64,000 nucleotides of DNA from Natronosalvus rutilus (GTDB lineage: Archaea; Halobacteriota; Halobacteria; Halobacteriales; Natrialbaceae), in the NCBI RefSeq assembly GCF_024204665.1, contig NZ_CP100355.1, forward strand, positions 1,116,001 through 1,180,000, in the 5' to 3' direction. Positions within the stretch are counted from its first letter, which is position 1, and the number at the start of each line of letters is the position of its first letter. This document shows positions 1 to 64,000 of the stretch, piece after piece. The position numbers were made by a program, and so were the translations under genes. Under the pieces are notes generated by a model that saw only the letters and a program-made list of their open reading frames with translations, was not told the DNA's origin and did not search any database.

Positions 1-43
1 TGGATCCCTCCCGTGCGAGTAACGATGAAGAACTACTGACAAC

Positions 44-1090
44 ATGGAGCGAACAGTCATCATAGGCGGTGGGGACGCAGGACTGATCGCCGCGGCGTAC
101 TTAGAGCGAGCAGACGAGACCGACGTACTCCTCGTCTCTGAACGCGAGTACCACGTGTTCTCGTTTCTCCTCTACGACGTGATTACTGGAACGCCGCTTC
201 GGCGAGCGCGTCTGGACATTCCAAGTACGTTCCGCGAGAAGGACGTGACCTTCGTTCGGGGCCTGGTCGAGGGTATAGACGCGACCGAGAATCGAATCGA
301 CCTCCGGAGTGGGTCGCTACATTTCGACACCCTCCTGATTGCCGTCGGCGGCGTGACGGCATACAACATCGACGACCGCAGGCACGTATTCGACATCAGG
401 ACCGACGCCCGAGAGATACAAAGCGCAGTGAACTCCCCGAACATCCGTGACGTTGTGGTCGTTGGCGGGGGACCAGTTGGCGTTGAGACCACTGCGGCGC
501 TCTCGTCTGTTGCCGATACTGATGTAACTCTGGTAACGTCTAGTCGCCGTCTGCTCCCCGACTTCCCTCCGCGTGCCAGCAGAATTGCCGACCGGGAGTT
601 ACGACGGCGAGCCCGACTCAAAACGGGGACACAGGTAATGGAGGTGACTGAAAACGGCGTCGTGCTGGACGGTGACGATACCGAACTGAACGACTTGACT
701 GTCTGGGCTGGTGGGGTACGGCCGAACCCCGTGATCGAGAACTTTGGCCTCGCACGAAACGAGTGCGGACTGCGCGTCGATTCGCATCTGCGTTGTCTCG
801 ACACCAACAACGTGTACGCCGCAGGTGACGTCGTCGATTACCCGGAGAAGATGAAGGACGGCTTTTCCGCCGGACTTGAAGCCAGAGCAGCTGCAAAGAA
901 CCTCCTCCGAGGACTTCGAGGCCAACGACCGATCGAACACGACGTCCGGTGGCATCCGAGAATTGTGGACCTCGGCGGGGGTAATGCTCTCCTCTCGGTG
1001 AACGGGATGGTCTATCACGGCCGAGGACCTGCGTTCGTACGAGCCGTCGCCGTCAAGGGGTATCCATTCTACTGGAAGAGTCGGTACTGA
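44..1090 (+). CDS. NAD(P)/FAD-dependent oxidoreductase, type II NADH dehydrogenase-like
   Basis: A 348-residue flavoprotein with two dinucleotide-binding folds. The N-terminal GGGDAG (residues 8-13) is the FAD Rossmann loop, GGGPVGVE (about 141-148) is the NAD(P)H-binding loop, and AAGDVVDYP (about 261-269) is the second FAD motif. This order and the length fit the NDH-2 / FAD-dependent pyridine nucleotide-disulphide oxidoreductase superfamily. Such enzymes oxidise NADH at the inner face of the membrane and pass electrons to quinone. No redox-active CxxxxC pair is visible, so it is not a disulphide reductase. The C-terminus is shorter than classical NDH-2 and lacks an obvious membrane-anchoring helix, so the electron acceptor is uncertain. 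It starts at an ATG four bases after a preceding stop. Confidence 0.8.
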   Translation: MERTVIIGGGDAGLIAAAYLERADETDVLLVSEREYHVFSFLLYDVITGTPLRRARLDIPSTFREKDVTFVRGLVEGIDATENRIDLRSGSLHFDTLLIAVGGVTAYNIDDRRHVFDIRTDAREIQSAVNSPNIRDVVVVGGGPVGVETTAALSSVADTDVTLVTSSRRLLPDFPPRASRIADRELRRRARLKTGTQVMEVTENGVVLDGDDTELNDLTVWAGGVRPNPVIENFGLARNECGLRVDSHLRCLDTNNVYAAGDVVDYPEKMKDGFSAGLEARAAAKNLLRGLRGQRPIEHDVRWHPRIVDLGGGNALLSVNGMVYHGRGPAFVRAVAVKGYPFYWKSRY

Positions 1091-1323
1091 GGATTCTCCG
1101 CTATCGAAACGATACCGAGGAGCCGGTGCGCACTTTTGCAGTTTAGCCACAGCCGCCGAGAGTGGCATAGAACGATTCACACGGCAGTTGATTTCATCGG
1201 ATTTGTAGTGAACGTGCTGGTAGATAGAATGTGCTTATTGACCGCTGGGATTCCTACCAATCAGCGTATCTCGCAGAAAGCTGAACTCGGACTGGAGCAG
1301 CCCAACCGATCAGTTGAGTGTAT

Positions 1324-3744
1324 TCACGCCTCGTCACCGCTTGCAACAGGGAGCGTAAACGAGAAGGTCGCACCTTCGCCCGGTTCGGACTCGACCCAGA
1401 TGTCGCCACCGTGGCGCTCGACAATGCGCTTACAGAGCGCGAGGCCGATTCCCGCTCCCGAGTGCTCGTCTTGCGCATGCAGGCTCTGGAACACCTCGAA
1501 GACACGCTCTCTGTCGTCCGGGTCGATGCCGATCCCCTCGTCGGTGACTGAGACGATTACCTCCGAACCGTTCCGCACAGCGGAAATATCTACCTGTGGT
1601 GGGTCGTCGCCGCTGTACTCGATTGCGTTAGAAAGCAGGTTCTGGAATACCTGGCGTAACTGCCCTGGGTCACCCTCGACGTAAGGCAGCGACTCTGCCG
1701 TGATCACGGCATCGCTCTCCTCGGTCACCATCTGGAGATCCGTGCGGACGTCCGCGAGAACGGCGTCCAGGTCAACCCGCTCGAAGGGATCGCCGCGCGT
1801 TTCGACCCGTGAATACTTGAGCAGCCCCTCGATCATGTCACGCATCCGGTCGGCACCGTCGATGGCGAACTCGATGAACTCCTCAGCGTCCTCGTCGAGT
1901 TCATCCGCGTAGCGGCGCTCGATCAACTGAAGATAGCTCGTGATCATCCGGAGGGGTTCTTGCAGGTCGTGTGAGGCGGCGTAGGCGAACTGTTCGAGAC
2001 GCTCGTTGGATTTCTCGAGTTTCCGCTCGAACTGCTTGCGCTCAGTGATATCGGTCAGCGCACCGGGGAACGTTACTGGATTCCCGTCGTCGTCGTACTC
2101 GACGTGACCGCGCGCAACTACCCACCGGAGTTCGTCATCGGCGTCCCAGACGCGGTACTCTTCTTCATACTCTTCCCCCGATTCGATGGCGTCCTCGACC
2201 TTCCGTTTGACCCGCTCGCGATCGTCGTCGTGGATGGCCGAGATGAACTGGTCGAGCGATACGCCCTCAGTGGCCGCGTCGGGATCAATCCCGAACTTCT
2301 TCGCGAACGACGAACCCGTGACCATATTGTCGTCAGGAATATGCCACTCCCATGTCCCGACGGCGCCGGCTTCGGCCGCCGCCTCCAGTCGCTCTTTAGC
2401 ATCCTCGAAATAGCGCTCACGTTCGACTCGCTCGGTTACGTCGTTCGCCGCACCCAGCCAACGAGTGATTTCGCCGTTCTCATCCAGGAGCGGTGTAGCA
2501 CGAGAGGAGATCCAGGTTACTGTGCCGTCTTCACGAATGACCCGGTGTTCCAATTCGATGCTGCGTTTCGTGCGAATGGCTTCGTCAATGGCTTTCTGAA
2601 CGCGCGGCTGGTCTTCGGGCGGAACGTATTTTTCGACCCACGATGGCCCTTGCTCGTCGGTGTCAGCGAGGAATCCAGACCCCTCTAAACTGTGCATCTC
2701 GCTCCAGTCTGCGTTCGCACTGAACACCACATCCGACGTGGTGGTGACCAACGCGCGAAAGCGTTCTTCGCTCTCGTGCAGTTGTTCGTACGCTTCTCGC
2801 TTTGCTTGTCGTAGTAACTCCTGTCCGCGCAGCACGATGTCCGATGCGAGCTGTGAACCCGCCCCGTCTGGATCCTGTAGCAGTTCCTGCTCGCCGTCTG
2901 CCTGGAGTTCCTGGACGATCGGTGTGATGTCCTCGACGCTGTGGATGATGTAGTCGATTTCGCCAGTCGTGTCAAATACTGGTGAATTGATCGGATTCCA
3001 CCAGCGCTCCTCGAATTCGTCGCCACCGGACTCGCGGTCGGGGATCGGATAGTGCGTTACCGGCATGGTGTCCGCTTCCCCGTCCTCTATTACTCTCTCG
3101 AGCGACTCGCGCAGGTTCTCGGCGCCATCAGCCGGATTGTCGGGGTGGTTCGGAAAGATCTCGAACAACGTCTTCCCCATGATCTCCGCCCGATCGGTCA
3201 TCGTCGCGTCCAGATATGCATCGCTCACGGCCACGATTTCGTAGTCCCCGGGCTGTACGATAAGATAGTTGCCGGGCACGTTCTCGAACAGTCGACGAAA
3301 GGTCGCTTCGGTGGCTCCCCTGTCCGTCTGTTTGCGTTCGCCAATTTCGCGAACGATTCCGACTGTTCCCTGCGCGGTATCACCTACGTCGAGCACGTTC
3401 ACCCGAACTTCACAGCGAATCCGTTCCCCTTCGGCGGTCTCCATGATGAGCTCGAGTAACTCGCTTTGATTGGAGGCGTTCGCTCGGAGGCGGTCGATCT
3501 CACGTTCGATCGTCGCACTGTCACCACCGAAGAGCACGGACACGTGCTCGCCGAGCAGGTCCTCACGCGTGTACCCGGCAATCTCGGCGATGACGTCGTT
3601 GACCGAGACGAGGCGGCCTTCGGCGTCGAGTCGATAGATCCCATCGTCGATCGTATTGATGAGGGTCCGATAGTGCTGGAGGGCCTCGGTGTCATCCGTA
3701 TCCCCCCAGAACGTCGTCTCAGAAGCCTCGGCCCGTTCGCTCAT
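1324..3744 (-). CDS. Multi-PAS sensor histidine kinase
   Basis: A cytoplasmic sensor kinase of about 806 residues, taken from the ATG reading MSERAEAS. An ATG two codons upstream and a longer start at 3846 are also possible. Four PAS/PAC-type domains can be followed, beginning near YRTLINTIDDGIYRL, FRRLFENVPGNYLIV, FRALVTTTSDVVFSA and the WEWHIPDD region. A HisKA dimerisation helix follows with the phospho-acceptor in FAYAASHDLQEPLRM, then a HATPase_c domain with the N box QNLLSNAIEYS and G boxes DEGIGIDP and GAGIGLALC. No transmembrane helix is seen, so it should sense an intracellular signal. There is no adjacent response regulator, as is common for haloarchaeal orphan kinases. The signal is unknown. 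Confidence 0.9.
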   Translation of the reverse strand: MSERAEASETTFWGDTDDTEALQHYRTLINTIDDGIYRLDAEGRLVSVNDVIAEIAGYTREDLLGEHVSVLFGGDSATIEREIDRLRANASNQSELLELIMETAEGERIRCEVRVNVLDVGDTAQGTVGIVREIGERKQTDRGATEATFRRLFENVPGNYLIVQPGDYEIVAVSDAYLDATMTDRAEIMGKTLFEIFPNHPDNPADGAENLRESLERVIEDGEADTMPVTHYPIPDRESGGDEFEERWWNPINSPVFDTTGEIDYIIHSVEDITPIVQELQADGEQELLQDPDGAGSQLASDIVLRGQELLRQAKREAYEQLHESEERFRALVTTTSDVVFSANADWSEMHSLEGSGFLADTDEQGPSWVEKYVPPEDQPRVQKAIDEAIRTKRSIELEHRVIREDGTVTWISSRATPLLDENGEITRWLGAANDVTERVERERYFEDAKERLEAAAEAGAVGTWEWHIPDDNMVTGSSFAKKFGIDPDAATEGVSLDQFISAIHDDDRERVKRKVEDAIESGEEYEEEYRVWDADDELRWVVARGHVEYDDDGNPVTFPGALTDITERKQFERKLEKSNERLEQFAYAASHDLQEPLRMITSYLQLIERRYADELDEDAEEFIEFAIDGADRMRDMIEGLLKYSRVETRGDPFERVDLDAVLADVRTDLQMVTEESDAVITAESLPYVEGDPGQLRQVFQNLLSNAIEYSGDDPPQVDISAVRNGSEVIVSVTDEGIGIDPDDRERVFEVFQSLHAQDEHSGAGIGLALCKRIVERHGGDIWVESEPGEGATFSFTLPVASGDEA

Positions 3745-3883
3745 ATACATGTTGAGGCCCTCGATTCGGATAAGTTCCCGGCTTAGACCGCTCCTTGTAT
3801 TATCGGCAATTTGAGATCGAGCAGTACCATTCCCTGTACTGAGCAACCACTATTCTTCACAAATCGAGCCCAGCCTCGTGCAA

Positions 3884-3906
3884 CATTCATCCTCTGTATG
3901 CAGCAG
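3884..3906. repeat. 23-bp dispersed repeat, copy 1
   Basis: This 23-bp stretch recurs exactly at 58938-58960, about 55 kb away. In the second copy it is bounded by the inverted pair CTGCAT / ATGCAG; here one arm is imperfect. It sits in the otherwise empty 340-base interval (3745-4088) upstream of the histidine kinase start. No other feature is seen in that interval apart from likely promoter sequence. Its nature is unknown; an old insertion-sequence end is possible. Confidence 0.6.
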
Positions 3907-4088
3907 GCATCTTCCATCAACTTTTAATCATTTCAATATAGTTACCGCGCTATACGACCACGTCCCGGATCGTTCTTGTGCGGGCGCCCGAGCGTCACCA
4001 TCGCGGGAGACGCCTTCGGCCAGTCGGGTCGGGGTCCGGGCCTGGTTCGGGTGATGTTTTATCGAGTTGGGGCCCGTTTTCCCCATCG

Positions 4089-4232
4089 ATGACCCGCACG
4101 ATCGAACTCGACGACGACCTCGCGGAGCGCATGGAAAGCCACCTCGAGGACGACGAAACGCTCGAGGAGTTCATCGCCGAACTGGTCGCGATCTACGAGC
4201 AGGAAGGACGATTCCTCCAAGAGGGACCTTAA
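4089..4232 (+). CDS. Small haloarchaeal protein (DUF7557-like)
   Basis: A 47-residue acidic protein beginning MTRTIELDDDLAERMESH and ending in GRFLQEGP. It has the pattern of a short beta strand plus two helices seen in ribbon-helix-helix-like antitoxin folds. I recognise the composition as a widespread small haloarchaeal family (DUF7557 from memory), whose function is unknown. The start is the first ATG before the acidic coding pattern; the longer frame upstream is arginine- and glycine-rich and not protein-like. It is the first of three small genes on the same strand. Confidence 0.7.
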   Translation: MTRTIELDDDLAERMESHLEDDETLEEFIAELVAIYEQEGRFLQEGP

Positions 4233-4318
4233 CGTCTGGAGACGCAGAGGGGTGCGGCGGTTTCGAACAGCTTGCTCGCCACTTCGGTATTTTCGTACTC
4301 GAGGGTGTACGTCGGTGC

Positions 4319-4513
4319 ATGCAGTACGACGAGATCGACCTGCGAGTGCGAGAGCGCGACGGCGAACGAATACTCGAGATCGACGGCTATTTTCGGCCGT
4401 TTCCGGAGTCGAAATCCTCCGAGCATCGCCGAAATGCGATCGTCGACCTCACGGAATCACAGGCGCGACAGTTGCACGAGGACCTCGGCGAGTACCTGGC
4501 CGCGTGGAAATGA
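4319..4513 (+). CDS. Small acidic protein of unknown function
   Basis: A 64-residue protein beginning MQYDEIDLRVRERDGERI and ending LGEYLAAWK. Alternating strand-like segments (IDLRVRE, ERILEIDGYF) and a C-terminal amphipathic helix suggest a compact folded domain. I do not recognise the family. The composition is typical for haloarchaeal cytosolic proteins, which supports it as real. The ATG chosen is the only one giving that composition from its first residue. It lies 86 bases after the preceding small gene and 72 bases before a small membrane protein. Confidence 0.6.
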   Translation: MQYDEIDLRVRERDGERILEIDGYFRPFPESKSSEHRRNAIVDLTESQARQLHEDLGEYLAAWK

Positions 4514-4585
4514 AATGCACTGGAATCGAATCGATCGTCGCTTCTCACCTTTGGAGTGCAGACCCCCGAACGCGTCGGGGATCTC

Positions 4586-4804
4586 ATGAGTACCGTCGAT
4601 CGTGCCGTCTTCGCCGTCGCGGTGCTGTCTCTGTGGATCCTCGCTCTCGCACTCGTTGGGGTGGCACTCCACGGATTTGAACTGGTGCCGTCGGACCTTC
4701 CGCTCTCGCTCACCGTCTCGCTCATGGTGCTGGGCGGCGTCTTGTACCTGCTCGCCCTGGGATTCGTCAACTACTACGGTGGGATCGACGTGCGGCTGTT
4801 CTAG
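4586..4804 (+). CDS. Small two-helix membrane protein
   Basis: A 72-residue protein beginning MSTVDRAVFAVAVLSLW. Two hydrophobic segments, at about residues 6-29 and 42-64, are separated by a short polar loop, so it is predicted to be an integral membrane hairpin. It ends FVNYYGGIDVRLF. No enzymatic motif is visible and the function is unknown. The start was chosen at the ATG immediately before the hydrophobic segment rather than ten codons upstream. Confidence 0.6.
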   Translation: MSTVDRAVFAVAVLSLWILALALVGVALHGFELVPSDLPLSLTVSLMVLGGVLYLLALGFVNYYGGIDVRLF

Positions 4805-4910
4805 CGCCGACGTGAAGAGTGGGGAAAGTGCCCGTCAGCGCGATATGCGTCGTACTCGAGTCGGTGATCGTGGCTCGACCGTCGAACGAGCGGCGCTCAC
4901 TGGGACCGGA

Positions 4911-5360
4911 TCAGGCCACCTTCTTCGCTTCCGGTTCGCGAATGATCGTCACTGACCCCGGCGAACGACGCGAGACGCGTTCGGCGACGCTCCCGAGCAG
5001 GAACCGCGACAGCCCGCGGCGGCCGTGGCTGCCGAGTACGACGTGGTCGACGTCGTTCTCTTCCGCGTAGCGCACGATGGACGACGACGCCTTCCCAATC
5101 GTCGTGCTAGTCGTCACGTCCGCGTCGTACTCCGCCGCGATATCGATCGCCTCCTCGAGCAACCGCTCGGCGGATTCCTGCGAAATTTTGTAGGCGTCGT
5201 CGGAGTAGAACCCATCCATTCCCTCGGTGCCGGACCATTCTCGAGGGTCGCTAACGTGAAGTACGTGGATCTCCGCGTCGGGATACGTCGACAGAGCGTG
5301 GTGCAACGCGGCGGTCGCCTGGGACGACTCATCGAACGCGACGAGGATTCGAGGTGCCAT
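4911..5360 (-). CDS. Universal stress protein (UspA family)
   Basis: A 149-residue single-domain Usp. It starts MAPRILVAFDESSQATAAL (first beta strand with the nucleotide-proximal Asp) and contains the GSHGRRGLSRFLLGS loop followed by SVTIIREP. This is the ATP-binding G-2x-G-9x-G(S/T) signature in the expected place. Usp domains bind ATP or other ligands and respond to stress; the role in this organism is unknown. The gene runs opposite to its neighbours and diverges from the endonuclease IV gene. The start was placed at MAPRIL because the nine upstream residues do not belong to the fold. Confidence 0.85.
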   Translation of the reverse strand: MAPRILVAFDESSQATAALHHALSTYPDAEIHVLHVSDPREWSGTEGMDGFYSDDAYKISQESAERLLEEAIDIAAEYDADVTTSTTIGKASSSIVRYAEENDVDHVVLGSHGRRGLSRFLLGSVAERVSRRSPGSVTIIREPEAKKVA

Positions 5361-5484
5361 GGGCGTCCCTCCGTGGACCAGGAGCAAATTTCCTCGGGGG
5401 TTGCGGCGCCGACCTCGCTCGTTCTAGTCCGTCACGGCGCCCGGGTCCGAAGTACCTTTGACCTCCCACTACAGAGACCCCGAT

Positions 5485-6360
5485 ATGTCCATGCACGTCG
5501 GCGCACACGTGTCAATCTCCGGATCGCGCGTCTCCTCTGACGACGAAACGCCACCGTACAGCGACGTCCGTAACGCCGTTCACCGACAGCTCGCCTTCGG
5601 CGGCAACTGCGGCCAGATCTTCACCACCTCCCCGCAGGTCTGGGCCCAGCCCGAAATTAGCGAGGAGGCCGCCGCCGGCTTCCGCGAGGAGACCGACGAG
5701 TTGCTCGAGGGCCCGTGGGTGATCCACTCGGCGTACCTGGTCAACCTCTGTACGCCTAAGGAGGGCCTCCGGGAGAAGTCGATGGCGAGCATGCAGGCCG
5801 AACTCGACGCCGCCGACCAGCTGGGCGTCCCGTACGTGAACGTCCACCTCGGGGCCCACACCGGCGCGGGCGTCGAGGGCGGTCTGGACAACGCCGCGAG
5901 CGTCATCGACGACCTCGAGGTGCCCGAGGACGTGGCCATCCTGATCGAATCCGACGCCGGCAGCGGGACCAAGCTGGGAGGTGAGTTCGAGCACCTCGCG
6001 GGCATCATCGACCGAACCGACGAGGACATCGGTATCTGCATCGACACCGCCCACACGCTCGTCGCGGGCAACGACCTCACGACGCCCGAAGCCGTCGACG
6101 AAACCGTCGGGCGTTTCGACGACGTGGTCGGCCTCGAGCACCTCGAGTACATCCACCTCAACGACTCGAAACACGACGTGGGCACCCACAAGGACGAGCA
6201 CGCGCTCATCGGCGAGGGCTACATCGGCGAAGACGGAATGCGCGCCATCGTGAATCACCCCGACCTCCGTGACCTGCCGTTCGCGCTCGAGACGCCCACC
6301 GAGGACGGGAAGGGCTTCGCCTGGAACATCGCGAAGGTCAAGGAACTGCGAGAGGCGTAG
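5485..6360 (+). CDS. nfo: Endonuclease IV (AP endonuclease, Nfo)
   Basis: A 291-residue TIM-barrel AP endonuclease that incises DNA 5' to abasic sites in base-excision repair. Recognisable family motifs in order are [38 protein letters not shown] (equivalent of the Glu-bearing strand), ICIDTAHT and [16 protein letters not shown] followed by GEGYIG. These carry the His, Glu and Asp residues that bind the three zinc ions. The length matches the family. The ATG at 5485 is preceded by a TATA-like and short leader region and begins the first strand directly. The UspA gene is transcribed divergently upstream. Confidence 0.9.
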
Positions 6361-6501
6361 CCCCGGCCTCGACACTCGTTTGGGAGTCTCGGTATCGCTC
6401 CTATTCGGAATCTCGGTATCGCCTCTGTTCGACAGATCTTCGAGGCGGAGAGGTGCCGTTGAAAGCACGTCTATTTTACCAGCAGCCGTGGTGCTGTCTG
6501 T

Positions 6502-6825
6502 ATGGCAGACGACGAACACGAAGACGAGACCGAAGCGGAATCGGAAGCCGACGAGACAGAAACCGAAGCCGACGAAACGGAACGCGAAGGCGAGCGGGTG
6601 ATGAGCCGGTCAGACGGTGCGGCAATCTTGCGCGAAGTCGCTGACGGCGTCGAGAACGGGACGATCGATATCCAGGGGGAGAACGGCTTCACGGTGGACG
6701 TTCCAGAGCACTTCGAACTGGAAGTCGAGTACGAGGTCACCGACGACGAAGCCGAGTTCGAAGTCGAACTCGAGTGGCCGATGGAAGACGGCGAACCGGT
6801 GGCACCGGACGAAGAACACGAGTAA
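6502..6825 (+). CDS. Amphi-Trp domain protein
   Basis: A 107-residue, extremely acidic protein. The first 33 residues are a Glu/Thr/Asp repeat tract (EADETETEADE), followed by a domain starting MSRSDGAAILREVADGVENG. That domain contains paired strands GFTVDVPEHFELEVEYEVT and EFEVELEWPM. The helix plus amphipathic strand with a conserved Trp is what is called the amphi-Trp domain in haloarchaea and some bacteria; its function is unknown. An internal ATG at 6601 gives the domain alone and is an alternative start. Confidence 0.7.
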   Translation: MADDEHEDETEAESEADETETEADETEREGERVMSRSDGAAILREVADGVENGTIDIQGENGFTVDVPEHFELEVEYEVTDDEAEFEVELEWPMEDGEPVAPDEEHE

Positions 6826-6999
6826 CGGCGGCTGTTGCGTCGGAAGGGAGGAAGACCGCGTTCACCAATCGAGCAAGAACGGGAGAACATGGTCAGTCAC
6901 TGAACGCTGCGAGAAGTAGTATGAACGCTGCAAGAGGTAGTTCCCCGTCTTCTACACGTTTCCCCGGCGTGCTCTGTAGTTCGTCAGTCTCAGTCGACT

Positions 7000-7045
7000 G
7001 TAACGCACAGTAACGAACAGTATCGATCAGTAACGATAGTAACGA
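7000..7045. promoter_or_regulatory. Five phased GTAACG iterons
   Basis: The heptamer GTAACGA or a close variant begins at 7000, 7010, 7020 (GTATCGA), 7030 and 7039. The spacing is 9-10 bases, one helical turn, so all copies face the same side of the DNA. An inverted copy (CTGTTAC) follows at about 7051-7057. The array ends about 40 bases before the DMT transporter start, so it overlaps the expected promoter. Two more copies occur at 8016 and 8025, before the next gene. This arrangement is typical of a cooperative operator; the binding protein is unknown. Confidence 0.6.
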
Positions 7046-7083
7046 ATATACTGTTACCATCGTTGCCCGCCGTCCTCCGTTCG

Positions 7084-8010
7084 ATGCGAACTCACGCGGA
7101 TACGACGGAGACAGCAGGCGGCCTATCCGGATCGAAACGTACGCGAGCCGTCTTCGAAGCACTATTCGTGACTGTCCTCTGGTCGTCTTCGTACGTCCTC
7201 ATCAAAGTCGGCCTCGAGGAGATTCCGGCGGTGACGTTCGCAGGGTTGCGCTACGGCGTGGCGACGGTGGTTCTGGTTCCACTCTTTCTCCGCGGGGGCG
7301 GGCACCGATCCGTCCGACGGCTCGAGAGGCGAGAACTCGCCGTGTTGCTCGCCCTCGGGCTGTTCATGTACGCGATCACGCAAGGGGCGCAGTTCCTCGC
7401 GCTACAGTACCTGCGAGCGGCGACCGTCAGCCTCCTCCTGACGTTCACACCCGCGGTGGTTGCCCTGTGTAGTGTCCCGCTGCTCGGCGAGCGTGCCTCG
7501 CGACGGCAGTGGCTGTGGATGGCAGTCCTGTTCGTCGGCGTCGGGGTCTACTTCTACCCGTTCGACCTCGGCGTCCTCGCGCTGGTCGGCCTCGGTATCA
7601 TGGCCGTTGGGCTCCTCTCGAACGCCCTCGCGTCGATCCTCGGCCGATACGCGAATCGCGACGGAACGCTGTCGGCGCTCGGCGTAACGACGGTCAGCAT
7701 GGGGGTCGGATCGGCTCTACTCCTCGGGACGGGTATCGCCGTGCAGGGCCTCCCGTCGCTGAGCCTTCGGAGCTGGGCCATCGTCCTCTGGCTCGCGGTC
7801 GTCAACACGGCGTTCGCGTTCACCCTCTGGAACCGGACGTTACAGACGCTTACCGCGACGGAATCGAGCGTCATCAACAACACGATGCTCGTGCAGGTGG
7901 CGCTCCTCGGCTGGATCTTCCTCGGCGAGTCGCTCACGCTCACGGACGGTCTCGGCATGGCCGCAGTGCTGGCGGGCGCGTTGCTCGTCCAGGTCGCTGG
8001 GCGGCGGTAG
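7084..8010 (+). CDS. EamA-family drug/metabolite transporter
   Basis: A 308-residue inner-membrane protein with ten hydrophobic segments arranged as two EamA repeats. The first repeat starts EALFVTVLWSSSYVLIKVGL and the second near VGLLSNALASILGRYANRDG. This is the topology of DMT-superfamily exporters of metabolites or amino acids; the substrate cannot be inferred. The ATG at 7084 was preferred over a TTG at 7063 because the latter falls close behind the iteron array. The shared repeat motif before this and the following gene suggests joint regulation. Confidence 0.8.
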   Translation: MRTHADTTETAGGLSGSKRTRAVFEALFVTVLWSSSYVLIKVGLEEIPAVTFAGLRYGVATVVLVPLFLRGGGHRSVRRLERRELAVLLALGLFMYAITQGAQFLALQYLRAATVSLLLTFTPAVVALCSVPLLGERASRRQWLWMAVLFVGVGVYFYPFDLGVLALVGLGIMAVGLLSNALASILGRYANRDGTLSALGVTTVSMGVGSALLLGTGIAVQGLPSLSLRSWAIVLWLAVVNTAFAFTLWNRTLQTLTATESSVINNTMLVQVALLGWIFLGESLTLTDGLGMAAVLAGALLVQVAGRR

Positions 8011-8015
8011 TATTG

Positions 8016-8031
8016 GTAACGACGGTAACGG
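8016..8031. promoter_or_regulatory. Pair of GTAACG motifs before the regulator gene
   Basis: GTAACGA at 8016-8022 and GTAACGG at 8025-8031 lie nine bases apart in the 54-base gap between the DMT transporter and the HFX_2341-type regulator. They match the iterons at 7000-7045. This is consistent with the regulator, or another factor, binding both promoters. Confidence 0.4.
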
Positions 8032-8064
8032 ATTCCTTTTACTATTGGTCGTTCATGGCCACGT

Positions 8065-8847
8065 ATGAGCCGCGACTCGCCGGTGACCGACCGCGTTCAC
8101 GTCGTCCCGCTCGGCTTCGAGTACGCTCGCGTGAAAGAACCGATCCTGCGGTGGAAGGCCGATCGCGTCGTACCGATCGAGTACCGTGACAGCGACCGGG
8201 AGATTCCGTTCGTTCGAGCGCTCCTCGAAGAACTCGAGGCAAACGAGCGCATCACAGTCGACCGCCGCTCCTGTGACATCTTCGACCTGTACGACACGCT
8301 TGGGACGATTTCGGCAGCGATCGCGGACTACGCCGACGACGACGTCTTCGTCAACCTCTCCGCCGGGAGCAAGATCACCGCCATCGCGGGCATGATCGCC
8401 TGCATGGCGACCGGCGCACGGCCGATCTACGCCCGGCCGTCGTACGGCCCAGAGGCGTCGCGGATCCCCGAGGAACCGCTTCACGAGGAGGTGGCGGAAA
8501 TATTCGAACTACCAAGGTACCCCATCGAACGACCATCGGACGTTCACGTCGCGTTTCTGGCACACGTCGACGCGGAGACCGCGGAGACGGCCAGCGGGCG
8601 CTACCGCGGGGTAAGCAAGACAGACCTGATCGACTTCGCCCTCGAGTCGGCGTTCCCGTTCGTCGCGCGGTCCGAGGCGACGACGCGGAAGGGCTACTAT
8701 CGACTGCTGGATCGGCACGTCGTGAATCCCTTGCTGGAGAAGGGGTACTTCGAGGTCGATAAGGTCGGTCGCGAGAAGTACGTCACCCTCACCGAGGACG
8801 GACGGAACGTGCTTCGGGCGTTTCGATACGCCGCCGAAGAGGCCTGA
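8065..8847 (+). CDS. HFX_2341-type transcriptional regulator (DUF6293), CARF-like sensor plus winged helix
   Basis: A 260-residue two-domain protein. The N-terminal half (about 1-150) is Rossmann-like, with VHVVPLGFEY on the first strand and the glycine-rich turn VFVNLSAGSKITAIAGMIA, resembling the CARF/DUF6293 ligand pocket. The C-terminal half carries a winged helix (SKTDLIDFALESAFPF, then EKGYFEVDKVGREKYVTLTEDGRNVLRAF). Proteins of this type are annotated in haloarchaea as HFX_2341-family transcriptional regulators; the ligand is unknown. There is no CRISPR locus nearby. It lies 54 bases after the DMT exporter and shares an operator-like motif with it, so it may regulate that gene. Confidence 0.7.
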   Translation: MSRDSPVTDRVHVVPLGFEYARVKEPILRWKADRVVPIEYRDSDREIPFVRALLEELEANERITVDRRSCDIFDLYDTLGTISAAIADYADDDVFVNLSAGSKITAIAGMIACMATGARPIYARPSYGPEASRIPEEPLHEEVAEIFELPRYPIERPSDVHVAFLAHVDAETAETASGRYRGVSKTDLIDFALESAFPFVARSEATTRKGYYRLLDRHVVNPLLEKGYFEVDKVGREKYVTLTEDGRNVLRAFRYAAEEA

Positions 8848-8928
8848 TCTGCTCCTCGAGGATGCTCGGGGTGGGCGGCGAACTCTCATAAATCATCGAA
8901 ATCTTCCTCAACCGATCGAAACGCCGCG

Positions 8929-9060
8929 TCAGCGACTCTCTCGCTCTTCGTGGTCGTCGTCCCGCTCTTTGGACTGCCACCAGGAGATGGCAATCGACGG
9001 GAGAAACAGCACGAACCCCACCACCAGCACGAACAGTACGATTCCGACCGTCTCGAGCAT
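8929..9060 (-). CDS. Very small single-helix membrane protein
   Basis: A 43-residue reading frame that starts at an ATG (MLETVGIVLFVLVVGFVLF). It has one hydrophobic helix of about 24 residues (5-28), then WWQSKERDDD and a highly charged acidic/basic tail ending HEERESR. A charged cytosolic tail after one helix is typical of haloarchaeal membrane micro-proteins. It is convergent with the regulator gene and divergent from the methyltransferase. Function is unknown. Confidence 0.55.
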   Translation of the reverse strand: MLETVGIVLFVLVVGFVLFLPSIAISWWQSKERDDDHEERESR

Positions 9061-9333
9061 CGTTCTCGAGTCACACTACGGTGGGACGTGTTGTACCTCT
9101 TGTGTGTGCCAGGCCGACGGCCCTGCCTGGGCTGTGGCCACCGACGTCGCATCAATGCTCGATGTCGATCAGGGCGCTGTGTATCGATCGAAATCACTCG
9201 AGGGTGCTGGACATCGCTTGAGGCTACTTGACGTCGACCCCCGATTCACAATTCGCCAGCGCCCACGTAGCTCGAGACCGCCTCGTCGCCACAATCCAGA
9301 CGCCTTTTTACCCGCCACCCGCAACCTCGAGGC

Positions 9334-10161
9334 GTGCGCGCGTTCTCCGAAGCCTACCTCCGCCGGACCCGCGAGGGCATGTGGGCCGACTCCCGTGAAG
9401 CCCTCTCGAGTCTCGACCTCGCTTCCCGCGAGCGCGTCTTGGACGTGGGCTGTGGCTCGGGCGAACTCACTCGCGTCCTCGCCGAGGAGTGTCCTGGCGA
9501 GGTCGTCGGGTGTGACGTCGACCGGTCGTTGCTCGAGTTCGCTCGCGATCCAGTGGACGCAGAAACGTCGGCAGCCCCCGTCGTCCAGGGCGACGCCACT
9601 CGCCTCCCATTCGCCGACGACAGCTTTGACCTCGTGCTCTGTCAGGCCCTCCTGATCAACCTGCCCGACCCGGCCGCAGCCGTCCAGGAGTTCGCCCGCG
9701 TCTCGAGCGAGGGCGTCGCCGCCGTCGAACCTGACAACGGCGCCGTCACCGTCGAATCCACAGTCCCGCGGGAAGCGACCCTCGAGCGCCGCGCTCGCCG
9801 GGCTTACCTCGGCGGCATCGAGACGGACGTGACTCTCGGCGCCGGTGCTCGAGAGGTGTTCGAGTCGGTCGACCTCGAGGACGTCACCACCTCCCGCTAC
9901 GACCACGACCGTTCGATCGAACCGCCCTACGACGAGCACGCGCTGACGGTCGCCCGCCGAAAGGCGACGGGGGCCGGACTGGCCGACGATCGGGCGACGA
10001 TGCTCGAGAGCGACCTTACGGACGAAGGCTACGACGACCTGCGGCGAGCCTGGCGCGAGATGGGGCGGGACGTGATCGAACAGATGCAAGCGAGCACCTA
10101 CGAGCGGACGGAGACGGTGCCCTTTTACGTGACGTCCGGACGGGTATCGAGCCTCGAGTGA
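9334..10161 (+). CDS. SAM-dependent class I methyltransferase
   Basis: A 275-residue protein with a UbiE/Methyltransf_11 fold. Motif I is VLDVGCGSGELTRVLA (about 40-55), motif II VVGCDVDRS, then VVQGDATRLPFADDSFDLVLCQALL, which covers motifs III-IV. The C-terminal 110 residues form a family-specific cap. The substrate is unknown. The start is a GTG at 9334. A TATA-like GCCTTTTTA lies about 28 bases upstream, so the transcript should be leaderless. Confidence 0.8.
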   Translation: MRAFSEAYLRRTREGMWADSREALSSLDLASRERVLDVGCGSGELTRVLAEECPGEVVGCDVDRSLLEFARDPVDAETSAAPVVQGDATRLPFADDSFDLVLCQALLINLPDPAAAVQEFARVSSEGVAAVEPDNGAVTVESTVPREATLERRARRAYLGGIETDVTLGAGAREVFESVDLEDVTTSRYDHDRSIEPPYDEHALTVARRKATGAGLADDRATMLESDLTDEGYDDLRRAWREMGRDVIEQMQASTYERTETVPFYVTSGRVSSLE

Positions 10162-10302
10162 AGTAGATCGCTCACTTACATCGAGTCCCCCACACGTTGG
10201 GAACCACCGACTATTCGGTAATTCACGATCCCTGGTATCACGACTTGAGATAGGTCAGTATCAGTCTCGTTAAGTCGGTTCGGCTACTGGCTATGGTACG
10301 TA

Positions 10303-10800
10303 ATGTACCCACGACTAAAGTCATGGGCTTTCCCCCGTGAGGGGTTTCGGCCCACGACTCGGCAACTCGCAGGCGGATTACACGCCAGCAGTTCCCCGTG
10401 TGGAATTACTCTATTCCACGGACGGGTACTCCCGAGCGGGGGTTTGTGTCCCACTGGGGTACAGGGGTATGGAAGCCCACTCTCCAGCGCGGAGGCACTG
10501 ACCCACACCGCTTTAATTCCCGGTGGACTCGAACGCGGCTGTTTCGCGGGCGGTGAAATCCGCCTCGGAGGGACAGCGGCATCGTCCCCGAGTTTCGGCA
10601 CATCGCCGGGACGGTCTGTCCGGGGCCGCATTACACCGGCCCGTACTGGCAGACACGTTCGGCCCACCAGAACTACCATGCAAGACACACCCACGAACGA
10701 TAATGGTACCGAAACCAACCAGCCACCGCGCGGTGGCTGGCGGCGCGACCGACGCGCTCCTCCCACGACTTCACCCGTGGGTTTCCGCGCTGTTCAGTAT
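10303..10800. mobile_element. Degenerate IS200/IS605-type element or solo-end pair
   Basis: This fills most of the 685-base gap before uvrA. An imperfect hairpin at 10308-10327 (CCCACGACT / AGTCATGGG, one mismatch) and another at 10762-10781 (CCCACG / CGTGGG) resemble the terminal hairpins of the intact elements at 62.4 and 63.9 kb. Their flanks also match: GCTTTC on one side and CTCCCACGAC on the other. The 430 bases between have no convincing reading frame on either strand. I read this as a decayed internal fragment, but the interior could not be matched to tnpB by eye. Confidence 0.4.
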
Positions 10801-10847
10801 ATGAATCGAGCCGCCGAACGACCGCGCAAATCGAGACGAGGGCAGCG

Positions 10848-13796
10848 ATGAGCAAGGACCAGATCGACGTCCGTGGGGCACAGGAACACAACCTCAAGGA
10901 TGTCGACGTCTCGATTCCGCGTGAATCGTTCACCGTCGTCACCGGACTCTCCGGATCCGGAAAGTCCTCCCTCGCGTTCGACACGGTCTATGCCGAAGGT
11001 CAGCGCCGCTACATCGAGAGTCTCTCGGCGTACGCCCGCAACTTCCTCGGACAGATGGACAAGCCCCAGGTCGAGACCGTCGAAGGGCTCTCGCCCGCCA
11101 TCTCCATCGACCAGAAGAACGCGGCGAACAATCCCCGGTCGACCGTCGGGACCGTCACTGAGTTACACGACTACCTCCGTCTGCTCTACGCCCGCGTCGG
11201 CACGCAGTACGATCCGATCACGGGCGAGGAAGTCGGCACCCAGAGCGCCCAGGACATGGTCCAGCAGGTAATGGCCCTGCCGGAGGGCACCCGCGCGAAG
11301 ATCGCCGCCCCGATCGTCCGTGACCAGAAGGGGGCCTTCGAGGACCTGTTCGAGGAACTGCTGACCGAGGGGTACTCTCGAGTCGAAGTCGACGGCGAGG
11401 AAGTCGACCTCGCGACCGAGAAACCCGACCTCGACAAGAACTACGACCACACCATCGACGTGATCGTCGACCGCGTGAAGATCAGCGAGGAGGCCCGTCC
11501 CCGGATCACCGACAGCGTCGAGACGGCCCTCGAGGAGGCCGACGGCGTCCTCAAACTCATCATCCCCGACCCGAGCGACGAGATCGACCTGGGGTCGAAT
11601 ACCCGCTCGACAGGAGACCTTGCTGGTGAGGGCGACCACCGCCTGACCGTCGAGTTCTCGACGGCGCTGGGCAATCCGAACAGCGATTTCCAGTTCAGCG
11701 AAATCGAGACCCGTAGCTTCTCGTTCAACAGCCCGCACGGTGCCTGTCCCGAGTGTGAGGGGCTGGGCAAGACCAAGGAGGTCGACGAGGATCTAGTGAT
11801 CCAGGACCCCTCGAAGTCGCTCAAACACGTCTTCGAACCCTGGAGCTACAACCGCTCGTACTATCAGACGCGACTCGACTCGGTGGCCGAGCACTTCGAC
11901 GTGAGCCTCGAGACGCCGTGGGAAGAACTCGATGCGAGTATCCAGGACCAGTTCCTCTACGGCACGAACCGCCAGGTGGTCTTCAAACGCCGCACCAAAA
12001 ACGGCATCCGGCGCAAGACCAAGCGCTTCGAGGGCGTCATCCCCAATCTCGACCGGCGCTACCTCGAGACCGACTCCGACGGCACGCGCGATCACATCGA
12101 GAAGTACATGGCCGTCACGGAGTGTCCGGCCTGCGACGGCTCTCGGCTCAAGGAACAGTCTCGCCACGTTCGCGTCGGCGGGACCTCGATCGACGAGGTC
12201 AACCGCCTGTCCATCGGCGACGCCCTCGAGCACTTCGAGGGGCTCGAAGCCGAGTTGTCGGGTCGCGACCTCACCATCGCCGAGGAGATCCTCAAGGAGA
12301 TTCGCGCCCGCCTGGGCTTCATGTGCGAGGTCGGCCTCGAGTATCTCACCCTCGACCGGGAGGCCTCGACGCTTTCGGGCGGCGAGAGCCAGCGCATCCG
12401 ACTGGCGACGCAGGTCGGTTCCGGCCTCGTCGGCGTCCTCTACGTCCTCGACGAGCCCTCCATCGGGCTCCACCAGCGCGACAACGACCGCTTGCTCGAC
12501 ACGCTCTGTGAGCTTCGAGACATCGGCAATACGCTGCTCGTCGTCGAACACGACGAGGAGACGATGCGTCGGGCCGATCAGGTCATCGACATGGGCCCCG
12601 GGCCCGGGAAACGCGGCGGCGAGGTCGTCGTCAACGGACCGCTCGAGGAGGTCAAGGCCTGCGAGGAGTCGATCACTGGCGACTATCTTTCCGGGCGGAA
12701 GGGCATTCCCGTCCCCGAAGAGCGCCGCGAGCCACAGGGCGCGCTGACGATCCACGGGGCCCGCCAGCACAACCTGGACGACGTGGACGTGGACATCCCG
12801 ATGGGGTGTTTCACGGCGATCACGGGCGTCTCGGGCTCTGGAAAGTCGACCCTGATGCACAAGGTGCTCTACAAGGCCCTGGCACGGGAGATGAACGACA
12901 ACACCTCCGTAATTCCGGGCGATCACGACGCCATCGAGGGGATCGACCAGATCGAAACCGTTCGACTGATCGACCAGTCGCCCATCGGGCGCACCCCGCG
13001 CTCGAACCCGGCGACCTACACCGGCGTCTTCGACTACATCCGAGAGCTGTTCGCCCAGACCAAACTCGCCAAACAGCGCGGCTACGAGAAGGGACGGTTC
13101 TCCTTCAACGTCAAGGAGGGCCGCTGTGCGGAGTGTGGTGGGCAGGGAACGGTAAAGATCGAGATGAACTTCCTCTCGGACGTCTACGTCCCCTGCGAGG
13201 CCTGTGGCGGCGCTCGGTACAACGACGCCACCCTCGACGTCACCTACAAGGACGCGACCATCGCGGATGTCCTCGAGATGTCCGTCGAGGAGGCTTACGA
13301 CTTCTTCGAGTCCTCGAGCCAGCTGCGCCGTCGCCTCCAGCTCCTGAAGGACGTCGGCCTCGATTACATGAAACTGGGCCAGCCTTCGACCACGCTCTCG
13401 GGCGGGGAGGCCCAGCGGATCAAGCTCGCCGAGGAACTCGGGAAGCGAGACACGGGCAACACGCTCTACTTGCTCGACGAGCCCACGACGGGACTGCACT
13501 CGGAAGACGAGCGCAAGCTCATCGACGTGCTCCACCGCCTGACGGACAACGACAACACCGTCGTCGTCATCGAGCACGAACTCGACCTCGTGAAAAACGC
13601 TGACCACATCATCGACCTCGGTCCCGAGGGCGGCGAGAACGGCGGTGAGGTCGTTGCGACGGGTACGCCCGAAGCGGTTGCCCGGAGCGAGAACTCCTAC
13701 ACGGGGCTGTACCTGCGGGATTTACTCCCCGGGGTGGACCTCGAGGGCCCGCGCGGCGAGCGCGTCGAGCCGATGACGATGCCGATGGACGACTGA
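10848..13796 (+). CDS. uvrA: Excinuclease ABC subunit A
   Basis: A 982-residue UvrA, the DNA-damage-recognition ATPase of nucleotide excision repair. The first Walker A is GLSGSGKSSLAFD (about 34-46) and the second is GVSGSGKSTL. The two ABC signatures are LSGGESQRIRLA and LSGGEAQRIKLA. Zinc ligands are visible in CPECEGLG and CPACDGSR (first zinc modules) and in CAECGGQG with VPCEACGG (the C-terminal zinc finger that contacts DNA). Family length and order are complete. Haloarchaea acquired uvrABC from bacteria. UvrB and UvrC are not in this window. Confidence 0.97.
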   Translation: MSKDQIDVRGAQEHNLKDVDVSIPRESFTVVTGLSGSGKSSLAFDTVYAEGQRRYIESLSAYARNFLGQMDKPQVETVEGLSPAISIDQKNAANNPRSTVGTVTELHDYLRLLYARVGTQYDPITGEEVGTQSAQDMVQQVMALPEGTRAKIAAPIVRDQKGAFEDLFEELLTEGYSRVEVDGEEVDLATEKPDLDKNYDHTIDVIVDRVKISEEARPRITDSVETALEEADGVLKLIIPDPSDEIDLGSNTRSTGDLAGEGDHRLTVEFSTALGNPNSDFQFSEIETRSFSFNSPHGACPECEGLGKTKEVDEDLVIQDPSKSLKHVFEPWSYNRSYYQTRLDSVAEHFDVSLETPWEELDASIQDQFLYGTNRQVVFKRRTKNGIRRKTKRFEGVIPNLDRRYLETDSDGTRDHIEKYMAVTECPACDGSRLKEQSRHVRVGGTSIDEVNRLSIGDALEHFEGLEAELSGRDLTIAEEILKEIRARLGFMCEVGLEYLTLDREASTLSGGESQRIRLATQVGSGLVGVLYVLDEPSIGLHQRDNDRLLDTLCELRDIGNTLLVVEHDEETMRRADQVIDMGPGPGKRGGEVVVNGPLEEVKACEESITGDYLSGRKGIPVPEERREPQGALTIHGARQHNLDDVDVDIPMGCFTAITGVSGSGKSTLMHKVLYKALAREMNDNTSVIPGDHDAIEGIDQIETVRLIDQSPIGRTPRSNPATYTGVFDYIRELFAQTKLAKQRGYEKGRFSFNVKEGRCAECGGQGTVKIEMNFLSDVYVPCEACGGARYNDATLDVTYKDATIADVLEMSVEEAYDFFESSSQLRRRLQLLKDVGLDYMKLGQPSTTLSGGEAQRIKLAEELGKRDTGNTLYLLDEPTTGLHSEDERKLIDVLHRLTDNDNTVVVIEHELDLVKNADHIIDLGPEGGENGGEVVATGTPEAVARSENSYTGLYLRDLLPGVDLEGPRGERVEPMTMPMDD

Positions 13797-13859
13797 CGGC
13801 TCGATCCAATTTTCGCGACCGTAGAACGTGTTTCGATTGGTATTCGAGAAGCGTACCGC

Positions 13860-14318
13860 TCAGGCGATCGTCGCGTACACGAGCAGGCTCACGAGCCCAC
13901 CGAGGATCGCCGCGCTGAGAAACAGCAACGACGGAGACGACAGCGTCGGCCGTGCTGGCTCCTCGGTTCCCTTCCTCCGCAGTTCTAGCACGTCTGCGAC
14001 CGTGTACACGCTCACCGCACCCAGGAAGAGCGCGATTGCGCCGAACACGCTCGCGTCGTACCGCGCGCGGACGAACGGCCGGTCGAGGGTGTGGTGAAAG
14101 GCGAACAGGTCGGCCCACGAAGTATAGTGGAACGTCTCGAGCGGGGCCTGATACACCGGCGTGACGTGGTAGATGTCCGGACCCAGCCCCCAGATGCCGC
14201 CGACGACGACCAGCCACAGCGGCCACCGACCGTCGAGGTCGTACCGGGCCGCCAGCGGCGCTGCCACCAGGAGGACGAGCGAGGCGCCGACGAGGAAGTG
14301 AGCGATCGCGGGAGCCAT
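13860..14318 (-). CDS. Haloarchaeal multi-pass membrane protein
   Basis: A 152-residue protein with about four hydrophobic segments: AIAHFLVGASLVLLVAAPLAA, the LWLVVVGGIWGLGPDIYH region, ASVFGAIALFLGAVSVYTVADV and SLLFLSAAILGGLVSLLVYA. The early His, DIYH and FAFHHTLD positions recall the membrane metal-dependent hydrolase (YdjM-like) family also found at 51690-52172, but the match is weak. Function is unknown. It is convergent with uvrA. Confidence 0.55.
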   Translation of the reverse strand: MAPAIAHFLVGASLVLLVAAPLAARYDLDGRWPLWLVVVGGIWGLGPDIYHVTPVYQAPLETFHYTSWADLFAFHHTLDRPFVRARYDASVFGAIALFLGAVSVYTVADVLELRRKGTEEPARPTLSSPSLLFLSAAILGGLVSLLVYATIA

Positions 14319-14544
14319 CTCGAGGCGTGACTGTGTGGTCGTCGGTGGTAAGTACGAGCGCCGTAACGTAGAGTCATCAGTGGTTTACGGACAGCTATGG
14401 TTGGTTACGCGGGCCGTTCTCGGTGTTCGACCGTACTTCCGGCGTCTCGTTGATCTCGAGAGGAATAATGTGGTAATGGCCGGTTATGATCAGTGAACGG
14501 CTACGCTGTCAGTAAACGATTCGTCTGCTGATAGGAGACTCCCC

Positions 14545-14700
14545 TCAAATATCGCCCCTTGCGAGGCGATCGATGAATTCGCGTTGCTGTCGTTCCCGTT
14601 GCTCTTCCGTGTCGGCGACGCGTTGTTCGAGTCGGCGTTCGTCGGCCGTTTTTGCTTCCTCGTCTCCGTAGACGAGAATCCCGCCCTGAAGGGCATTTAG
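14545..14700 (-). pseudogene. 3' fragment of a charged coiled-coil protein truncated by an IS end
   Basis: Reading down from about 14700 this frame encodes LVYGDEEAKTADERRLEQR, then VADTEEQRERQQREFIDRLA and RGDI before a stop at 14545-14547. The dense Glu/Arg pattern is strongly coding-like and helical, unlike the competing frame that has an ATG. It has no start codon of its own, because upstream it runs straight into an IS end (14683-14720). I interpret it as the C-terminal remnant of a gene cut by the element. The rest of the 14319-14932 gap shows nothing else convincing. Confidence 0.4.
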
Positions 14701-14720
14701 TCGTGGGAGGATGTCACATT
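14683..14720 (-). repeat. Solo IS200/IS605 terminal repeat
   Basis: On the minus strand this reads GTGACATCCTCCCACGACTA followed by a second palindrome, GCCCTTCAGGGC. The first part is the terminal motif shared with the elements near 23.3, 35.2 and 62.4 kb, and the palindrome resembles the hairpins at 37762 and 53503. No transposase gene adjoins it. Confidence 0.55.
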
Positions 14721-14932
14721 ATCGGTCGACTGTCTCGAGACGCGTGAATTCATAACTCGACCAAAGTAGGTTCGCCAGCGGACTCGACGGAATCGGGCTC
14801 GCCAGCGGGACTGTTGCACACGCGGAATTTGTCATGTGACGTACTCGCTAACTGTTCGAGAACGATGCTCTCGATGCTCACACCCGCTTAATACCAGCAT
14901 ACCTTTACCCTTCTGCCGATTTTTCGAGTCCA

Positions 14933-15862
14933 ATGAATCGGATCGCCGTCTTCGGCATTGGCAGTACGAATTTTCGCTCCGTTCTCGGATCGCCGTCTGA
15001 AGGATTCCTGGGGGAGGTCACGACCGAACCGACACGACCGTACGAACTCGAGACCCAGACGCTCGAGGCGCTCGAGCGCCTGGCCGCGAACGCGGACGGC
15101 GACCTCGACGCGGTCGGCATCGCCACGGCCGGCCTCGTCGACGACGCGGGCACGGTCTTTTCGTTCGACACACCCGGCGGGGAGACCGTTCCGCAGGTAC
15201 GACTCGCCGAGCGAATCGAGGCGTCGTTTGGCCTCCCTACGGCGGTTGCGAACGACTGCACCGCCTCAGCGCTCGGGGAGTACGCCTTCGGCGCCGGCGC
15301 GGACTACCGCACGGTCGCCCACGTCACCTTCGGAACCGGGATCGGCGGCGGGGTCGTCGAAGACGGGCACCTGCTCCGGGGCGAGCACGGTCACGCCGGC
15401 GAGGTCGGCCTGCTACCGATCGTCGCGGACGGGGACCTCGAGAGCTGCGGCGTGCGCGGGGCGTGGGAGGCGTACTGCTCCGGGCGAGGAATCGCGCAGT
15501 ACGTTCGCTCCCTGCTCGCCGAGGAGTCCCGGGAGACGACGCTCGATCACGAGACCGTGACCGCTGAGGCGGTGTTCGAGGCCGTCGACGCCGGCGATCA
15601 GGTTGCCGAGGACTACCTCGAGCGAATCGGCCGGTTGAACGCCGCGGGCCTCGGCGGGGTCTGTAACGCCCACGACCCGGGGCTGGTGACGGTGGGTGGC
15701 GGGGTCGCACTGAACAACGCCGAAGTCCTCCTCGAGGCCATCGAGGCTCACCTCGACGACTATCTGTTCGTCGAACGCCCGACGCTCGAGGTGACGCCAC
15801 TCGGGGACTTCATCGGCCTGTACGGGGCGATGGCTCTCGCCGAGGGAAAATCTGTGCACTGA
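14933..15862 (+). CDS. ROK-family sugar kinase
   Basis: A 309-residue ROK protein, a family that includes glucokinases, fructokinases and N-acetylhexosamine kinases. VANDCTASALGEYAFGAG holds the catalytic Asp. GTGIGGGVVEDGHLLRGEHGHAGEVG holds the phosphate loop and the substrate-binding Glu-His. CGVRGAWEAYCSGRGI stands where most ROK proteins have the CxCGxxGC zinc motif, which is only partly kept. The N-terminal phosphate motif reads GIGSTNFR instead of the usual DxGGTxxR, so the first Asp is Gly. That substitution could affect ATP binding and deserves attention. The substrate is unknown. Confidence 0.75.
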   Translation: MNRIAVFGIGSTNFRSVLGSPSEGFLGEVTTEPTRPYELETQTLEALERLAANADGDLDAVGIATAGLVDDAGTVFSFDTPGGETVPQVRLAERIEASFGLPTAVANDCTASALGEYAFGAGADYRTVAHVTFGTGIGGGVVEDGHLLRGEHGHAGEVGLLPIVADGDLESCGVRGAWEAYCSGRGIAQYVRSLLAEESRETTLDHETVTAEAVFEAVDAGDQVAEDYLERIGRLNAAGLGGVCNAHDPGLVTVGGGVALNNAEVLLEAIEAHLDDYLFVERPTLEVTPLGDFIGLYGAMALAEGKSVH

Positions 15863-15928
15863 GCCCGGAGAAGAAATTCTCGCTCGTAGCAAACAATGGT
15901 TAAGCCGTGTGGTGAGATACCATCCAAC

Positions 15929-17236
15929 ATGGCACAACGCGAGATTCAGCCTGAGCTGTCCGTCGACAAATACACGCTCGGCCTCGTCGGACCCGATCAG
16001 GAATGGGCAGGAACCGTCGCTGACGGCGGCACCGTTACGACGCACACGCCGCCAGCGTGCTGGGGACCGATGATCACTCCCTCGTTTCGAGGGGGGCACG
16101 AAGTCACCCGACCAATTCGTGTCGAGAACGCGGAAATCGGCGACGCCATCGCGATCAAAATCCGTGACATTGAGGTGACGAGCGTCGCGACCAGCACTGG
16201 CAGCATGGTCGAGCGCGCGGACGCCTTTGGAGATGATCCGTTCGTTGATCACCGGTGTCCCGAATGCGGGACCGACTGGCCGGACAGCGTCGTTGAGGGT
16301 ACCGGCGAGGAGTCGATCCGTTGTGCGGAGTGTGGAGCTAACGCTTCGGCGTTCGGGTTCGAGTTCGGGTACACCGTCGCCTTCGACGACGATCGGCAGG
16401 TCGGCCTCACGATGGACGCCGAAGCCGCCGACGAACTCGCCGACCGCGCCGAAGCGGCAATGGCACTTCCCGAGCACTCCCGCCAGCACCCTATCGTGCT
16501 GTACAAGCCATCGGAGATACCGGGAACGCTCGGTCACCTTCGGCCGTTTCTCGGTAACATTGGGACAACGCCGCCGATCGAAATGCCAGACTCACACAAC
16601 GCCGGCGACTTCGGGCAGTTCCTCATTGGTGCTGACCACGATTGGGGCCTCGAGACCGAAGCCGACCTCGAACAGCGTACCGACGGCCACATGGACGTCA
16701 ACGCGGTACGGGAGGGGGCCGTCCTCGTCTGTCCGGTGAAAGTCGACGGCGGCGGCATCTACGTCGGCGACATGCACGCCAATCAGGGCGACGGCGAACT
16801 CTCCTTACACACCACGGACGTCAGCGGGCGTACGACGTTCGACGTCGAGGTCATCGAAGGCCTTGAGCTCGCGGGGCCGCTCCTGTTGCCCAACGAGTCT
16901 GATCTGCCTCACATCAGCAAGCCCTTCACCGATGCCGAACTCGAACGAGGACGGGACCTCGGCGTCGAGTACGGCGTAGAGCCCGTCGAGGACGTCGGCC
17001 CGATCCAGATCATCGGTTCTGGGGCGACGATCAACGACGCGACCGAGAACGCGTTCGCACGGGCTAGCGACCTCCTCGAGATGTCCGAGGGCGAGGTCCG
17101 AGCGCGCTGTACGTTCACCGGCGGCGTCGAAATCGGCCGTCTCCCGGGCGTCGTACAGCTTACCATGCTCGCCCCGATGGATCGCCTCGAGGCGCGAGGG
17201 ATCGCCGAGGTCGTCCGCGAGCAGTACGACCTCTGA
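15929..17236 (+). CDS. Acetamidase/formamidase family hydrolase
   Basis: A 435-residue enzyme of the FmdA_AmdA family, which hydrolyses formamide or acetamide to ammonia and the acid. Typical segments are GDAIAIKIRDIEV, IGTTPPIEMPDSHNAGDFG and GGGIYVGDMHANQGDGEL (the metal-site region). An unusual insertion near residues 100-130 carries two CxxC knuckles (CPECGTDWP and CAECGANAS), which should bind a structural zinc. The ATG at 15929 was chosen; another in-frame ATG lies 11 codons upstream, where TTAAG also resembles a TATA box. The gene supplies ammonium or is used in amide catabolism. Confidence 0.8.
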   Translation: MAQREIQPELSVDKYTLGLVGPDQEWAGTVADGGTVTTHTPPACWGPMITPSFRGGHEVTRPIRVENAEIGDAIAIKIRDIEVTSVATSTGSMVERADAFGDDPFVDHRCPECGTDWPDSVVEGTGEESIRCAECGANASAFGFEFGYTVAFDDDRQVGLTMDAEAADELADRAEAAMALPEHSRQHPIVLYKPSEIPGTLGHLRPFLGNIGTTPPIEMPDSHNAGDFGQFLIGADHDWGLETEADLEQRTDGHMDVNAVREGAVLVCPVKVDGGGIYVGDMHANQGDGELSLHTTDVSGRTTFDVEVIEGLELAGPLLLPNESDLPHISKPFTDAELERGRDLGVEYGVEPVEDVGPIQIIGSGATINDATENAFARASDLLEMSEGEVRARCTFTGGVEIGRLPGVVQLTMLAPMDRLEARGIAEVVREQYDL

Positions 17237-17280
17237 GCGTTCGGAAACTCGGCAGGAGACGTATGGAACGTATGCGTCGT

Positions 17281-18640
17281 CAACAACCCCGCGCACGGTG
17301 GCGCGGGGCTTGTCAGTGTTCTCAGCCTCTACCTCGCTATGGAGTACGGGATGAACCCCCGGTTCGGCGTCACTGTCCCTGACTTGAGGGCAAGTTGACT
17401 GTTGCCCGTCCGCCGTGAGTCGTTGAGCCCACGACGGACAAACCGCCACCCGATGTTTTTCGCCGCATTATAATCCGCGTGAAGTGTTTTCTCGCACTTC
17501 ACACACTCGAAGTGGGATTGCACAGGTCGATTCCCACGGCTCGTGTGGCCACACTCACTACATCTCTGACTCGTGTATGCCGCATCCACGAACTCGATAC
17601 GAATCCCGCGTGCTTCGGCTTTGTACGTCACGAACTGGATGAGTTTTCGGTGCGCCCACTGGTGGAGCTTCTTTGCGTTCGGCATCCGGTCGCGGATGTA
17701 CGACAAGTCCTCGAACACGATGTGAGAACATTCGTGTTCAACGGCTTCCTCGATAATCGCGTTCGAGACTCGGTGCAGTTTGTCCCGCGAGTACCGTTCT
17801 TCGCGGGTTTCTCGACCAACGATGGTTCGGTGAGCTGACTGTGTTCCAGTCTGTTGGAGTCCACCACGGACGTGTTCGAATTGGTCGTGGTCGTGAACCA
17901 GTTTCTTCCCTGACTCGAAGTGTGCTGTACTGGTGACGGCGAGGCGTTGGATGCCGAGGTCTACTCCGAGAACTGTTCTGTCCTCGGCAGGAGACTCTTG
18001 TTTATCGAACGGATTCGGTTTGCGGAACCCGAGGTGCAAGAAGTAGTCCCCGTCACGAGCAGTGAGCGTGCTTTCGGTGACGCTCCACTCGTCGTCGTTC
18101 AGGAATTGGTACTGGTAGCCGCCTTCATCTTCCGGAAGGGCGAGTTCGCACCGGACTCGACTCTCGATTGTGGTGAGTGAGACGGTGTTGTCCTCAAAGA
18201 GCGTCAGCGTGTTCGCATCGTACTTGATGGTTGGGCTAGTGAACTCTGGACAGGATACCTTGCGGCCTTTGTCTTTGAGTTCTCTGACGCCTGTGAGTGC
18301 GCTTGCGGCTTGGTGAGTGGCGAGTATAGCGTGTTGACTCCCGAGACGAGTTTCCTCGCGCACATCAGAGTACGCGAGTTTCTGGAGCCCATATTTGGAG
18401 TCCTCGTTTTCGTCCCAACCGATTTGAGAGGCGAGTGTGGCTCCGTGTTGCCAGTCGCTAATCGTGGCTTCGAGCAATTCAGCGTCTTGCTCGTCACTCA
18501 AGACGAGTCGAGTGATGGCTGTGCGTCTCAGGTAGTCGTCCACTCTATCTTCAAAGAAGAGGCCTGGTTACTTAATGATTTTTATACTGTTGGTTGTCGC
18601 CTTCCTCCCCGGGCGCGGTGGCCCGGGGAATCCGCCTTCT
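17281..18640 (-). mobile_element. IS1341-type (IS200/IS605 superfamily) element with tnpB only
   Basis: The element is bounded by GC-rich hairpins. At 17287-17308 CCCCGCGC and GCGCGGGG flank a six-base loop (ACGGTG) downstream of tnpB. At 18607-18628 CCCCGGGC and GCCCGGGG flank GCGGTG upstream of it. The downstream end is preceded by GTCAACAACCCC, which recurs as a solo end at 62111. No tnpA is present, so mobility would require a transposase in trans. Exact ends are estimates. It interrupts the 3' end of the MoaD-like gene. Confidence 0.7.
17329..18543 (-). CDS. tnpB: TnpB, RNA-guided transposon endonuclease, full length
   Basis: A 404-residue TnpB. All three RuvC acidic residues are present: Asp about 195 in [10 protein letters not shown], Glu about 278 in HIVFEDLSYIRDR and Asp about 357 in [12 protein letters not shown]. 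The zinc finger CSECGHTS ... CVKC lies between the last two. The N-terminal 180 residues form the WED/REC-like part. TnpB proteins use a guide RNA derived from the element's 3' end to cut DNA and promote element retention. Nothing in the frame is broken, so it may be active. It sits inside an element with both end hairpins. Confidence 0.9.
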   Translation of the reverse strand: MDDYLRRTAITRLVLSDEQDAELLEATISDWQHGATLASQIGWDENEDSKYGLQKLAYSDVREETRLGSQHAILATHQAASALTGVRELKDKGRKVSCPEFTSPTIKYDANTLTLFEDNTVSLTTIESRVRCELALPEDEGGYQYQFLNDDEWSVTESTLTARDGDYFLHLGFRKPNPFDKQESPAEDRTVLGVDLGIQRLAVTSTAHFESGKKLVHDHDQFEHVRGGLQQTGTQSAHRTIVGRETREERYSRDKLHRVSNAIIEEAVEHECSHIVFEDLSYIRDRMPNAKKLHQWAHRKLIQFVTYKAEARGIRIEFVDAAYTSQRCSECGHTSRGNRPVQSHFECVKCEKTLHADYNAAKNIGWRFVRRGLNDSRRTGNSQLALKSGTVTPNRGFIPYSIAR

Positions 18641-18898
18641 ACCAGTTTGAATCGCCGGGAAGAGAGAGACAGTCGCACCCGCAGGACAGGAGTCGTCGAA
18701 ACTCGCCCGGCCGCCATCGACCGTCACGCGAACGCTCGGACGGAGCGCACCATCCTCAGTAAATAGCTGGGGACGAGCGCGCGGATACGCCTGTACAAAC
18801 GCGTCGACGACCTCGGCGACCGTATCGGGGTCGCACTGGAGGGTAACCGTCTTCGCCCCGGTGGCGCCGCGTAACGGACCGTAGACCGTGACGTCCAT
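18572..18898 (-). pseudogene. MoaD/SAMP-type ubiquitin-like protein disrupted by IS insertion
   Basis: Residues 1-90 form a beta-grasp fold (MDVTVYGPLRGATGAKTVTL, then PAGATVSLFPAIQ), as in MoaD, ThiS and the archaeal ubiquitin-like SAMPs. Such proteins end in Gly-Gly, which is adenylated and conjugated or thiocarboxylated. Here the sequence after FPAIQTG runs into the left end of the adjacent IS element and encodes an Arg-rich tail ending in NQQYKNH with no diglycine. The native C-terminus has therefore been lost, and the product should be unable to act as a sulphur carrier or modifier. I did not find the missing piece on the far side of the element. Confidence 0.6.
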
Positions 18899-19000
18899 AC
18901 CATTCGAGAGGCAGCCCGGAGGGATGAGTCTCCCGGCGCTCCCTCGCGCCTACCGCGATATCGCATCACCTTCTCTGCCGGTCACACCAGATATCACTTC

Positions 19001-19053
19001 TTGACATCCTCCACACGACTGAAGTCGTGGGCTTTCTCCTCGAATCTGTGTAA
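19001..19053 (+). repeat. Solo IS200/IS605 terminal hairpin
   Basis: TTGACATCC starts at 19001, followed by the stem CACGACT / AGTCGTG (19014-19029, loop GA) and then GGGCTTTCTCCTCGAATCTG to TGTGTAA. The same 50-base unit appears inverted at 61380-61436. It lies in a 250-base gap between moaD and a Usp gene, with no tnpA or tnpB within 450 bases. The remaining 100 bases of the gap hold nothing recognised. Confidence 0.65.
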
Positions 19054-19150
19054 CCCACCGTGCCCTACTTGCCCCCTTCGGTTGCTCCGCAAGGCCGGGG
19101 ACTCTCCCTTAATTTGTGCTGACCAGCGGTGAAAGCGTAAGACGAAACCG

Positions 19151-19639
19151 CTAGACGGAGTTTCCGATATCGCGGTCGCGCTCCGGCCCCATCATCACGG
19201 TGACGGGGCCTTCGAACGCCGAGACGACCTCCGCCATCACGTTGTCGAAGGTGGTGTTTTGCCACGGACCGTTCCGGTGACCTGCCATGAAGATCGTCGA
19301 ACAGTCGCGGTCGCGGGCGCGCTCGAGGACGAGGCTAGCCTGTCGTCCGACGTGGGATTCGATCTCGTAGGACACGTCGAAGCCCTCGAGGGCCTCCCTG
19401 GCAAGACGCTTTGCGTGACGCACGCCCTCTTCTTCGGCTTCCCCGACCGTATACGACTTCTCGACGTGCGGGATGGCGAGGCGCGCCCGATCGCGCTCCT
19501 GAAACTCCGATGTCGGCATGATGGTCAGGAGGATCAACTCCACGTCACACTCCTGAGCGTGTCTGCCAGCGTACTCCAGGAGTCGCCGGGACGTCTCCGA
19601 AAACCCGAGTACGACGAGCGCGCGGTTGTGGTCAATCAT
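19151..19639 (-). CDS. Universal stress protein (UspA family)
   Basis: A 162-residue Usp-like protein. MIDHNRALVVLGFSETSRRL gives the first strand, and STIFMAGHRNGPWQNTTFDN takes the place of the usual GxHGxxG loop, so the ATP-binding glycines are only partly kept. It continues GPVTVMMGPE. It may belong to the non-ATP-binding class of Usp proteins. The start was set at MIDHNR; an upstream extension is proline-rich and not part of the fold. It lies 115 bases upstream of the CBS-domain gene's stop end, on the same strand. Confidence 0.75.
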   Translation of the reverse strand: MIDHNRALVVLGFSETSRRLLEYAGRHAQECDVELILLTIMPTSEFQERDRARLAIPHVEKSYTVGEAEEEGVRHAKRLAREALEGFDVSYEIESHVGRQASLVLERARDRDCSTIFMAGHRNGPWQNTTFDNVMAEVVSAFEGPVTVMMGPERDRDIGNSV

Positions 19640-19754
19640 ACGTTTCGTACTGGATCCAAGGCTGTAAAACGGGGGGCGCGGGAGCGTCACGGGTTTTCCT
19701 CCCACAGTCTTCGCGGAGTCGTCACGAGGAGGGCGTTGGGAAAAAGCGGCCGAC

Positions 19755-20240
19755 CTACGCCGAGTACGGCGGCGATTCCTCCCTAATCACGGACGAGATG
19801 TTGTGCATTTCGTCCTTGAGGAGGACGACCAGGTCGTCGAGCGTGACGATCCCCGTGAGTTCGCCGTCTTCGACGACCGGCATCCGACGGACGCCGTGTT
19901 CGCGCATCTGTGCGCAGAGTTCGAAGACGCCGTCACCGCTCTCGGCGGTGTACGGGTCGTCGGTCATGACGTCGCGTGCGGTCAACTCGGTGGAGTCTTT
20001 TCCTGCTCCGACGGCCCGCATGCCGAGGTCGCGATCGGTGACGATCCCTGCGGGTCTGTTTTCGCGTTCGATCACCACACACCCGACCCGGCGCTCGTCC
20101 ATCAACTGGGCGAGTTCGGGAAGCGGCGTGTCTGGTCTGGCCGATACAAGTTCGTTTCGTGGGCGGGCGATATCTTGCAGTGGCAATGGTCGTTCCTCGG
20201 GTTGTGGTCCAGCGGATCGTCGGCATCGACCGAGGATCAT
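19755..20240 (-). CDS. CBS-domain pair protein
   Basis: A protein of 161 residues if started at the ATG at 20240, or about 140 from a TTG near 20184. Two CBS motifs are clear: LVSARPDTPLPELAQLMDE to AGIVTDRDLGMRAVG, then TARDVMTDDPYTAESGDGVF to GIVTLDDLVVLLKDEM. CBS pairs bind adenosyl ligands (AMP, ATP, SAM) and act as energy sensors. There is no fused effector domain, so its partner is unknown. The first 20 residues are atypical, which favours the shorter start. Confidence 0.8.
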   Translation of the reverse strand: MILGRCRRSAGPQPEERPLPLQDIARPRNELVSARPDTPLPELAQLMDERRVGCVVIERENRPAGIVTDRDLGMRAVGAGKDSTELTARDVMTDDPYTAESGDGVFELCAQMREHGVRRMPVVEDGELTGIVTLDDLVVLLKDEMHNISSVIREESPPYSA

Positions 20241-20661
20241 GTTAACACGACACAGGTTTGGGGGAAGCGTTTACGTTTTCTGATGAAAAGGATCGATGAC
20301 CCGTCGCTTCTTTACGTGGCCATCCGTGGGCGTGATCGGGCGGGAAGACAGTTCGACAGCGAGAGCGTTCGTATACGCTTCCAGTCCGGGCCGTGATCGG
20401 CGACATCGTGACCCTCGTTATGACCGCGATCAGTACCGGACCGGATAGAGGTGACATACCGGTTCGACGGCGTCCAGAAACCATCGAAATCAATTTCTAC
20501 AGATGGACAAGACAAGTTCCTCAGAGGCGTCGGATAATCTCCGGTCTTCCGTGATGACGAATGGCTTTTGTCCTTTCGAACCACTCTACCCCGAGGTAGT
20601 TCACAAGAACCCACCCTGCGTCCCCCACGCATATGTGACGGGCTGATGTAGTCCGTCGGGT
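20241..20661. other. Gene-free interval
   Basis: These 420 bases between the divergent CBS and PAC2 genes contain no convincing reading frame, hairpin or repeat. The last part should hold the PAC2 promoter; a clear TATA box could not be assigned. Confidence 0.5.
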
Positions 20662-21420
20662 ATGACGCCACCCTCTGACGGAGTCGAATTCCACCGGTCG
20701 TCCAACCCCGACGCGGCGCAACCGACGCTGATCGAGGGACTGCCAGGACACGGGCTGGTCGCCTCGATTGCGGTCGATCAACTCACCGACCAGCTGGGAC
20801 TCGAGCAGTACGGGTCGATCCGATCCGATTCGTTTCCACCCGTCGCCTCGTTCGCGGACGGACTCGTCCAGGACACGGTTCGCGTCTACAGCGGGACGGA
20901 CCCCGACGTCTTGACACTCCAGAGCGACGTACCGATCCCGGAAGACGCGTTCACCGACCTGAGTGGGTGCGTGCTCGACGAGCTGGTCGACGACTTCAAC
21001 CAGGCGATTTTCCTCGCCGGGGCGCCCGCCCAGTCCGAGGAGCAACGGGGCGAGGTTATCGGAGCCGCCACGACCGAGACACTGCGAGACGAACTCGAGG
21101 CGGCGGGGATCGAACTCGCGGCGGACTCCGGGGCCGTCGGTGGCGTGACCGGCGCCCTCGTCTCCGCGTGTTACCAGGCGGACGTGCCGGCAGCACTCCT
21201 ACTCGTCCGGGCGGATCCACGGGTCCCTGACCCGGCTGCGGCCCGGTCTGTCATCGAGAACGCGCTCGAACCACTCGTCGAGTTCGACGTCGACACCGAC
21301 GAACTCCGCGAGCAAGCCGAGGAGATCCAACGCCAGAAACAACAACTCGCCCAGCAGATGCAGCCCCAGGGTCAGGACCAGCAAGAAGAGCCGATGCAGG
21401 CCCGAGGGATGTTCCGGTAA
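20662..21420 (+). CDS. PAC2-family protein (proteasome-assembly-chaperone-like)
   Basis: A 252-residue protein of the archaeal PAC2 family. TLIEGLPGHGLVASIAVDQLTDQ begins the Rossmann-like core, ADSGAVGGVTGALVSACYQADVPAALLLV is the conserved Gly-rich segment, and a C-terminal coiled coil follows (EQAEEIQRQKQQLAQQMQPQ), ending in a Gln/Met-rich tail. Archaeal PAC2 homologues resemble eukaryotic proteasome assembly chaperones 1 and 2, but most have not been tested. A second PAC2 gene occurs at 36776-37537. Confidence 0.8.
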   Translation: MTPPSDGVEFHRSSNPDAAQPTLIEGLPGHGLVASIAVDQLTDQLGLEQYGSIRSDSFPPVASFADGLVQDTVRVYSGTDPDVLTLQSDVPIPEDAFTDLSGCVLDELVDDFNQAIFLAGAPAQSEEQRGEVIGAATTETLRDELEAAGIELAADSGAVGGVTGALVSACYQADVPAALLLVRADPRVPDPAAARSVIENALEPLVEFDVDTDELREQAEEIQRQKQQLAQQMQPQGQDQQEEPMQARGMFR

Positions 21421-21692
21421 CGCTGGATCGAGGGACCGTCCTCGAGACATGTCCGTCCTGTGAGGAGGTACCGCCCATTTCCAGTCAGCGTACGATTCGC
21501 CCGCTTTTCGGTTCGTTCACCGGCTGCCTCCGGTGCGAGGTCATCACCGAGGACGGCGTTGCCTCGGTAGCGCCACGTGTCGAACGAGAGTTGTGAACGG
21601 AGCGCACGATCGGGACGAGCCCGCATCGACAGGTTCGAGTCGGTCGGATGCGAAGCGAGGACAACGTTCCAACGCACGTCCCACACAGCCGC

Positions 21693-22250
21693 ATGATACA
21701 CTTGACACCGTTTTTCGTAGCCGAACTGTCGATCGCGATTGGCGGGAACCTCGAGGCGCTCGTCGAGTCGGCGACGGGCTGGCCCGGAATGGGTATTATC
21801 TTCGTCTACTCGTTTCTGATCGCGTTCGCACTTCCCGGACCGAGCGAAATCGTCCTGCTCGCGCCCCTCGACCTCGGGCTTCCCTCGTGGGTACATCTCT
21901 CGACTATTATGCTCGTGAGCGCACTCGGAAAGGCCGCCGGAAGCGTCTTCGCCTTTCACATCGGTCAAGAGGTCAAACAATCCGGACCGATCGTCCGCTG
22001 GGTTCGGCGCTCGAGATGGGACGTCCTGGAGTGGTCAGAGAAGCGATCCACCCAACTCGCCCGGCGATACGGGTACGCCGGTCTCGCGTTGGCGCTGTCG
22101 GTCCCGTTCTTCCCCGATACGATCTCGATCTACGCGTTCGCGGTCCTCGATAAGAACTACCTGCGATTCGCGATTGCGACGTTTGTCGGCAGTCTCGGGA
22201 GGCTTCTCGTGACCGCTGGACTCGTCGGTGGGGCATCGGTTGCGGTCTAG
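21693..22250 (+). CDS. VTT/DedA-type membrane protein
   Basis: A 185-residue protein with about four hydrophobic segments and an internal re-entrant pattern (FLIAFALPGPSEIVLLAPLDLGLPSW). It includes the family-like LGKAAGSVFAFHIGQ segment and Arg-rich cytosolic helix VRRSRWDVLEWSEKRS. This resembles the YqaA/VTT (DedA-like) group, which includes lipid scramblase-like transporters. The exact function is unknown. The start is the ATG at 21693, before the first hydrophobic stretch. Confidence 0.65.
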   Translation: MIHLTPFFVAELSIAIGGNLEALVESATGWPGMGIIFVYSFLIAFALPGPSEIVLLAPLDLGLPSWVHLSTIMLVSALGKAAGSVFAFHIGQEVKQSGPIVRWVRRSRWDVLEWSEKRSTQLARRYGYAGLALALSVPFFPDTISIYAFAVLDKNYLRFAIATFVGSLGRLLVTAGLVGGASVAV

Positions 22251-22292
22251 TCACTGGAACCCTTAACCCGCTCGCAGTGGCAGTGACACTGT

Positions 22293-23297
22293 ATGCACTA
22301 CCGACGACTCGGGACGACGGGACTACAGGTCTCGCCACTCTGTCTTGGCACGTGGCGCTTCGGCCAGGAATCGAACGGGGTCCTCGAGACCGATCGCGAG
22401 ACGGCCCACGACCTGCTGTCGGCGTTCGCCGATCGGGGCGGGAACTTCATCGACACTGCCAACGGCTACGGCGATGGGGACTCCGAGCGCTGGATCGGCG
22501 AGTGGCTCGCCGACCGTGATCGCGAGGACTTCGTCGTCGCCTCGAAGTGTTACTGGTCGACCGTCTCGCGCTTCCAGGAGAACCTCTCGAAGAAGAACGT
22601 CCGGGCGGAAGTCGAGGGCTCGCTCGAGCGCCTCGGGACGGACTACCTCGACGTGCTCTACCTCCACCGGTTCGACGACGAGACGCCCATCGAGCAGACG
22701 CTTCGGACCGTCGACGACCTCGTGAGCGACGGCAAGGTCCACTCCGTCGGCCTCTCGACGGCCGACGCCTGGAAGCTCACGAAGGGGCTGTGGAAAGCCG
22801 ACGTCAACAACTACGAGGCGTTCACGGTCACCCAGCCGCTCTTCCACGCGGCGTACTACGAGGACGTCGCCGAGTACCTCGACGTCTGTGCCGACCAGGA
22901 CCTCGCGGTCTGTCCGTACTCGCCGCTGGCGGGGGGCTTCCTGACCGGGAAGTACGACCGCGCCGGCGAGGATACCTACGACCTCGAGGCCCCCGAGGGG
23001 ACGCGCGCCCAGCTTGACGACCGCTTTCTGGACTACTACGTCTCAGAGCGCGGCTGGCACGTCCTCGAAGCGGTCCGGGAGATCGCCGACGAGTGCGACG
23101 CCTCGCCCGCCCAGGTCGCGATTCGCTGGCTGATCGACCAGCCCGACTTCGACTGCGTCCCGATAATCGGCGCGCGGACGGTCGACCAGCTTGAGGAGAA
23201 CCTCGGGGCTCTCGAGGTCGACCTCTCGGGTGAGCAATTCGATCGCATCCTCGAGGCGCGTTACGACGAACACGGCAAGCTGTACAGGACCGGGTGA
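22293..23297 (+). CDS. Aldo/keto reductase
   Basis: A 334-residue TIM-barrel NADP(H)-dependent oxidoreductase. The catalytic tetrad is visible as Asp54 and Tyr59 (FIDTANGYG), Lys85 (VVASKCYW) and His125 (DVLYLHRFD). CPYSPLAGGFLTGKY and the GARTVDQLEENL cofactor-binding segment are typical of the AKR11/12-like group. The substrate is unknown. Its TGA stop is part of the TGACATCC motif that begins the right end of the IS200/IS605 element, so the element inserted exactly at the gene's end and may have replaced the last residues. Confidence 0.9.
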   Translation: MHYRRLGTTGLQVSPLCLGTWRFGQESNGVLETDRETAHDLLSAFADRGGNFIDTANGYGDGDSERWIGEWLADRDREDFVVASKCYWSTVSRFQENLSKKNVRAEVEGSLERLGTDYLDVLYLHRFDDETPIEQTLRTVDDLVSDGKVHSVGLSTADAWKLTKGLWKADVNNYEAFTVTQPLFHAAYYEDVAEYLDVCADQDLAVCPYSPLAGGFLTGKYDRAGEDTYDLEAPEGTRAQLDDRFLDYYVSERGWHVLEAVREIADECDASPAQVAIRWLIDQPDFDCVPIIGARTVDQLEENLGALEVDLSGEQFDRILEARYDEHGKLYRTG

Positions 23298-23363
23298 CAT
23301 CCTCCTCGCCGTCAACGGCGAGGCCTCCCACGCAGTAGGAATACCGGACTTGCCGGTAAGGTT

Positions 23364-24592
23364 TTAAGACTCATACGCTCCAAGCGTCATTTGCGTAGGT
23401 GCGCTCGGCTTAGGTGGTCTTACGGCGGTGTCACAACCGCTCCCATCCTGTGGCGAGTCATCGTCACACGGTTTCCAAGTGCAACTCTCTCCCCACGGGT
23501 CGACCCGCTTAGCGATGCTTGCTGCTGCACTGATATCCGCCTGAAACGTCGAGACGTGACAGTCGTCGTTCGTACATCGGAGTTCCGCTTGTGTACTTCG
23601 CTTCCCGACGTGTCCGCACTCGTGGCACGTCTGGGACGTGTAGGCTGGATTCACGTATTCGACTGGGATACCAGCGTCCGTCGCTTTGTCCTCAACACGA
23701 TCCTGAAGCCGTGCAAAGGCCCATGCGTGAAGACGCCGGTTCATGTACTTGCCGTAGTCCAAGTTCTCGCGGATGTACGTCAAGTCCTCCATCACGATCA
23801 CCGGATTCTCGAAGGTGTCAGCGTATTCGACGACTTCGCAGCTGGCCTTCTCGAGAATATCCGTAAGCGCGTTTTGGTAGTAGTCGAACCGTTCGTCAAT
23901 GCGCCATTCAGCATCGCGTTCCTGTAGTCGCTGAAGCGTGGTCGACATTTCCTTTCGGAGGTGTTTCGCACGCTTGCCACTCCAAAGAACGGGTCTTGTC
24001 GGCGTACCGCGCTTAAGGCCACAGCCGTAATTAGCGCAGTCTCGCCGATATCAAGCCCGACTGGTGTGGTGTCACCGTCCGTCGTCGGTTCTTCAATCGG
24101 GTACTCGACGGTGACGTGAAGTACCCAGTTCTTCCGGTGACGCTGAAGCCGAATCTGACCGGCTTTCGCATCCTCGGTGAGTAGATCGTGCCAGAGGGCT
24201 TCTTGCTCCGGGTTGATTCGAAGCGGAATCCAGAAGTTCGTTCCGTGCCCCGGTCGCGGTGCCCACCACGTAAACTCATACTCACGTTCGCTCGAGTGGT
24301 CGAACGTCGCAGCCTGGTTCGTGAGTCGGAGCGGATGTTCGTCGTCGATCTCACGGGCATTGTACGTCGTTCGGAGCTTCTTGACGTAGCTACAGAGTGC
24401 AGCCTTCGCTTGGTACGGAAGGTTGAACGGTGTCACTACCTCGGAGACTCCGCCCATCGTATCTGCACCGGAGGCAAACGCATCCTGAAGCGCCTCGCGG
24501 TACGTCTCGAGGGTATCCTGTAGCTTCTCCTCTTTGTGCGCTGTTGGCGGGGCAAGTGTTGCTTCGAGAGTCTTGTTCGCCGTGGCCGACAT
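23364..24592 (-). pseudogene. tnpB: tnpB with a single-base frameshift
   Basis: Two overlapping frames together give one TnpB of about 410 residues. The first (24592 down) contains RuvC-I Asp181 in PVGLDIGETALITAV. The second contains RuvC-II Glu in IVMEDLTYIRENLDYGKY, the zinc finger CHECGHVG ... CTNDDC and RuvC-III Asp in FQADISAAASIAKR. The switch of frame falls near 24011-24020, where losing one C from a CCC run explains the break. The residues LKRGTPTRPVLWSGKRAKHL are readable in the new frame. Unless ribosomes slip there, no full protein is made. The ATG overlaps the tnpA stop as TAATG. Confidence 0.85.
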
Positions 24593-24984
24593 TACTGATC
24601 CTCCACGTAGTCCATGAGAACGTCAATGCTCACTTGCCCCGTGCTGGCGAGGAAGTATCCCGGTTGCCAGAACGAATCTTCGAGCGTCTGTTTCACTTCA
24701 GGGTACTCGCTCCGAACCTTCCGTGACGTCACGCCCTTTAGCGAATTGATGAACTTCGTTATGTCAGTGGTCGGTTTCGCGGTGAACAGGATGTGGATGT
24801 GGTCGGCCCCGCCATTCACGTTCTGAATGTCAACCCCGAAGTCCTCCGAGAGTTCGTTCGCAATCTCACCGATACGTTCTGCGATTTCTTCGGTGAGGAT
24901 AGCCGCACGGTACTTCGTGACGGTCACAAAGTGATATTGGAGCGCGTATACCGTGTGCGACCCGGTTTGAAGGTTGTACTTCAT
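24592..24984 (-). CDS. tnpA: IS200-type Y1 (HUH) transposase TnpA
   Basis: A 130-residue single-domain transposase that excises and inserts IS200/IS605 elements as single-stranded circles. The HUH metal motif is His62-Ile-His64 in GGADHIHILF, and the nucleophilic Tyr is about residue 126 in LMDYVEDQ at the C-terminus. The family segment FWQPGYFLASTGQ is present. It is followed by tnpB with a one-base TAATG overlap, so the two are translationally coupled. It is the only tnpA in the window. Confidence 0.93.
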   Translation of the reverse strand: MKYNLQTGSHTVYALQYHFVTVTKYRAAILTEEIAERIGEIANELSEDFGVDIQNVNGGADHIHILFTAKPTTDITKFINSLKGVTSRKVRSEYPEVKQTLEDSFWQPGYFLASTGQVSIDVLMDYVEDQ

Positions 24985-25286
24985 TTGGCCTAACCAGATT
25001 CAGGAGGCCAATTGTATTAAACCTTGTTTCGTGGGGTACTCGGTGTGCTGTAGTTCGTGATTTATGTAGTCGACCGACGCGATTCACGCCCGCCGTGAAC
25101 GGCGGGATTCTCTCGTTGTTTAAAGATAGTGACGGACGCCGGGACTGTGACTCAGTCCGGGTCCGAACGAGCGACGCGACGTACGGAGATTTGAGGAGAA
25201 TGCTTACAGCTTTCGGTCTACAGACTCACGGCGTGCGACAGCAGCGTAGATTGATGGGGGGCACCGATGACGGGTCACGTGTACGT

Positions 25287-25610
25287 ATGCGCGATGACGG
25301 AGCATGGATGGACCCGTCTGATCGACCGATCCTGGTCGAACTCGCGACCCATCTCGGGTGGGTCACTCCCGAGAGTCTCTCGCTCAATCTGCCCTACTCG
25401 GCCTCGCACGTCACGAAACGGTGCCGAACGTTCGAGATGCACGACCTGGTCGTCGCCCACGACGAGGCGACTGCCTACCGCATCTCGAGGCTCGGTCGCC
25501 GCCTGCTCTTCGAGAACACGTCCATCGCGGAAGGTACGGAGGACGGAAACGAACGGAACGCGACCGGTGAGACGACGCTCGAGTTCACCGACGAAACGCT
25601 CGGGGAGTGA
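25287..25610 (+). CDS. Winged-helix DNA-binding protein, paralogue of 41123-41446
   Basis: A 107-residue protein beginning MRDDGAWMDPSDRPILVELA. The helix-turn-helix is PESLSLNLPYSASHVTKRCR, followed by a wing (HDLVVAHDEATAYRISRLG) and an acidic tail ending EFTDETLGE. It is closely similar over its whole length to the protein at 41123-41446, and about 50 bases upstream are also similar (GCGTAGATTGA is shared). It is a likely transcription regulator of unknown target. It begins about 160 bases beyond the left end of the IS200/IS605 element. Confidence 0.75.
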   Translation: MRDDGAWMDPSDRPILVELATHLGWVTPESLSLNLPYSASHVTKRCRTFEMHDLVVAHDEATAYRISRLGRRLLFENTSIAEGTEDGNERNATGETTLEFTDETLGE

Positions 25611-25642
25611 TCACGTCGAGAGATGACTGCCCGGACCAACCG

Positions 25643-26110
25643 TCACTCTCTTCGTTCTTCCGCCCAGCCGACTGACAGCCAGACGGACTCGAACGTACGG
25701 ACGGTATCGATGAAGTCATCGGGGTCGATCGGCTTCTCGAGATAGGCGTCGGCCTCGGGGACGATCGATCTCACGAAGTCGTGTTGCGCTTCTGACGTCG
25801 TCAGGACGATGACCGGAAGCCGTTCGAACTCGGGATCAGCTCTAAGTTTCTGGAGAACTTCGTCGCCGTTCATTCGCGGGAGGCTCAGATCGAGGAGGAC
25901 GACGTGGGGCCGCGGCGCATCCTTGTACTCACCACGCTGGTAGAGAAAGTCCAGGGCGCGAACGCCGTCGTTCACGACGTAGAGCGTGTTCGCGATTTGC
26001 CCGTCCTTGAAGGCCTCTTCGGTAAGACGAACGTCGCCAGCGTTGTCTTCGACGAGCAAGATATCTGCCGACTGATGAAAGGAGGGCAACTGATTGTTCA
26101 CGACTTTCAT
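25643..26110 (-). CDS. Single-domain response regulator (Rcp1-like)
   Basis: A 155-residue receiver domain with no output domain. ADILLVEDNAGDVRLTEEAF holds the acidic pocket (Glu21, Asp22). Asp74 in VVLLDLSLPRMNGDEVL is the phosphorylation site, Thr104/105 is in VIVLTTSEAQ and Lys126 is in AYLEKPIDPDDF. This is the Rcp1-like subgroup that partners phytochrome-like or HisKA kinases in haloarchaea. The start was set at MKVVNNQL; a longer frame begins at 26176. No kinase is adjacent. Confidence 0.88.
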   Translation of the reverse strand: MKVVNNQLPSFHQSADILLVEDNAGDVRLTEEAFKDGQIANTLYVVNDGVRALDFLYQRGEYKDAPRPHVVLLDLSLPRMNGDEVLQKLRADPEFERLPVIVLTTSEAQHDFVRSIVPEADAYLEKPIDPDDFIDTVRTFESVWLSVGWAEERRE

Positions 26111-26227
26111 CGCGTTATCCCTCCATACCCGGATGTTCGAATCCGTTTGATATGGGCGTTCTGACCAATCCTTCAAACTTGACAGGTAATAGCCATTAAC
26201 CGAGGTGGTGGAGGGACTGGCTCTTCG

Positions 26228-26947
26228 TCAATCTGTCCACTGTCCCAGCTCCGACGTCGTTTCGAATTCGGCACGGGCCTCTGGTGCCAACCGTGAAAGT
26301 ACCGTCGTGCTACCACGTTCCTGTTCGACCAGTCCTTTATCCTCGAGGCGTTCCAGATGGTGTGACACCGTGCTGTCAGACCGGTCGACTTCGTTCGCGA
26401 GATCCGTTACGCTGACGGGTTCGAGGCGAGCGATCGCCTCGAGGATGTCTCCGGTCGGTTCGTGCGTGAGTGCGGCGCGGAGCTGATTCGTGTCGCTCCC
26501 GGCAGGATAGTACCAGATCTTCCCAAATACCGTCTCGGAGGCGAGTAACTCCTCCTGTTCGAGCACCTCGAGGTGATACCGGAGGGTCGAGCGGTGGAGG
26601 TCGTGGGTTTCCCGAAGATCACCGATGTAGATCCCGGACGTCTGGTGGACCGTCTCGTAAATGTCCTGGCGGACGTCGTGTTCTAGCGGATCGGAACTCC
26701 CGGAGTAGGCGTGCCCAGCCAGAAAGACGATGGACGTGACCGTGGAGGGCGATACCGAGAGTGTCGTCTCGGACGACTTGCTATCGACCGTATCGGGGGG
26801 CTTGATCAGCCCCGCATCGTTACGACTGTGTGTCGTGGGTTCGCTCGTTGATTCTCCGACGACGATCCCGGTCGCCGCAAAGCTGTGCAGGATGAGGACG
26901 ATTCCGACGGCTGCGATCAGGATGGCCCGGGTTGATCTGGTGAGCAT
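26228..26947 (-). CDS. Membrane-anchored winged-helix transcription regulator
   Basis: A 239-residue protein. Residues 8-29 (AILIAAVGIVLILHSFAATG) form a signal-anchor helix. A short hydrophobic segment at about 69-80 (TVTSIVFLAGHAY) may be a second membrane segment, which would place the C-terminus in the cytosol. The C-terminal half carries two ArsR-type winged helices: IYIGDLRETHDLHRSTLRYH and VTDLANEVDRSDSTVSHHLE. Haloarchaeal proteins of this layout are thought to signal across the membrane to DNA; the stimulus is unknown. Confidence 0.75.
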   Translation of the reverse strand: MLTRSTRAILIAAVGIVLILHSFAATGIVVGESTSEPTTHSRNDAGLIKPPDTVDSKSSETTLSVSPSTVTSIVFLAGHAYSGSSDPLEHDVRQDIYETVHQTSGIYIGDLRETHDLHRSTLRYHLEVLEQEELLASETVFGKIWYYPAGSDTNQLRAALTHEPTGDILEAIARLEPVSVTDLANEVDRSDSTVSHHLERLEDKGLVEQERGSTTVLSRLAPEARAEFETTSELGQWTD

Positions 26948-27133
26948 GGGTTCTGCCGTTCAATCATCGTTAGTTCGAACCGGATCTCTGGCGGTGCACA
27001 CGGACAGACTCGTGGGATTCGATCGTACGTGGACGCTGTCGGGCGGTGAGCGGCTTTGTACCGATACTGTGATCGGTCAATGCCGTTAGTTAAAAAAAGC
27101 ACACTTACTTCTGCCGGATTTTCTGAGACTTTC

Positions 27134-27376
27134 TTACTCGAGGTCACGGACAAAGTTGGTGAACGTTTCCGCGAACTCACGTGCTCGTTCGTCGGAGTTA
27201 CGTGTCGTAAATCGAACGATGATCGTATCCTTCTCGTCCATGTAACGAACCCGCTCGAGTTGTTCGGTTCCCTTCCAGATTCCAGAGATTTCGACCAGCC
27301 CATACTCTCTGTGAGCGTACGTCTCTCCCTGTTCGACCTCCTGATAAGAACCGGCTTTTACTGTTGATTCGGACAT
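27134..27376 (-). CDS. Small haloarchaeal protein of unknown function
   Basis: An 80-residue acidic protein from MSESTVKAGSYQEVEQGETY. Strand-rich segments (YGLVEISGIWKGTEQLERVR, then KDTIIVRFTT) suggest a small beta-barrel of SH3-like type, followed by a helix ending AETFTNFVRDLE. I do not recognise the family. An ATG 32 codons upstream would add a Ser/Arg-rich tail that looks non-coding. It is convergent with nothing and sits alone between the membrane regulator and TFB. Confidence 0.5.
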   Translation of the reverse strand: MSESTVKAGSYQEVEQGETYAHREYGLVEISGIWKGTEQLERVRYMDEKDTIIVRFTTRNSDERAREFAETFTNFVRDLE

Positions 27377-27690
27377 GTGCCCAGCACTACTCGCTGATGC
27401 CTTCCGTGTCGTATTATCTGCGCTTCGCCCGTTTCCACTCGGATCGGTAGGGCTTCGCGAGTTGCTCATCAACGTGCGCTATTTCGAAATCATATTTAAA
27501 ACATGAGAACGATAGCACGAGGTTGAACCCACCCACGCTCCATTTCGCCAGATGACACGGTTTTAATGACTGGTAAAGCGATTCCAGAACCGAATCAGTT
27601 CAACTAATCGACACGGGGAGAGGCGTTGTTCGAGGGATGTTCCTAATACAGAACCGGAACCCCTCTGGCGAGCAACGAGGCGGATTTCGA
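27377..27690. other. Gene-free interval
   Basis: About 310 bases between a small protein and the end of the TFB gene, relatively AT-rich near 27480-27500. No reading frame, repeat or hairpin was recognised. Confidence 0.5.
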
Positions 27691-28656
27691 CTACTCGTGA
27701 ATGCCCATCGCGCTAATCTGCTCCTGGTATCGATTTCGAATCGTGACCTCGGTCACCTGGGCAACGTTCGCGACTTCCCGCTGGGTCTTTTTCTTGTTAC
27801 AGAGGAGCGCTGCAGCATAGATGGCGGCTGCGGCATATCCCGTCGGTGACTTCCCCGACAACATTCCCTTCTCGGCCGTGGTGTCGATAATCTCGTTGGC
27901 CTTCGATTGCACTTCTTCGGGCAACTCGAGTTCGGAACAGAAGCGAGGGACGTACTTCTTCGGGTCGACAGGCTGCATCTCGAGGCCGAGTTCCTTCGAG
28001 ATGTACCGATACGTGCGGCCGATCTCCATCCGGTCGACCCGCGAAACGGCGGCAATTTCGTCGAGGGATCGCGGAATCCCCTCCATCCGACAGGCCGCGT
28101 ACAACGTGCTCGTGGAGACGCCCTCGATGGACCGCCCGCGGATGAGGTCCTCCTCGAGCGCGCGGCGATAGAGGACGCTCGCGACCTCTCGAACGGAGCG
28201 CGGAACGCCCAGAGCGGAGGCCATCCGGTCAGTCTCGGAGAGCGCAAACTGGAGGTTTCGCTCGCCGGCGTCCTTCGTTCGGATTCGCTCTTGCCACTTG
28301 CGCAGCCGATTCATCTGGCTGCGCTTTTCCGAGGAGAGAGAGCGCCCGTAGGCGTCCTGGTTCTTCCAGTCGATCGTCGTGGTGAGCCCCTTGTCGTGCA
28401 TCGTCTGCGTCGTCGGCGCACCGACGCGCGACTTGCTGTCGCGCTCGGCCGCGTTGAACGCTCGCCACTCCGGCCCGCGGTCGATCGTCTCCTCTTCCAG
28501 AATCAGTCCACAGTCCTCACAGCTAATCTCACTTCCGTCTGCGCTTCTCGAGAGCGACGTCGAATCACACTCCGGGCAGGTTCGAACACCCTCTTCTCCA
28601 GTGGTTTCGTGCTCTGTCTGTGTTTCGTGTTCTGTCTGGGAAGTCAGGCGCTCCAT
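27691..28656 (-). CDS. tfb: Transcription initiation factor IIB (TFB)
   Basis: A 321-residue archaeal TFB. The zinc ribbon is [13 protein letters not shown] ... [11 protein letters not shown] (four Cys at about 27, 30, 46, 49), followed by the B-reader/linker ([19 protein letters not shown]) and two cyclin folds. The first cyclin fold contains [18 protein letters not shown] and the second [19 protein letters not shown], ending with the BRE-contacting helix [16 protein letters not shown] bridges TBP-bound promoter DNA and RNA polymerase. Haloarchaea have many TFB paralogues that select promoter sets; which one this is cannot be told. Confidence 0.95.
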
Positions 28657-28919
28657 TACCACTCATTAATCCTCGAGAGAGTTAAACGCTGGGTGGTTTC
28701 GAGGAGCCCGTGTGGCCAACCAGAAACGAAATGAATCTCGGTCGTATTCGTCGAGCAACCCTCTGGAATCGCTCGCGCGTGTCAGCGTGTAAGCTATTCG
28801 GCTCTGTTGGAACTCTCAATCGTCGATAAAACCGTGTGCGCCAGACAGAGTATCTACTCAGCAACGCGGCAATTGGGCGTAACTAATGTTAAATATTTGG
28901 GAGATATGGCGGTGAGGGT

Positions 28920-30002
28920 TTGTGCGTCGCGACCGAACAGTCCGGTGTGAACCAGACCGACACCAGCGCACGATCGGCGTCGAAGTCAGAAGTCGAAACC
29001 GTGCGGGCCGCGGCGAGAAGCGGCCGTGAGTACCTCTCGAGGGCAGCACCATATCTCCGGCGCGGCGTCGAATCGGGTACCATAACGGCAATTATCGGGG
29101 GGACGGGCCTCCTCAGCGGTATCCGAGCGCTCCTGGCCGGCGAGCACGAGCGCGGGCTCGCCAGGGTCACCCTGGGAGCTGGGTTCATAGCAGCCGCGCT
29201 CGACCAGCGGCGGTCCCGCAGCCGCGGCGAGGTGCCTGACGTCGAGCAAACCGACGTGGTAGACACGTCGCCTGACGTCGATGCAGTCGCCGATGAGGCC
29301 GGCAGCGTCGGGGAGGAAGATCACACCATCGGTGAGACGGCCGTGGAGGTCGCTGACACGTCCCCAGATGTCGAGGACGTGGGATCGGGGCTCGAGTCCG
29401 AATCTGACGTCGAGCCGGCATCGGTCGGCCAGCGCGAGATTGTCGACACCGGTCTCGGGAGCGAGGACCTCTCGGAGACGACCGAGCGTGAAATGAGGGA
29501 TACCGATGGCGAGGAAGAGTCGAGCGACGAGACGACGGATACCGATGGCGAGGAAGAGTCGAGCGACGAAACGACGACCGAGGAGGACACTGACGCCGAC
29601 GATGGCACCGAAACAGCGGATATCGATCGTCTGGGCGAGGCGGCCTTCGACAGGCAGAGCCGTGAGGTTCCGGCGCCACAGCGAGCGTTCAACCAGGGCT
29701 ATCTGGCCCACTCGACCGAGGCGTTCTGGGGAATCCGCGCACGCGACGACGCGGTGTTGGTCTCCCTCGACTACGACGCTATCCAGGGCCGCGACGGGAT
29801 GCAGTACGTCGCCAGCAGTGAAATCGGCCAGGACGTCCGCGAACTACCGATCCCCGACGCTGTCCTCACCCACTGGGACGAGGTATTCGGCGGCGGTACT
29901 GCCGTCATCGGCGGCGATGATATCCTATTCGCTACGACCGAGGATCTCGCGAGCGACGGCCTGCTACGCATCCTCCCTGCGGAGTGGGCCGACGACCTGT
30001 GA
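28920..30002 (+). CDS. Haloarchaeal protein with acidic repeat linker, unknown function
   Basis: A 360-residue protein if started at a TTG at 28920; a GTG at 28947 (VNQTD) is an alternative. A TATA-like TTAAATATTT lies near 28889-28898. The N-terminal 90 residues are helical with a hydrophobic Gly-rich stretch (TITAIIGGTGLLSGIRALLA and LGAGFIAAALD). A long acidic linker (about 95-235) contains DTDGEEESSDETT twice in tandem, from a 39-base direct repeat at about 29499-29576. The C-terminal 120 residues are globular (VPAPQRAFNQGYLAHSTEAF to LRILPAEW). I do not know the family. Its TGA stop begins the solo IS hairpin that follows. Confidence 0.6.
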   Translation: MCVATEQSGVNQTDTSARSASKSEVETVRAAARSGREYLSRAAPYLRRGVESGTITAIIGGTGLLSGIRALLAGEHERGLARVTLGAGFIAAALDQRRSRSRGEVPDVEQTDVVDTSPDVDAVADEAGSVGEEDHTIGETAVEVADTSPDVEDVGSGLESESDVEPASVGQREIVDTGLGSEDLSETTEREMRDTDGEEESSDETTDTDGEEESSDETTTEEDTDADDGTETADIDRLGEAAFDRQSREVPAPQRAFNQGYLAHSTEAFWGIRARDDAVLVSLDYDAIQGRDGMQYVASSEIGQDVRELPIPDAVLTHWDEVFGGGTAVIGGDDILFATTEDLASDGLLRILPAEWADDL

Positions 30003-30050
30003 CTACTCCCACGACTGAAGTCGTGGGCTTCTCCTTGACTTCGTGTAAGA
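30000..30050 (+). repeat. Solo IS200/IS605 terminal hairpin
   Basis: TGACTACTCCC, a variant of TGACATCCTCC, begins with the stop codon of the preceding gene. It is followed by the stem CCCACGACT / AGTCGTGGG (30008-30027, loop GA) and CTTCTCCTTGACTTCGTGTA. No transposase adjoins it. The following 300 bases, up to 30360, show no gene I can support. Confidence 0.65.
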
Positions 30051-30360
30051 TGACACTTTCCACCCTGAAGAACGAGAGGATCTCAACTGGAGTATGGTTA
30101 CCCCCACTTCTGACGATTGAGGTGGGTCTCATATCTTCACAGGAATTCTGAGCATAAGGCTCGCTTCTGATGTATCTAATTAATCAACAGCAGTTCACGA
30201 ATTTGGAGAATGTTGGTTAACATGGTCCTCCCTTCCTTCGGTGTTAAATCCATCCTCAGTCAGTAGTAGTCGACCATCGCGACGCAGTTGCGTTTGTCCT
30301 CGACGAGACCGAAGACCGAATTTCGGAAATTTGAGACAAAGCAGAAACGCCGTTGAAATC

Positions 30361-30753
30361 CTACTCTTTCCAGATGAGGCCGTCGATGTGTGCCTCCATC
30401 ACCGTTTCATCGTCCTCATTGGTGCACACGACAGAATTCGAGAGCGTATAGCGATCGTCGCGTTCTTCGACTGTTTCGGTTTTCAATTCACACCGGATTG
30501 TGTCTCCGGTATACACTGGTTGGAGGAAGTCGAATTCCATCGTCTTCGCGATATAGCTTAGATCCCCACCGATTTTCGTCGGGAGGGTAGCGGTGAGCAA
30601 TCCTTGGACGACTAAGCGGCCTGCTTCGTCAGGTTCAGTGTGGATCGCTTGCTGATCTCCTGAGACCTCACCAAATTGGCGGACATCCGCTTTCGTAAAC
30701 GTCCGCTCATAGGTGTGGATTTCGCCTTCTTCTGGTGAATAAGATCCGGACAT
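30361..30753 (-). CDS. MaoC-like hot-dog dehydratase
   Basis: A 130-residue hot-dog-fold protein. YERTFTKADVRQFGEVSGDQQAIHTEPDEA carries the hydratase-2 motif, with the Asp and His (GDxxxxH) that activate water. LVVQGLLTATLPTKIGGDLS is the substrate helix and MEFDFLQPVYTGDTIRCELK the conserved strand. Such proteins hydrate enoyl-CoA or act as related thioesterase-like enzymes. The start at MSGSYSPEEGE is the best fit to the family length. It runs in the same direction as the FNT gene but is separated from it by 102 bases. Confidence 0.85.
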   Translation of the reverse strand: MSGSYSPEEGEIHTYERTFTKADVRQFGEVSGDQQAIHTEPDEAGRLVVQGLLTATLPTKIGGDLSYIAKTMEFDFLQPVYTGDTIRCELKTETVEERDDRYTLSNSVVCTNEDDETVMEAHIDGLIWKE

Positions 30754-30855
30754 GAATGCTCTACAGTTCCTATTCCAGCAAGCTAGATAATTCTGCGGCA
30801 CGGGACATCAAAAGTCGGCTATGTTCTAGCGAAGAACATCAGCGCTGGTGACATC

Positions 30856-31704
30856 TTATGTTTCCCCACCATCCCTCGACTCAAAATCGACGTCCTGTTG
30901 TTCGCCCGCTAATGCGACGTGGCCATAGTTGATCAACCCGACGAAAACCCCGCCACCGATGATGTTTCCCAGCGTGGTGAACACCAAAAATGACCCGAAT
31001 TCAACAGGGGTAACCGTGTCTGTGAGCACCATCGCGGAGAGTACTTCTGTGGTTCCGAGGATCGAATGGTGAAACGGTCCGAAGCCGATCAACGCCGTTA
31101 CGAGGAGGACGAACACAATCCGGCCGATGGTATCTCGACTGGCAGCAGACAGCCACGTCGCCAGCCCCATCAACCACCCCGCGATGACGCCGGAAAGGAG
31201 GATCACCCACCAGGGAAATCCGAGAAGCGCATCAGCGAGCGATCCGAACGACGCCGGTTCCGCTATCCCCATCGGCGAGCCAATTGCTACGATCAACCCA
31301 ACGAATGCAGCACAGCCGAGCAGATTAGCGATGTACACCACGCTCCAGAGGCGGGCGACTTCCGTGAGCGATGCACGACCGTCGAGCAACGGAAGAATCG
31401 CCATTGTAGTGTGTGCGGTGAACAGTTCCGTCTGTCCAACGACAACGAACAGGAACGCGATCGCAGAGATACCTGCCAACGTGGCCTGTTTCGTGAGTTC
31501 TGAGTCGAAACCAGTGGAGAACGTCAAGACCATCGCCATGAAGAGTGCACCGAAGCTCAGATTGAGGCCTGCTGAAACCCCCGACAGGAACACCCCCGTA
31601 GCTGGCCGTTCGATCTCTTTGAGCGCGTTTTCCATCTCCCGTTCGAGGATTTTGCGATACGAGAGCGTCGCGCCAGTCGGGCCACTCTCTGGCTCGGAAC
31701 TCAT
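30856..31704 (-). CDS. Formate/nitrite transporter (FNT) family channel
   Basis: A 282-residue membrane protein with six hydrophobic segments. FLSGVSAGLNLSFGALFMAM is the first pore-lining helix. The family Thr-containing loop occurs in VVVGQTELFTAHTTMAILPLL and the GPFHHSILGTTEVLSAMV segment is the second repeat, with a re-entrant region. FNT proteins form pentamers that conduct formate, nitrite, hydrosulphide or other monovalent acids. The substrate cannot be assigned from context. The cytosolic N-terminus and acidic C-tail are typical of haloarchaeal members. Confidence 0.85.
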   Translation of the reverse strand: MSSEPESGPTGATLSYRKILEREMENALKEIERPATGVFLSGVSAGLNLSFGALFMAMVLTFSTGFDSELTKQATLAGISAIAFLFVVVGQTELFTAHTTMAILPLLDGRASLTEVARLWSVVYIANLLGCAAFVGLIVAIGSPMGIAEPASFGSLADALLGFPWWVILLSGVIAGWLMGLATWLSAASRDTIGRIVFVLLVTALIGFGPFHHSILGTTEVLSAMVLTDTVTPVEFGSFLVFTTLGNIIGGGVFVGLINYGHVALAGEQQDVDFESRDGGET

Positions 31705-31988
31705 TGGTGGTGATACGTACGATAATGCCCATGAACATACTTTGGGTTGGTAATCGCGGCGATCCGGCTGTGACAGAACCCGTCAGGGTTAGATAAAATT
31801 CTCATCCCGTGAGGTGTTCCAAATAGCGTGCTGAATGCACATGTAGTGTGCGAGAAGAGTCAATCAACGAAGAGTAGGGTCGATCAGTCCAGGTGATGCA
31901 GTTGCTGGAACAACGCTTAGGTTCTCCGAGTTTTGCCAAGAGTCTCGGTGGAATACAGTGGACGCAGAACGTGTGGTGGGGCACATAG

Positions 31989-33314
31989 CTACTCGTTCCC
32001 CGGTTCGCGGTGTCTCCGCCGCCATCGATCGTAGGCGTCCATGACTGCGCTCGAGCTCACGCCGTGCAGGATAATCGACATGAGGACGACGAAGCCGACG
32101 AAGGCCCAGAGCTCACCCGCTTCAACGAGGAGTTCTCTCTCTTGAAACGACGATTCCGCTAATGCGTGGGAGAGATAATAGAACGACCCGATACCACGAA
32201 TACCGAAGAACGCGATCACGATACGTTCCGGCCAGGTGGCCGTGGTACCGAGGAAGCTTAGAATGCCGACCGCCGGCCTGATCACGACGAGAAGCGCCAG
32301 CCCCATCAGTCCCTCGAGCCAGGTAAGGGGCCCAAGTAATCCTCCAGCGATAGCACCCCCGAACAACACGAGTACCGTCGCCATTAGGAGTCGTTCGACG
32401 ACGACAGCGAAATCGTGCAGTTCGACGTAGTACTCGTGTTCCCACTCGAAATGGCGGAGCGACAGTGCGGCGACGAAGACTGCGATGAAACCGTACCCCC
32501 CTAGGAGTTCCGTCACACTGTAAGCGACCAGGGTCGTGGCTAGCGCTTCGACGCCTGCCATCACCTCTTCGCCACGGGTCACCATCTCGGAGAGGCTCTC
32601 CGTCGCAGGTAAGCGAAACAACAAGCGAGCGACGAGCTCGCCGATAATCAAGCCGAGCACGGCCCCGGCCAAAATCTTGTAAAGAACGTCCACCAGCGCC
32701 CAGTCGATCAGCCACGCCAGAGATGCCCCCTCTGCGAGCGCCGCACCGGCTGCAGCGATGGCCAGATTTGTCAACGGAAAGGCCAACCCGTCGTTGAAGC
32801 CGGCTTCGGAGGTGAGCGCGAACCGAACTGTCCCCCACTCGTACTGGGGGTCCTGTTCCTCTTCGAGTTCCGTCAGCGGCGCGCCTGCTTCGACACCGGA
32901 GGCGAGCACCGGATCGGTGGGGGCGAGCACCGCCCCGAGTAGGATAGCTGTAGCTGGAAACAGGCCCATAACCTTCCATGCCAGTAACGCCATGATTCCT
33001 GCCGTGAGGGGTAATGCGATGGCGAGCAACCGCCATGTTGCGGACCACCGCTGGATCGAGAACGGGCGGTCAATCTTCAATCCGGCGCCCATGAGCGAGA
33101 TGATAACGACGAGTTCAGTGAGTCGTTCAGTCAGGTAGGAGTTCTCGATCGGATCGAGGACGGGAACCCCGGGGACGAACGCAAATATGGTGAACCCGAC
33201 CCCGACGTAGATGATTGGAAACGAGAGTGGACGATGTTCGAGCAGCCGAGGGAGAAGGACAGTCCCGAAGAGCGCAATTGCTATAATCAGCAGTGTAATC
33301 TCATACGCTGCCAT
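31989..33314 (-). CDS. CPA1-family Na+/H+ antiporter (NhaP-like)
   Basis: A 441-residue protein with about 12 transmembrane segments. The ion-binding region LGAVLAPTDPVLASGVEAG and the partner helix ALTSEAGFNDGLAFPLTNLA carry the TDP and ND Asp residues typical of NhaP/CPA1 exchangers. FFGIRGIGSFYYLSHAL is the conserved Arg-bearing helix. It exchanges Na+ (or K+) for protons at the cytoplasmic membrane, a basic need in hypersaline habitats. The second of two adjacent ATG codons was taken as the start; the other adds one Met. Confidence 0.9.
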   Translation of the reverse strand: MAAYEITLLIIAIALFGTVLLPRLLEHRPLSFPIIYVGVGFTIFAFVPGVPVLDPIENSYLTERLTELVVIISLMGAGLKIDRPFSIQRWSATWRLLAIALPLTAGIMALLAWKVMGLFPATAILLGAVLAPTDPVLASGVEAGAPLTELEEEQDPQYEWGTVRFALTSEAGFNDGLAFPLTNLAIAAAGAALAEGASLAWLIDWALVDVLYKILAGAVLGLIIGELVARLLFRLPATESLSEMVTRGEEVMAGVEALATTLVAYSVTELLGGYGFIAVFVAALSLRHFEWEHEYYVELHDFAVVVERLLMATVLVLFGGAIAGGLLGPLTWLEGLMGLALLVVIRPAVGILSFLGTTATWPERIVIAFFGIRGIGSFYYLSHALAESSFQERELLVEAGELWAFVGFVVLMSIILHGVSSSAVMDAYDRWRRRHREPGNE

Positions 33315-33404
33315 CACTCAACCTACGGTATCGATTTGGAAAGCCGTTGGCCTCGTTCGACTCCCTCGTTGGCCTGTGTCTGACAGTCGGGAGTCTATGC
33401 AAGT

Positions 33405-33450
33405 TAACGACCACGGGTCGGGTGACCCGTGGCTTTTCTTGTTCCCTCAG
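33405..33450 (-). repeat. Right-end hairpin of a decayed tnpB element
   Basis: CCACGGGTC / GACCCGTGG (33411-33419 and 33424-33432, loop GGGT) lies immediately downstream of the tnpB remnant at 33452. It is preceded on the plus strand by TTAACGA instead of TTGACAT and followed by CTTTTCTTG. It has the size and position of the right-end hairpins at the other elements. Confidence 0.6.
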
Positions 33451-33451
33451 C

Positions 33452-34085
33452 CTATGTCGTAAACACTCCACGCGAAGCGATTTCGCGGGATGAAGATGGG
33501 CGGTTTACTGAACGCCCCCACCCGGACAGACGCACCAACCGAACTTGGGGTTGGGTTTTGTGAGTCCGGTAATTAACCGATTCAACGTCCACGTTAGCGT
33601 GTTTCGCCCACGCTCGCCACGCCACGTTCACACTTGCGTTCCGGTCAGCGTGGTCTTGCTGAACCTCACACGAGTCATTCGTACACCGGAACCGCTGACC
33701 CTGACGGTAGCCACGGTGCCCACAACACGAACACGACTTCGAGTTGTACGGTGACTCAACCGTCTCGCACGGAATTTGGTTCCACGTTGCTTTGTAGCGA
33801 ACCTGTTTCTCGAACTTGTGAAACGGGAGTTTGTGCAGACGCCGATTCATGTACGTTCCGTACTTGATGGCGTCTCGAATCCCACTCAAGTCCTCGAACA
33901 CGATGGTTGGGTTCGAGAACTATTGGGCGAACTCCACCACGACTCGGGACATCCGGTGAAGAATCCACTCGGTGTAGCGTTCTTCTTTTTCCCCGAGTTG
34001 GTGGTGGATGGAGTGTTGGCCGTGTTCCTGACAGCGTTTCGTGATGGTGTGCGGTCTCGCTCGCACAGTGCAACAAGGCGTTTCC
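33452..34085 (-). pseudogene. tnpB: tnpB remnant: 5'-truncated, internal stop
   Basis: Reading down from about 34085, one continuous frame gives KEERYTEWILHRMSRVVVEF, then a TAG near 33920, then FSNPTIVFEDLSGIRDAIKY with RuvC-II Glu and GTYMNRRLHKLPFHKFEKQ. The zinc finger is CSCCGHRGYRQGQRF to CTNDSC, and the RuvC-III Asp may be in QQDHADRNASVNVAWR. The N-terminal domains and RuvC-I Asp are absent. The gene is dead both by truncation and by the nonsense codon. Its surviving 3' end and hairpin could still specify a guide-type RNA. Confidence 0.8.
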
Positions 34086-34155
34086 ATCACACGGCTTCGT
34101 CTGTGGATTGGTTGCAGTCCAAAGAATCTATGTCTGAGCCCGTTAACCGAAGAAT

Positions 34156-34629
34156 ATGGCCGAACTCGATGAGATCGATTACGGTATTCTCCACCTATTG
34201 CAGGAGGACGCCCGACATCAAACACCGGTTGATATGGCCGAACACCTCCCTGTTTCCGCTCAGACCGTGCGTAACCGCATCGAGAAATTAGAAGAAGCCG
34301 GCGTTATCGAAGGGTACGCACCCAGCATCAACTACGAGAAAGCTGGGTTCCCAATCCGACTCCAGTTTATCTGTACGGCTCCTCCTCAACAACGCGAAGA
34401 ACTTGCTAAGGAAATCCTTCAAATCGACCATATGGTACGCGTTGACGAGATGCTGAGCGCCACCGAGAATCTTCGCTCATTGGCCGTAACGAAAGATTCA
34501 GAGGAGATTAACACAATCACTGAAAAATTACACGAGTTGGGACTAACAATTGAACGGGAACAACTCCAGCGATACGAACACAACCGACCATTCAATCATT
34601 TCGGCGAAGAAACAATTTCTGAGGAATAA
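34156..34629 (+). CDS. Lrp/AsnC-type transcriptional regulator
   Basis: A 157-residue protein. The helix-turn-helix begins LDEIDYGILHLLQEDARHQT, with recognition helix PVSAQTVRNRIEKLEEAGVI. A C-terminal alpha-beta region (IRLQFICTAPPQQREELAKE) resembles the RAM ligand domain in outline but is divergent. It therefore probably senses a metabolite and acts near its own gene. The A+T content rises just downstream (34630-34700). It is divergent from the tnpB remnant. Confidence 0.8.
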   Translation: MAELDEIDYGILHLLQEDARHQTPVDMAEHLPVSAQTVRNRIEKLEEAGVIEGYAPSINYEKAGFPIRLQFICTAPPQQREELAKEILQIDHMVRVDEMLSATENLRSLAVTKDSEEINTITEKLHELGLTIEREQLQRYEHNRPFNHFGEETISEE

Positions 34630-34748
34630 AAGACTACGGCAGATATTTTTACCACTACAATTTGGGAAAGTCAAATTTAATCTGATTTTTTCATATTCGC
34701 TCCTCGATTGTGCGCAATCTATTTGTCTCGGGAGTACAATGTGTGGGT

Positions 34749-35009
34749 ATGGCACAATCCATTAGTTTATACTGTGAACCTGATGGGAGTGACACAGTCA
34801 TCACAGAGATTATCTCGGCCATTGCGGAGATGGAAGGTGTCGGCCCTGCCGACTTACACCCTCCTCTTTACGACGTAATTGATCTTGAAGCCCTCGGGGC
34901 TGTGTTGTCCCACGATAGCGGTTTCGTCTCCGTCTCATTCACCTACAACGGGCAGGACATCGAATTACAGTCGAAGAGAGACACTCGTGGGGGAAAGAAT
35001 GGAGAGTAG
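34749..35009 (+). CDS. HalOD1 output-domain protein
   Basis: An 86-residue protein that is essentially one HalOD1 domain. SGDTVITEIISAIAEMEGV-like N-terminal helix (actual GSDTVITEIISAIAEMEGV) is followed by the hallmark LHPPLYDVIDLEALGAVL and a terminal strand pair VSVSFTYNGQDIEL. HalOD1 is a haloarchaeal domain of unknown biochemical role often tied to two-component or bat-type signalling. The ATG at 34749 was chosen over an upstream GTG at 34710. Its 3' end overlaps the next gene by 11 bases. A second HalOD1 protein is at 56973-57353. Confidence 0.8.
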   Translation: MAQSISLYCEPDGSDTVITEIISAIAEMEGVGPADLHPPLYDVIDLEALGAVLSHDSGFVSVSFTYNGQDIELQSKRDTRGGKNGE

Positions 35010-35232
35010 CAAATATCAGTGTAAATGTTATACGTGCGGCCTGGACCGCCTCTATGAGACCTTTGAACGGGGGCAGACAGAATTCAATGTCCACGCCGAG
35101 AATCAACATCAAGTTGAGTTAATACGCATTACCGGGGAACGTGAGCGTGTTGAACTGGAAGAGCCTGAGTCTACCGGCACAGAAGAACTAGGACTTGATG
35201 GTTCTGAACCAAAGGGAGCACGTACAGATTAG
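34999..35232 (+). CDS. Small protein with a CxC/C metal-binding-like motif
   Basis: A 77-residue protein starting MESSKYQCKCYTCGLDRLYE. The CKCYTC cluster near the N-terminus, followed by HAENQHQVELIRI, could form a zinc site with the downstream His residues; the C-terminal third is acidic and disordered. It overlaps the HalOD1 gene by 11 bases and should be translationally coupled to it, so the two likely act together. Its TAG stop is directly followed by the IS end motif GTGACATCC. The family was not recognised. Confidence 0.6.
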   Translation: MESSKYQCKCYTCGLDRLYETFERGQTEFNVHAENQHQVELIRITGERERVELEEPESTGTEELGLDGSEPKGARTD

Positions 35233-35275
35233 GTGACATCCTCCCACGACTGAAGTCATGGGTTTTCTCGCCTAA
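35233..35275 (+). repeat. Solo IS200/IS605 terminal hairpin
   Basis: GTGACATCCTCC, then stem CCCACGACT / AGTCATGGG (35243-35262, loop GA, one G-T/A mismatch) and TTTTCTCGCC. It starts at the base after the stop codon of the preceding gene. No transposase is adjacent. The following 300 bases to 35582 are AT-richer and show no gene. Confidence 0.65.
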
Positions 35276-35582
35276 TCTCTATAATCACAGCCGCACTCTC
35301 TCTTCTTCTTATTCTGTATCTCTATCGTCAGCAGAACTCCTTTCAGTAAATTCCTCATGGGACTTCCCCTGTACTGAGTGATCACCGACTCTCGTAGGTC
35401 ACCTCTCATCTCGTGTGACATTAGCATCCTGAGTTCAGCACACACTAAATGAACTACCCGGTCTTGTCAGAAAGACGTGGCCGGTTTAGAGGATGTATGA
35501 AGAAGGGCAAAATTCGTTCCTGAGATAACTCTCGATTGGTGCAAAAAAGTTCAATTCCTCTCGCGTCCTCCTTACGTAAGCT

Positions 35583-35960
35583 ATGGAACGATACGTCGAT
35601 GGATTCGTCATCCCGGTCCTGAACGAACAGCTCGATGCATACCGTGAAATGGCCAGCGAGGCCGGAAAGCTCTGGATCAAACACGGCGCTCTCGAGTATT
35701 TCGAAGGCGTCGGAGACGACATGGAGCCCGACATGGACGGCATGCCAATGGTGACCTTCCCACAACTCGCAGACACAGAGAGCGACGAGACAGTTGTATT
35801 TTCATTTATCGTCTTCGAGTCGCGGGACCACCGCGACGAAGTGAACGCGAAGGTGATGGAAGATCCCACAATGGACTCCGACAACTACGAAGAGGAGATG
35901 CCCTTCGATCCGGAGCGCATGGCGTACGGTGGCTTCCGTTCAATCGTCAGCTACGAGTAA
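35583..35960 (+). CDS. DUF1428-family protein
   Basis: A 125-residue ferredoxin-like (dimeric alpha-beta barrel type) protein. MERYVDGFVIPVLNEQLDAY and the strand VVFSFIVFESRDHRDEVNAK are characteristic of DUF1428 (YbaA-like), together with KLWIKHGALEYFE and the terminal MAYGGFRSIV. Family members are cytosolic and small; their biochemical function is not established. Its last ten bases overlap the convergent gene at 35951. Confidence 0.85.
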   Translation: MERYVDGFVIPVLNEQLDAYREMASEAGKLWIKHGALEYFEGVGDDMEPDMDGMPMVTFPQLADTESDETVVFSFIVFESRDHRDEVNAKVMEDPTMDSDNYEEEMPFDPERMAYGGFRSIVSYE

Positions 35961-36514
35961 CCATCGTCGTGTATCGTACAGTCTTGACGAACCCCAAGAT
36001 AGACTGGTTGCGGGTCGTACGCGCCACTTCGGATCTGATGAATCGCCTTCGCCGTCGAATAGTGGTTCCCATCCACGACAATCGACGCTTCATCAGGATC
36101 GGGTTGAAAGAGTGTCAATCGTTCTTCGTGCATCGTCGTTTCGAAACTGTCAGCAAGCCGCCTGATATGTGCTACGTCAATATCTTCGAACGTATCCGGT
36201 AATTCCGATTCGATGATGCGCTTTGCGGCCCCTCGTATCGTATTATCCGGCGAGAGCTTTCGCCAGGAACTGTCTGCTGGTCCGTCAATTACTCTGAGAC
36301 GTAGAAATTCCGTCTTATCCAGCTCTGTTGCATACCACGTGATATGGTGTTGCCAAATAAATGCGGCCTGAAACGGGCACTGACAAAGAAGTTCCCCAAC
36401 GAGTTCCCACTCCGCTTCCTTCCGCTCAAAGTCAAAGTCTCGATAGCGTTTTTTATTTTCACGCTGGAGCCAATTCCGAGCTACCTCAGCCAGCGGAATT
36501 CCTGTTTGTCCCAT
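35951..36514 (-). CDS. Hypothetical protein with ParB-like DGNH motif
   Basis: About 187 residues from the ATG reading MGQTGIPLAEVARNWLQREN. A mostly helical N-terminus is followed by FQPDPDEASIVVDGNHYSTA and a helix (KAIHQI). The VDGNH signature resembles the ParB/sulfiredoxin nucleotide-binding motif (often D-G-x-H/R), which would suggest a ParB-like fold, but I cannot confirm it. The longer frame upstream is Arg- and Pro-rich and was rejected. It is convergent with the DUF1428 gene. Confidence 0.45.
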   Translation of the reverse strand: MGQTGIPLAEVARNWLQRENKKRYRDFDFERKEAEWELVGELLCQCPFQAAFIWQHHITWYATELDKTEFLRLRVIDGPADSSWRKLSPDNTIRGAAKRIIESELPDTFEDIDVAHIRRLADSFETTMHEERLTLFQPDPDEASIVVDGNHYSTAKAIHQIRSGAYDPQPVYLGVRQDCTIHDDGYS

Positions 36515-36775
36515 TTGGCAGAGATGGACTTCGAGAGCCAAACCATTGGCGCTGTAACCTCGGTCGTGTACCAGGGGCTCAGCTCGGTATCCTAGAAGCA
36601 ATCCTCGAGATCGTCCTTGTGACGCTTTCAGCGGTCTGCATGCGTCGGGTCCACCAGGACGGACTTCATGTGGCCGTCGTCGTCGCCGTCCTCGAGGCGC
36701 TGGGTTCTCCACGAGTGTCGACGTTCCCCATCTGAATGGTGGCGGCATTATAATGATGGACCGTGTACGTTTGAT

Positions 36776-37537
36776 ATGCCTTCTGAACCTTCATTCAAGG
36801 TGACTAGCTCGGCAGATGTCTCTCCCAGCGAGACGCTTGTCATAGGGGTATCAACAGTTGGACTAGCTGGACTCACCGCTGTGGACCATCTCATCAAGAA
36901 TAACAATTCTACAGAGTTCGGCCACATCCTGACACGAAATGTCCCTGACATAACCCCTTTTGAAGAAGGAGAACCGCGCTTGCCACTACGTCTCTACGAC
37001 CTACCAGATCTTGATCTGTCGGTACTCGTTGGCGAACTGTTCATCCCTACCTGGGCAGTAGATTCGTTCGTTGAAGCCCTCCTAGAATGGGCGTCATCGG
37101 CTGGAATTGGTGAGATCACTGTTCTTCACGGAGTTCCATTCCCACACGGGCCCGACGAACACGATGTATTCTATGTTGCGCCTACATCCTACCGAACGAA
37201 ACAACTGGAAAATACTGACATCAAACCGCTCAAAGGAGGCTACCTCGATGGCATTGCCTCCGAGCTGATAACCTCAAATCTCACCGGTGAGGCACCACCA
37301 ACTGGCGCTCTTATCACCCCGACTCATCCGCCAGGTCCCGATTTCGATTCGGCCTTACTCTTCCTCGAAGCGCTTCAGCGCATTTATGAGTTTACGATCG
37401 ATGAGGAAGAACTCCGCCGTCGCGCCGACGAGGTTAAACAGTACTATCAGGAACTCGCCAATCAAATGGAACGCTTTGGAAGCGGTGAACGGCCCTCAGG
37501 AGGCTATGACTTCCCTGAAGATCGTATGTTTATGTGA
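36776..37537 (+). CDS. PAC2-family protein
   Basis: A 253-residue protein beginning MPSEPSFKVTSSADVSPSET. The core SETLVIGVSTVGLAGLTAVDHLI resembles the opening of the PAC2 domain. GEITVLHGVPFPHGPDEHDVFYVA and GGYLDGIASELITSNLTGEA follow, and the C-terminal helix DEVKQYYQELANQMERFGSG matches the coiled coil of the copy at 20662-21420. It is more divergent and less GC-rich than that paralogue. A proteasome-assembly role is possible but untested. A TATA-like TTATAATG lies about 25 bases upstream. Confidence 0.7.
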   Translation: MPSEPSFKVTSSADVSPSETLVIGVSTVGLAGLTAVDHLIKNNNSTEFGHILTRNVPDITPFEEGEPRLPLRLYDLPDLDLSVLVGELFIPTWAVDSFVEALLEWASSAGIGEITVLHGVPFPHGPDEHDVFYVAPTSYRTKQLENTDIKPLKGGYLDGIASELITSNLTGEAPPTGALITPTHPPGPDFDSALLFLEALQRIYEFTIDEEELRRRADEVKQYYQELANQMERFGSGERPSGGYDFPEDRMFM

Positions 37538-37749
37538 AGTAGAATTTATCGTCCGCAAGGGCGCGGATCAGTCCTCAATCCAGTGCGAACGAGGACGTCG
37601 TGTGCGTGTCGGGGGTAGTCTGGGCGATGGATTGCGATGTCAATCGAGAGTTGGAAACGGGATCAGCATCAAAGAACAATAGAACGGGAGCTATCCGTAC
37701 TGACACCGGTGCCTGTCTTCTCGAGGAACTGGAACAAAGAATCGGACGC

Positions 37750-37800
37750 AGTAGTAAGCTACCACGCCCTGAAGGGCGTGGCATTCAGCGTGGACTCCCG
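37750..37800 (-). repeat. Right-end hairpin of a truncated tnpB element
   Basis: CCACGCCCT / AGGGCGTGG (37762-37781, loop GA) lies 20 bases beyond the stop of the tnpB remnant. A near copy of this hairpin, with one substitution, is present at 53503-53522 inside the broken HEPN gene, linking the two elements to the same subfamily. Confidence 0.65.
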
Positions 37801-37802
37801 TT

Positions 37803-38496
37803 CTAACCCGTCAACGGGGTAGACGAATACTCGCCGTTCACGTTCATCATCCCGCTGTTCAAGCGCACGCCTACGGGTGCGCCTCCGCGCCCAGACTTTT
37901 GCTGGTCGCGGAGATACTTCAGGCCGATATTCTTCGCCGCGTTGTAATCCGCGTGAACTTCATACCCACACTTCAGACACTTGAACTCGTCCTGACCGTT
38001 GGTGTGTGGACGATTCTCCTCGTGGGTGAAGCCACACTTCGAGCAACGCTGACTCGTGTACGCCGGATTAATCTGTTTCACCTCAAGCCCTTTCGACTCG
38101 GCTTTGTACGTGATGTACTCGAACAACCGGTGGAACGCCCACTTGTGAACCGCTTTTGCGTGCGGCAAGCGTTCACGGATGCCTTTGAGTTGCTCGAACA
38201 CGAGATGCGTACAGTCGTTTTCGAGGGCTTCCTCTACCAGTTCGTTCGAGATGGTGTGAAGCATCTGCTCAAAGCGTCCGGTCTGTTTGTGACCGACTCG
38301 CTGGACGTTTTCGTGTGCCCAGCGCGTGCCAGTCTGTTGCAGGTCACCACGCCGCTTTTCATATTCTCGGTGCCAGTGATTGAGTTCGCTACCGCTCCAG
38401 AATCGTCCGGTTGAGGTGGTTGCGATGGTTGTGATGCCGAGGTCGACACCAAGGACGGAGACGTGCTTGGTATCACCTTCGCATTCATTATGATTC
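37803..38496 (-). pseudogene. tnpB: tnpB remnant lacking the N-terminal domains
   Basis: One open frame from about 38496 encodes the entire RuvC half. RuvC-I Asp is in [19 protein letters not shown], RuvC-II Glu in [18 protein letters not shown], the zinc finger is [14 protein letters not shown] to CLKC, and RuvC-III Asp is in [15 protein letters not shown]. It ends in the typical [14 protein letters not shown] tail. Upstream the frame hits a TAG and no start codon gives the WED/REC part, so the first 170-190 residues are gone. The catalytic core and 3' end are intact, but without its guide-binding N-terminus it should not function. Confidence 0.8.
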
Positions 38497-38654
38497 CGGC
38501 TAGTATGCTACCGAGAGGGGGAAAGAGTCGAGAACGGAGATACCTATCAGCGCCTATTAAATATTGCTGACAAATTATATCATCAGACACAGGAGGGTGA
38601 ATAAAGCATCTCGCCGGAGTAGCACGCCTACCATAGTAGTTGGGAGATGGAGAG

Positions 38655-40904
38655 ATGGTAGTTATCGAACCACTCGGTCACCACGAACTATTTCTCGTCA
38701 TCGTACAGCTGGCGTTACTGCTCTTCGTCGCACGACTAGTCGGTGAGGCGTTCAGTTCGATCGGCCAACCAGCGGTCGTTGGAGAATTGCTCGCGGGCGT
38801 CCTCCTCGGGCCGTCTCTCCTGGGCATCGTCGCACCTACTGTGTACGAGTCGCTATTTGCGGTTTCGGAGAGTCAGTTCCACCTCCTCGAAGTCGTCTCC
38901 TGGATCGGACTCATCATGTTGCTGGTCGTCACCGGCCTCGAAACGGACATCGATCTCATCATCAGCAAGGGGCGAACAGCAGCTATTCTCTCGGTCGGCG
39001 GTATCGTCGTCCCCTTTGCGACCGGCTTCGCACTGGGGTGGTACTTGCCCGTCGAGTTCATCGGGGCGCCCGGTCAGCGCCTCGTGTTCAGCCTCTTTAT
39101 CGCGACTGCAATGAGCATCTCGGCAATTCCGGTCATCGCGAAAGTCCTCATTGAACTGGACGTCATCCGACGCGACATTGGTCAATTGATTCTCGCAGCA
39201 GGGATGATCGACGACACGATCGGCTGGATCCTGCTGGCTACGGTCGCCGGACTCGCTCGAACGGGGGTCGTTGATCTCGGCTCGGCTGCGACCACAGTCT
39301 TGTCGGTGGTTGTGTTTCTCGGCGTCGCATTTACGGTCGGACGACGCGTCGTTGCGGAGACTATTCGATGGGTCGATAATGCCGTCGGTAGCGACGCCGC
39401 GTTGCTATCCACGCTGATGATCTTTGCACTCGCCGCGGGAGCGATCACCCAGTATATGCGACTCGAGGCGATTCTCGGTGCGTTCGTCGTCGGTGTGTTG
39501 GTCGGCCAGGTGAAACGATTCAACTACCAGGTTCGACGGAGCTTCGAGACGATGACGCTCTCCATCTTCGCGCCGCTTTTCTTCGCCATCGCGGGCCTAC
39601 GGATGGACGTGGCTGCACTGGCAGATCCGACCGTGTTCACCGTGGGGGTCGTCGTCTTCGCAATCGCCTGTTTCGGTAAATTTAGCGGGACCATGGTCGG
39701 TTCGAGACTGGCCGGACTGTCGAGGTGGGAGGGGATCACGATCGGCGGCGGCATGAACGCCCGTGGGGCGATGGAGATCGTTGTCGCCACGATCGGTCTC
39801 GGACTCGGTATCTTGACGACAAGCATGTACAGTATCATCGTCGCGGTCGCCATTGCGACGTCGTTGATGGCGCCCGCTATCATGCGCTGGTCGATTCCGA
39901 AGATCGAGATGGGCGATGCGGAACGAAGGCGCATCGAGCGGGAGAAGTATCTGAAGGAGAGCTTCGTGAACAATCTTACGCGCGTTCTGTTGCCAACGCG
40001 AGGAACCGTCGACACACAGTACGCTGCCCGGCTCATCGGGCCGTTGTTCCGGCCCCTCCGGACCGATCTGGACCTCCTCTACATCGACGGTTCCGACGCG
40101 TCGACTGCCGACAGTGGCTATGGCTGGATTGGCGGTCGTCTCTTTGGCCGGAAAAAGACCGACTCGAAGACGACGGAGCAAGGCGAATCCGAATCGGCCG
40201 AACGCGTTCTCACGGGGCTCGAAGAGCGGCTAGGAGAACAAATGGGTTCGATCCGACGGCTCGTACGCAACGCTCCCGGTAGCGTGGCGGATACGATTCT
40301 CGAGAACGCGGACGTCAGGTACGATATGATCGTCGTCGGCGAACGGACCCTCGGGAGCGATCCCGACGGGCCGCTGTTCAGCGAGACGATCGATCGCGTC
40401 ATCCAGGAAATGCCGTGTCCAACGATGGTCGTCAGTACGTCCGAGAGCGTAAAGCGCGACCCAGGGCAGATAGACGAACCGATCCGGCGAATCCTCCTGC
40501 CGACGGTCGGGACTCAGGCTAGCCGCCACGCAGCTGAGGTGGCGTTCACGATCGCAGCCGAGGAGAACGCTTTGGTCGAGATCGCACACGTGGTCGCTCG
40601 CCCAGGGTTGAGTGACCAGTTCGTCGATAGTCCCGACCTCACGAATCAGCTGGACATCGGCAATCGAATCGTCGACCGCGACGCAGAACTCGGGAGACGG
40701 CTCGGGGCGAAGGTCGTCACCACGGTTACGGTATCAGACAAACCTGGTGCGGAACTCGTCGACATCGCTGATCGAAACGGTGCTGACGTGATCGTGATGG
40801 GGACGAACACTCGACCCATTTCCCAGCGAGCATTCTTCGGTCCCAACGTCGAATACGTGGTCAACAACGCACCCTGTCCGGTGACAGTACTGAGTTCGAT
40901 CTAA
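38655..40904 (+). CDS. CPA2-type cation/proton antiporter fused to UspA domains
   Basis: A 749-residue protein starting MVVIEPLGHHELFLVIVQLA (a TTG five codons upstream was rejected). Residues 1-390 contain about 12 membrane helices of the KefB/CPA2 type, with AAGMIDDTIGWILLATV carrying the ion-site Asp pair and LLVVTGLETDIDLI the early conserved helix. Two cytosolic Usp-like domains follow. The first (about 420-560) includes YDMIVVGERTLGSDPDGPLF; the second (about 580-749) includes RRILLPTVGTQASRHAAEVA and ADVIVMGTNTRPISQRAFFG. The Usp domains probably sense adenine nucleotides and gate transport. It exports Na+ or K+ against protons. Confidence 0.9.
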   Translation: MVVIEPLGHHELFLVIVQLALLLFVARLVGEAFSSIGQPAVVGELLAGVLLGPSLLGIVAPTVYESLFAVSESQFHLLEVVSWIGLIMLLVVTGLETDIDLIISKGRTAAILSVGGIVVPFATGFALGWYLPVEFIGAPGQRLVFSLFIATAMSISAIPVIAKVLIELDVIRRDIGQLILAAGMIDDTIGWILLATVAGLARTGVVDLGSAATTVLSVVVFLGVAFTVGRRVVAETIRWVDNAVGSDAALLSTLMIFALAAGAITQYMRLEAILGAFVVGVLVGQVKRFNYQVRRSFETMTLSIFAPLFFAIAGLRMDVAALADPTVFTVGVVVFAIACFGKFSGTMVGSRLAGLSRWEGITIGGGMNARGAMEIVVATIGLGLGILTTSMYSIIVAVAIATSLMAPAIMRWSIPKIEMGDAERRRIEREKYLKESFVNNLTRVLLPTRGTVDTQYAARLIGPLFRPLRTDLDLLYIDGSDASTADSGYGWIGGRLFGRKKTDSKTTEQGESESAERVLTGLEERLGEQMGSIRRLVRNAPGSVADTILENADVRYDMIVVGERTLGSDPDGPLFSETIDRVIQEMPCPTMVVSTSESVKRDPGQIDEPIRRILLPTVGTQASRHAAEVAFTIAAEENALVEIAHVVARPGLSDQFVDSPDLTNQLDIGNRIVDRDAELGRRLGAKVVTTVTVSDKPGAELVDIADRNGADVIVMGTNTRPISQRAFFGPNVEYVVNNAPCPVTVLSSI

Positions 40905-40917
40905 CTGGATGAACTAA

Positions 40918-40980
40918 CCCTGCCTACTCACTCGGCTTCGCCTCGTTCCTTGAGGAAGGGGACTTAATGCCCTCTCCTTC
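40918..40980 (+). repeat. Solo IS end of a second type
   Basis: CCTACTCACTCGGCTTCGCC, TCCTTGAGGAAGGGGACTTA and AATGCCCTCTCC resemble the segment at 59136-59196 (CCTACTCGCTCCCTCGG, TCCTTGAGGACGGGGCTTAA, GAACCCTCACC). Both carry a short stem-loop ending in a polypurine strand. I read them as solitary ends of the same insertion element type. Neither has an associated transposase. Confidence 0.45.
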
Positions 40981-41122
40981 AGTTAAAACCTATCAAATTG
41001 AGGGTTTTAACAGCGATGCTTACTCGTGACTGGGGGTTACATCTCGAGCACGTCCCAGAATCACGATGTGAAACAGCGGCGTAGATTGAAGCAGGGCGAC
41101 GGTGACGGATTCCCTGTATCGC

Positions 41123-41446
41123 ATGTCCGACGACGTGGAGTGGATGGACCCGTCCGATCGGCCAATCCTGGTCGAACTCGCGGCCCACCTCGGCTGGGTC
41201 ACCACCGAGAGTCTCGCCCTCAACCTCCCGTACTCGGCGGCACACGTCACCAACCGATGCCGAACGTTCGAGACGCACGGTCTGGCCGTCGCTCACGACG
41301 AGGCGACCGCCTACCGGAGTTCGAAACTGGGTCGTCGCCTGCTCTTCGAGAACGCTCCCATCGTGGAGTCTGCGGGAGACGGTGGCGAACGGACCGCAGA
41401 CGGCGTGACGACGCTCGAGTTCACCGACGAAACGCTCGAGGAGTGA
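41123..41446 (+). CDS. Winged-helix DNA-binding protein, paralogue of 25287-25610
   Basis: A 107-residue protein starting MSDDVEWMDPSDRPILVELA, with the same helix-turn-helix (TESLALNLPYSAAHVTNRCR), wing and acidic tail (EFTDETLEE) as the protein at 25287-25610. Most residues are identical and the 5' flank is also related, so the two loci descend from a duplication. A likely transcription regulator; the target is unknown. The region after it, 41447-41800, has no gene I can support. Confidence 0.75.
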   Translation: MSDDVEWMDPSDRPILVELAAHLGWVTTESLALNLPYSAAHVTNRCRTFETHGLAVAHDEATAYRSSKLGRRLLFENAPIVESAGDGGERTADGVTTLEFTDETLEE

Positions 41447-41805
41447 TCACGACGGCCTGCTCGAGGACCGATGCCTCGCAGCGCCGGCGTCACCGACGCG
41501 CTTTGTGGAATCGTTCCCGAGGAATCGCTCGAGTTGTTCGTCGTCCTCCCGATGTTCGGCCTCCTGGTTTGTGTCCCCACACTCGGTCGTCTGTATCTGG
41601 CGACTGTTGGACGAGTCCTCGCTCGAGTCTCTCCATTAGTCTCCCCGTTGGGCGACTCCAGAGCAACTCGTGGTGCCACGTCCCCTGGTGCCTCGACTGC
41701 GTCGTCTGCTCCTCGATCCGATATTGACACCTATCCGTGTCCTCGGGTGCGAGAGGAGGTCTGGTTCTATTATACAATCCGACTTTACACTAAACTGAAC
41801 ACAAT

Positions 41806-41816
41806 ACTTAAATACG
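41806..41816 (+). promoter_or_regulatory. TATA box of the cysteine-synthase-like gene
   Basis: The octamer CTTAAATA lies at 41808-41815, about 31 bases before the ATG at 41846. With the usual 25-base TATA-to-start distance, the transcript leader would be only a few bases. The flanks are strongly AT-rich against a GC-rich background. Confidence 0.55.
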
Positions 41817-41845
41817 AAATATGTGGTAGGAAACGCCCTAGGTAA

Positions 41846-42859
41846 ATGACGGAACTTAATATATCACAGGCCAGCAGGGAGTCTGACTCACGGGACTTCC
41901 ATTCTAGAGATATCACAGATCCCGTCCTGGCCAGGATTGGGAATACGAGCCTGCTTCCGTATCCCACGTCGCCCGCAGAGGGAAATATCAACGTAAAGGC
42001 TGAATTTGAGAACCCGACTGGCTCGATGAAAGATCGAATTGCGTTCGGGATGGTCACGCTTCTCGAAAAGCGGGGTGTGATATCTCAGGGTGATCTTCTC
42101 GTCGAAGCCTCCTCCGGCAACACTGCCGGCGGGTTAGCACTCGTTGCGAATCGACGTGACTACGATGCAGTCATCACTGCCCCGATCGAAAATAGCCCGC
42201 AAAAACTCGGCTACGTGGAGGCGCTGGGTGCGGAGCTCGTTGCCTGCCCTGACGTTTCTGCTGACGACGAGCGGTACTATCGTACAGAAGCCAAACGGAT
42301 TGCCGAGGAGCGAAATGGCGTCTGGCTCGACCAGTACACGAATCAACTGAATCCCGAAGTCCACTCACGATGGACTGGTCCCGAACTCACGGATCAATAT
42401 CCCGATCTGACGCACGTGATCGCTCCGATGGGGACCGGGGGAACGATGTCCGGGATCGCGAAGTGGGTAAAGGAGTACGATTCGTCTATTACGACCATCG
42501 GGGTCGATGCGATCGAATCCAACATTAGCACCGCATTCGATGGAGAGACAGACGGCGAACACAGCACAGACGTCGAGGGCCTTGGAAAGGGGGAGAAATT
42601 ACCGACGATGTGGTTCGAGTACATCGACGACGTCCGGAGCGTTTCTGACGCCGACTCGTTCCGTCAGGCACGCCGCGCTGCGAACGAACACGGGATACTG
42701 ATCGGCGGTTCGTCGGGGGCTGCCCTCTTCGTTGCTCACGAGATCGCCACGCAGGACCCCGATTCAGAAATTGCCGTACTGGCGTGTGATGGTGGAGAAC
42801 AGTACTTTGATACGCTATTTGACGACGACTGGCTGGCCGACCGAGGCTACGAGTTCTAG
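41846..42859 (+). CDS. Cysteine synthase-like PLP-dependent enzyme
   Basis: A 337-residue fold-type II PLP enzyme of the O-acetylserine sulfhydrylase / cystathionine beta-synthase group. The Schiff-base Lys is Lys62 in ENPTGSMKDRIAFGMV. LLVEASSGNTAGGLALVA is the substrate loop, and VIAPMGTGGTMSGIAKWVKE binds the PLP phosphate. HGILIGGSSGAALFVA follows near the C-terminus. The usual function is sulfide addition to an activated serine to make cysteine. The 20-residue N-terminal extension is polar and not diagnostic. No other sulphur-assimilation gene is nearby. Confidence 0.87.
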   Translation: MTELNISQASRESDSRDFHSRDITDPVLARIGNTSLLPYPTSPAEGNINVKAEFENPTGSMKDRIAFGMVTLLEKRGVISQGDLLVEASSGNTAGGLALVANRRDYDAVITAPIENSPQKLGYVEALGAELVACPDVSADDERYYRTEAKRIAEERNGVWLDQYTNQLNPEVHSRWTGPELTDQYPDLTHVIAPMGTGGTMSGIAKWVKEYDSSITTIGVDAIESNISTAFDGETDGEHSTDVEGLGKGEKLPTMWFEYIDDVRSVSDADSFRQARRAANEHGILIGGSSGAALFVAHEIATQDPDSEIAVLACDGGEQYFDTLFDDDWLADRGYEF

Positions 42860-42922
42860 TGGCCACCCGTCGCGGACATCCGCACCGACTGCTACACTCT
42901 TAGCAGGGTAGCCAAACGCGGC

Positions 42923-45361
42923 CTAGCTCGTATACCACTCCCAGCGCTCAGTGAGATCCTTACGAATGTGACCGGGGATCTCGTTCGGCTCGAGGCCGTG
43001 TTCATCCATGAGATACCACACGTAGAGCCCACCACCGAGCAGTGCGAGCAGGAGCAGACCCACTATGATGAGCAGCCACGTTGGCCAGCCGTCCTCATCA
43101 GGGGCGTCAGAGGCGGCTTCGATGACCATTTCGGTGGCCTCGCCGTCAACAGTGAGACTCTGGGTGACCGTTTCGTACCCATCGGCCTCGATGGTCACCG
43201 TATACTCGCCGTTTTCGAGGTCGAACTTGGCATCGCCATCGGCGTTCGTCGTTGCCGTCTGATCGTCGATGGTCACCGTGGCGTCCCCGATCGGCTCGCC
43301 TTCGTTGTCCAGCACGGTGATCTCGACCTGATGGGTTTGTGCGCCCTTGTTGGGTGGGCTGCTGGCTTCCTCGACGGTCAGCGTCGCCGTCGTCGTATCC
43401 TCTAAGTCCTCGTCGGTGACGACCGTCAGTTCGACCTCGTACTCGCCTGGCTCGGGCGTGACTTCGACGGTTTCGCCATCGCCGAGCTTTTCGTTGTCGA
43501 GCTTCCACTCGTAGCCGACGATCTCGCCACTGCCGGGGTCGGAGCCGGTGGCTGAGAGTGTCGCCGTGTCACCGTCGGTGATCGTCGAATTTGGCTGGAT
43601 CTCGATCTCGGCCGTTGGTCCCGTTGGTTCCGTTGGCTCGGACTCGGCTGTCTCCGCGACAGCGAAATACGAGAAGTGCGGCGTCTCGGCTTCGACGACC
43701 AACTGGCCATCGGCGCTATCGATGACGTCGGTCTCGAGTGCTTCCCACTCGTGTTTCTCTTCATTGTAGCGGAAGGCAGTCACCGCGTCCGTGTCGTATT
43801 TGCGGTCCGCATCGACGACGAACGTGATTGTGCCGGGCGTCGCTTCGTAGCCTTCAGAGACGGAGATCCGTTGGAGCGACAGGGCCTTCCCGGGCACGCT
43901 CTTGACGGCTTTCGGCGCGTTTTCGAGGTCGTACGCCTGGACGAGTACCTCGAGTTCGACGTCGGAATCGAAGACGACTGAGCGTACGGGCACCTGGTCG
44001 CCGAATCGGGCTACCGGGAGGCCGGTCTTCTCGTCGAAGAGCGCCGTCTGATACTCGTGGCCGATCGCGATCGGGTCAGGCTCAACCGGCGGTGCTGGCG
44101 GGTCCTCTGGTGGTGCTGGCGGTCCTGGTGGTGCCGGTGGTCCCGGCGGTGGTGATCCGCCACTAGTCTCTTCGGTGAGGTCGACCGTTCCCGTATTCGT
44201 CTGGATCGCGTTTGTCGAAGGGTCAGTGGCGATATGGAGCCAGCGATACTCGCCTTGGGACCAGTCATCACGCGTCTCGACCTCGATGGTAGTATCCGCA
44301 TTCGCTCCGGCGATCACCGTTGATGAGGCGTTGAGGACACTGTCGCCAGTGGGCTTCATCACGGGTCCATTCATATCTCCCGTGATGAAGTCGACGACCG
44401 TGTCGACACCCGTTGGTCCTGAAACCGACCGCTCATTATCGAGGTTATGGACACCGTTTATCGTCGTAATATCGTGTTCGATCGTCACATCCTCGGCCGA
44501 GAAGTCACTCGTAATGGCTTCGGTGATATTCAGGACGAAGAAATTACTCTCCGAATTGAGCGTCGAGTCATCGTAGACCACGACCGTGTGTTCGAGGTTG
44601 TCGCCGAGGGTAGATGCATCGACGTCGAAGGAAAGGGTATCACCCGGGAGCGTCTCACTATCGTCGACGGTAACTGCTGACCGTTCATCCTGGACGGGGA
44701 GGACGTCAGCACCAACGACCGTCGTCTCGTCGACGATCTCGAGATTGCCGTCATCCTCGCGGAGCCCGTCGCCGGCAGCGGCAATCACCGTATAGACGCC
44801 TTCGCTGTCGGGCGTGAACGTGTGCGTGAACGTTTCGTCACTGAGGGACTCGTTCTCAAGCGTGAATGTCACGTTCTCGTTGGTGTTCAGCGACTCCAGC
44901 GTGTCTTCGGTAAACATCTCGTGGACATTACCGGTGGCGAGCTCGTCGACGCCGTCTCCTCTGGTCTTGACTTTCAGCACCTGGATTTCTTCTCCCGTGT
45001 CGAAGGAACTCGAGGACTGGCCTTTGCTCGCGTCGAAGTGGACGTCGATAGCTTCACCTTTAGTAAAGGTGGTCAGGTTCGTTCTGAAGTCCGGATAGTC
45101 CTTCCCGCTCGGGCTATTGAGGTCCATCTGAAAGCCGACTGAAACGGCCTGTTCAGCAGTTGGATCGGCTCTGAGCGTGACTGGCGACCGGTCCCAGAGA
45201 TAGACGTTATCGGCGACCTGAACGCGTTCGCTCGAATCGATTGCAGTCGATGAGTTGGTTGCTTGTGTTGTCCCACCAACAGTCCCTATCGCCCCGGCTA
45301 TCGGTGCGAGAGCGACCAAAAGGACAAGTAATAGAATACTTACTCTGCTGTGACCTTTCAT
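42923..45361 (-). CDS. Large cell-surface protein with PGF-pre-PGF-like, PKD and carboxypeptidase-regulatory-like domains
   Basis: An 812-residue exported protein. Residues 1-25 are a Sec signal peptide (ISILLLVLLVALAPIAGAIG-type core). The N-terminal 350 residues are a beta-rich surface region that resembles haloarchaeal S-layer modules. A Pro-rich hinge (PPPGPPAPPGPPAPPEDP) follows at about 400-430. FSYFAVAETAE ends a PGF-pre-PGF-like domain. A PKD domain (YEWKLDNEKLGDGE) and a carboxypeptidase-regulatory/PEGA-like fold (VTIEADGYETVTQSLTV) come next. A C-terminal helix (WLLIIVGLLLLALLGGGLYV) and a 30-residue cytosolic tail anchor it. Its role is probably adhesive or envelope-structural. Confidence 0.75.
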   Translation of the reverse strand: MKGHSRVSILLLVLLVALAPIAGAIGTVGGTTQATNSSTAIDSSERVQVADNVYLWDRSPVTLRADPTAEQAVSVGFQMDLNSPSGKDYPDFRTNLTTFTKGEAIDVHFDASKGQSSSSFDTGEEIQVLKVKTRGDGVDELATGNVHEMFTEDTLESLNTNENVTFTLENESLSDETFTHTFTPDSEGVYTVIAAAGDGLREDDGNLEIVDETTVVGADVLPVQDERSAVTVDDSETLPGDTLSFDVDASTLGDNLEHTVVVYDDSTLNSESNFFVLNITEAITSDFSAEDVTIEHDITTINGVHNLDNERSVSGPTGVDTVVDFITGDMNGPVMKPTGDSVLNASSTVIAGANADTTIEVETRDDWSQGEYRWLHIATDPSTNAIQTNTGTVDLTEETSGGSPPPGPPAPPGPPAPPEDPPAPPVEPDPIAIGHEYQTALFDEKTGLPVARFGDQVPVRSVVFDSDVELEVLVQAYDLENAPKAVKSVPGKALSLQRISVSEGYEATPGTITFVVDADRKYDTDAVTAFRYNEEKHEWEALETDVIDSADGQLVVEAETPHFSYFAVAETAESEPTEPTGPTAEIEIQPNSTITDGDTATLSATGSDPGSGEIVGYEWKLDNEKLGDGETVEVTPEPGEYEVELTVVTDEDLEDTTTATLTVEEASSPPNKGAQTHQVEITVLDNEGEPIGDATVTIDDQTATTNADGDAKFDLENGEYTVTIEADGYETVTQSLTVDGEATEMVIEAASDAPDEDGWPTWLLIIVGLLLLALLGGGLYVWYLMDEHGLEPNEIPGHIRKDLTERWEWYTS

Positions 45362-45414
45362 AGTAGCAACTCAAACTCATAGGTGTTAATCCTTGCGACC
45401 ACTGAATACTGAGT

Positions 45415-46620
45415 TCAGTGGGTCTGTCGCCTTTGTACTGCACCCAGCCCAAGGATGATTCCAATCAGTGTCAACACCCCACTCGGATTTCCGAGTTCAT
45501 CTGACTCCGTTTCCGATTGCCCGTCGTTGGATCCGGTTTTGTTGGGTTTGAGGACGGTTGATTCATTGTCTGGTCGATCAGGTGTCGCTGTCGAGTTCTC
45601 TCCGTCCGGTGTCGATCCGTTTTCGGACTCGTTGGCCGTATTCTCCTCGCCTGGTTGTCCGTCATCGTCCTCCACTACCTCGTCGCCGGTGTCATTCGTG
45701 TTGTCCAGCTCGTCCCCCGAGTCAGTGCTCTCGTTGTCGTCTGAGCGGTCATCGAGTTGCGTGTCCTCCTCCGTCTGATTCGTCTCCGGCTTCGTCGGTT
45801 CACTCTCGTCAACGTCGCCGCCACCGGTCGAACCGCCCGACCCTGGAGCCTCATCTGACCCACTTGACTCCTCGGTGATTGTCAGTTCGGGGCCGTCAGT
45901 GACGGCGATCGCCGTCGGGTACTCACCATCGGGATTCGATTCCATGACCCCGCCATAGAGTTCGTAAGTCCCCGCTCCGAGCGTTGCCGCATCGAGGGTT
46001 GCCTCGTACTCACCTGCTCCGGTGTGTTCGAGTGTCACCTCGGCCGCGTTTTCGCCATCCCAGAGGGCAACCGTTACTTCATCTGGACTATCGGAGAGCA
46101 CTGGCTCGCCATCGACAACAATCGGTTCAACGGTCGCGGTGAGTTCGATGTCCTCAGTAGGCTCGATGCTAGACGGTGCCTTGAGGGAAATCTCATACCC
46201 CTGGATAACGACCGGGTGGACGGACCGACGTTCATTATCCCGAAGGGAGAGCAGGTACGTTCCGGGTTCGAGCGTCGTGGTATCGAGTGCATCATCAGCG
46301 GTGCCGAGCGTCACATGCATCGTTCCGCCGGTGTGGTCCCAGCCCTCCTTATACTCGCTCTGACCGGCCTCGTTATAGAGATAGAGGCGGAATCCTGCAG
46401 GCGCACGCACAGTCGTCACAATTGGATCGCCGGGCTCGATCGCGGCGACTCCCTCGACGGGAAACGTTTCGCCCTCGATATCGACCGTCTGTGGAGGTGT
46501 CGCGATCGACTCCGCCACTGTGAGCTCGTAGCCCGCCCCGCCAACGGGACCGGCGAGGGCGAGGCTCACCACGACGAGGAGGGCGGCCCCGATAGCCAGG
46601 GTGGAGGACCTGGGCTGCAT
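45415..46620 (-). CDS. Secreted surface protein with acidic linker and C-terminal sorting-like anchor
   Basis: A 401-residue protein. The N-terminus (SSTLAIGAALLVVVSLALAG) is a signal peptide. Residues 30-230 hold two beta-sandwich-like regions (GFRLYLYNEAGQSEYKEG; EITLKAPSSIEPTEDIELTA-like segment, actual YEISLKAPSSIEPTEDIEL). A Ser/Asp/Asn/Thr-rich linker covers about 230-370 and should be heavily glycosylated. The C-terminus (SGVLTLIGIILGLGAVQRR) has the hydrophobic helix and basic tail of archaeosortase substrates, but the PGF motif is replaced by NPSG. It lies 53 bases from the larger protein gene and probably shares an operon with it. Confidence 0.75.
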   Translation of the reverse strand: MQPRSSTLAIGAALLVVVSLALAGPVGGAGYELTVAESIATPPQTVDIEGETFPVEGVAAIEPGDPIVTTVRAPAGFRLYLYNEAGQSEYKEGWDHTGGTMHVTLGTADDALDTTTLEPGTYLLSLRDNERRSVHPVVIQGYEISLKAPSSIEPTEDIELTATVEPIVVDGEPVLSDSPDEVTVALWDGENAAEVTLEHTGAGEYEATLDAATLGAGTYELYGGVMESNPDGEYPTAIAVTDGPELTITEESSGSDEAPGSGGSTGGGDVDESEPTKPETNQTEEDTQLDDRSDDNESTDSGDELDNTNDTGDEVVEDDDGQPGEENTANESENGSTPDGENSTATPDRPDNESTVLKPNKTGSNDGQSETESDELGNPSGVLTLIGIILGLGAVQRRQTH

Positions 46621-46677
46621 ACACCGTCATGGCCCACCGGTAATAAAAGCGTTCGCACTCAGTGACTGTTCTGTCGG

Positions 46678-48942
46678 ATGATCCGTTTGATCGCTATACT
46701 CGCTGGCGACACTCGCGTCCGAAATTCGACCGAAATCTCCGGCGCCCTCGAACTCGCCAATGGCGAAACGGCAGCTGGTGACACGATCCTCGTCTTCACC
46801 GACGATGGCTACCAAACGGTAACGATCGATGAACGTGGCGAGTACGCGTTGACGCTCCCCAGCCGAGTCGACCCGTACCAGCTCCAGTACTATCGCCATA
46901 GCAATCTCAGTGATATTACGCGCGACGGCTTCGTCGATATGTACGCCGTTGCCACCGTTCCCGGGGACACCGATTCCGCCCTCGAGACTACGCGGCTTCC
47001 CGAGGGTCATCTGGTCGATGTGACGGTCGTTGATGAGGGCGGTGACCCGGTCACCGGTGCGTGGACGAGGCTCTATCATAATAATACGGAGATGTATGCG
47101 AAGGCTGGCATCGCTAATCTCACAACCGAAAACGGGACAATCCAGTTCGGGGAGGAATCCGGCGTGGAGCTGAACGGTGCCGTCGACATTGTGGTTGAAC
47201 CGCCCGAAGGGGACAACCGGTTCGTCAACCGGACGTACGAGCAGACGATCGAGGTCACGGATAACATGACCCCGGAGGTCGTCCTCGAAGAGAATACAAC
47301 CGTCCCGCAGTTCGATGTCGATCCCACCGAACCTGATGTGAACGAGACGGTGACGTTTAACGCATCTGCGTCAATCGGGAATCTCACGGCCTACGAGTGG
47401 AACTTTGGTGACGGGGCCACCGCAACGGGCTCTGTCGTCACGCACTCGTTCGATACCATCGATACCTACGACGTCACGCTGACGGTGACGGACGATAACG
47501 GTACGACCAAGACGGTGACCGAGCCGGTGTCGGTCGGTGGCCATACCGCGATTGAACACGGCGATGGGACCACCACGAGTGACAGTGGCGTCTACGCCGA
47601 TGCACCGACTATTCGGACGACTGTACCCGATGCGACGGTCGAATTCGGTGGCGAAGCGAACACCACCTTCTGGATCAACAACACGAAAACCGGTGAGTCG
47701 GTGACCGTCACCGCAAACGAGAGTACAGTATCCGTTCCGGCCGACCGGATCGCGTTCTTACTGTACAATTCCTCCGGTACCCTTCTTCCTGAAGAGGGGC
47801 TTTTCGTCGAGGCGATCGCCCCTGATGGCTCTGCCACCACGATACCAGTCGACGTTGATGGCGACCACGAAATGTTCGAGAACGCGAGTACGTTCTCGAC
47901 GTACGAGATCTCCCTCGTCGATGCCGAACGTAACGTCCCCATCGGTACGACTGACGAGCGGCTCATGGGTATTGGCTATGAAGCCACCCTCGAACAGGAC
48001 AGCACCGATGGTGACATCAATGTCACAATTTCACGAGACAGTACCGTCGACGAGTCCTGGAACGCGACCTTTGAGCTGATTAACGGAACCACCCACGAGC
48101 GGGTCCTCTCTCAGCCGGTCGAGCACGACGGTTCCGCCGGCGAGTTCGCGTTCACCGTTGATGCAGACACCCTCGATGACGGAGAGTATACGTGGCATCT
48201 GACCCTCGAGTCGTCCGACCAAGAGCCGGCTGTCCAACGTCTGCGCGACCAGGGGTTCGTCGTACAGACCGTAGAGGAAGACAAGTCCGATGACAGCGGG
48301 TCAGCTCCCTCCCCACCATCGATGCCCGCACCAACCCCGAGCGAACCGGCGAGTTTCGATCTCGGCGCGCTTGATCTGCCGACGACGGTCGAAGCGGGCG
48401 AGTCTATTCCGGTGAGCGTCCTGGTCGCCAATACCGGTGAGGAAGCCGGGACAGCTGACGTGACGCTTACCCTTGACGACGAGGTCGTCGGCGAGGATAC
48501 ACTTGAGGTTGCGGCTGGTGCTAATGACACCCTCACGTTCGAGGTCACTGCCCCTGAGACGGCAGGTGAGGCCACCGTGACGATTCAGACGGCAGATGAC
48601 GAAACCACGGCCACGGTGACCGTGACAGACGATGAGGACCCGGCTGAAGAGGATGACCCAGCAGACTCCGAGGACCCGGCTGACACTGACGAATCGGACG
48701 AGAATAACGATTCGGACGAAACGGACGACTCAGCCGACACCGATGAATCGGACGACGCTAATGAATCAGCCGAGACTAACGAATCGGCCGACGCTGACAA
48801 CGATTCATCCGAGGCTGCTGACCAGGTTGATGAGGATCCGGTGAACGCCGACGACGATACAGATACCGTCCCCGGATTCGGTGGCTTGAGTGCACTCGTT
48901 GCGATGCTGGCGGGTGCGTTGTTGATCGCCCGGCGACGCTAA
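46678..48942 (+). CDS. PGF-CTERM surface protein with PKD domain, no visible signal peptide
   Basis: A 754-residue protein. The C-terminus VPGFGGLSALVAMLAGALLI followed by ARRR is a PGF-CTERM archaeosortase signal, preceded by an Asp/Glu/Ser linker of about 90 residues. A PKD domain (LTAYEWNFGDGATATGS to YDVTLTVTDDNGT) lies near 225-300 and a CARDB-like domain (SIPVSVLVANTGEEAGTADV) near 570-640. Many N-glycosylation sequons are present. The N-terminus MIRLIAILAGDTRVRNS is too short for a signal peptide, which conflicts with a sorted C-terminus. It is divergent from 45415-46620, with only 57 bases between them, so the 5' end may have been lost by rearrangement. Confidence 0.7.
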   Translation: MIRLIAILAGDTRVRNSTEISGALELANGETAAGDTILVFTDDGYQTVTIDERGEYALTLPSRVDPYQLQYYRHSNLSDITRDGFVDMYAVATVPGDTDSALETTRLPEGHLVDVTVVDEGGDPVTGAWTRLYHNNTEMYAKAGIANLTTENGTIQFGEESGVELNGAVDIVVEPPEGDNRFVNRTYEQTIEVTDNMTPEVVLEENTTVPQFDVDPTEPDVNETVTFNASASIGNLTAYEWNFGDGATATGSVVTHSFDTIDTYDVTLTVTDDNGTTKTVTEPVSVGGHTAIEHGDGTTTSDSGVYADAPTIRTTVPDATVEFGGEANTTFWINNTKTGESVTVTANESTVSVPADRIAFLLYNSSGTLLPEEGLFVEAIAPDGSATTIPVDVDGDHEMFENASTFSTYEISLVDAERNVPIGTTDERLMGIGYEATLEQDSTDGDINVTISRDSTVDESWNATFELINGTTHERVLSQPVEHDGSAGEFAFTVDADTLDDGEYTWHLTLESSDQEPAVQRLRDQGFVVQTVEEDKSDDSGSAPSPPSMPAPTPSEPASFDLGALDLPTTVEAGESIPVSVLVANTGEEAGTADVTLTLDDEVVGEDTLEVAAGANDTLTFEVTAPETAGEATVTIQTADDETTATVTVTDDEDPAEEDDPADSEDPADTDESDENNDSDETDDSADTDESDDANESAETNESADADNDSSEAADQVDEDPVNADDDTDTVPGFGGLSALVAMLAGALLIARRR

Positions 48943-49272
48943 CGCCGGTCGCCACGTTCCGTTCTTAACGGTTCACATCCGTACTCGAGAGCACCGAATT
49001 CCCTCTCCTCTCTTCTCGATACCGTGCAACGACCGCACCAGTCGCTCAACGGACAGACGCCAGCGACGGTGTGACCCGGGATAATGCCCTTCTCGAGACA
49101 CGGTTCTTCGAAACATCCCTCGACAGAGCGACCTTTTTCGTCAATATACGTGGTGGTGATGGACCCACAGTGGTCCTTCACGGATAACACCTTTCGAGCT
49201 GCGTTTAGAGACCGCTGTATCGATGTCGTGCTGTTTCGGCTCTGTCCTGTTACAGACACGTCTGGTGCGAAC
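48943..49272. other. Interval with one weak cysteine-rich frame
   Basis: On the minus strand a frame crossing this interval contains DHCGSITTTYIDEKGRSVEG, CFEEPCLEKG and VCPLSDWCGRC. The spaced cysteines could form a metal site, but the start would lie inside the adjacent IS end and I do not recognise a family. I leave it as an unproven possible gene fragment. Nothing else is visible. Confidence 0.25.
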
Positions 49273-49320
49273 ACGCTCGCCGTGAACGGCGGGATTCTCT
49301 CGCTGCTTAAAGATAGCGCG
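49273..49320 (+). repeat. Solo left end of the tnpA/tnpB-type IS200/IS605 element
   Basis: CGCCGTGAACGGCGGGATTC, TCTCGCTGCTTAAAGATAG closely matches the left end at about 25091-25128 (CGCCGTGAACGGCGGGATTC, TCTCGTTGTTTAAAGATAG). The hairpin is CGCCGT / ACGGCG. No transposase is adjacent. From 49320 to 49701 no further gene or repeat was recognised. Confidence 0.7.
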
Positions 49321-49701
49321 GAGGTAACAATGATGGTTGGTGCTGGTTGGCTGTGAGGGCACCGTTAGCAACGACGACCCCCTCCCCCGCGCTACTAGCA
49401 GATTGGTCTCAATGGACGTAATCGTATTGGCCGTATGGGACCATCCTAACTGAACGCCCACTCTCGAGTATCGAGGTTTTTCACTCCCACCAACAGGACG
49501 ACTGAGAAGATGAGTCGTCAGCTTGCAGCCGACTCCCTGGTCCTCAAACAAGGCACACAGAGGGCGCAAGATTAGCTCTCCAAAGTTTGTAGAGTCGAAC
49601 ATCCGATTACTCCCTTTGCTGGAAGTGCTCTCCCCCGTTCCGGCCACAACCATCATATCTCTTGAAAATAGATATCACATTAACTACCTGATCGCGCTCT
49701 C

Positions 49702-51165
49702 ATGAACACAGATACACGGGCGGTTACCCCAGTCCTTGGCTTGGTGCTCCTCATCGGTATTGTCGCCATTAGCTCACTGACCATTATGGCGGTTGGGACC
49801 GACCTCATCACGGCGACCCAGAACCAGGCCGAAGACGAACGGGCCGAACAGAGTTTCGTCGAGCTCAAACAGGCTATGACGTCCCAGGCTCAATCCCCAG
49901 AAACGACGCACTCTATCTCCTTGGGGGTGAGTGAGGGTGGAACAGTCATCCGGGATGATGCTGGCTCGATCCAGATCGAGTACGAAGACCTCGATGCAGC
50001 GTACGCCGACCCGATTCAGTTTGGTGCCGTCGAGTATCGAGGCCACGGCGGCTCGGTCGTCGCCCTCGAGGCGGGGGCTGTCTTTCGGGGCACTGGTGAG
50101 GACGCCCGGATGGTGTCGAAACCGAAGATCGAATACGACGACGAGGAAAACGCCCTCAACTATCATCTTATGGAGGCCGTCGGCGAGAAGGAACTGCGCT
50201 CGGATGAGTTGCAACTCAACGTCACCGCTGTCGAGGGCCAGAACCATATCGTCGAAAACCAGATCGTCGTGATCACGATCGAAAGCCGGTACTGGGGCGG
50301 GTGGGAGCAGTACTTCACCAATGAAGTCGGCGACCGTGGCGTCATCGCCGAACCGATCCCGGGAAGTGACAAAGGCAAAGTCACGGTCAATCTGGGCCGT
50401 ATTGATCGGCCAACCCCCTTTGAGAACGCCGTTCACGCCCGTGAGGATCCTAACTTGGGTGGCAATGCGAACATCAGCGGTGAGGTCACTGTCGGCGACT
50501 CCCTCGACCCGATCGATGATGAGATTACAGCCCTCGTCGCGAACGCCACAGCTAACTACACTCACGTGGGTCAACTCGATGGCGGAACGGTCACTGCGGG
50601 TACGTACTATGCAGACGAAATTGATCTCAGTGAGGAGCTGGTCGTTGATCTCACCGATGGCGACGTGGTGCTCGTTGTGGATGGCGATATACACATTGAC
50701 CACGATTTCCGCGTCAAAAACTGGGGTGACAACGACGTTCAACTGTATACGACAGGCGATCTCTCGCTCTCGAGCAGTCAGATGTGTCTCGATGAGAATA
50801 CGTGTCGGGGCACGCATTCTGACCGTCAGGGGAACGATCCGGGTCCTGGATCTATCGATGCGGAGCATCTCCAGGTGTATGGGACCTCAGACTTTCAGCT
50901 GGAGATGGCCGGGCATACCTACTTCGAGGGGATCATCTATGCGCCAGCCGGTGACCACGGCAGTTCCAACGTCGGGGACTGGAGCGGGAACGCCTATCTC
51001 GACGGTTCGGTCGTTCTCGGTGCCGTCGATGCCGGCGGGACACCAATGATCGCCCATCACGAGGCCTTGAAATGGCTTGACCCACAAATCGGTCAGCCGG
51101 TCAAAAACCCCGAAATCACGTATCTCAACCTCATTTATCAGGAGATAGAAGTGACGAACAAGTAA
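49702..51165 (+). CDS. Type IV pilin-like surface protein (DUF7289-like)
   Basis: A 487-residue exported protein. The N-terminus RAVTPVLGLVLLIGIVAISS is the haloarchaeal type IV pilin signature (short charged leader, then a hydrophobic H-domain), processed by PibD-type peptidase. The rest is beta-rich, with segments such as GDVVLVVDGDIHIDHDFRV and GHTYFEGIIYAPAGDHGSSN. These resemble the DUF7289/DUF7305 haloarchaeal proteins with parallel beta-strand repeats. It probably forms or decorates a surface filament. The start ATG is preceded by an AT-rich stretch, with a likely TATA near 49672-49680. Confidence 0.72.
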   Translation: MNTDTRAVTPVLGLVLLIGIVAISSLTIMAVGTDLITATQNQAEDERAEQSFVELKQAMTSQAQSPETTHSISLGVSEGGTVIRDDAGSIQIEYEDLDAAYADPIQFGAVEYRGHGGSVVALEAGAVFRGTGEDARMVSKPKIEYDDEENALNYHLMEAVGEKELRSDELQLNVTAVEGQNHIVENQIVVITIESRYWGGWEQYFTNEVGDRGVIAEPIPGSDKGKVTVNLGRIDRPTPFENAVHAREDPNLGGNANISGEVTVGDSLDPIDDEITALVANATANYTHVGQLDGGTVTAGTYYADEIDLSEELVVDLTDGDVVLVVDGDIHIDHDFRVKNWGDNDVQLYTTGDLSLSSSQMCLDENTCRGTHSDRQGNDPGPGSIDAEHLQVYGTSDFQLEMAGHTYFEGIIYAPAGDHGSSNVGDWSGNAYLDGSVVLGAVDAGGTPMIAHHEALKWLDPQIGQPVKNPEITYLNLIYQEIEVTNK

Positions 51166-51689
51166 TACCGGCAGTGTAACTTGCGCAGGGAAGGGGTAGC
51201 ATCGGGTCACTGGCTTGTTGAGCGTTACTCGCACAGTGGCAACGTAGGTGACTATCACCCGGGCCAGTACGACTGTTCGCCCACGTGTTATTACTCGTGC
51301 ATCGTGTAGTGCGTTATGAGACATTACGGGAAAGCGCGAACAATGCGCCGGAGGGCATGCCGACAGACGTCAGCGAGTGTTGACGGTGTGTCGAGCCTCT
51401 GGGCGAAAGATCCGAATCGGATAAGAAAGTGATCGTCGACATCGTCGGCGAACAACCCGACAGGACACTTGTCTGTAAAATCGATGGCGAGTCGTCTGCC
51501 TTCTCGAGAGAGACATTACGGAGATTCAGACGACCGCGCGGGTGACCGCCGTCAATGGGATCACTGGCGAGGCCGAGCTTGTTGATCGCGGCGTGTAACC
51601 TCATGCAGTCTCGGCTGTTCAACCCGTCGAGAACACGATTGGAGCACTATCGGTGTGTCTTCATGGCTCTTGAGCGGCTCGTGTGCGGC
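51166..51689. other. Interval with a possible gene fragment
   Basis: About 520 bases between the pilin-like gene and a membrane protein. On the plus strand from about 51386 a short frame reads ESDKKVIVDIVGEQPDRTLV and CKIDGESSAFSRETLRRFRR before a stop near 51545. The composition is coding-like but there is no start codon, so it may be a remnant. No other feature is evident. Confidence 0.3.
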
Positions 51690-52172
51690 TTACCTGCGGT
51701 GATCGATGGCCCAGACCACCGTGGCACCGACTCCGGCAAAGAAGGCAGGCCAGCGATCGCTACTCAAATAGAAGCCTGGGGTGGGCGGGTGATACTGGGT
51801 GAGCGGCCAGAACACGGGATAGGCGTAGCCCGACGGATTGACCAGGAGGAGATCAAGGCCGTGATGAGATAGCGCCCCGAGAGCGAGCATCGCGACGACG
51901 CCACGCCGGTAGGCAGTTGGTGTCAGGAGGCCCCCGAGGGCGACGACGAGGACGGTGCCCCCGAGGGTATGGAACGCCCACCAGTCGAAGGGGATGCCCA
52001 GTGCGGCTTCAATCGCCTTGGCTGGGAAGAGGAGATCGAATCGGCTGAGATCCGGCGTGACCGCGCCAACCATCGCGACAGTCACGTACGGGGCCGTGAG
52101 CCACCGAGTGTACCATGACAGGACGGTCGCCAGCGTGAACCCGACGAGGACGTGGGTGAGCAACTCAGGCAT
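51690..52172 (-). CDS. Membrane-bound metal-dependent hydrolase (YdjM/DUF457-like)
   Basis: A 160-residue protein with about four membrane segments. It begins MPELLTHVLVGFTLATVLSW, with a first-helix His. DLSRFDLLFP, FDWWAFHTLGGTVLVVAL and ALGALSHHGLDLLLVNPSGY give the His/Asp set of the YdjM-like family of putative membrane metal-dependent hydrolases. Its enzymatic activity is not established. It overlaps the upstream gene by eight bases and forms a two-gene unit with it. Confidence 0.75.
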   Translation of the reverse strand: MPELLTHVLVGFTLATVLSWYTRWLTAPYVTVAMVGAVTPDLSRFDLLFPAKAIEAALGIPFDWWAFHTLGGTVLVVALGGLLTPTAYRRGVVAMLALGALSHHGLDLLLVNPSGYAYPVFWPLTQYHPPTPGFYLSSDRWPAFFAGVGATVVWAIDHRR

Positions 52173-52647
52173 CGGCGTCCTCCTTGTGGGGGATGACCGC
52201 GAGCGCCTGGGGGTCGACGCGCCAGTGCCGAAGCGCGCGTACCACCAGCCACCCCGCCGCGAGAAGGGAGACGAGGTACATATAGGCCAGTTCCCAGCGC
52301 TCTTGGACAATCGTCTCCTGAGCGAGGAGTTCCCCATCTGGCCTGACGGTCCCGAACACACGCAGGTCCTGGCCGACGGCTGTTTCTGGGCCGTTCCGGA
52401 TGACGTACGTGTCGGTGCCGTGCTCGTGGTCGACCTCGATGGTCAGTGGGTCGGTGGCGATTACCGTCCCTCCGATGTCGACTTGCTGGCCGACGTAGCG
52501 GTCGTAATCGATTGCGAGCTCTTCATCACCTGGGTAGTCGTGGAGGGCAGGATCGGGCTCGAGGGCGCCGTACGCGACAAAAAGGCCGACGAAAGCGAGG
52601 AGAAGGATGCCAAGGGCGAACAGCCGAACTCGTGGGGTGTCGAGCAT
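52165..52647 (-). CDS. Membrane-anchored protein with an OB-like extracytoplasmic domain
   Basis: A 160-residue protein. An N-terminal helix (VRLFALGILLLAFVGLFVAYG) and a C-terminal helix (AYMYLVSLLAAGWLVVRAL) flank an 85-residue beta-rich domain. That domain contains YVGQQVDIGGTVIATDPLTI and GQDLRVFGTVRPDGELLAQE, a pattern like the OB fold of CcmE/tRNA anti-codon-type domains. I do not recognise a specific family. It is translationally coupled to the hydrolase-like gene downstream through an 8-base overlap, so they may work together in the envelope. Confidence 0.65.
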   Translation of the reverse strand: MLDTPRVRLFALGILLLAFVGLFVAYGALEPDPALHDYPGDEELAIDYDRYVGQQVDIGGTVIATDPLTIEVDHEHGTDTYVIRNGPETAVGQDLRVFGTVRPDGELLAQETIVQERWELAYMYLVSLLAAGWLVVRALRHWRVDPQALAVIPHKEDADA

Positions 52648-52912
52648 TCACCGAAGAATGTCTTGTGAAGCCTATAGCTGGCACGATTCCGGTTCCGGAG
52701 GTGAAAGAGGAGACGGTTGCCGACGGGGTCACTTGCGTCGGCTGTCGCCATCCCGGCCGCCGATGGAGATAATGGTGGAACTCGAGTTGGTTCCGTCGTT
52801 CGAGTGACCCGTGGACAGTCGGCGCCTTTGGTGCGCTATTGGGGTGTCTCACTCGAAGACTGGCCGATAACGGCTCGAACAACCCTTCAGTGAAACGATT
52901 TCTCGTTGCCGA

Positions 52913-53809
52913 TCAGTACCCTGTTGATGGACACCGACAGTATCGTTCGGTTTCATGATCGAACATCACGATATGAGAATGGACGGTAGTTGCTACGTCT
53001 CGCATGCGTTTTGCCTGGGCTTCTGTCGTGACGGTTGTTCCGTAGTAGTGTTCTGTTCGACGGGTATCATATAACGCTTTCAGCATTTGGATTGTCGCGT
53101 CCTCAAGGGGCACTTGTCCTTTCGCGAACTCATACGGAGAGTCATGATATGATTTTCGAGCGCATACCTGCGTCTTCAGGCGTAGGTCGAGCGGTAGGCC
53201 TGGTGCGACACCCGCTGTCGGTGGCCGAGTCGGATTTCCACCGTAATCGTTTTTGTGTGCCCCTGCGTCCCATGAAGTACTACGAATACCGTGAGATGCC
53301 GGCCCTGAACAGACAAGGGGCGGTGACGAACGCGGTCTGTTCGTCACACGGCGATGACATGGTATTCGGTGGGGCCTGGTTGACCGGGCCACAGCCCTAT
53401 ATAGGGGAGAAAACGAGAGTTTCGCCAGAGTGTCTCTGGTTCCCCTTGAGTGCGGGTTGGAACCTCGAACGTCACACTCGGCGGAAATCCGATGGTCGGA
53501 TTCCACGTCCTTCAGGGCGTGGAGGAGGTCAATTCGGAGTTCCTTCGGGTCGGTTCCAGCAATAGAAATGAGGTATCCCTGAAGCGTATGTTCGATAACG
53601 ATGAATGAGTGCTCGAGAACCGCTCCATAGTAGTCGCCGAGTTCGTCGAGTCGGTGTATCAACTCAAGGAGGCGACACGCTTTCTGGATCTGAATTTTTC
53701 CATCGTCTGCTCCCGGAGCCGCGTCCAGTTCTGGTTCGAACGTCGGTTGGCCGTAGGCGTGCCCAAAGGCGTCTTCTGCCGCAGAAATTTGTTCGAGTAG
53801 CTCCCCCGG
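52913..53809 (-). pseudogene. HEPN-domain toxin gene broken by an insertion
   Basis: The two halves of a HEPN protein are separated by foreign sequence. The first half, reading from 53809, gives ELLEQISAAEDAFGHAYGQP, then KIQIQKACRLLELIHRLDEL and SFIVIEHTLQGYLISIAGTD. After PKELR the frame enters an IS-like insert of about 390 bases. It resumes at HDSPYEFAKGQVPLEDATIQ and ends ATTVHSHIVMFDHETERYCR. No start codon is obvious: the HEPN frame follows the MNT stop codon directly. HEPN proteins are RNases or their relatives and pair with MNT nucleotidyltransferases as toxin-antitoxin systems. This copy should be inactive. Confidence 0.75.
53150..53540. mobile_element. Non-autonomous IS200/IS605-like insert in the HEPN gene
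   Basis: About 390 bases interrupt the HEPN frame. Near one edge is the hairpin CCACGTCCT / AGGGCGTGG (53503-53522), almost the same as that at 37762, flanked on the minus strand by TTGACCTCCTCC, a variant of TTGACATCCTCC. Near the other edge is an imperfect stem CCTGCGTC / GGCGTAGG (about 53165-53184). The interior has no recognisable transposase frame. It looks like an internally deleted element mobilised in trans. Confidence 0.6.
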
Positions 53810-54613
53810 TCACTCATCGGATATTATCTCCACTTTCACTCGCTCAAGGGTCTCTGTCGAGAGAAGGGTGATCCCATCACCGAACAACGCCTCAGTATCG
53901 ACCCGGTCTCGCTGGGCGAGTATCGATTGTGGAGTTTCGACAATAATTTCAAATGAATACCGTTCTGCCGAGGGGTCGTCAGACGATTCGTTTTCGAGTT
54001 GTGCCGTAATCGCCGGCCAGTTTGATTCGAAATCAGCGTGTTCGGGAGTTGCTATCCCAATTGTTGATGGAATATAGAGTTCCTCGAGTTGCTTGACGAG
54101 TTTGTTTGCCTCGTGACGCTGACGCATGTGATCCTCACCAACGAGTACCCACAAGTCGATATCCGATTGGCGGTCGGCCTCCCCGCGTGCCGTACTTCCA
54201 AAGAGAATAATCCCGTTGACATCTGCGAGTTGTTCAGTGATATAGTGGCGAGCAATGCGCACCGGGGTCTGGAACGCTGATTGTGGGATCGTACGGATCG
54301 GATCCGTTGGCTTGTCGAGTCGTGTTTTGTTGATTCGGACACGACGGGCGTTCCCTTCGTGAGTTGTCTCGATCAGCCCGTTCGCTTCGAGGGTATTGAC
54401 GGCTTCACGAGTCGCACGCTCACTCGTTGGGGTGACACGTGCAAGTTGACGGATCGATACATCGATATCAGGATTATCTGCGAGGAACTGGAGAATATGC
54501 GAACTTGCGCTGTGCTTGAAGAGATTGGTATCTCGGATTGGCAGTGGGAGGCCGACCGATGACCACTTGGTAGGGTTATCAGCCGTGTCGGTTGTTGAAC
54601 TGTCATGCCTCAT
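53810..54613 (-). CDS. MNT-type nucleotidyltransferase with N-terminal winged helix
   Basis: A 267-residue protein. Residues 35-100 form a winged helix (SSHILQFLADNPDIDVSIRQ to ERATREAVNTLEANGLIETT). Residues 115-265 form a minimal nucleotidyltransferase with the signature GSTARGEADRQSDIDLW (Gly139-Ser140 to Asp151/Asp153). MNT proteins AMPylate or otherwise neutralise HEPN toxins; the winged helix could make the operon self-regulating. The partner HEPN gene follows immediately and is broken, so the antitoxin is now an orphan. An AT-rich promoter lies just upstream. Confidence 0.85.
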   Translation of the reverse strand: MRHDSSTTDTADNPTKWSSVGLPLPIRDTNLFKHSASSHILQFLADNPDIDVSIRQLARVTPTSERATREAVNTLEANGLIETTHEGNARRVRINKTRLDKPTDPIRTIPQSAFQTPVRIARHYITEQLADVNGIILFGSTARGEADRQSDIDLWVLVGEDHMRQRHEANKLVKQLEELYIPSTIGIATPEHADFESNWPAITAQLENESSDDPSAERYSFEIIVETPQSILAQRDRVDTEALFGDGITLLSTETLERVKVEIISDE

Positions 54614-54633
54614 ACGGCATAGTAGATCAACAG

Positions 54634-54650
54634 TATATATATAATTTATA
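54634..54650 (-). promoter_or_regulatory. TATA-rich promoter of the MNT gene
   Basis: On the minus strand TATAAATTATATATATA sits about 22-38 bases before the ATG at 54613. That distance predicts a leaderless mRNA. It is one of the most AT-rich stretches in the window. The following 350 bases up to 54999 hold no other gene I can support, apart from the probable promoter of the PadR-like gene. Confidence 0.6.
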
Positions 54651-54999
54651 CCTATGCGGCTTTCAAGCCTACTCGAGGAGCTACTTGACTGTCGATGACC
54701 TACTGCCGGTTTCGGGTGGACGTCATTGCACTCCGCGAATTGTGTCTCCCAAAATTTGAACGGGTTCTTCGAGATGTGAGACCGTTCTCCGGTAGATTCG
54801 ACAGACGTGGAATCGTCACGAGTTGGACGTTCGAGAGCGATGCACGAATAGAATATCGGTGTAGCGTGTGCAACGTGTGCCGGATTTCTTTGTGCTCTTT
54901 AGATATTCCGTTGGGGACTGCGTAGGGACACAAAAATACGCGTGAGTATCGTGTATGGCGTTTATTACAATATCCCAACCGATCATCGGGTTCGAGAGC

Positions 55000-55275
55000 A
55001 TGCACGACCTCACGGGATTCCAGCGAGATCTGCTGTACGTCATTGCCGGTGCCGATCAGCCATCCGGTCAGGACGTTAAAGACGAAATCGAGCAGTACTA
55101 CAATAGCGATATTAACCACGGCCGACTGTACCCGAATCTCGATACGCTGGTCAACAAAGCTCTCGTCGAGAAAGGGCAACTTGACCGGCGAACGAATTAT
55201 TACATGATCTCTGACACGGGGCTCGAACTGATCCAGGACCGTCGCGAGTGGGAAGCCCGCTACGTCGACGTGTGA
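55000..55275 (+). CDS. PadR-family transcriptional regulator
   Basis: A 91-residue winged-helix protein starting MHDLTGFQRDLLYVIAGADQ. PSGQDVKDEIEQYYNSDINH holds the helix-turn-helix, and GRLYPNLDTLVNKALVEKGQ is the PadR hallmark segment, with the wing LDRRTNYYMISDTGLELI. An ATG 15 codons upstream (54955) is an alternative. The family represses stress and export genes and often responds to phenolics or drugs; the target is unknown. The 41-residue zinc protein downstream may be co-transcribed. Confidence 0.85.
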   Translation: MHDLTGFQRDLLYVIAGADQPSGQDVKDEIEQYYNSDINHGRLYPNLDTLVNKALVEKGQLDRRTNYYMISDTGLELIQDRREWEARYVDV

Positions 55276-55359
55276 CGGTCACACACCGTCTTGCCCGTTC
55301 ACTTCCTTGTTGGCCGAAAATACTATCTTACTGAGTGACAATTCGGTTCCGGGGGTTCA

Positions 55360-55485
55360 ATGGAATGTGAACGGTGTGGGGACGAGACGTGTGTGACCCG
55401 GCATGTCGTTGACGGATACGCCGGGTACCTGTGTACGGAGTGCTTGCAAATCTGGGAGCGCCTCCAAAACTCACCTACAGATTGA
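55360..55485 (+). CDS. Small zinc-finger protein (41 residues)
   Basis: It begins MECERCGDETCVTRHVVDGY, continues AGYLCTECLQIWERLQNS and ends PTD. Two CxxC knuckles (CERC and CTEC) spaced by about 20 residues predict one zinc-binding site, in the manner of haloarchaeal micro-proteins. It lies 84 bases after the PadR-like gene on the same strand. Its TGA stop is the start of the solo IS motif TTGACATCC at 55482. The family is common but the function is unknown. Confidence 0.6.
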   Translation: MECERCGDETCVTRHVVDGYAGYLCTECLQIWERLQNSPTD

Positions 55486-55515
55486 CATCCTCCACACGAC
55501 TTCAGTCGTGGGTCG
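55482..55515 (+). repeat. Solo IS200/IS605 terminal hairpin
   Basis: TTGACATCCTCC begins within the stop codon of the zinc-finger gene, followed by the stem CACGACT / AGTCGTG (55495-55510, loop TC). No transposase adjoins it. The next 430 bases to 55953 contain no gene I can support. Confidence 0.65.
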
Positions 55516-55953
55516 ATGACACGAGTCGGGATATTGCGTGATGCTTTTCGGGGCTGCACTCAGAACCCCTTCACCCTTGCCGGGTCCATCAACTCTTTCG
55601 GATAGTGTTACTAACCCAACATGGGGAGGGGCGCACTGATACCGACCTTCCACTGCTATCACCCTGCTACCACCATCGACCTGGGTCAGCGCTCCCCTCT
55701 CCCGTTTTCAGCCTACTCGATGTACCAGACGTGACTGCTTCTCAATAGTAACTATGGGAGCCACTCGGTGCGCAAACGTGAGGAGAACGCCAATTGTATG
55801 GGTTGGGTGTCACGGCTGTGACTGGCTACTGGAGCCCCTCCCCCTCACGCAACTACCACATGTGAACATAGATACATTACTCTACTGGCTAGTGGGTAGA
55901 TGACTGATACCTTTGATACGGTTTCGGGGAGAGATTTCTATCAATGACGACCA

Positions 55954-56150
55954 TCAGATCCGCTTGAGGTCGCGTTCGAGGTCTGCGGTCGAGTAGCCGA
56001 TGTCGATGCCCTCCTCGACGGCCAGCGACACCATCTCAACGTAGGTCACATCGGCGAGTTCGGCCGCCCGACGGAGTTTGATCGTGTGTTCGCAAAACTG
56101 CTCGAGAGCCCGTTCTTGCTTCCACTCTGTCAGGCCCTGTCGAATAATAC
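55954..56150 (-). pseudogene. UPF0175-family antitoxin remnant
   Basis: Reading down from about 56150 a frame gives RQGLTEWKQERALEQFCEHT, then IKLRRAAELADVTYVEMVSL and AVEEGIDIGYSTADLERDL before a stop at 55954-55956. The RAAELADVxYxEM helix and the IxxxYxxxDLxxDL ending are typical of the C-terminal two-thirds of UPF0175 proteins, VapB-like antitoxins of archaea and cyanobacteria. No start codon or N-terminus is recognisable, and the 5' part is overlapped by the flank of an HTH_10 gene. No toxin gene is adjacent. Confidence 0.55.
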
Positions 56151-56253
56151 TGTAGTAGAGATGAACTGTTCTACGACAGTGATCGATATTGTAGGTTCAG
56201 CCGCGACTCGAATAGAGTGTACTACTTTCCACTTCGCCGTTGTGACTGCTGGT

Positions 56254-56925
56254 ATGACGACCATCGCAGAGTTCACTATCCCGGCAGAGGACTTCCCGTT
56301 GGGTCGAATTTTCGATAACCTGCCGCACGCAACGGTCGAGATAGAGCGTGTTGTTCCCACCGACCAAGGCCTCCTCCCGTATTTCTGGGTAAACGACATC
56401 TCTAATGACGACATTCAAAGCAGCCTGACAACTGAATCAGCATTTGAGTCGGTAACGTGCATCGATTCCATCGAAAACCGGGGGTTATATCGTGCCCAGT
56501 GGAACCCTGCCGTGGAAGGCGTCCTCACCGCCGTCCCTGATAACGATCTCACGCTGTTGTCGGCGGTCGGCACGCACGACCACTGGACGTTCGAGTTCCG
56601 CGCCGAAGACCAAACCCAAATCTCGGGGTTTCAGCAATATTGTGCCGACCACGACATCAACACCCGACTCACACGGCTGAAGTCGCTGGCTGAGATGCAG
56701 GCAGGTAATGAGTACGGCCTCACCGCTAATCAGTACGAGGCGTTACTCCTCGCGTTCAATGAAGGCTATTACGACCACCCCCGTGCTACTGACCTCGAAA
56801 CGCTTGCCGACCAACTCGGTATTTCGCGCCCCTCGTTTGCAGACCGCCTTCGCCGGGGATACCAAAATCTTCTCAGAAGTACTATCGCACATCACGATTC
56901 CACGGATGATGGTAGTGAGGAGTGA
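56254..56925 (+). CDS. HTH_10 (bat-type) transcription regulator
   Basis: A 223-residue regulator starting MTTIAEFTIPAEDFPLGRIF. The N-terminal 150 residues form a sensory alpha-beta domain (VEIERVVPTDQGLLPYFWVN; HWTFEFRAEDQTQISGFQQY). The C-terminal HTH_10 follows (LTANQYEALLLAFNEGYYDH, RATDLETLADQLGISRPSFA, DRLRRGYQNLLRSTI). Bat-type proteins regulate bacterio-opsin and other haloarchaeal genes. A longer upstream frame (from 56086) was rejected because it overlaps the UPF0175 remnant and has atypical composition. A HalOD1 gene follows 47 bases downstream. Confidence 0.85.
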   Translation: MTTIAEFTIPAEDFPLGRIFDNLPHATVEIERVVPTDQGLLPYFWVNDISNDDIQSSLTTESAFESVTCIDSIENRGLYRAQWNPAVEGVLTAVPDNDLTLLSAVGTHDHWTFEFRAEDQTQISGFQQYCADHDINTRLTRLKSLAEMQAGNEYGLTANQYEALLLAFNEGYYDHPRATDLETLADQLGISRPSFADRLRRGYQNLLRSTIAHHDSTDDGSEE

Positions 56926-56930
56926 CAGCA

Positions 56931-56940
56931 GTATTTAAAA
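56931..56940 (+). promoter_or_regulatory. TATA box of the HalOD1 gene
   Basis: GTATTTAAAA lies about 33-42 bases before the ATG at 56973, so a promoter separate from the upstream HTH_10 gene is likely. Confidence 0.5.
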
Positions 56941-56972
56941 GACCTCCATAATTGTAGGCAAGCGGTAAACCG

Positions 56973-57353
56973 ATGCTCAATCAACAATATGTAAGAATGG
57001 GTAGTAAGGTCGATGAGGGGGACTCACCTGCGACGGACCTACACACATTTGAATACAGTCCGAACGGCAACGAGACTGTGGTCGAAGCCGTTCTCAACGC
57101 AGTCAGTGCCGTCACTAACATCCCAGTGTTACCGTCAGACAGCCCTGGGTCGGGTGAGGGGCGTGGTGAATCACTTCCGCCACTTTACAACACCATAGAT
57201 CCTGACGCGCTCGCCAATCTGTCACCTGCCGCAACCGACGAGGACGCTAACTGGCAGGTCACATTTCCGTACGCCGGATGCAACGTGACCGTCACTAGCA
57301 CCGGCACCGTTCTGGTGGACGAACAGTCGTCAGTCGCGGATTCCGGAGACTGA
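56973..57353 (+). CDS. HalOD1 output-domain protein
   Basis: A 126-residue protein with a HalOD1 domain over residues 30-110. ETVVEAVLNAVSAVTNIPVL is the N-terminal helix, SLPPLYNTIDPDALANLSPA the PPLYxxIDxxAL hallmark and WQVTFPYAGCNVTVTSTGTV the terminal strands. A SPGSGEGRGES loop is inserted before the hallmark. An alternative start is nine residues in (MGSKVDEG). Its proximity to the HTH_10 gene suggests a joint regulatory role. The paralogue at 34749-35009 is shorter. Confidence 0.75.
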   Translation: MLNQQYVRMGSKVDEGDSPATDLHTFEYSPNGNETVVEAVLNAVSAVTNIPVLPSDSPGSGEGRGESLPPLYNTIDPDALANLSPAATDEDANWQVTFPYAGCNVTVTSTGTVLVDEQSSVADSGD

Positions 57354-57751
57354 CGAGTGAACTGGAGGCCGAACTGTGACCATCGATAGCAGATCCTGTT
57401 GAGTCCTATCTCGCGACGACACAGAATGTTCGTACCGATACTGAAGATTTGAATTATTTGAGACAATTAAACAAAGATACAGTCGTGTTGAATATATACT
57501 CCGGGTTGGGCACGCCACTCCTGACAGAAACGGAATGGTTCGAACAACCCGTGCTGAACTCACAGCGCGAATGTTGCACGAGATCAGGCTTGATTTGTGC
57601 AGACGATGATCGCTCAGTACAGGACAAGCAGATAATGGACCGAAAACGTTCCTACTGATAGTTGTCAGAATGACGAACTAAAGATAGAAATTTCACGTAG
57701 CATACGTCTCACGCTCATGACGTCGATGATTTAAATCGGGAGCCATCGTCG
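57354..57751. other. Gene-free interval
   Basis: About 400 comparatively AT-rich bases between the HalOD1 gene and the end of the lipoprotein gene. No reading frame or repeat is convincing. Confidence 0.5.
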
Positions 57752-58594
57752 TTAGTGTGATCCTAGGCCTGAAACTAGATTGCCGTCTTCGTCCCAACTG
57801 CAATTACGGAGGGTTCCGTATTCTGAAAGTCTACGCTTAGGCGGGGACAGTTCTCCAGAACCTGTATATTCTATTGCATTATCGAGCGCATCGTGTTCTT
57901 CCGACATACTCCATACCACGTCATCGTTTTCGCCATCTACGCTAATCTCAAGACGATAAGTTCCAAATCGGTATTCTCCATAGTCAAGCAATGCTACTTT
58001 GTGACCTTCCACCTTGTCTAATGCCGCGAGTTCCACCGTCTCGTCGAAGAGCACGTCACCCTGCCCTTTGTAGGCAGAGTCAGTAGTAATATCCGCATGA
58101 TAGACCAGGCGAATATCGAATGTACGTATCTCTGGTGTTATGTTTCTAAAATACAGTGAGCCGACAGGGGGGAACTCCTCCGTGAGGGAGAGACGGTTGA
58201 TCTCTCCGTCTTTTTCTACGTTTGCAGTATAGTAGACTGTCCTTCCATCTGTCCTATCCATTTTAATATATGATTCTTGAATATCAAATACCTGCGGGAG
58301 AATAAGATCGTTGGTCGTTTCATATTCACCTCCTTGAAGTGCAGTCGTTATCTCTTTTTGAGCCGGTGCAGGGAGTTCAGTTTTGTTGGGGTTTACATAG
58401 GGAGCTTCACATTGCTCGTATTCGATTTCGCTAGACTGGGCGTCATCCATCTGGGTGGTGTTGTTCTCTGTAGACGGGGACGTGCCATTGGTGGTGTTTG
58501 TCTGATTTCCATCGGCTTTAGGCGTTCTGCCCAGACAGCCTGCAAAGAGACCGGGCCCGAGACTGACGCCCGCCAGGAGGGTTCGTCGTTTCAT
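57752..58594 (-). CDS. Tat-exported lipoprotein of unknown function
   Basis: A 280-residue protein. MKRRTLLAGVSLGPGLFAGC is a twin-arginine signal with a lipobox, so Cys20 is the likely lipidated residue. A Thr/Asn/Ser-rich linker (NTTNGTSPSTENNTTQ) follows, and then about 220 beta-rich residues containing CEAPYVNPNKTELPAPAQKE and ending in a WDEDGNLVSGLGSH tail. I do not recognise the folded domain. The base composition is lower in GC than most neighbours, which suggests recent acquisition. Confidence 0.75.
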   Translation of the reverse strand: MKRRTLLAGVSLGPGLFAGCLGRTPKADGNQTNTTNGTSPSTENNTTQMDDAQSSEIEYEQCEAPYVNPNKTELPAPAQKEITTALQGGEYETTNDLILPQVFDIQESYIKMDRTDGRTVYYTANVEKDGEINRLSLTEEFPPVGSLYFRNITPEIRTFDIRLVYHADITTDSAYKGQGDVLFDETVELAALDKVEGHKVALLDYGEYRFGTYRLEISVDGENDDVVWSMSEEHDALDNAIEYTGSGELSPPKRRLSEYGTLRNCSWDEDGNLVSGLGSH

Positions 58595-59130
58595 TACTAT
58601 TCTGCCATCTCTTGTAAATCAGTAAATGTCTTCTGGTGGTGGACGTTTCACATCGGAACGGGGTTGAGAAGTGTGGCTTGCCTACGCGAGAGCGGTCATC
58701 TCGCTTCAAAATGGGAAGGCTGGCCTGCAACGGGTAGGTGGCAGTGGTGTGTCGTTCGGGAGGAGAACTTCTTCATCTTCCAACCGATTTCCCTGTTCTA
58801 TGACGAGGTCATGTAATCGGTTACAACGATCTCCTGTTTTGCCGACATTCTCGACATTGAAGCATCGATCACTACCGCCGGGACCTGAGTGGATAGTTCA
58901 GAAGTAATAGCGCGGAATGAATAACTCTGCTGTGCTGCATTCATCCTCTGTATGCAGCAGCCTCGAGCTGCCAGAAAAACGATAGTCTGCTGAGCTGGTG
59001 CTGCACTGCCGTTGCTCGGTCGTGGGGAAGAGTCTGTATCGTGGACTGTACTCCATTCGACGTGCTTTCGTCTATGAGTTATGGTTTGTTATATATTGTA
59101 ATTAGTTTTGGGTGAGAGTCGTGCGGGTGC
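58595..59130. other. Gene-free interval
   Basis: About 535 bases between the lipoprotein start and the solo IS end. Apart from the dispersed repeat copy at 58938-58960 and the lipoprotein promoter, nothing was recognised. The AT-rich stretch near 59085-59110 has no assignable gene. Confidence 0.45.
58938..58960. repeat. 23-bp dispersed repeat, copy 2
   Basis: Identical over 23 bases to 3884-3906. With three more bases upstream it forms an inverted pair, CTGCAT / ATGCAG, separated by 11 bases. Confidence 0.6.
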
Positions 59131-59198
59131 TGGATTCCCGCCCTACTCGCTCCCTCGGTCGCTCCTTGAGGACGGGGCTTAAGAACCCTCACCGCGCT
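59130..59198 (+). repeat. Solo IS end of a second type
   Basis: CCCGCCCTACTCGCTCCCTC, GGTCGCTCCTTGAGGACGGG and GCTTAAGAACCCTCACCGCG match the pattern at 40918-40980. It ends at the stop codon of the DoxX gene. No transposase is present. Confidence 0.45.
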
Positions 59199-59199
59199 G

Positions 59200-59568
59200 C
59201 TAAAACGAGAGCAGCAGGAAACCCGTGACGAAGAGTCCGGCTATGAGGTAAATCGCTGGCGGGACTGATCTCCAGAGAGGATCGTCAACCCGGAAGAGAT
59301 GCGTCAAGATGGCCCCGAGCATCGTGGCGGCGATTAACATTCCGCCGAGGACAGCGAGAATCGGCGCGAACACGAGCCCGATGAGCAACCCGAGCCCGCC
59401 GACAACCTCGATACCACCGGTCACGACGAAAAACCACTGGGGGTAGCCGTACCGCTCAAAGTCGTTTTTCGCGAGGTCGATGCCGAGTATCTTCGCGCTG
59501 CCCGCACCCACCATGGCGAGTCCGAGTAGTCCTTGCACGACGGGGATGACCGTTTCAATTGTGCTCAT
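59200..59568 (-). CDS. DoxX-family membrane protein
   Basis: A 122-residue protein with four membrane segments. VVQGLLGLAMVGAGSAKILG is the DoxX/TQO small-subunit-like first helix. FFVVTGGIEVVGGLGLLIGL is the family GGxExxGG helix, and two more helices follow, ending FVTGFLLLSF. DoxX proteins occur in quinone-linked oxidation complexes and as stand-alone membrane proteins of unknown function. It is divergent from an HTH_10 gene, and a palindrome lies between them. Confidence 0.85.
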   Translation of the reverse strand: MSTIETVIPVVQGLLGLAMVGAGSAKILGIDLAKNDFERYGYPQWFFVVTGGIEVVGGLGLLIGLVFAPILAVLGGMLIAATMLGAILTHLFRVDDPLWRSVPPAIYLIAGLFVTGFLLLSF

Positions 59569-59748
59569 AGATATTCTCTACTAGGACAGTGGGACGAGTC
59601 AGGGCGCTCCACCAGAATTGTCCTTCACCTGTCGTGATCCCCGGCCAAACCGCCACCCGTTCGATGACCTGTGGGAGGTCTTATTTTCGAGCGAAGTTGC
59701 CATAGGTGGCATGGTGCTGCTACGCTGAGCGAGGCCACGGATTTACGC

Positions 59749-59772
59749 GTGAATACATTCACCCGTTTAAGC
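59749..59772 (+). promoter_or_regulatory. Palindromic operator plus TATA box
   Basis: GTGAATACATTCAC (59749-59762) is a perfect 6-base inverted repeat with a 2-base centre, directly followed by the TATA-like CGTTTAAGC (59764-59772). The HTH_10 gene starts at 59819. A palindrome abutting the TATA box on the BRE side fits an activator or repressor site acting on this promoter, and possibly on the divergent doxX gene. Confidence 0.55.
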
Positions 59773-59818
59773 TATCCGCGAGTCTGTTAAGCCGTTCGTC
59801 AGCTAACTCCAGCGTGTT

Positions 59819-60445
59819 ATGCCACATGTACACCTGAAGGTCAATATTGGGGCAGATGACGACAATTGGCTGGCTGGTGTCTCGACGGACTTCTCGGACA
59901 CCGAGTTCAAGATCCTGGCGACCCATCCCGTAGACGATGGCGTGCTCGAATTGGTCGAGGTAACGACACCGGTCGAGGACGCCATCGTTCGCCGATTCGA
60001 CGAGTCACCGGAGGTGCGCTCGTACGAAGTGCTCCATTCCGACGAGGGGATGGTACTGACCCAGTTGGTGTTCCCGATGCCGTCAACGTATGAGGCGAGA
60101 ATCACGACAGGGAACCTTCCGCGACTTCCCCTCATCATCCGCGACGGGTGGATAGCAGGTGAACTGATCGGCTCACAGGAGCAGTTGTCGGAGTTCACTA
60201 CCGCGTTAGCGGCGGCTGACATCCCCTATGAAATCGTGTCGGTCACGCAATCAGACGATGCGAGCGGACTCCTGACCGAGCGCCAACGGGAGGTCATTAC
60301 TGAAGCGGTTGAACGCGGCTACTACGACAGTCCTCGCGGCTGTACGCTCATTGAGCTGGCAGAAACGCTTGAAGTCAATCAATCGGCGGCCAGCGGCGTT
60401 CTGCATCGGGCTGAAGGCCGGATTATCAAGGAGTTCATCTCATAG
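59819..60445 (+). CDS. HTH_10 (bat-type) transcription regulator
   Basis: A 208-residue protein starting MPHVHLKVNIGADDDNWLAG. The N-terminal 140 residues form a sensory alpha-beta domain (YEVLHSDEGMVLTQLVFPMP; RLPLIIRDGWIAGELIGS). The C-terminal HTH_10 is LLTERQREVITEAVERGYYD, GCTLIELAETLEVNQSAASG and VLHRAEGRIIKEFI. It is divergent from doxX, and a palindrome overlies the intervening promoter. It could therefore regulate doxX and itself. Confidence 0.85.
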   Translation: MPHVHLKVNIGADDDNWLAGVSTDFSDTEFKILATHPVDDGVLELVEVTTPVEDAIVRRFDESPEVRSYEVLHSDEGMVLTQLVFPMPSTYEARITTGNLPRLPLIIRDGWIAGELIGSQEQLSEFTTALAAADIPYEIVSVTQSDDASGLLTERQREVITEAVERGYYDSPRGCTLIELAETLEVNQSAASGVLHRAEGRIIKEFIS

Positions 60446-60675
60446 GCGGCGGCAGAGAGACGAATAGAGAGAGCGGGGAGCGAAGTCTATCTGGCTGTGT
60501 TGAAATCCTCACTCGGTGATAGGTCTCAACAGTGATGTTGCATACAGCGCGCGAATGTCGCACTCGATTCGGTTCAGTTTGTGTGGATGGTAAACGCTCA
60601 GTGCAGACTCAGGAGTTGTTACCATGGTATGTCATGAACGCACCCGGTTTGAAGAGAGATTTCGCCTCGTAGCTC

Positions 60676-60706
60676 GATATTTAAGTAATAACAGTTTCTG
60701 TTATTA
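60676..60706 (+). promoter_or_regulatory. TATA box with adjacent 9-bp inverted repeat operator
   Basis: GATATTTAAG (60676-60685) is a TATA box, followed at once by TAATAACAG / CTGTTATTA (60686-60694 and 60698-60706) around a TTT spacer. The perfect dyad covers the DNA between TATA box and expected start site, where a bound repressor would block RNA polymerase. The gene starts at 60745. Confidence 0.65.
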
Positions 60707-60744
60707 GGGGAACCACTTATTGTGAAGGGGTCCAAGTGATTGGT

Positions 60745-61152
60745 ATGGTAGCACGAGTCAAACAACATGGGGATGGACGACGTGTGACCGAAGGGTGGGA
60801 TCGCGTGTTCGAGGTCCTTTCAGCTGAACCTCGCCGCCAACTCATCAGCTCGTTATTAGATGCCCCACCAGACACCACCGTCCCGTTACCAGAGAGTGCG
60901 ATCAACCCCACCAACCCTGGTGATCCTGAACACCTTCGACAGGAGTTGCACCATCACCATCTGCCGAAATTGGCTGATCGGAGTTTCATCGACTGGGAGC
61001 CCGATCCGTTGGTTGCAGGTCGAGGCCCGCAGTTCGATCGCGTCGCTGTCGTTTTTGAAGCCTTACACGCAGCTTCGACCGAGATCCCCGATTCGTTAGT
61101 GAGCGGCTGTCAACGCCTCGAACAGGAACAACAAGAAGATACCGAGGGCTGA
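60745..61152 (+). CDS. Haloarchaeal winged-helix protein (DUF7344-like)
   Basis: A 135-residue protein starting MVARVKQHGDGRRVTEGWDR. VFEVLSAEPRRQLISSLLDA is the first helix pair of an ArsR/DUF7344-like domain, followed by an insert and EHLRQELHHHHLPKLADRSF, with the wing FIDWEPDPLVAGRGPQFDRV. The C-terminus is Gln/Glu-rich. It is a likely transcription regulator, probably autoregulated through the dyad just upstream. An ATG three codons upstream is an alternative start. Confidence 0.65.
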   Translation: MVARVKQHGDGRRVTEGWDRVFEVLSAEPRRQLISSLLDAPPDTTVPLPESAINPTNPGDPEHLRQELHHHHLPKLADRSFIDWEPDPLVAGRGPQFDRVAVVFEALHAASTEIPDSLVSGCQRLEQEQQEDTEG

Positions 61153-61199
61153 TTACGGAGTGACCGTGATCGATTCGCAGTCTTCAGAGTCGAAACTGA

Positions 61200-61364
61200 T
61201 CAGAAGACCACATCCCAACGATGTCCGCAGTCGCCACACTCAAACGTCGTTCGTAGCCCCTGCTCAATGACTTCGCGAGCAACCACTTCGCAAGGAGCAT
61301 ACAGACACTTTGGACAGGGAACATCCACTGCAAGTGGATGGCTCTCTACGAAGATAAACGACAC
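61200..61364 (-). CDS. Small zinc-ribbon protein
   Basis: A 54-residue protein if started at a GTG at 61364 (VSFIFVESHPLAVDVPCPKC). The two knuckles CPKCLYAPC and CGDCGHRWDVVF, about 25 residues apart, form a C4 zinc ribbon like those in transcription or ribosomal micro-proteins. The frame continues upstream into the solo IS hairpin at 61412-61431, so the native 5' end may have been replaced. Convergent with the regulator at 60745. Confidence 0.45.
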   Translation of the reverse strand: MSFIFVESHPLAVDVPCPKCLYAPCEVVAREVIEQGLRTTFECGDCGHRWDVVF

Positions 61365-61379
61365 TCGACAGGCTCTTGT

Positions 61380-61436
61380 CCAGAGCTGCTTACACAGATT
61401 CGAGGAGAATGCCCACGACTTCAGTCGTGGGTGGAT
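61380..61436 (-). repeat. Solo IS200/IS605 terminal hairpin
   Basis: On the minus strand TTGACATCCACC, stem CCCACGACT / AGTCGTGGG (61412-61431, loop two bases), then CATTCTCCTCGAATCTGTGT. It is an inverted copy of the unit at 19001-19053, sharing both flanks. No transposase adjoins it. Confidence 0.65.
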
Positions 61437-61553
61437 GTCAACCGGGGTGCCCCAGAACTCCGCGCGTGTGCTCCACGGCTGTCCTGTACACCGCACAACC
61501 TCCCCGAGGACGAGCAACAGAATTATCTCCGTGTTGGCCCCGGGTGAGCCAAC

Positions 61554-62063
61554 ATGCGCGCTGAGGACCCCTGGCAAGACCAACCCACAGCCACCTCCGG
61601 TCGGACGGTGTGGTGGTTTGATCTCGAGGGCGCCACTCCCGGGGAGGGGCTTGCCCTCGTGGCGGCCGCGTTGTACGTCTTGCGTGCCTTCCTGCCCCAG
61701 GCCCAGATGTGTTCAGAGCAACCCAAGCCGGGACAGCTCGGCTGTCCAGGGGAGGTGACCACGGTCTGGCTTACCCCCGCGGTCGTGCTCACGGCAGGCC
61801 TTGCGGCCGGGGTCGTGTTGGTCGTGGTCTATCTCTCGCAGTATCCAGCGATGATCCCCGATGCCTGGAACCCGAGCCAGGCTAGCCTGTGGGTACTGGC
61901 CGCCGTTTGCTCCCTTGCGATTGCCTCGCTTGGGGTCCCAAACGGTGATGTTCTGGCGTTCCGGGTCGGGACGTGGGTGCAGGTGGCCGCGTTCGGGTTC
62001 CTGGTGCTTGCGGGCACTGGCTCGTTTCTCGCGCGGTTCTGGCCTCGCGAGTCGGGTGCGTGA
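61554..62063 (+). CDS. Four-helix membrane protein of unknown function
   Basis: A 169-residue protein starting MRAEDPWQDQPTATSGRTVW. Hydrophobic segments are at about 33-50, 73-95, 109-128 and 140-160. A loop after the first helix contains CSEQPKPGQLGC, whose two Cys could form a disulphide outside the cell. No motif identifies a function. Upstream, a short Asn/Glu-rich frame (EDEQQNYLRVGPG) ends 10 bases before its ATG and may be the tail of a truncated gene. Confidence 0.55.
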   Translation: MRAEDPWQDQPTATSGRTVWWFDLEGATPGEGLALVAAALYVLRAFLPQAQMCSEQPKPGQLGCPGEVTTVWLTPAVVLTAGLAAGVVLVVVYLSQYPAMIPDAWNPSQASLWVLAAVCSLAIASLGVPNGDVLAFRVGTWVQVAAFGFLVLAGTGSFLARFWPRESGA

Positions 62064-62110
62064 TTGTCTCCAGTGCCGGTGAGCCGTAGCGACGCTCCCG
62101 GCCGAACGAG

Positions 62111-62150
62111 GATGGTCAACAACCCCGACCGCAAGGGTCGGAGTATCCGC
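62111..62150 (+). repeat. Solo end related to the 17.3-kb element
   Basis: GTCAACAACCCCGACC, followed by GCAAGGGTCGG, forms the stem CCGACC / GGTCGG and shares GTCAACAACCCCG with the downstream end of the element at 17281. No transposase is associated. The rest of 62064-62411 shows no gene I can support. Confidence 0.5.
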
Positions 62151-62411
62151 CTCGATCGCCGATGAAGCACTACTAGTTGTGGAGTCCCCTGGAACCCACC
62201 TCTTGCAAAGCGCCCGACGTGCTGAGCGAAATGTCTCCACCCGGTGTCTCTCCCGGCGAGATGTCGCTTCCACACACATTCTCGACTGCTCGCATCGCCT
62301 GCGGCGAGCAGGTAGTGGTGGAGTGTGCTACTCTCAAAGAGCGTCGCATTCTATTAACGTATCAACCAAGAGTCTGTGGGGGTCACTGGTGCCAAAAGGG
62401 CCGCCCATTAT

Positions 62412-63915
62412 AGTATTGACATCCACCCACGACTAAAGTCGTGGGATTCCTCTCGTGGGAGTCTCAGTCGTCTGAGTCCCCGAGAGCGACATTCCCGCTC
62501 GGTGCGGTACTCTGGTTTGTGTACGCCTCGTTGGCCATTGTCTCCGCGATGGAGGGCGGGCTGTGGTGACCTCGCCAATCGTGATTGTTCCACTTGAGGT
62601 ACACGGGCCGTGCCATCGACCCGACTGCTGATTGCCGTCTCAGGAATGATTCTGAGGCTACGAGGTCTGCGTGTCCCTCGAACCCGCATGGACACGCCAA
62701 CGAATCCTCGTGGCGACGTGTATTGTCGCGTTCACCGCATACAGGGCACTCTTGACTCGTCCACGCTTCGGGTTCTTCCCCGACCGTGATGCCGTATTCC
62801 TCGCACACGTCTTCGAGGCGGTCGATGAACCGCCGGTACGCCCAGAAGTTGTGTGTCTTCTCGTTCACACGCGGCGACCAGTGCGTCGAGAGAACGCCCT
62901 TGATGTCGCCTACGTACAGCGTTGAGACGCCCTCTTCGTGCAGTCGTTCCACGAGGTTGCGGACGAGACTGTCTTGGGCGTGGTTGCGGCGGTTCGTGCG
63001 CTTTCGGTACAGACGGTCGATGCGCTTGCTGGACGTGTGTTGGTCTTCGAGACGCGACTGATAGTGTGCGATTTGTTCCGTGATTTCACGGAACTCCGTG
63101 AACAAGGTACGTCCGTCGTACAGGTATTGGGAGCCGGTCGTTGTCGTGCAGGCAACGAGGTTGTTCGCGCCAACGTCCAGAGCGGCTTCTTCCGAAGCCA
63201 GTGGTGAATCCAGTCGAGAACTGTCGATGGTGACTGGTTGGAAAGCCCTGAACGTCTCTTCGAGTTCGTCGTACACGAGTTCGAGTCGGCCTTGTTTGCC
63301 GCTCCACTTCGGGTCGCCCGCAACCTCAACGCGAAGGCGCTGATTGCGGTTCAGCCCGAGTTCGTCTTTAAGTTCGGAGCCAATCGGGACTTCGAGCCGG
63401 GACCGGTTCACGAACTCAAGGGTGTACTGGTCATTTCGGACGTAGGTGCGAAGCACTCGTCCGTCGTCTTCGTTGCCCCAGTATCCCGGTGGCGACGGAC
63501 GTGCATCGAGTTTCCCGGCGTGGTACTTCTCGTTACTGGCGAAAAACGACCGCCACGCTTCGGAGTTTTTGCGGATGAGTTGCTGGGCGACCGAACTACT
63601 GAGGACGCCTTTGTATTTGCATTCGAGCCTTCCGGTGTCGGCGTCCCAGACACTTTCGTCTGTGAGGAAGGCTTGGCGACGAGCGTAGTTGGTCTCGTTC
63701 CAGAGACTCGCAGAAGCATCCAACCAGCGAACGAACACCTCTCGCTCTTTTGTAGAGCGAGGGCGAACGTCGAACTGGTTGGCTCGCTTCATCACTCCGT
63801 ACTACGTAATATTGGTTCGTAAACGTATGGATTAGCATGGGAGACTCAGGCCTGCTATCGAGAGTGGTTCGGGTAGCGGAGTGTCGGATTCATCCCACGA
63901 CTGAAGTCGTGGGCT
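62412..63915 (-). mobile_element. IS1341-type element with tnpB only
   Basis: Downstream end: TATTGACATCC then CCCACGACT / AGTCGTGGG (62426-62445, loop AA). Upstream end: CCCACGACT / AGTCGTGGG (63894-63913, loop GA), then CTTTCTCCTCGA. The two hairpins are in direct orientation and nearly identical, so a single exchange between them would delete tnpB and leave one solo hairpin. No tnpA is present. Boundaries are approximate. Confidence 0.7.
62464..63795 (-). CDS. tnpB: TnpB, full length, with a rearranged RuvC glutamate
   Basis: A 443-residue TnpB in one unbroken frame. RuvC-I Asp is about residue 207 ([15 protein letters not shown]), and RuvC-III Asp about 377 ([13 protein letters not shown]). 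The zinc finger is [15 protein letters not shown] to CPC. Where other TnpBs in this window have Glu-Asp (FEDL, MEDL), this one reads [14 protein letters not shown], so the catalytic Glu is Gly296. A Glu appears at about 343 in [13 protein letters not shown], where the others have Pro in PAYTSQ. This fits the rearranged-glutamate class related to Fanzors, described in the literature as functional. It may be an active RNA-guided nuclease. Confidence 0.85.
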
Positions 63916-63935
63916 TTCTCCTCGATGTCCTGTAA

Positions 63936-64000
63936 TTAGAAATAGTTACTCACTTTTGGAACCGAGAGCTGGTCGAGGACGTTGTCGATCGCTGTTGTAA
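63936..64000 (-). CDS. Partial C-terminal fragment of a gene extending past the window
   Basis: On the minus strand the last codons read TAIDNVLDQLSVPKVSNYF and end in TAA at 63936-63938. The frame is open to the window edge. Twenty-one residues are too few to identify the product. It ends about 22 bases beyond the upstream hairpin of the adjacent TnpB element. Confidence 0.35.
   Translation of the reverse strand, partial: TTAIDNVLDQLSVPKVSNYF

Follow-up and report, generated by a model that had tools for sequence, protein, structure and literature searches.

In a haloarchaeal genome of 4.31 Mb, an exporter gene and the regulator gene that follows it are both preceded by short GTAACG repeats. 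This raises the question of whether the repeats are a control site shared by the two genes and, if so, which kind of switch they would serve. The window, i.e., the whole stretch of DNA that was analysed, comprises 64 kb (positions 1116001-1180000 of contig C1), and the coordinates below refer to it unless a contig is named. Judged from the sequence comparisons that follow, the repeats are a conserved DNA control site common to the exporter and the adjoining regulator gene.

The repeats and the architecture of the locus

Four exact copies of GTAACG are found before the exporter (7000, 7010, 7030 and 7039), together with a copy at 7020 that reads GTATCG, one mismatch away, and a further GTAACG pair precedes the regulator gene (8016 and 8025). 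The original prediction had counted five copies with 9-10 base spacing before the exporter and two before the regulator gene; its coordinates and spacing were right and the regulator pair was confirmed, but one of the five is the degenerate copy. The steps from box to box are 10, 10, 10 and 9 bp before the exporter and 9 bp before the regulator. Across the window the hexamer alone shows no enrichment (36 occurrences against 30.1 expected). Its clustering carries the signal: four exact copies fall within 57 bp, whereas none of 200 Markov-1 simulations of the full 64 kb placed more than two that close together. Genome-wide, exact GTAACGN3GTAACG occurs in both promoters and in one coding microsatellite, and nowhere else. 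A wider regulon in this genome was considered and rejected, since the microsatellite accounts for the further exact pairs, and the one-mismatch matches checked lie mostly within ORFs. The microsatellite itself (G000:C2:75022-75072) is a nonanucleotide repeat, (GTAACGGCG)n, within an ORF; it mimics the operator spacing and resembles a coding repeat.

The putative core operator of the exporter occupies 7030..7044 on the + strand and consists of boxes 7030-7035 and 7039-7044 (GTAACG-ATA-GTAACG), a direct repeat with a 9-bp step. A third box, GTTAC, absent from the original prediction, lies inverted at 7053..7057 (- strand), 14 bp from box 2, so that boxes 2 and 3 bracket an AT-rich putative TATA element at 7045-7052. 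The remaining upstream boxes (7000..7025, + strand) are GTAACG at 7000-7005 and 7010-7015 and the degenerate GTATCG at 7020-7025; these copies with 10-bp steps are limited to Natronosalvus rutilus and a 98%-identical sister genome (G006). The exporter gene itself spans 7084..8010 (+). Start codons are inferred ones throughout, and an exporter start at TTG 7063 was rejected in favour of ATG 7084 because the distance from the start of the core to an ATG is conserved, at 52-54 bp in most orthologues.

The regulator gene (8065..8847, +) encodes an HFX_2341_N domain (~8092-8442) followed by a DUF6293_C winged helix (~8506-8823). Its putative operator at 8016..8030 (+) is again a 9-bp direct repeat, GTAACG-ACG-GTAACG, with its boxes 49 and 40 bp ahead of the ATG. 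From its sequence, TTTTACTA at 8037..8044 (+), about 25 bp before the regulator ATG, is a TATA-like element; together with 8025-8028 it forms GTAA-N10-TTAC, an arrangement found in several orthologues too. Regulator promoters reach a TTTWWW score of 4.9 (background, 4.1), while the exporter TATA does not exceed background and is weaker than that of the regulator.

The exporter and the regulator proteins

The exporter belongs to the EamA (DMT) family, with two stretches matching PF00892 (135.2 bits, E=2.3e-39); its matches to TIGR00950 and YedA are weak and below the cut-off. In the regulator, both domains score far above their cut-offs: PF19810 (HFX_2341_N) at the N terminus with 124.7 bits (E=3.6e-36; cut-off 30), and the winged helix PF22665 (DUF6293_C) at the C terminus with 105.8 bits (E=1.8e-30; cut-off 27). 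AlphaFold (AF2) predicts two domains with good confidence (pLDDT 89.6), and CARF proteins such as Csa3, Can2, Csm6 and Cam1 make up nearly all of the best 50 PDB matches listed by Foldseek, with Csa3 structures, both with and without cA4, among the leading ones. On this structural model, the regulator has a CARF Rossmann-like fold, and its description as CARF-like agrees with both the Pfam domains and the fold matches. Among solved structures, single-sequence searches with the exporter and with the regulator found no relatives, and a profile search returned weak matches only.

The regulator had also been called an HFX_2341-type gene, which is correct for the HFX_2341_N/DUF6293_C family; it is not, however, an orthologue of HFX_2341 (Crr), as it scores 20.5 bits against the equivalog model NF051475, whose cut-off is 500. 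Its score against Csa3 (TIGR01884) is likewise low, at 23.5 bits for an NCBIfam cut-off of 60.2. Two more HFX_2341_N genes are present in the same genome (G000:C1:3323383 and G000:C1:920482). The latter (L003) reaches 572.6 bits against NF051475, above the cut-off, and is by sequence the likely Crr orthologue. Within the clade of exporter-associated regulators, 22 positions are nearly fixed and differ elsewhere in the DUF6293 family, including F18 and A21 of a GFEYAR motif, a pattern that would fit a distinct ligand.

Conservation of the two-gene cassette and its operator

A search of 392 genomes, taken as a sample of the order, yielded 18 with a regulator match at E<=1e-60. In 14 of these 18, the match is full-length (~58-100% identity) and adjoins an exporter orthologue. 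Exporter orthologues occur in the same genomes as regulator orthologues of at least 58% identity (including G142), and the distances of the two proteins are correlated (Mantel r 0.82, with none of 2000 permutations as high). When the ORFs of the 14-kb neighbourhoods were clustered, exporter and regulator were the only genes common to most loci, which identifies the pair as a cassette sitting in many places; the neighbourhoods are otherwise unrelated. Decayed halves of the cassette were also encountered, namely broken regulators that lack exporter and operator (L037/L084) and a broken exporter that lacks regulator and operator (L118).

All 14 intact cassettes carry GTAACG-N3-GTAACG before the exporter with at most one mismatch, so the expectation that the motif would be conserved in close relatives was borne out. 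Across these 14 promoters, the box bases hold 1.0-1.6 bits each, against near 0 in the upstream flank. Autocorrelation of exporter promoters is dominated by a single peak, which falls at 9 bp (53 observed against 1.8 expected). DUF6293 regulators of 44-51% identity that stand without the exporter lack the core pair, as do the decayed loci L037/L084 and L118. In the nearer relatives, the inverted third box lies 23 bp from the start of the core; GTTAC is exact in seven of the 14 loci and degenerate in most others, with T, A and C kept. The long operator GTAACN4GTAACN9GTTAC occurs five times in the 392 genomes, each time before this exporter. Of the 14 regulator orthologues, 11 have one or more exact boxes in the promoter between -39 and -49, and the three cassettes in G109, G249 and G134 have no box before the regulator.

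The boxes had been described as helically phased and lying on the same face of the DNA. This does not hold, since relatives conserve a 9-bp step, which falls short of a helical turn by about 50 degrees per box (~-50 degrees). Cooperative packing of the boxes along the DNA is nevertheless possible.

Related operators beside other DUF6293 regulators

The prediction that the motif should recur beside other genes of the HFX_2341 family was examined with the pattern GATAGTAACG-N3-GTAACG in 323 haloarchaeal genomes, and recur it does. The pattern gave nine matches, and its reversed control none: three known cassettes, one partial cassette (L166) and five others. All six matches outside the 14 cassettes adjoin a regulator of the DUF6293 family, and beside each of the five non-cassette matches stands a different one. 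One match lies at the regulator's own start (L168), another immediately after the regulator gene and ahead of a small ORF (L169), and those in three further genomes (L172-L174) before a gene convergent with the regulator. The L168 operator (L168:1501-1519) is located between the DUF6293 gene and a divergent gene for an AGOG-type N-glycosylase/DNA lyase (PF09171). The convergent genes (L172:869-1453:-, L173:1567-2151:+ and L174:854-1453:-) encode uncharacterized proteins of 195-200 residues that begin with MGQR and have no Pfam match; relatives are found in L029-L033. The paralogue L001 in the genome under study has no MGQR-type neighbour.

Beyond exact matches, MGQR relatives beside other regulators of that clade are accompanied by TAGTAAC/TAGTATC arrays with peaks at 9, 18 and 27 bp. 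Clade B (L136-L156), whose regulators are ~40% identical to the cassette regulator, has GATACTA/TAGTATC arrays before the regulator's own start, with the same three peaks, and these extend to a few bases from the start codon. In five of the six clade B loci checked there is also a small divergent winged-helix gene (HTH_20/HVO_A0261_N-like), and the array could serve this gene instead of the DUF6293 gene. Arrays of TAGTA(A/T)C with a 9/18/27-bp periodicity are found in clades B and C of the family; background upstream regions have no such peaks. TAGTAWC is present in 10 of 13 exporter promoters, 15 of 19 clade B promoters and six of seven MGQR promoters, against three of 61 background regions. 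It is rare in the regulator promoters of clade A (2/13), whose GTAACG boxes are flanked by other bases.

The exporter clade forms a monophyletic group in the phylogenetic tree (SH-aLRT 100), and clade B is not its sister, so the common code either goes back to an early stage of the family or has more than one origin. No sister relationship links clades A, B and C, and in some of the intervening clades the regulator's own promoter has no array. The roles of the arrays across the family are read from position and periodicity. On these grounds, the DUF6293 regulators, a widespread haloarchaeal CARF-winged-helix family outside CRISPR, probably use one operator code: head-to-tail TAGTA(A/T)C boxes with an exact 9-bp step, placed at the regulator's own promoter and/or at one adjoining clade-specific target (the EamA exporter, a small winged-helix protein, or an uncharacterized protein of ~195 residues).

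Proposed mechanism of regulation and alternatives

Given the co-inheritance of the regulator with the exporter, a regulator-exporter switch is the simplest reading of the cassette, and the original idea of a CARF-like protein controlling an exporter as an efflux switch gains support, at that level, from the shared conserved operator. The regulator would bind the tandem 9-bp boxes (GATAGTAACG core) at the exporter core promoter, as well as those at its own promoter. Binding of a small molecule in the CARF pocket, probably of the exporter substrate or a linked metabolite, would alter DNA binding or occupancy, and the levels of exporter and regulator would then track the need for efflux. Binding of the boxes by the regulator, ligand control and the sign of regulation are steps that we infer. 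On balance, the sequence data lean towards an efflux cassette of two genes that carries its own operator and acts as a ligand-controlled local switch, in which repression with ligand-induced release is slightly favoured over activation. Several findings count against this reading: three cassettes have no box ahead of the regulator, the third box is degenerate in about half of the loci, the clade B array may belong to the divergent winged-helix gene, and arrays are missing from regulator promoters in some clades that lie between A, B and C.

Repression is suggested by three observations: in half of the exporters the TATA region lies between boxes 2 and 3, the clade B arrays reach almost to the start codon, and repression is the main activity of HFX_2341 itself (PMC11434293). 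Against it stands the position of the universally kept exporter boxes, just upstream of the BRE/TATA region. The same operator and local switch could instead work with the regulator as an activator, where the ligand-bound protein upstream of the BRE recruits TFB/TBP, resulting in positive autoregulation and induction of the exporter. The box positions would suit this arrangement, as they match sites just upstream of BRE/TATA that are associated with activation by GvpE in haloarchaea (PMC8241225), and the site associated with the archaeal Csa3a (PMC8699464). Moreover, the exporter TATA is the weaker of the two, and conservation is higher for the boxes that precede the TATA region than for the one overlapping it. 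That overlap in half of the loci, the coverage of clade B promoters up to the start codon and the mostly repressing behaviour of the characterized family member all speak against activation, which we regard as a serious but less probable alternative to repression.

Two further explanations were considered. Another, unlinked transcription factor might occupy the boxes and control both genes, an option left some room by the fact that box binding by the regulator is predicted and by the second winged-helix gene adjoining the clade B arrays. Such a factor would not be expected to track the DUF6293 family as the motif does: every match outside the examined cassettes adjoins a DUF6293 gene (6/6, 323 genomes), and box and 9-bp step are common to three DUF6293 clades. 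We therefore hold this explanation to be improbable. Even less credit can be given to a CRISPR-linked switch in which the regulator, like Csa3, responds to type III cyclic oligoadenylates. The CARF fold, the Foldseek matches to cA4/cA6-binding proteins and the weak Csa3 profile matches point in that direction, but none of the 14 cassette genomes has a match to the Cas10 palm domain, which makes type III CRISPR signalling unlikely, and no gene other than exporter and regulator recurs beside most cassettes.

Significance and comparison with known systems

In the literature searched, no published binding site for the DUF6293 family was found; the sole paper found to name DUF6293 or HFX_2341 identified none and could not distinguish direct targets from indirect ones. 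A shared operator would name the likely direct targets of many DUF6293 members and supplies short DNAs for binding assays, and the pairing of a CARF-like sensor with a single exporter offers a short route to the ligand. It also suggests that CARF-type sensing is used beyond antiviral defence in archaea and, if the family code is true, CARF-like sensing would be a general local metabolite switch in these organisms.

The closest characterized relative is HFX_2341/Crr of Haloferax mediterranei, which, like the cassette regulator, combines an HFX_2341_N CARF-like domain with a DNA-binding C-terminal domain (PMC11434293). Crr is described as repressing genes globally, and no binding site is known for it (PMC11434293), whereas the cassette regulator would have an almost private operator at two promoters. 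Csa3a of Sulfolobales (PDB 2WTE, 6W11, 6WXQ) shares the CARF and winged-helix fold and a site near BRE/TATA, and binds DNA cooperatively (PMC8699464). However, the motif reported to be associated with Csa3a is palindromic (TCCCN8GGGA) and linked to CRISPR loci, in contrast to the tandem 9-bp direct repeats described here. In addition, the 14 cassette genomes have no Cas10 palm-domain match, and the predicted target is an exporter.

Short head-to-tail boxes at a fixed step are also seen in the met-box operators of MetJ, a likeness that suggests cooperative arrays. MetJ is a ribbon-helix-helix protein that recognizes 8-bp palindromic boxes, unlike the winged helix and 9-bp boxes of the present system. 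In bacteria, local pairs of a one-component regulator and an adjacent EamA/DMT metabolite exporter are known. The haloarchaeal cassette differs from them in its CARF-like sensor, its archaeal core promoter and its iterated 9-bp operator.
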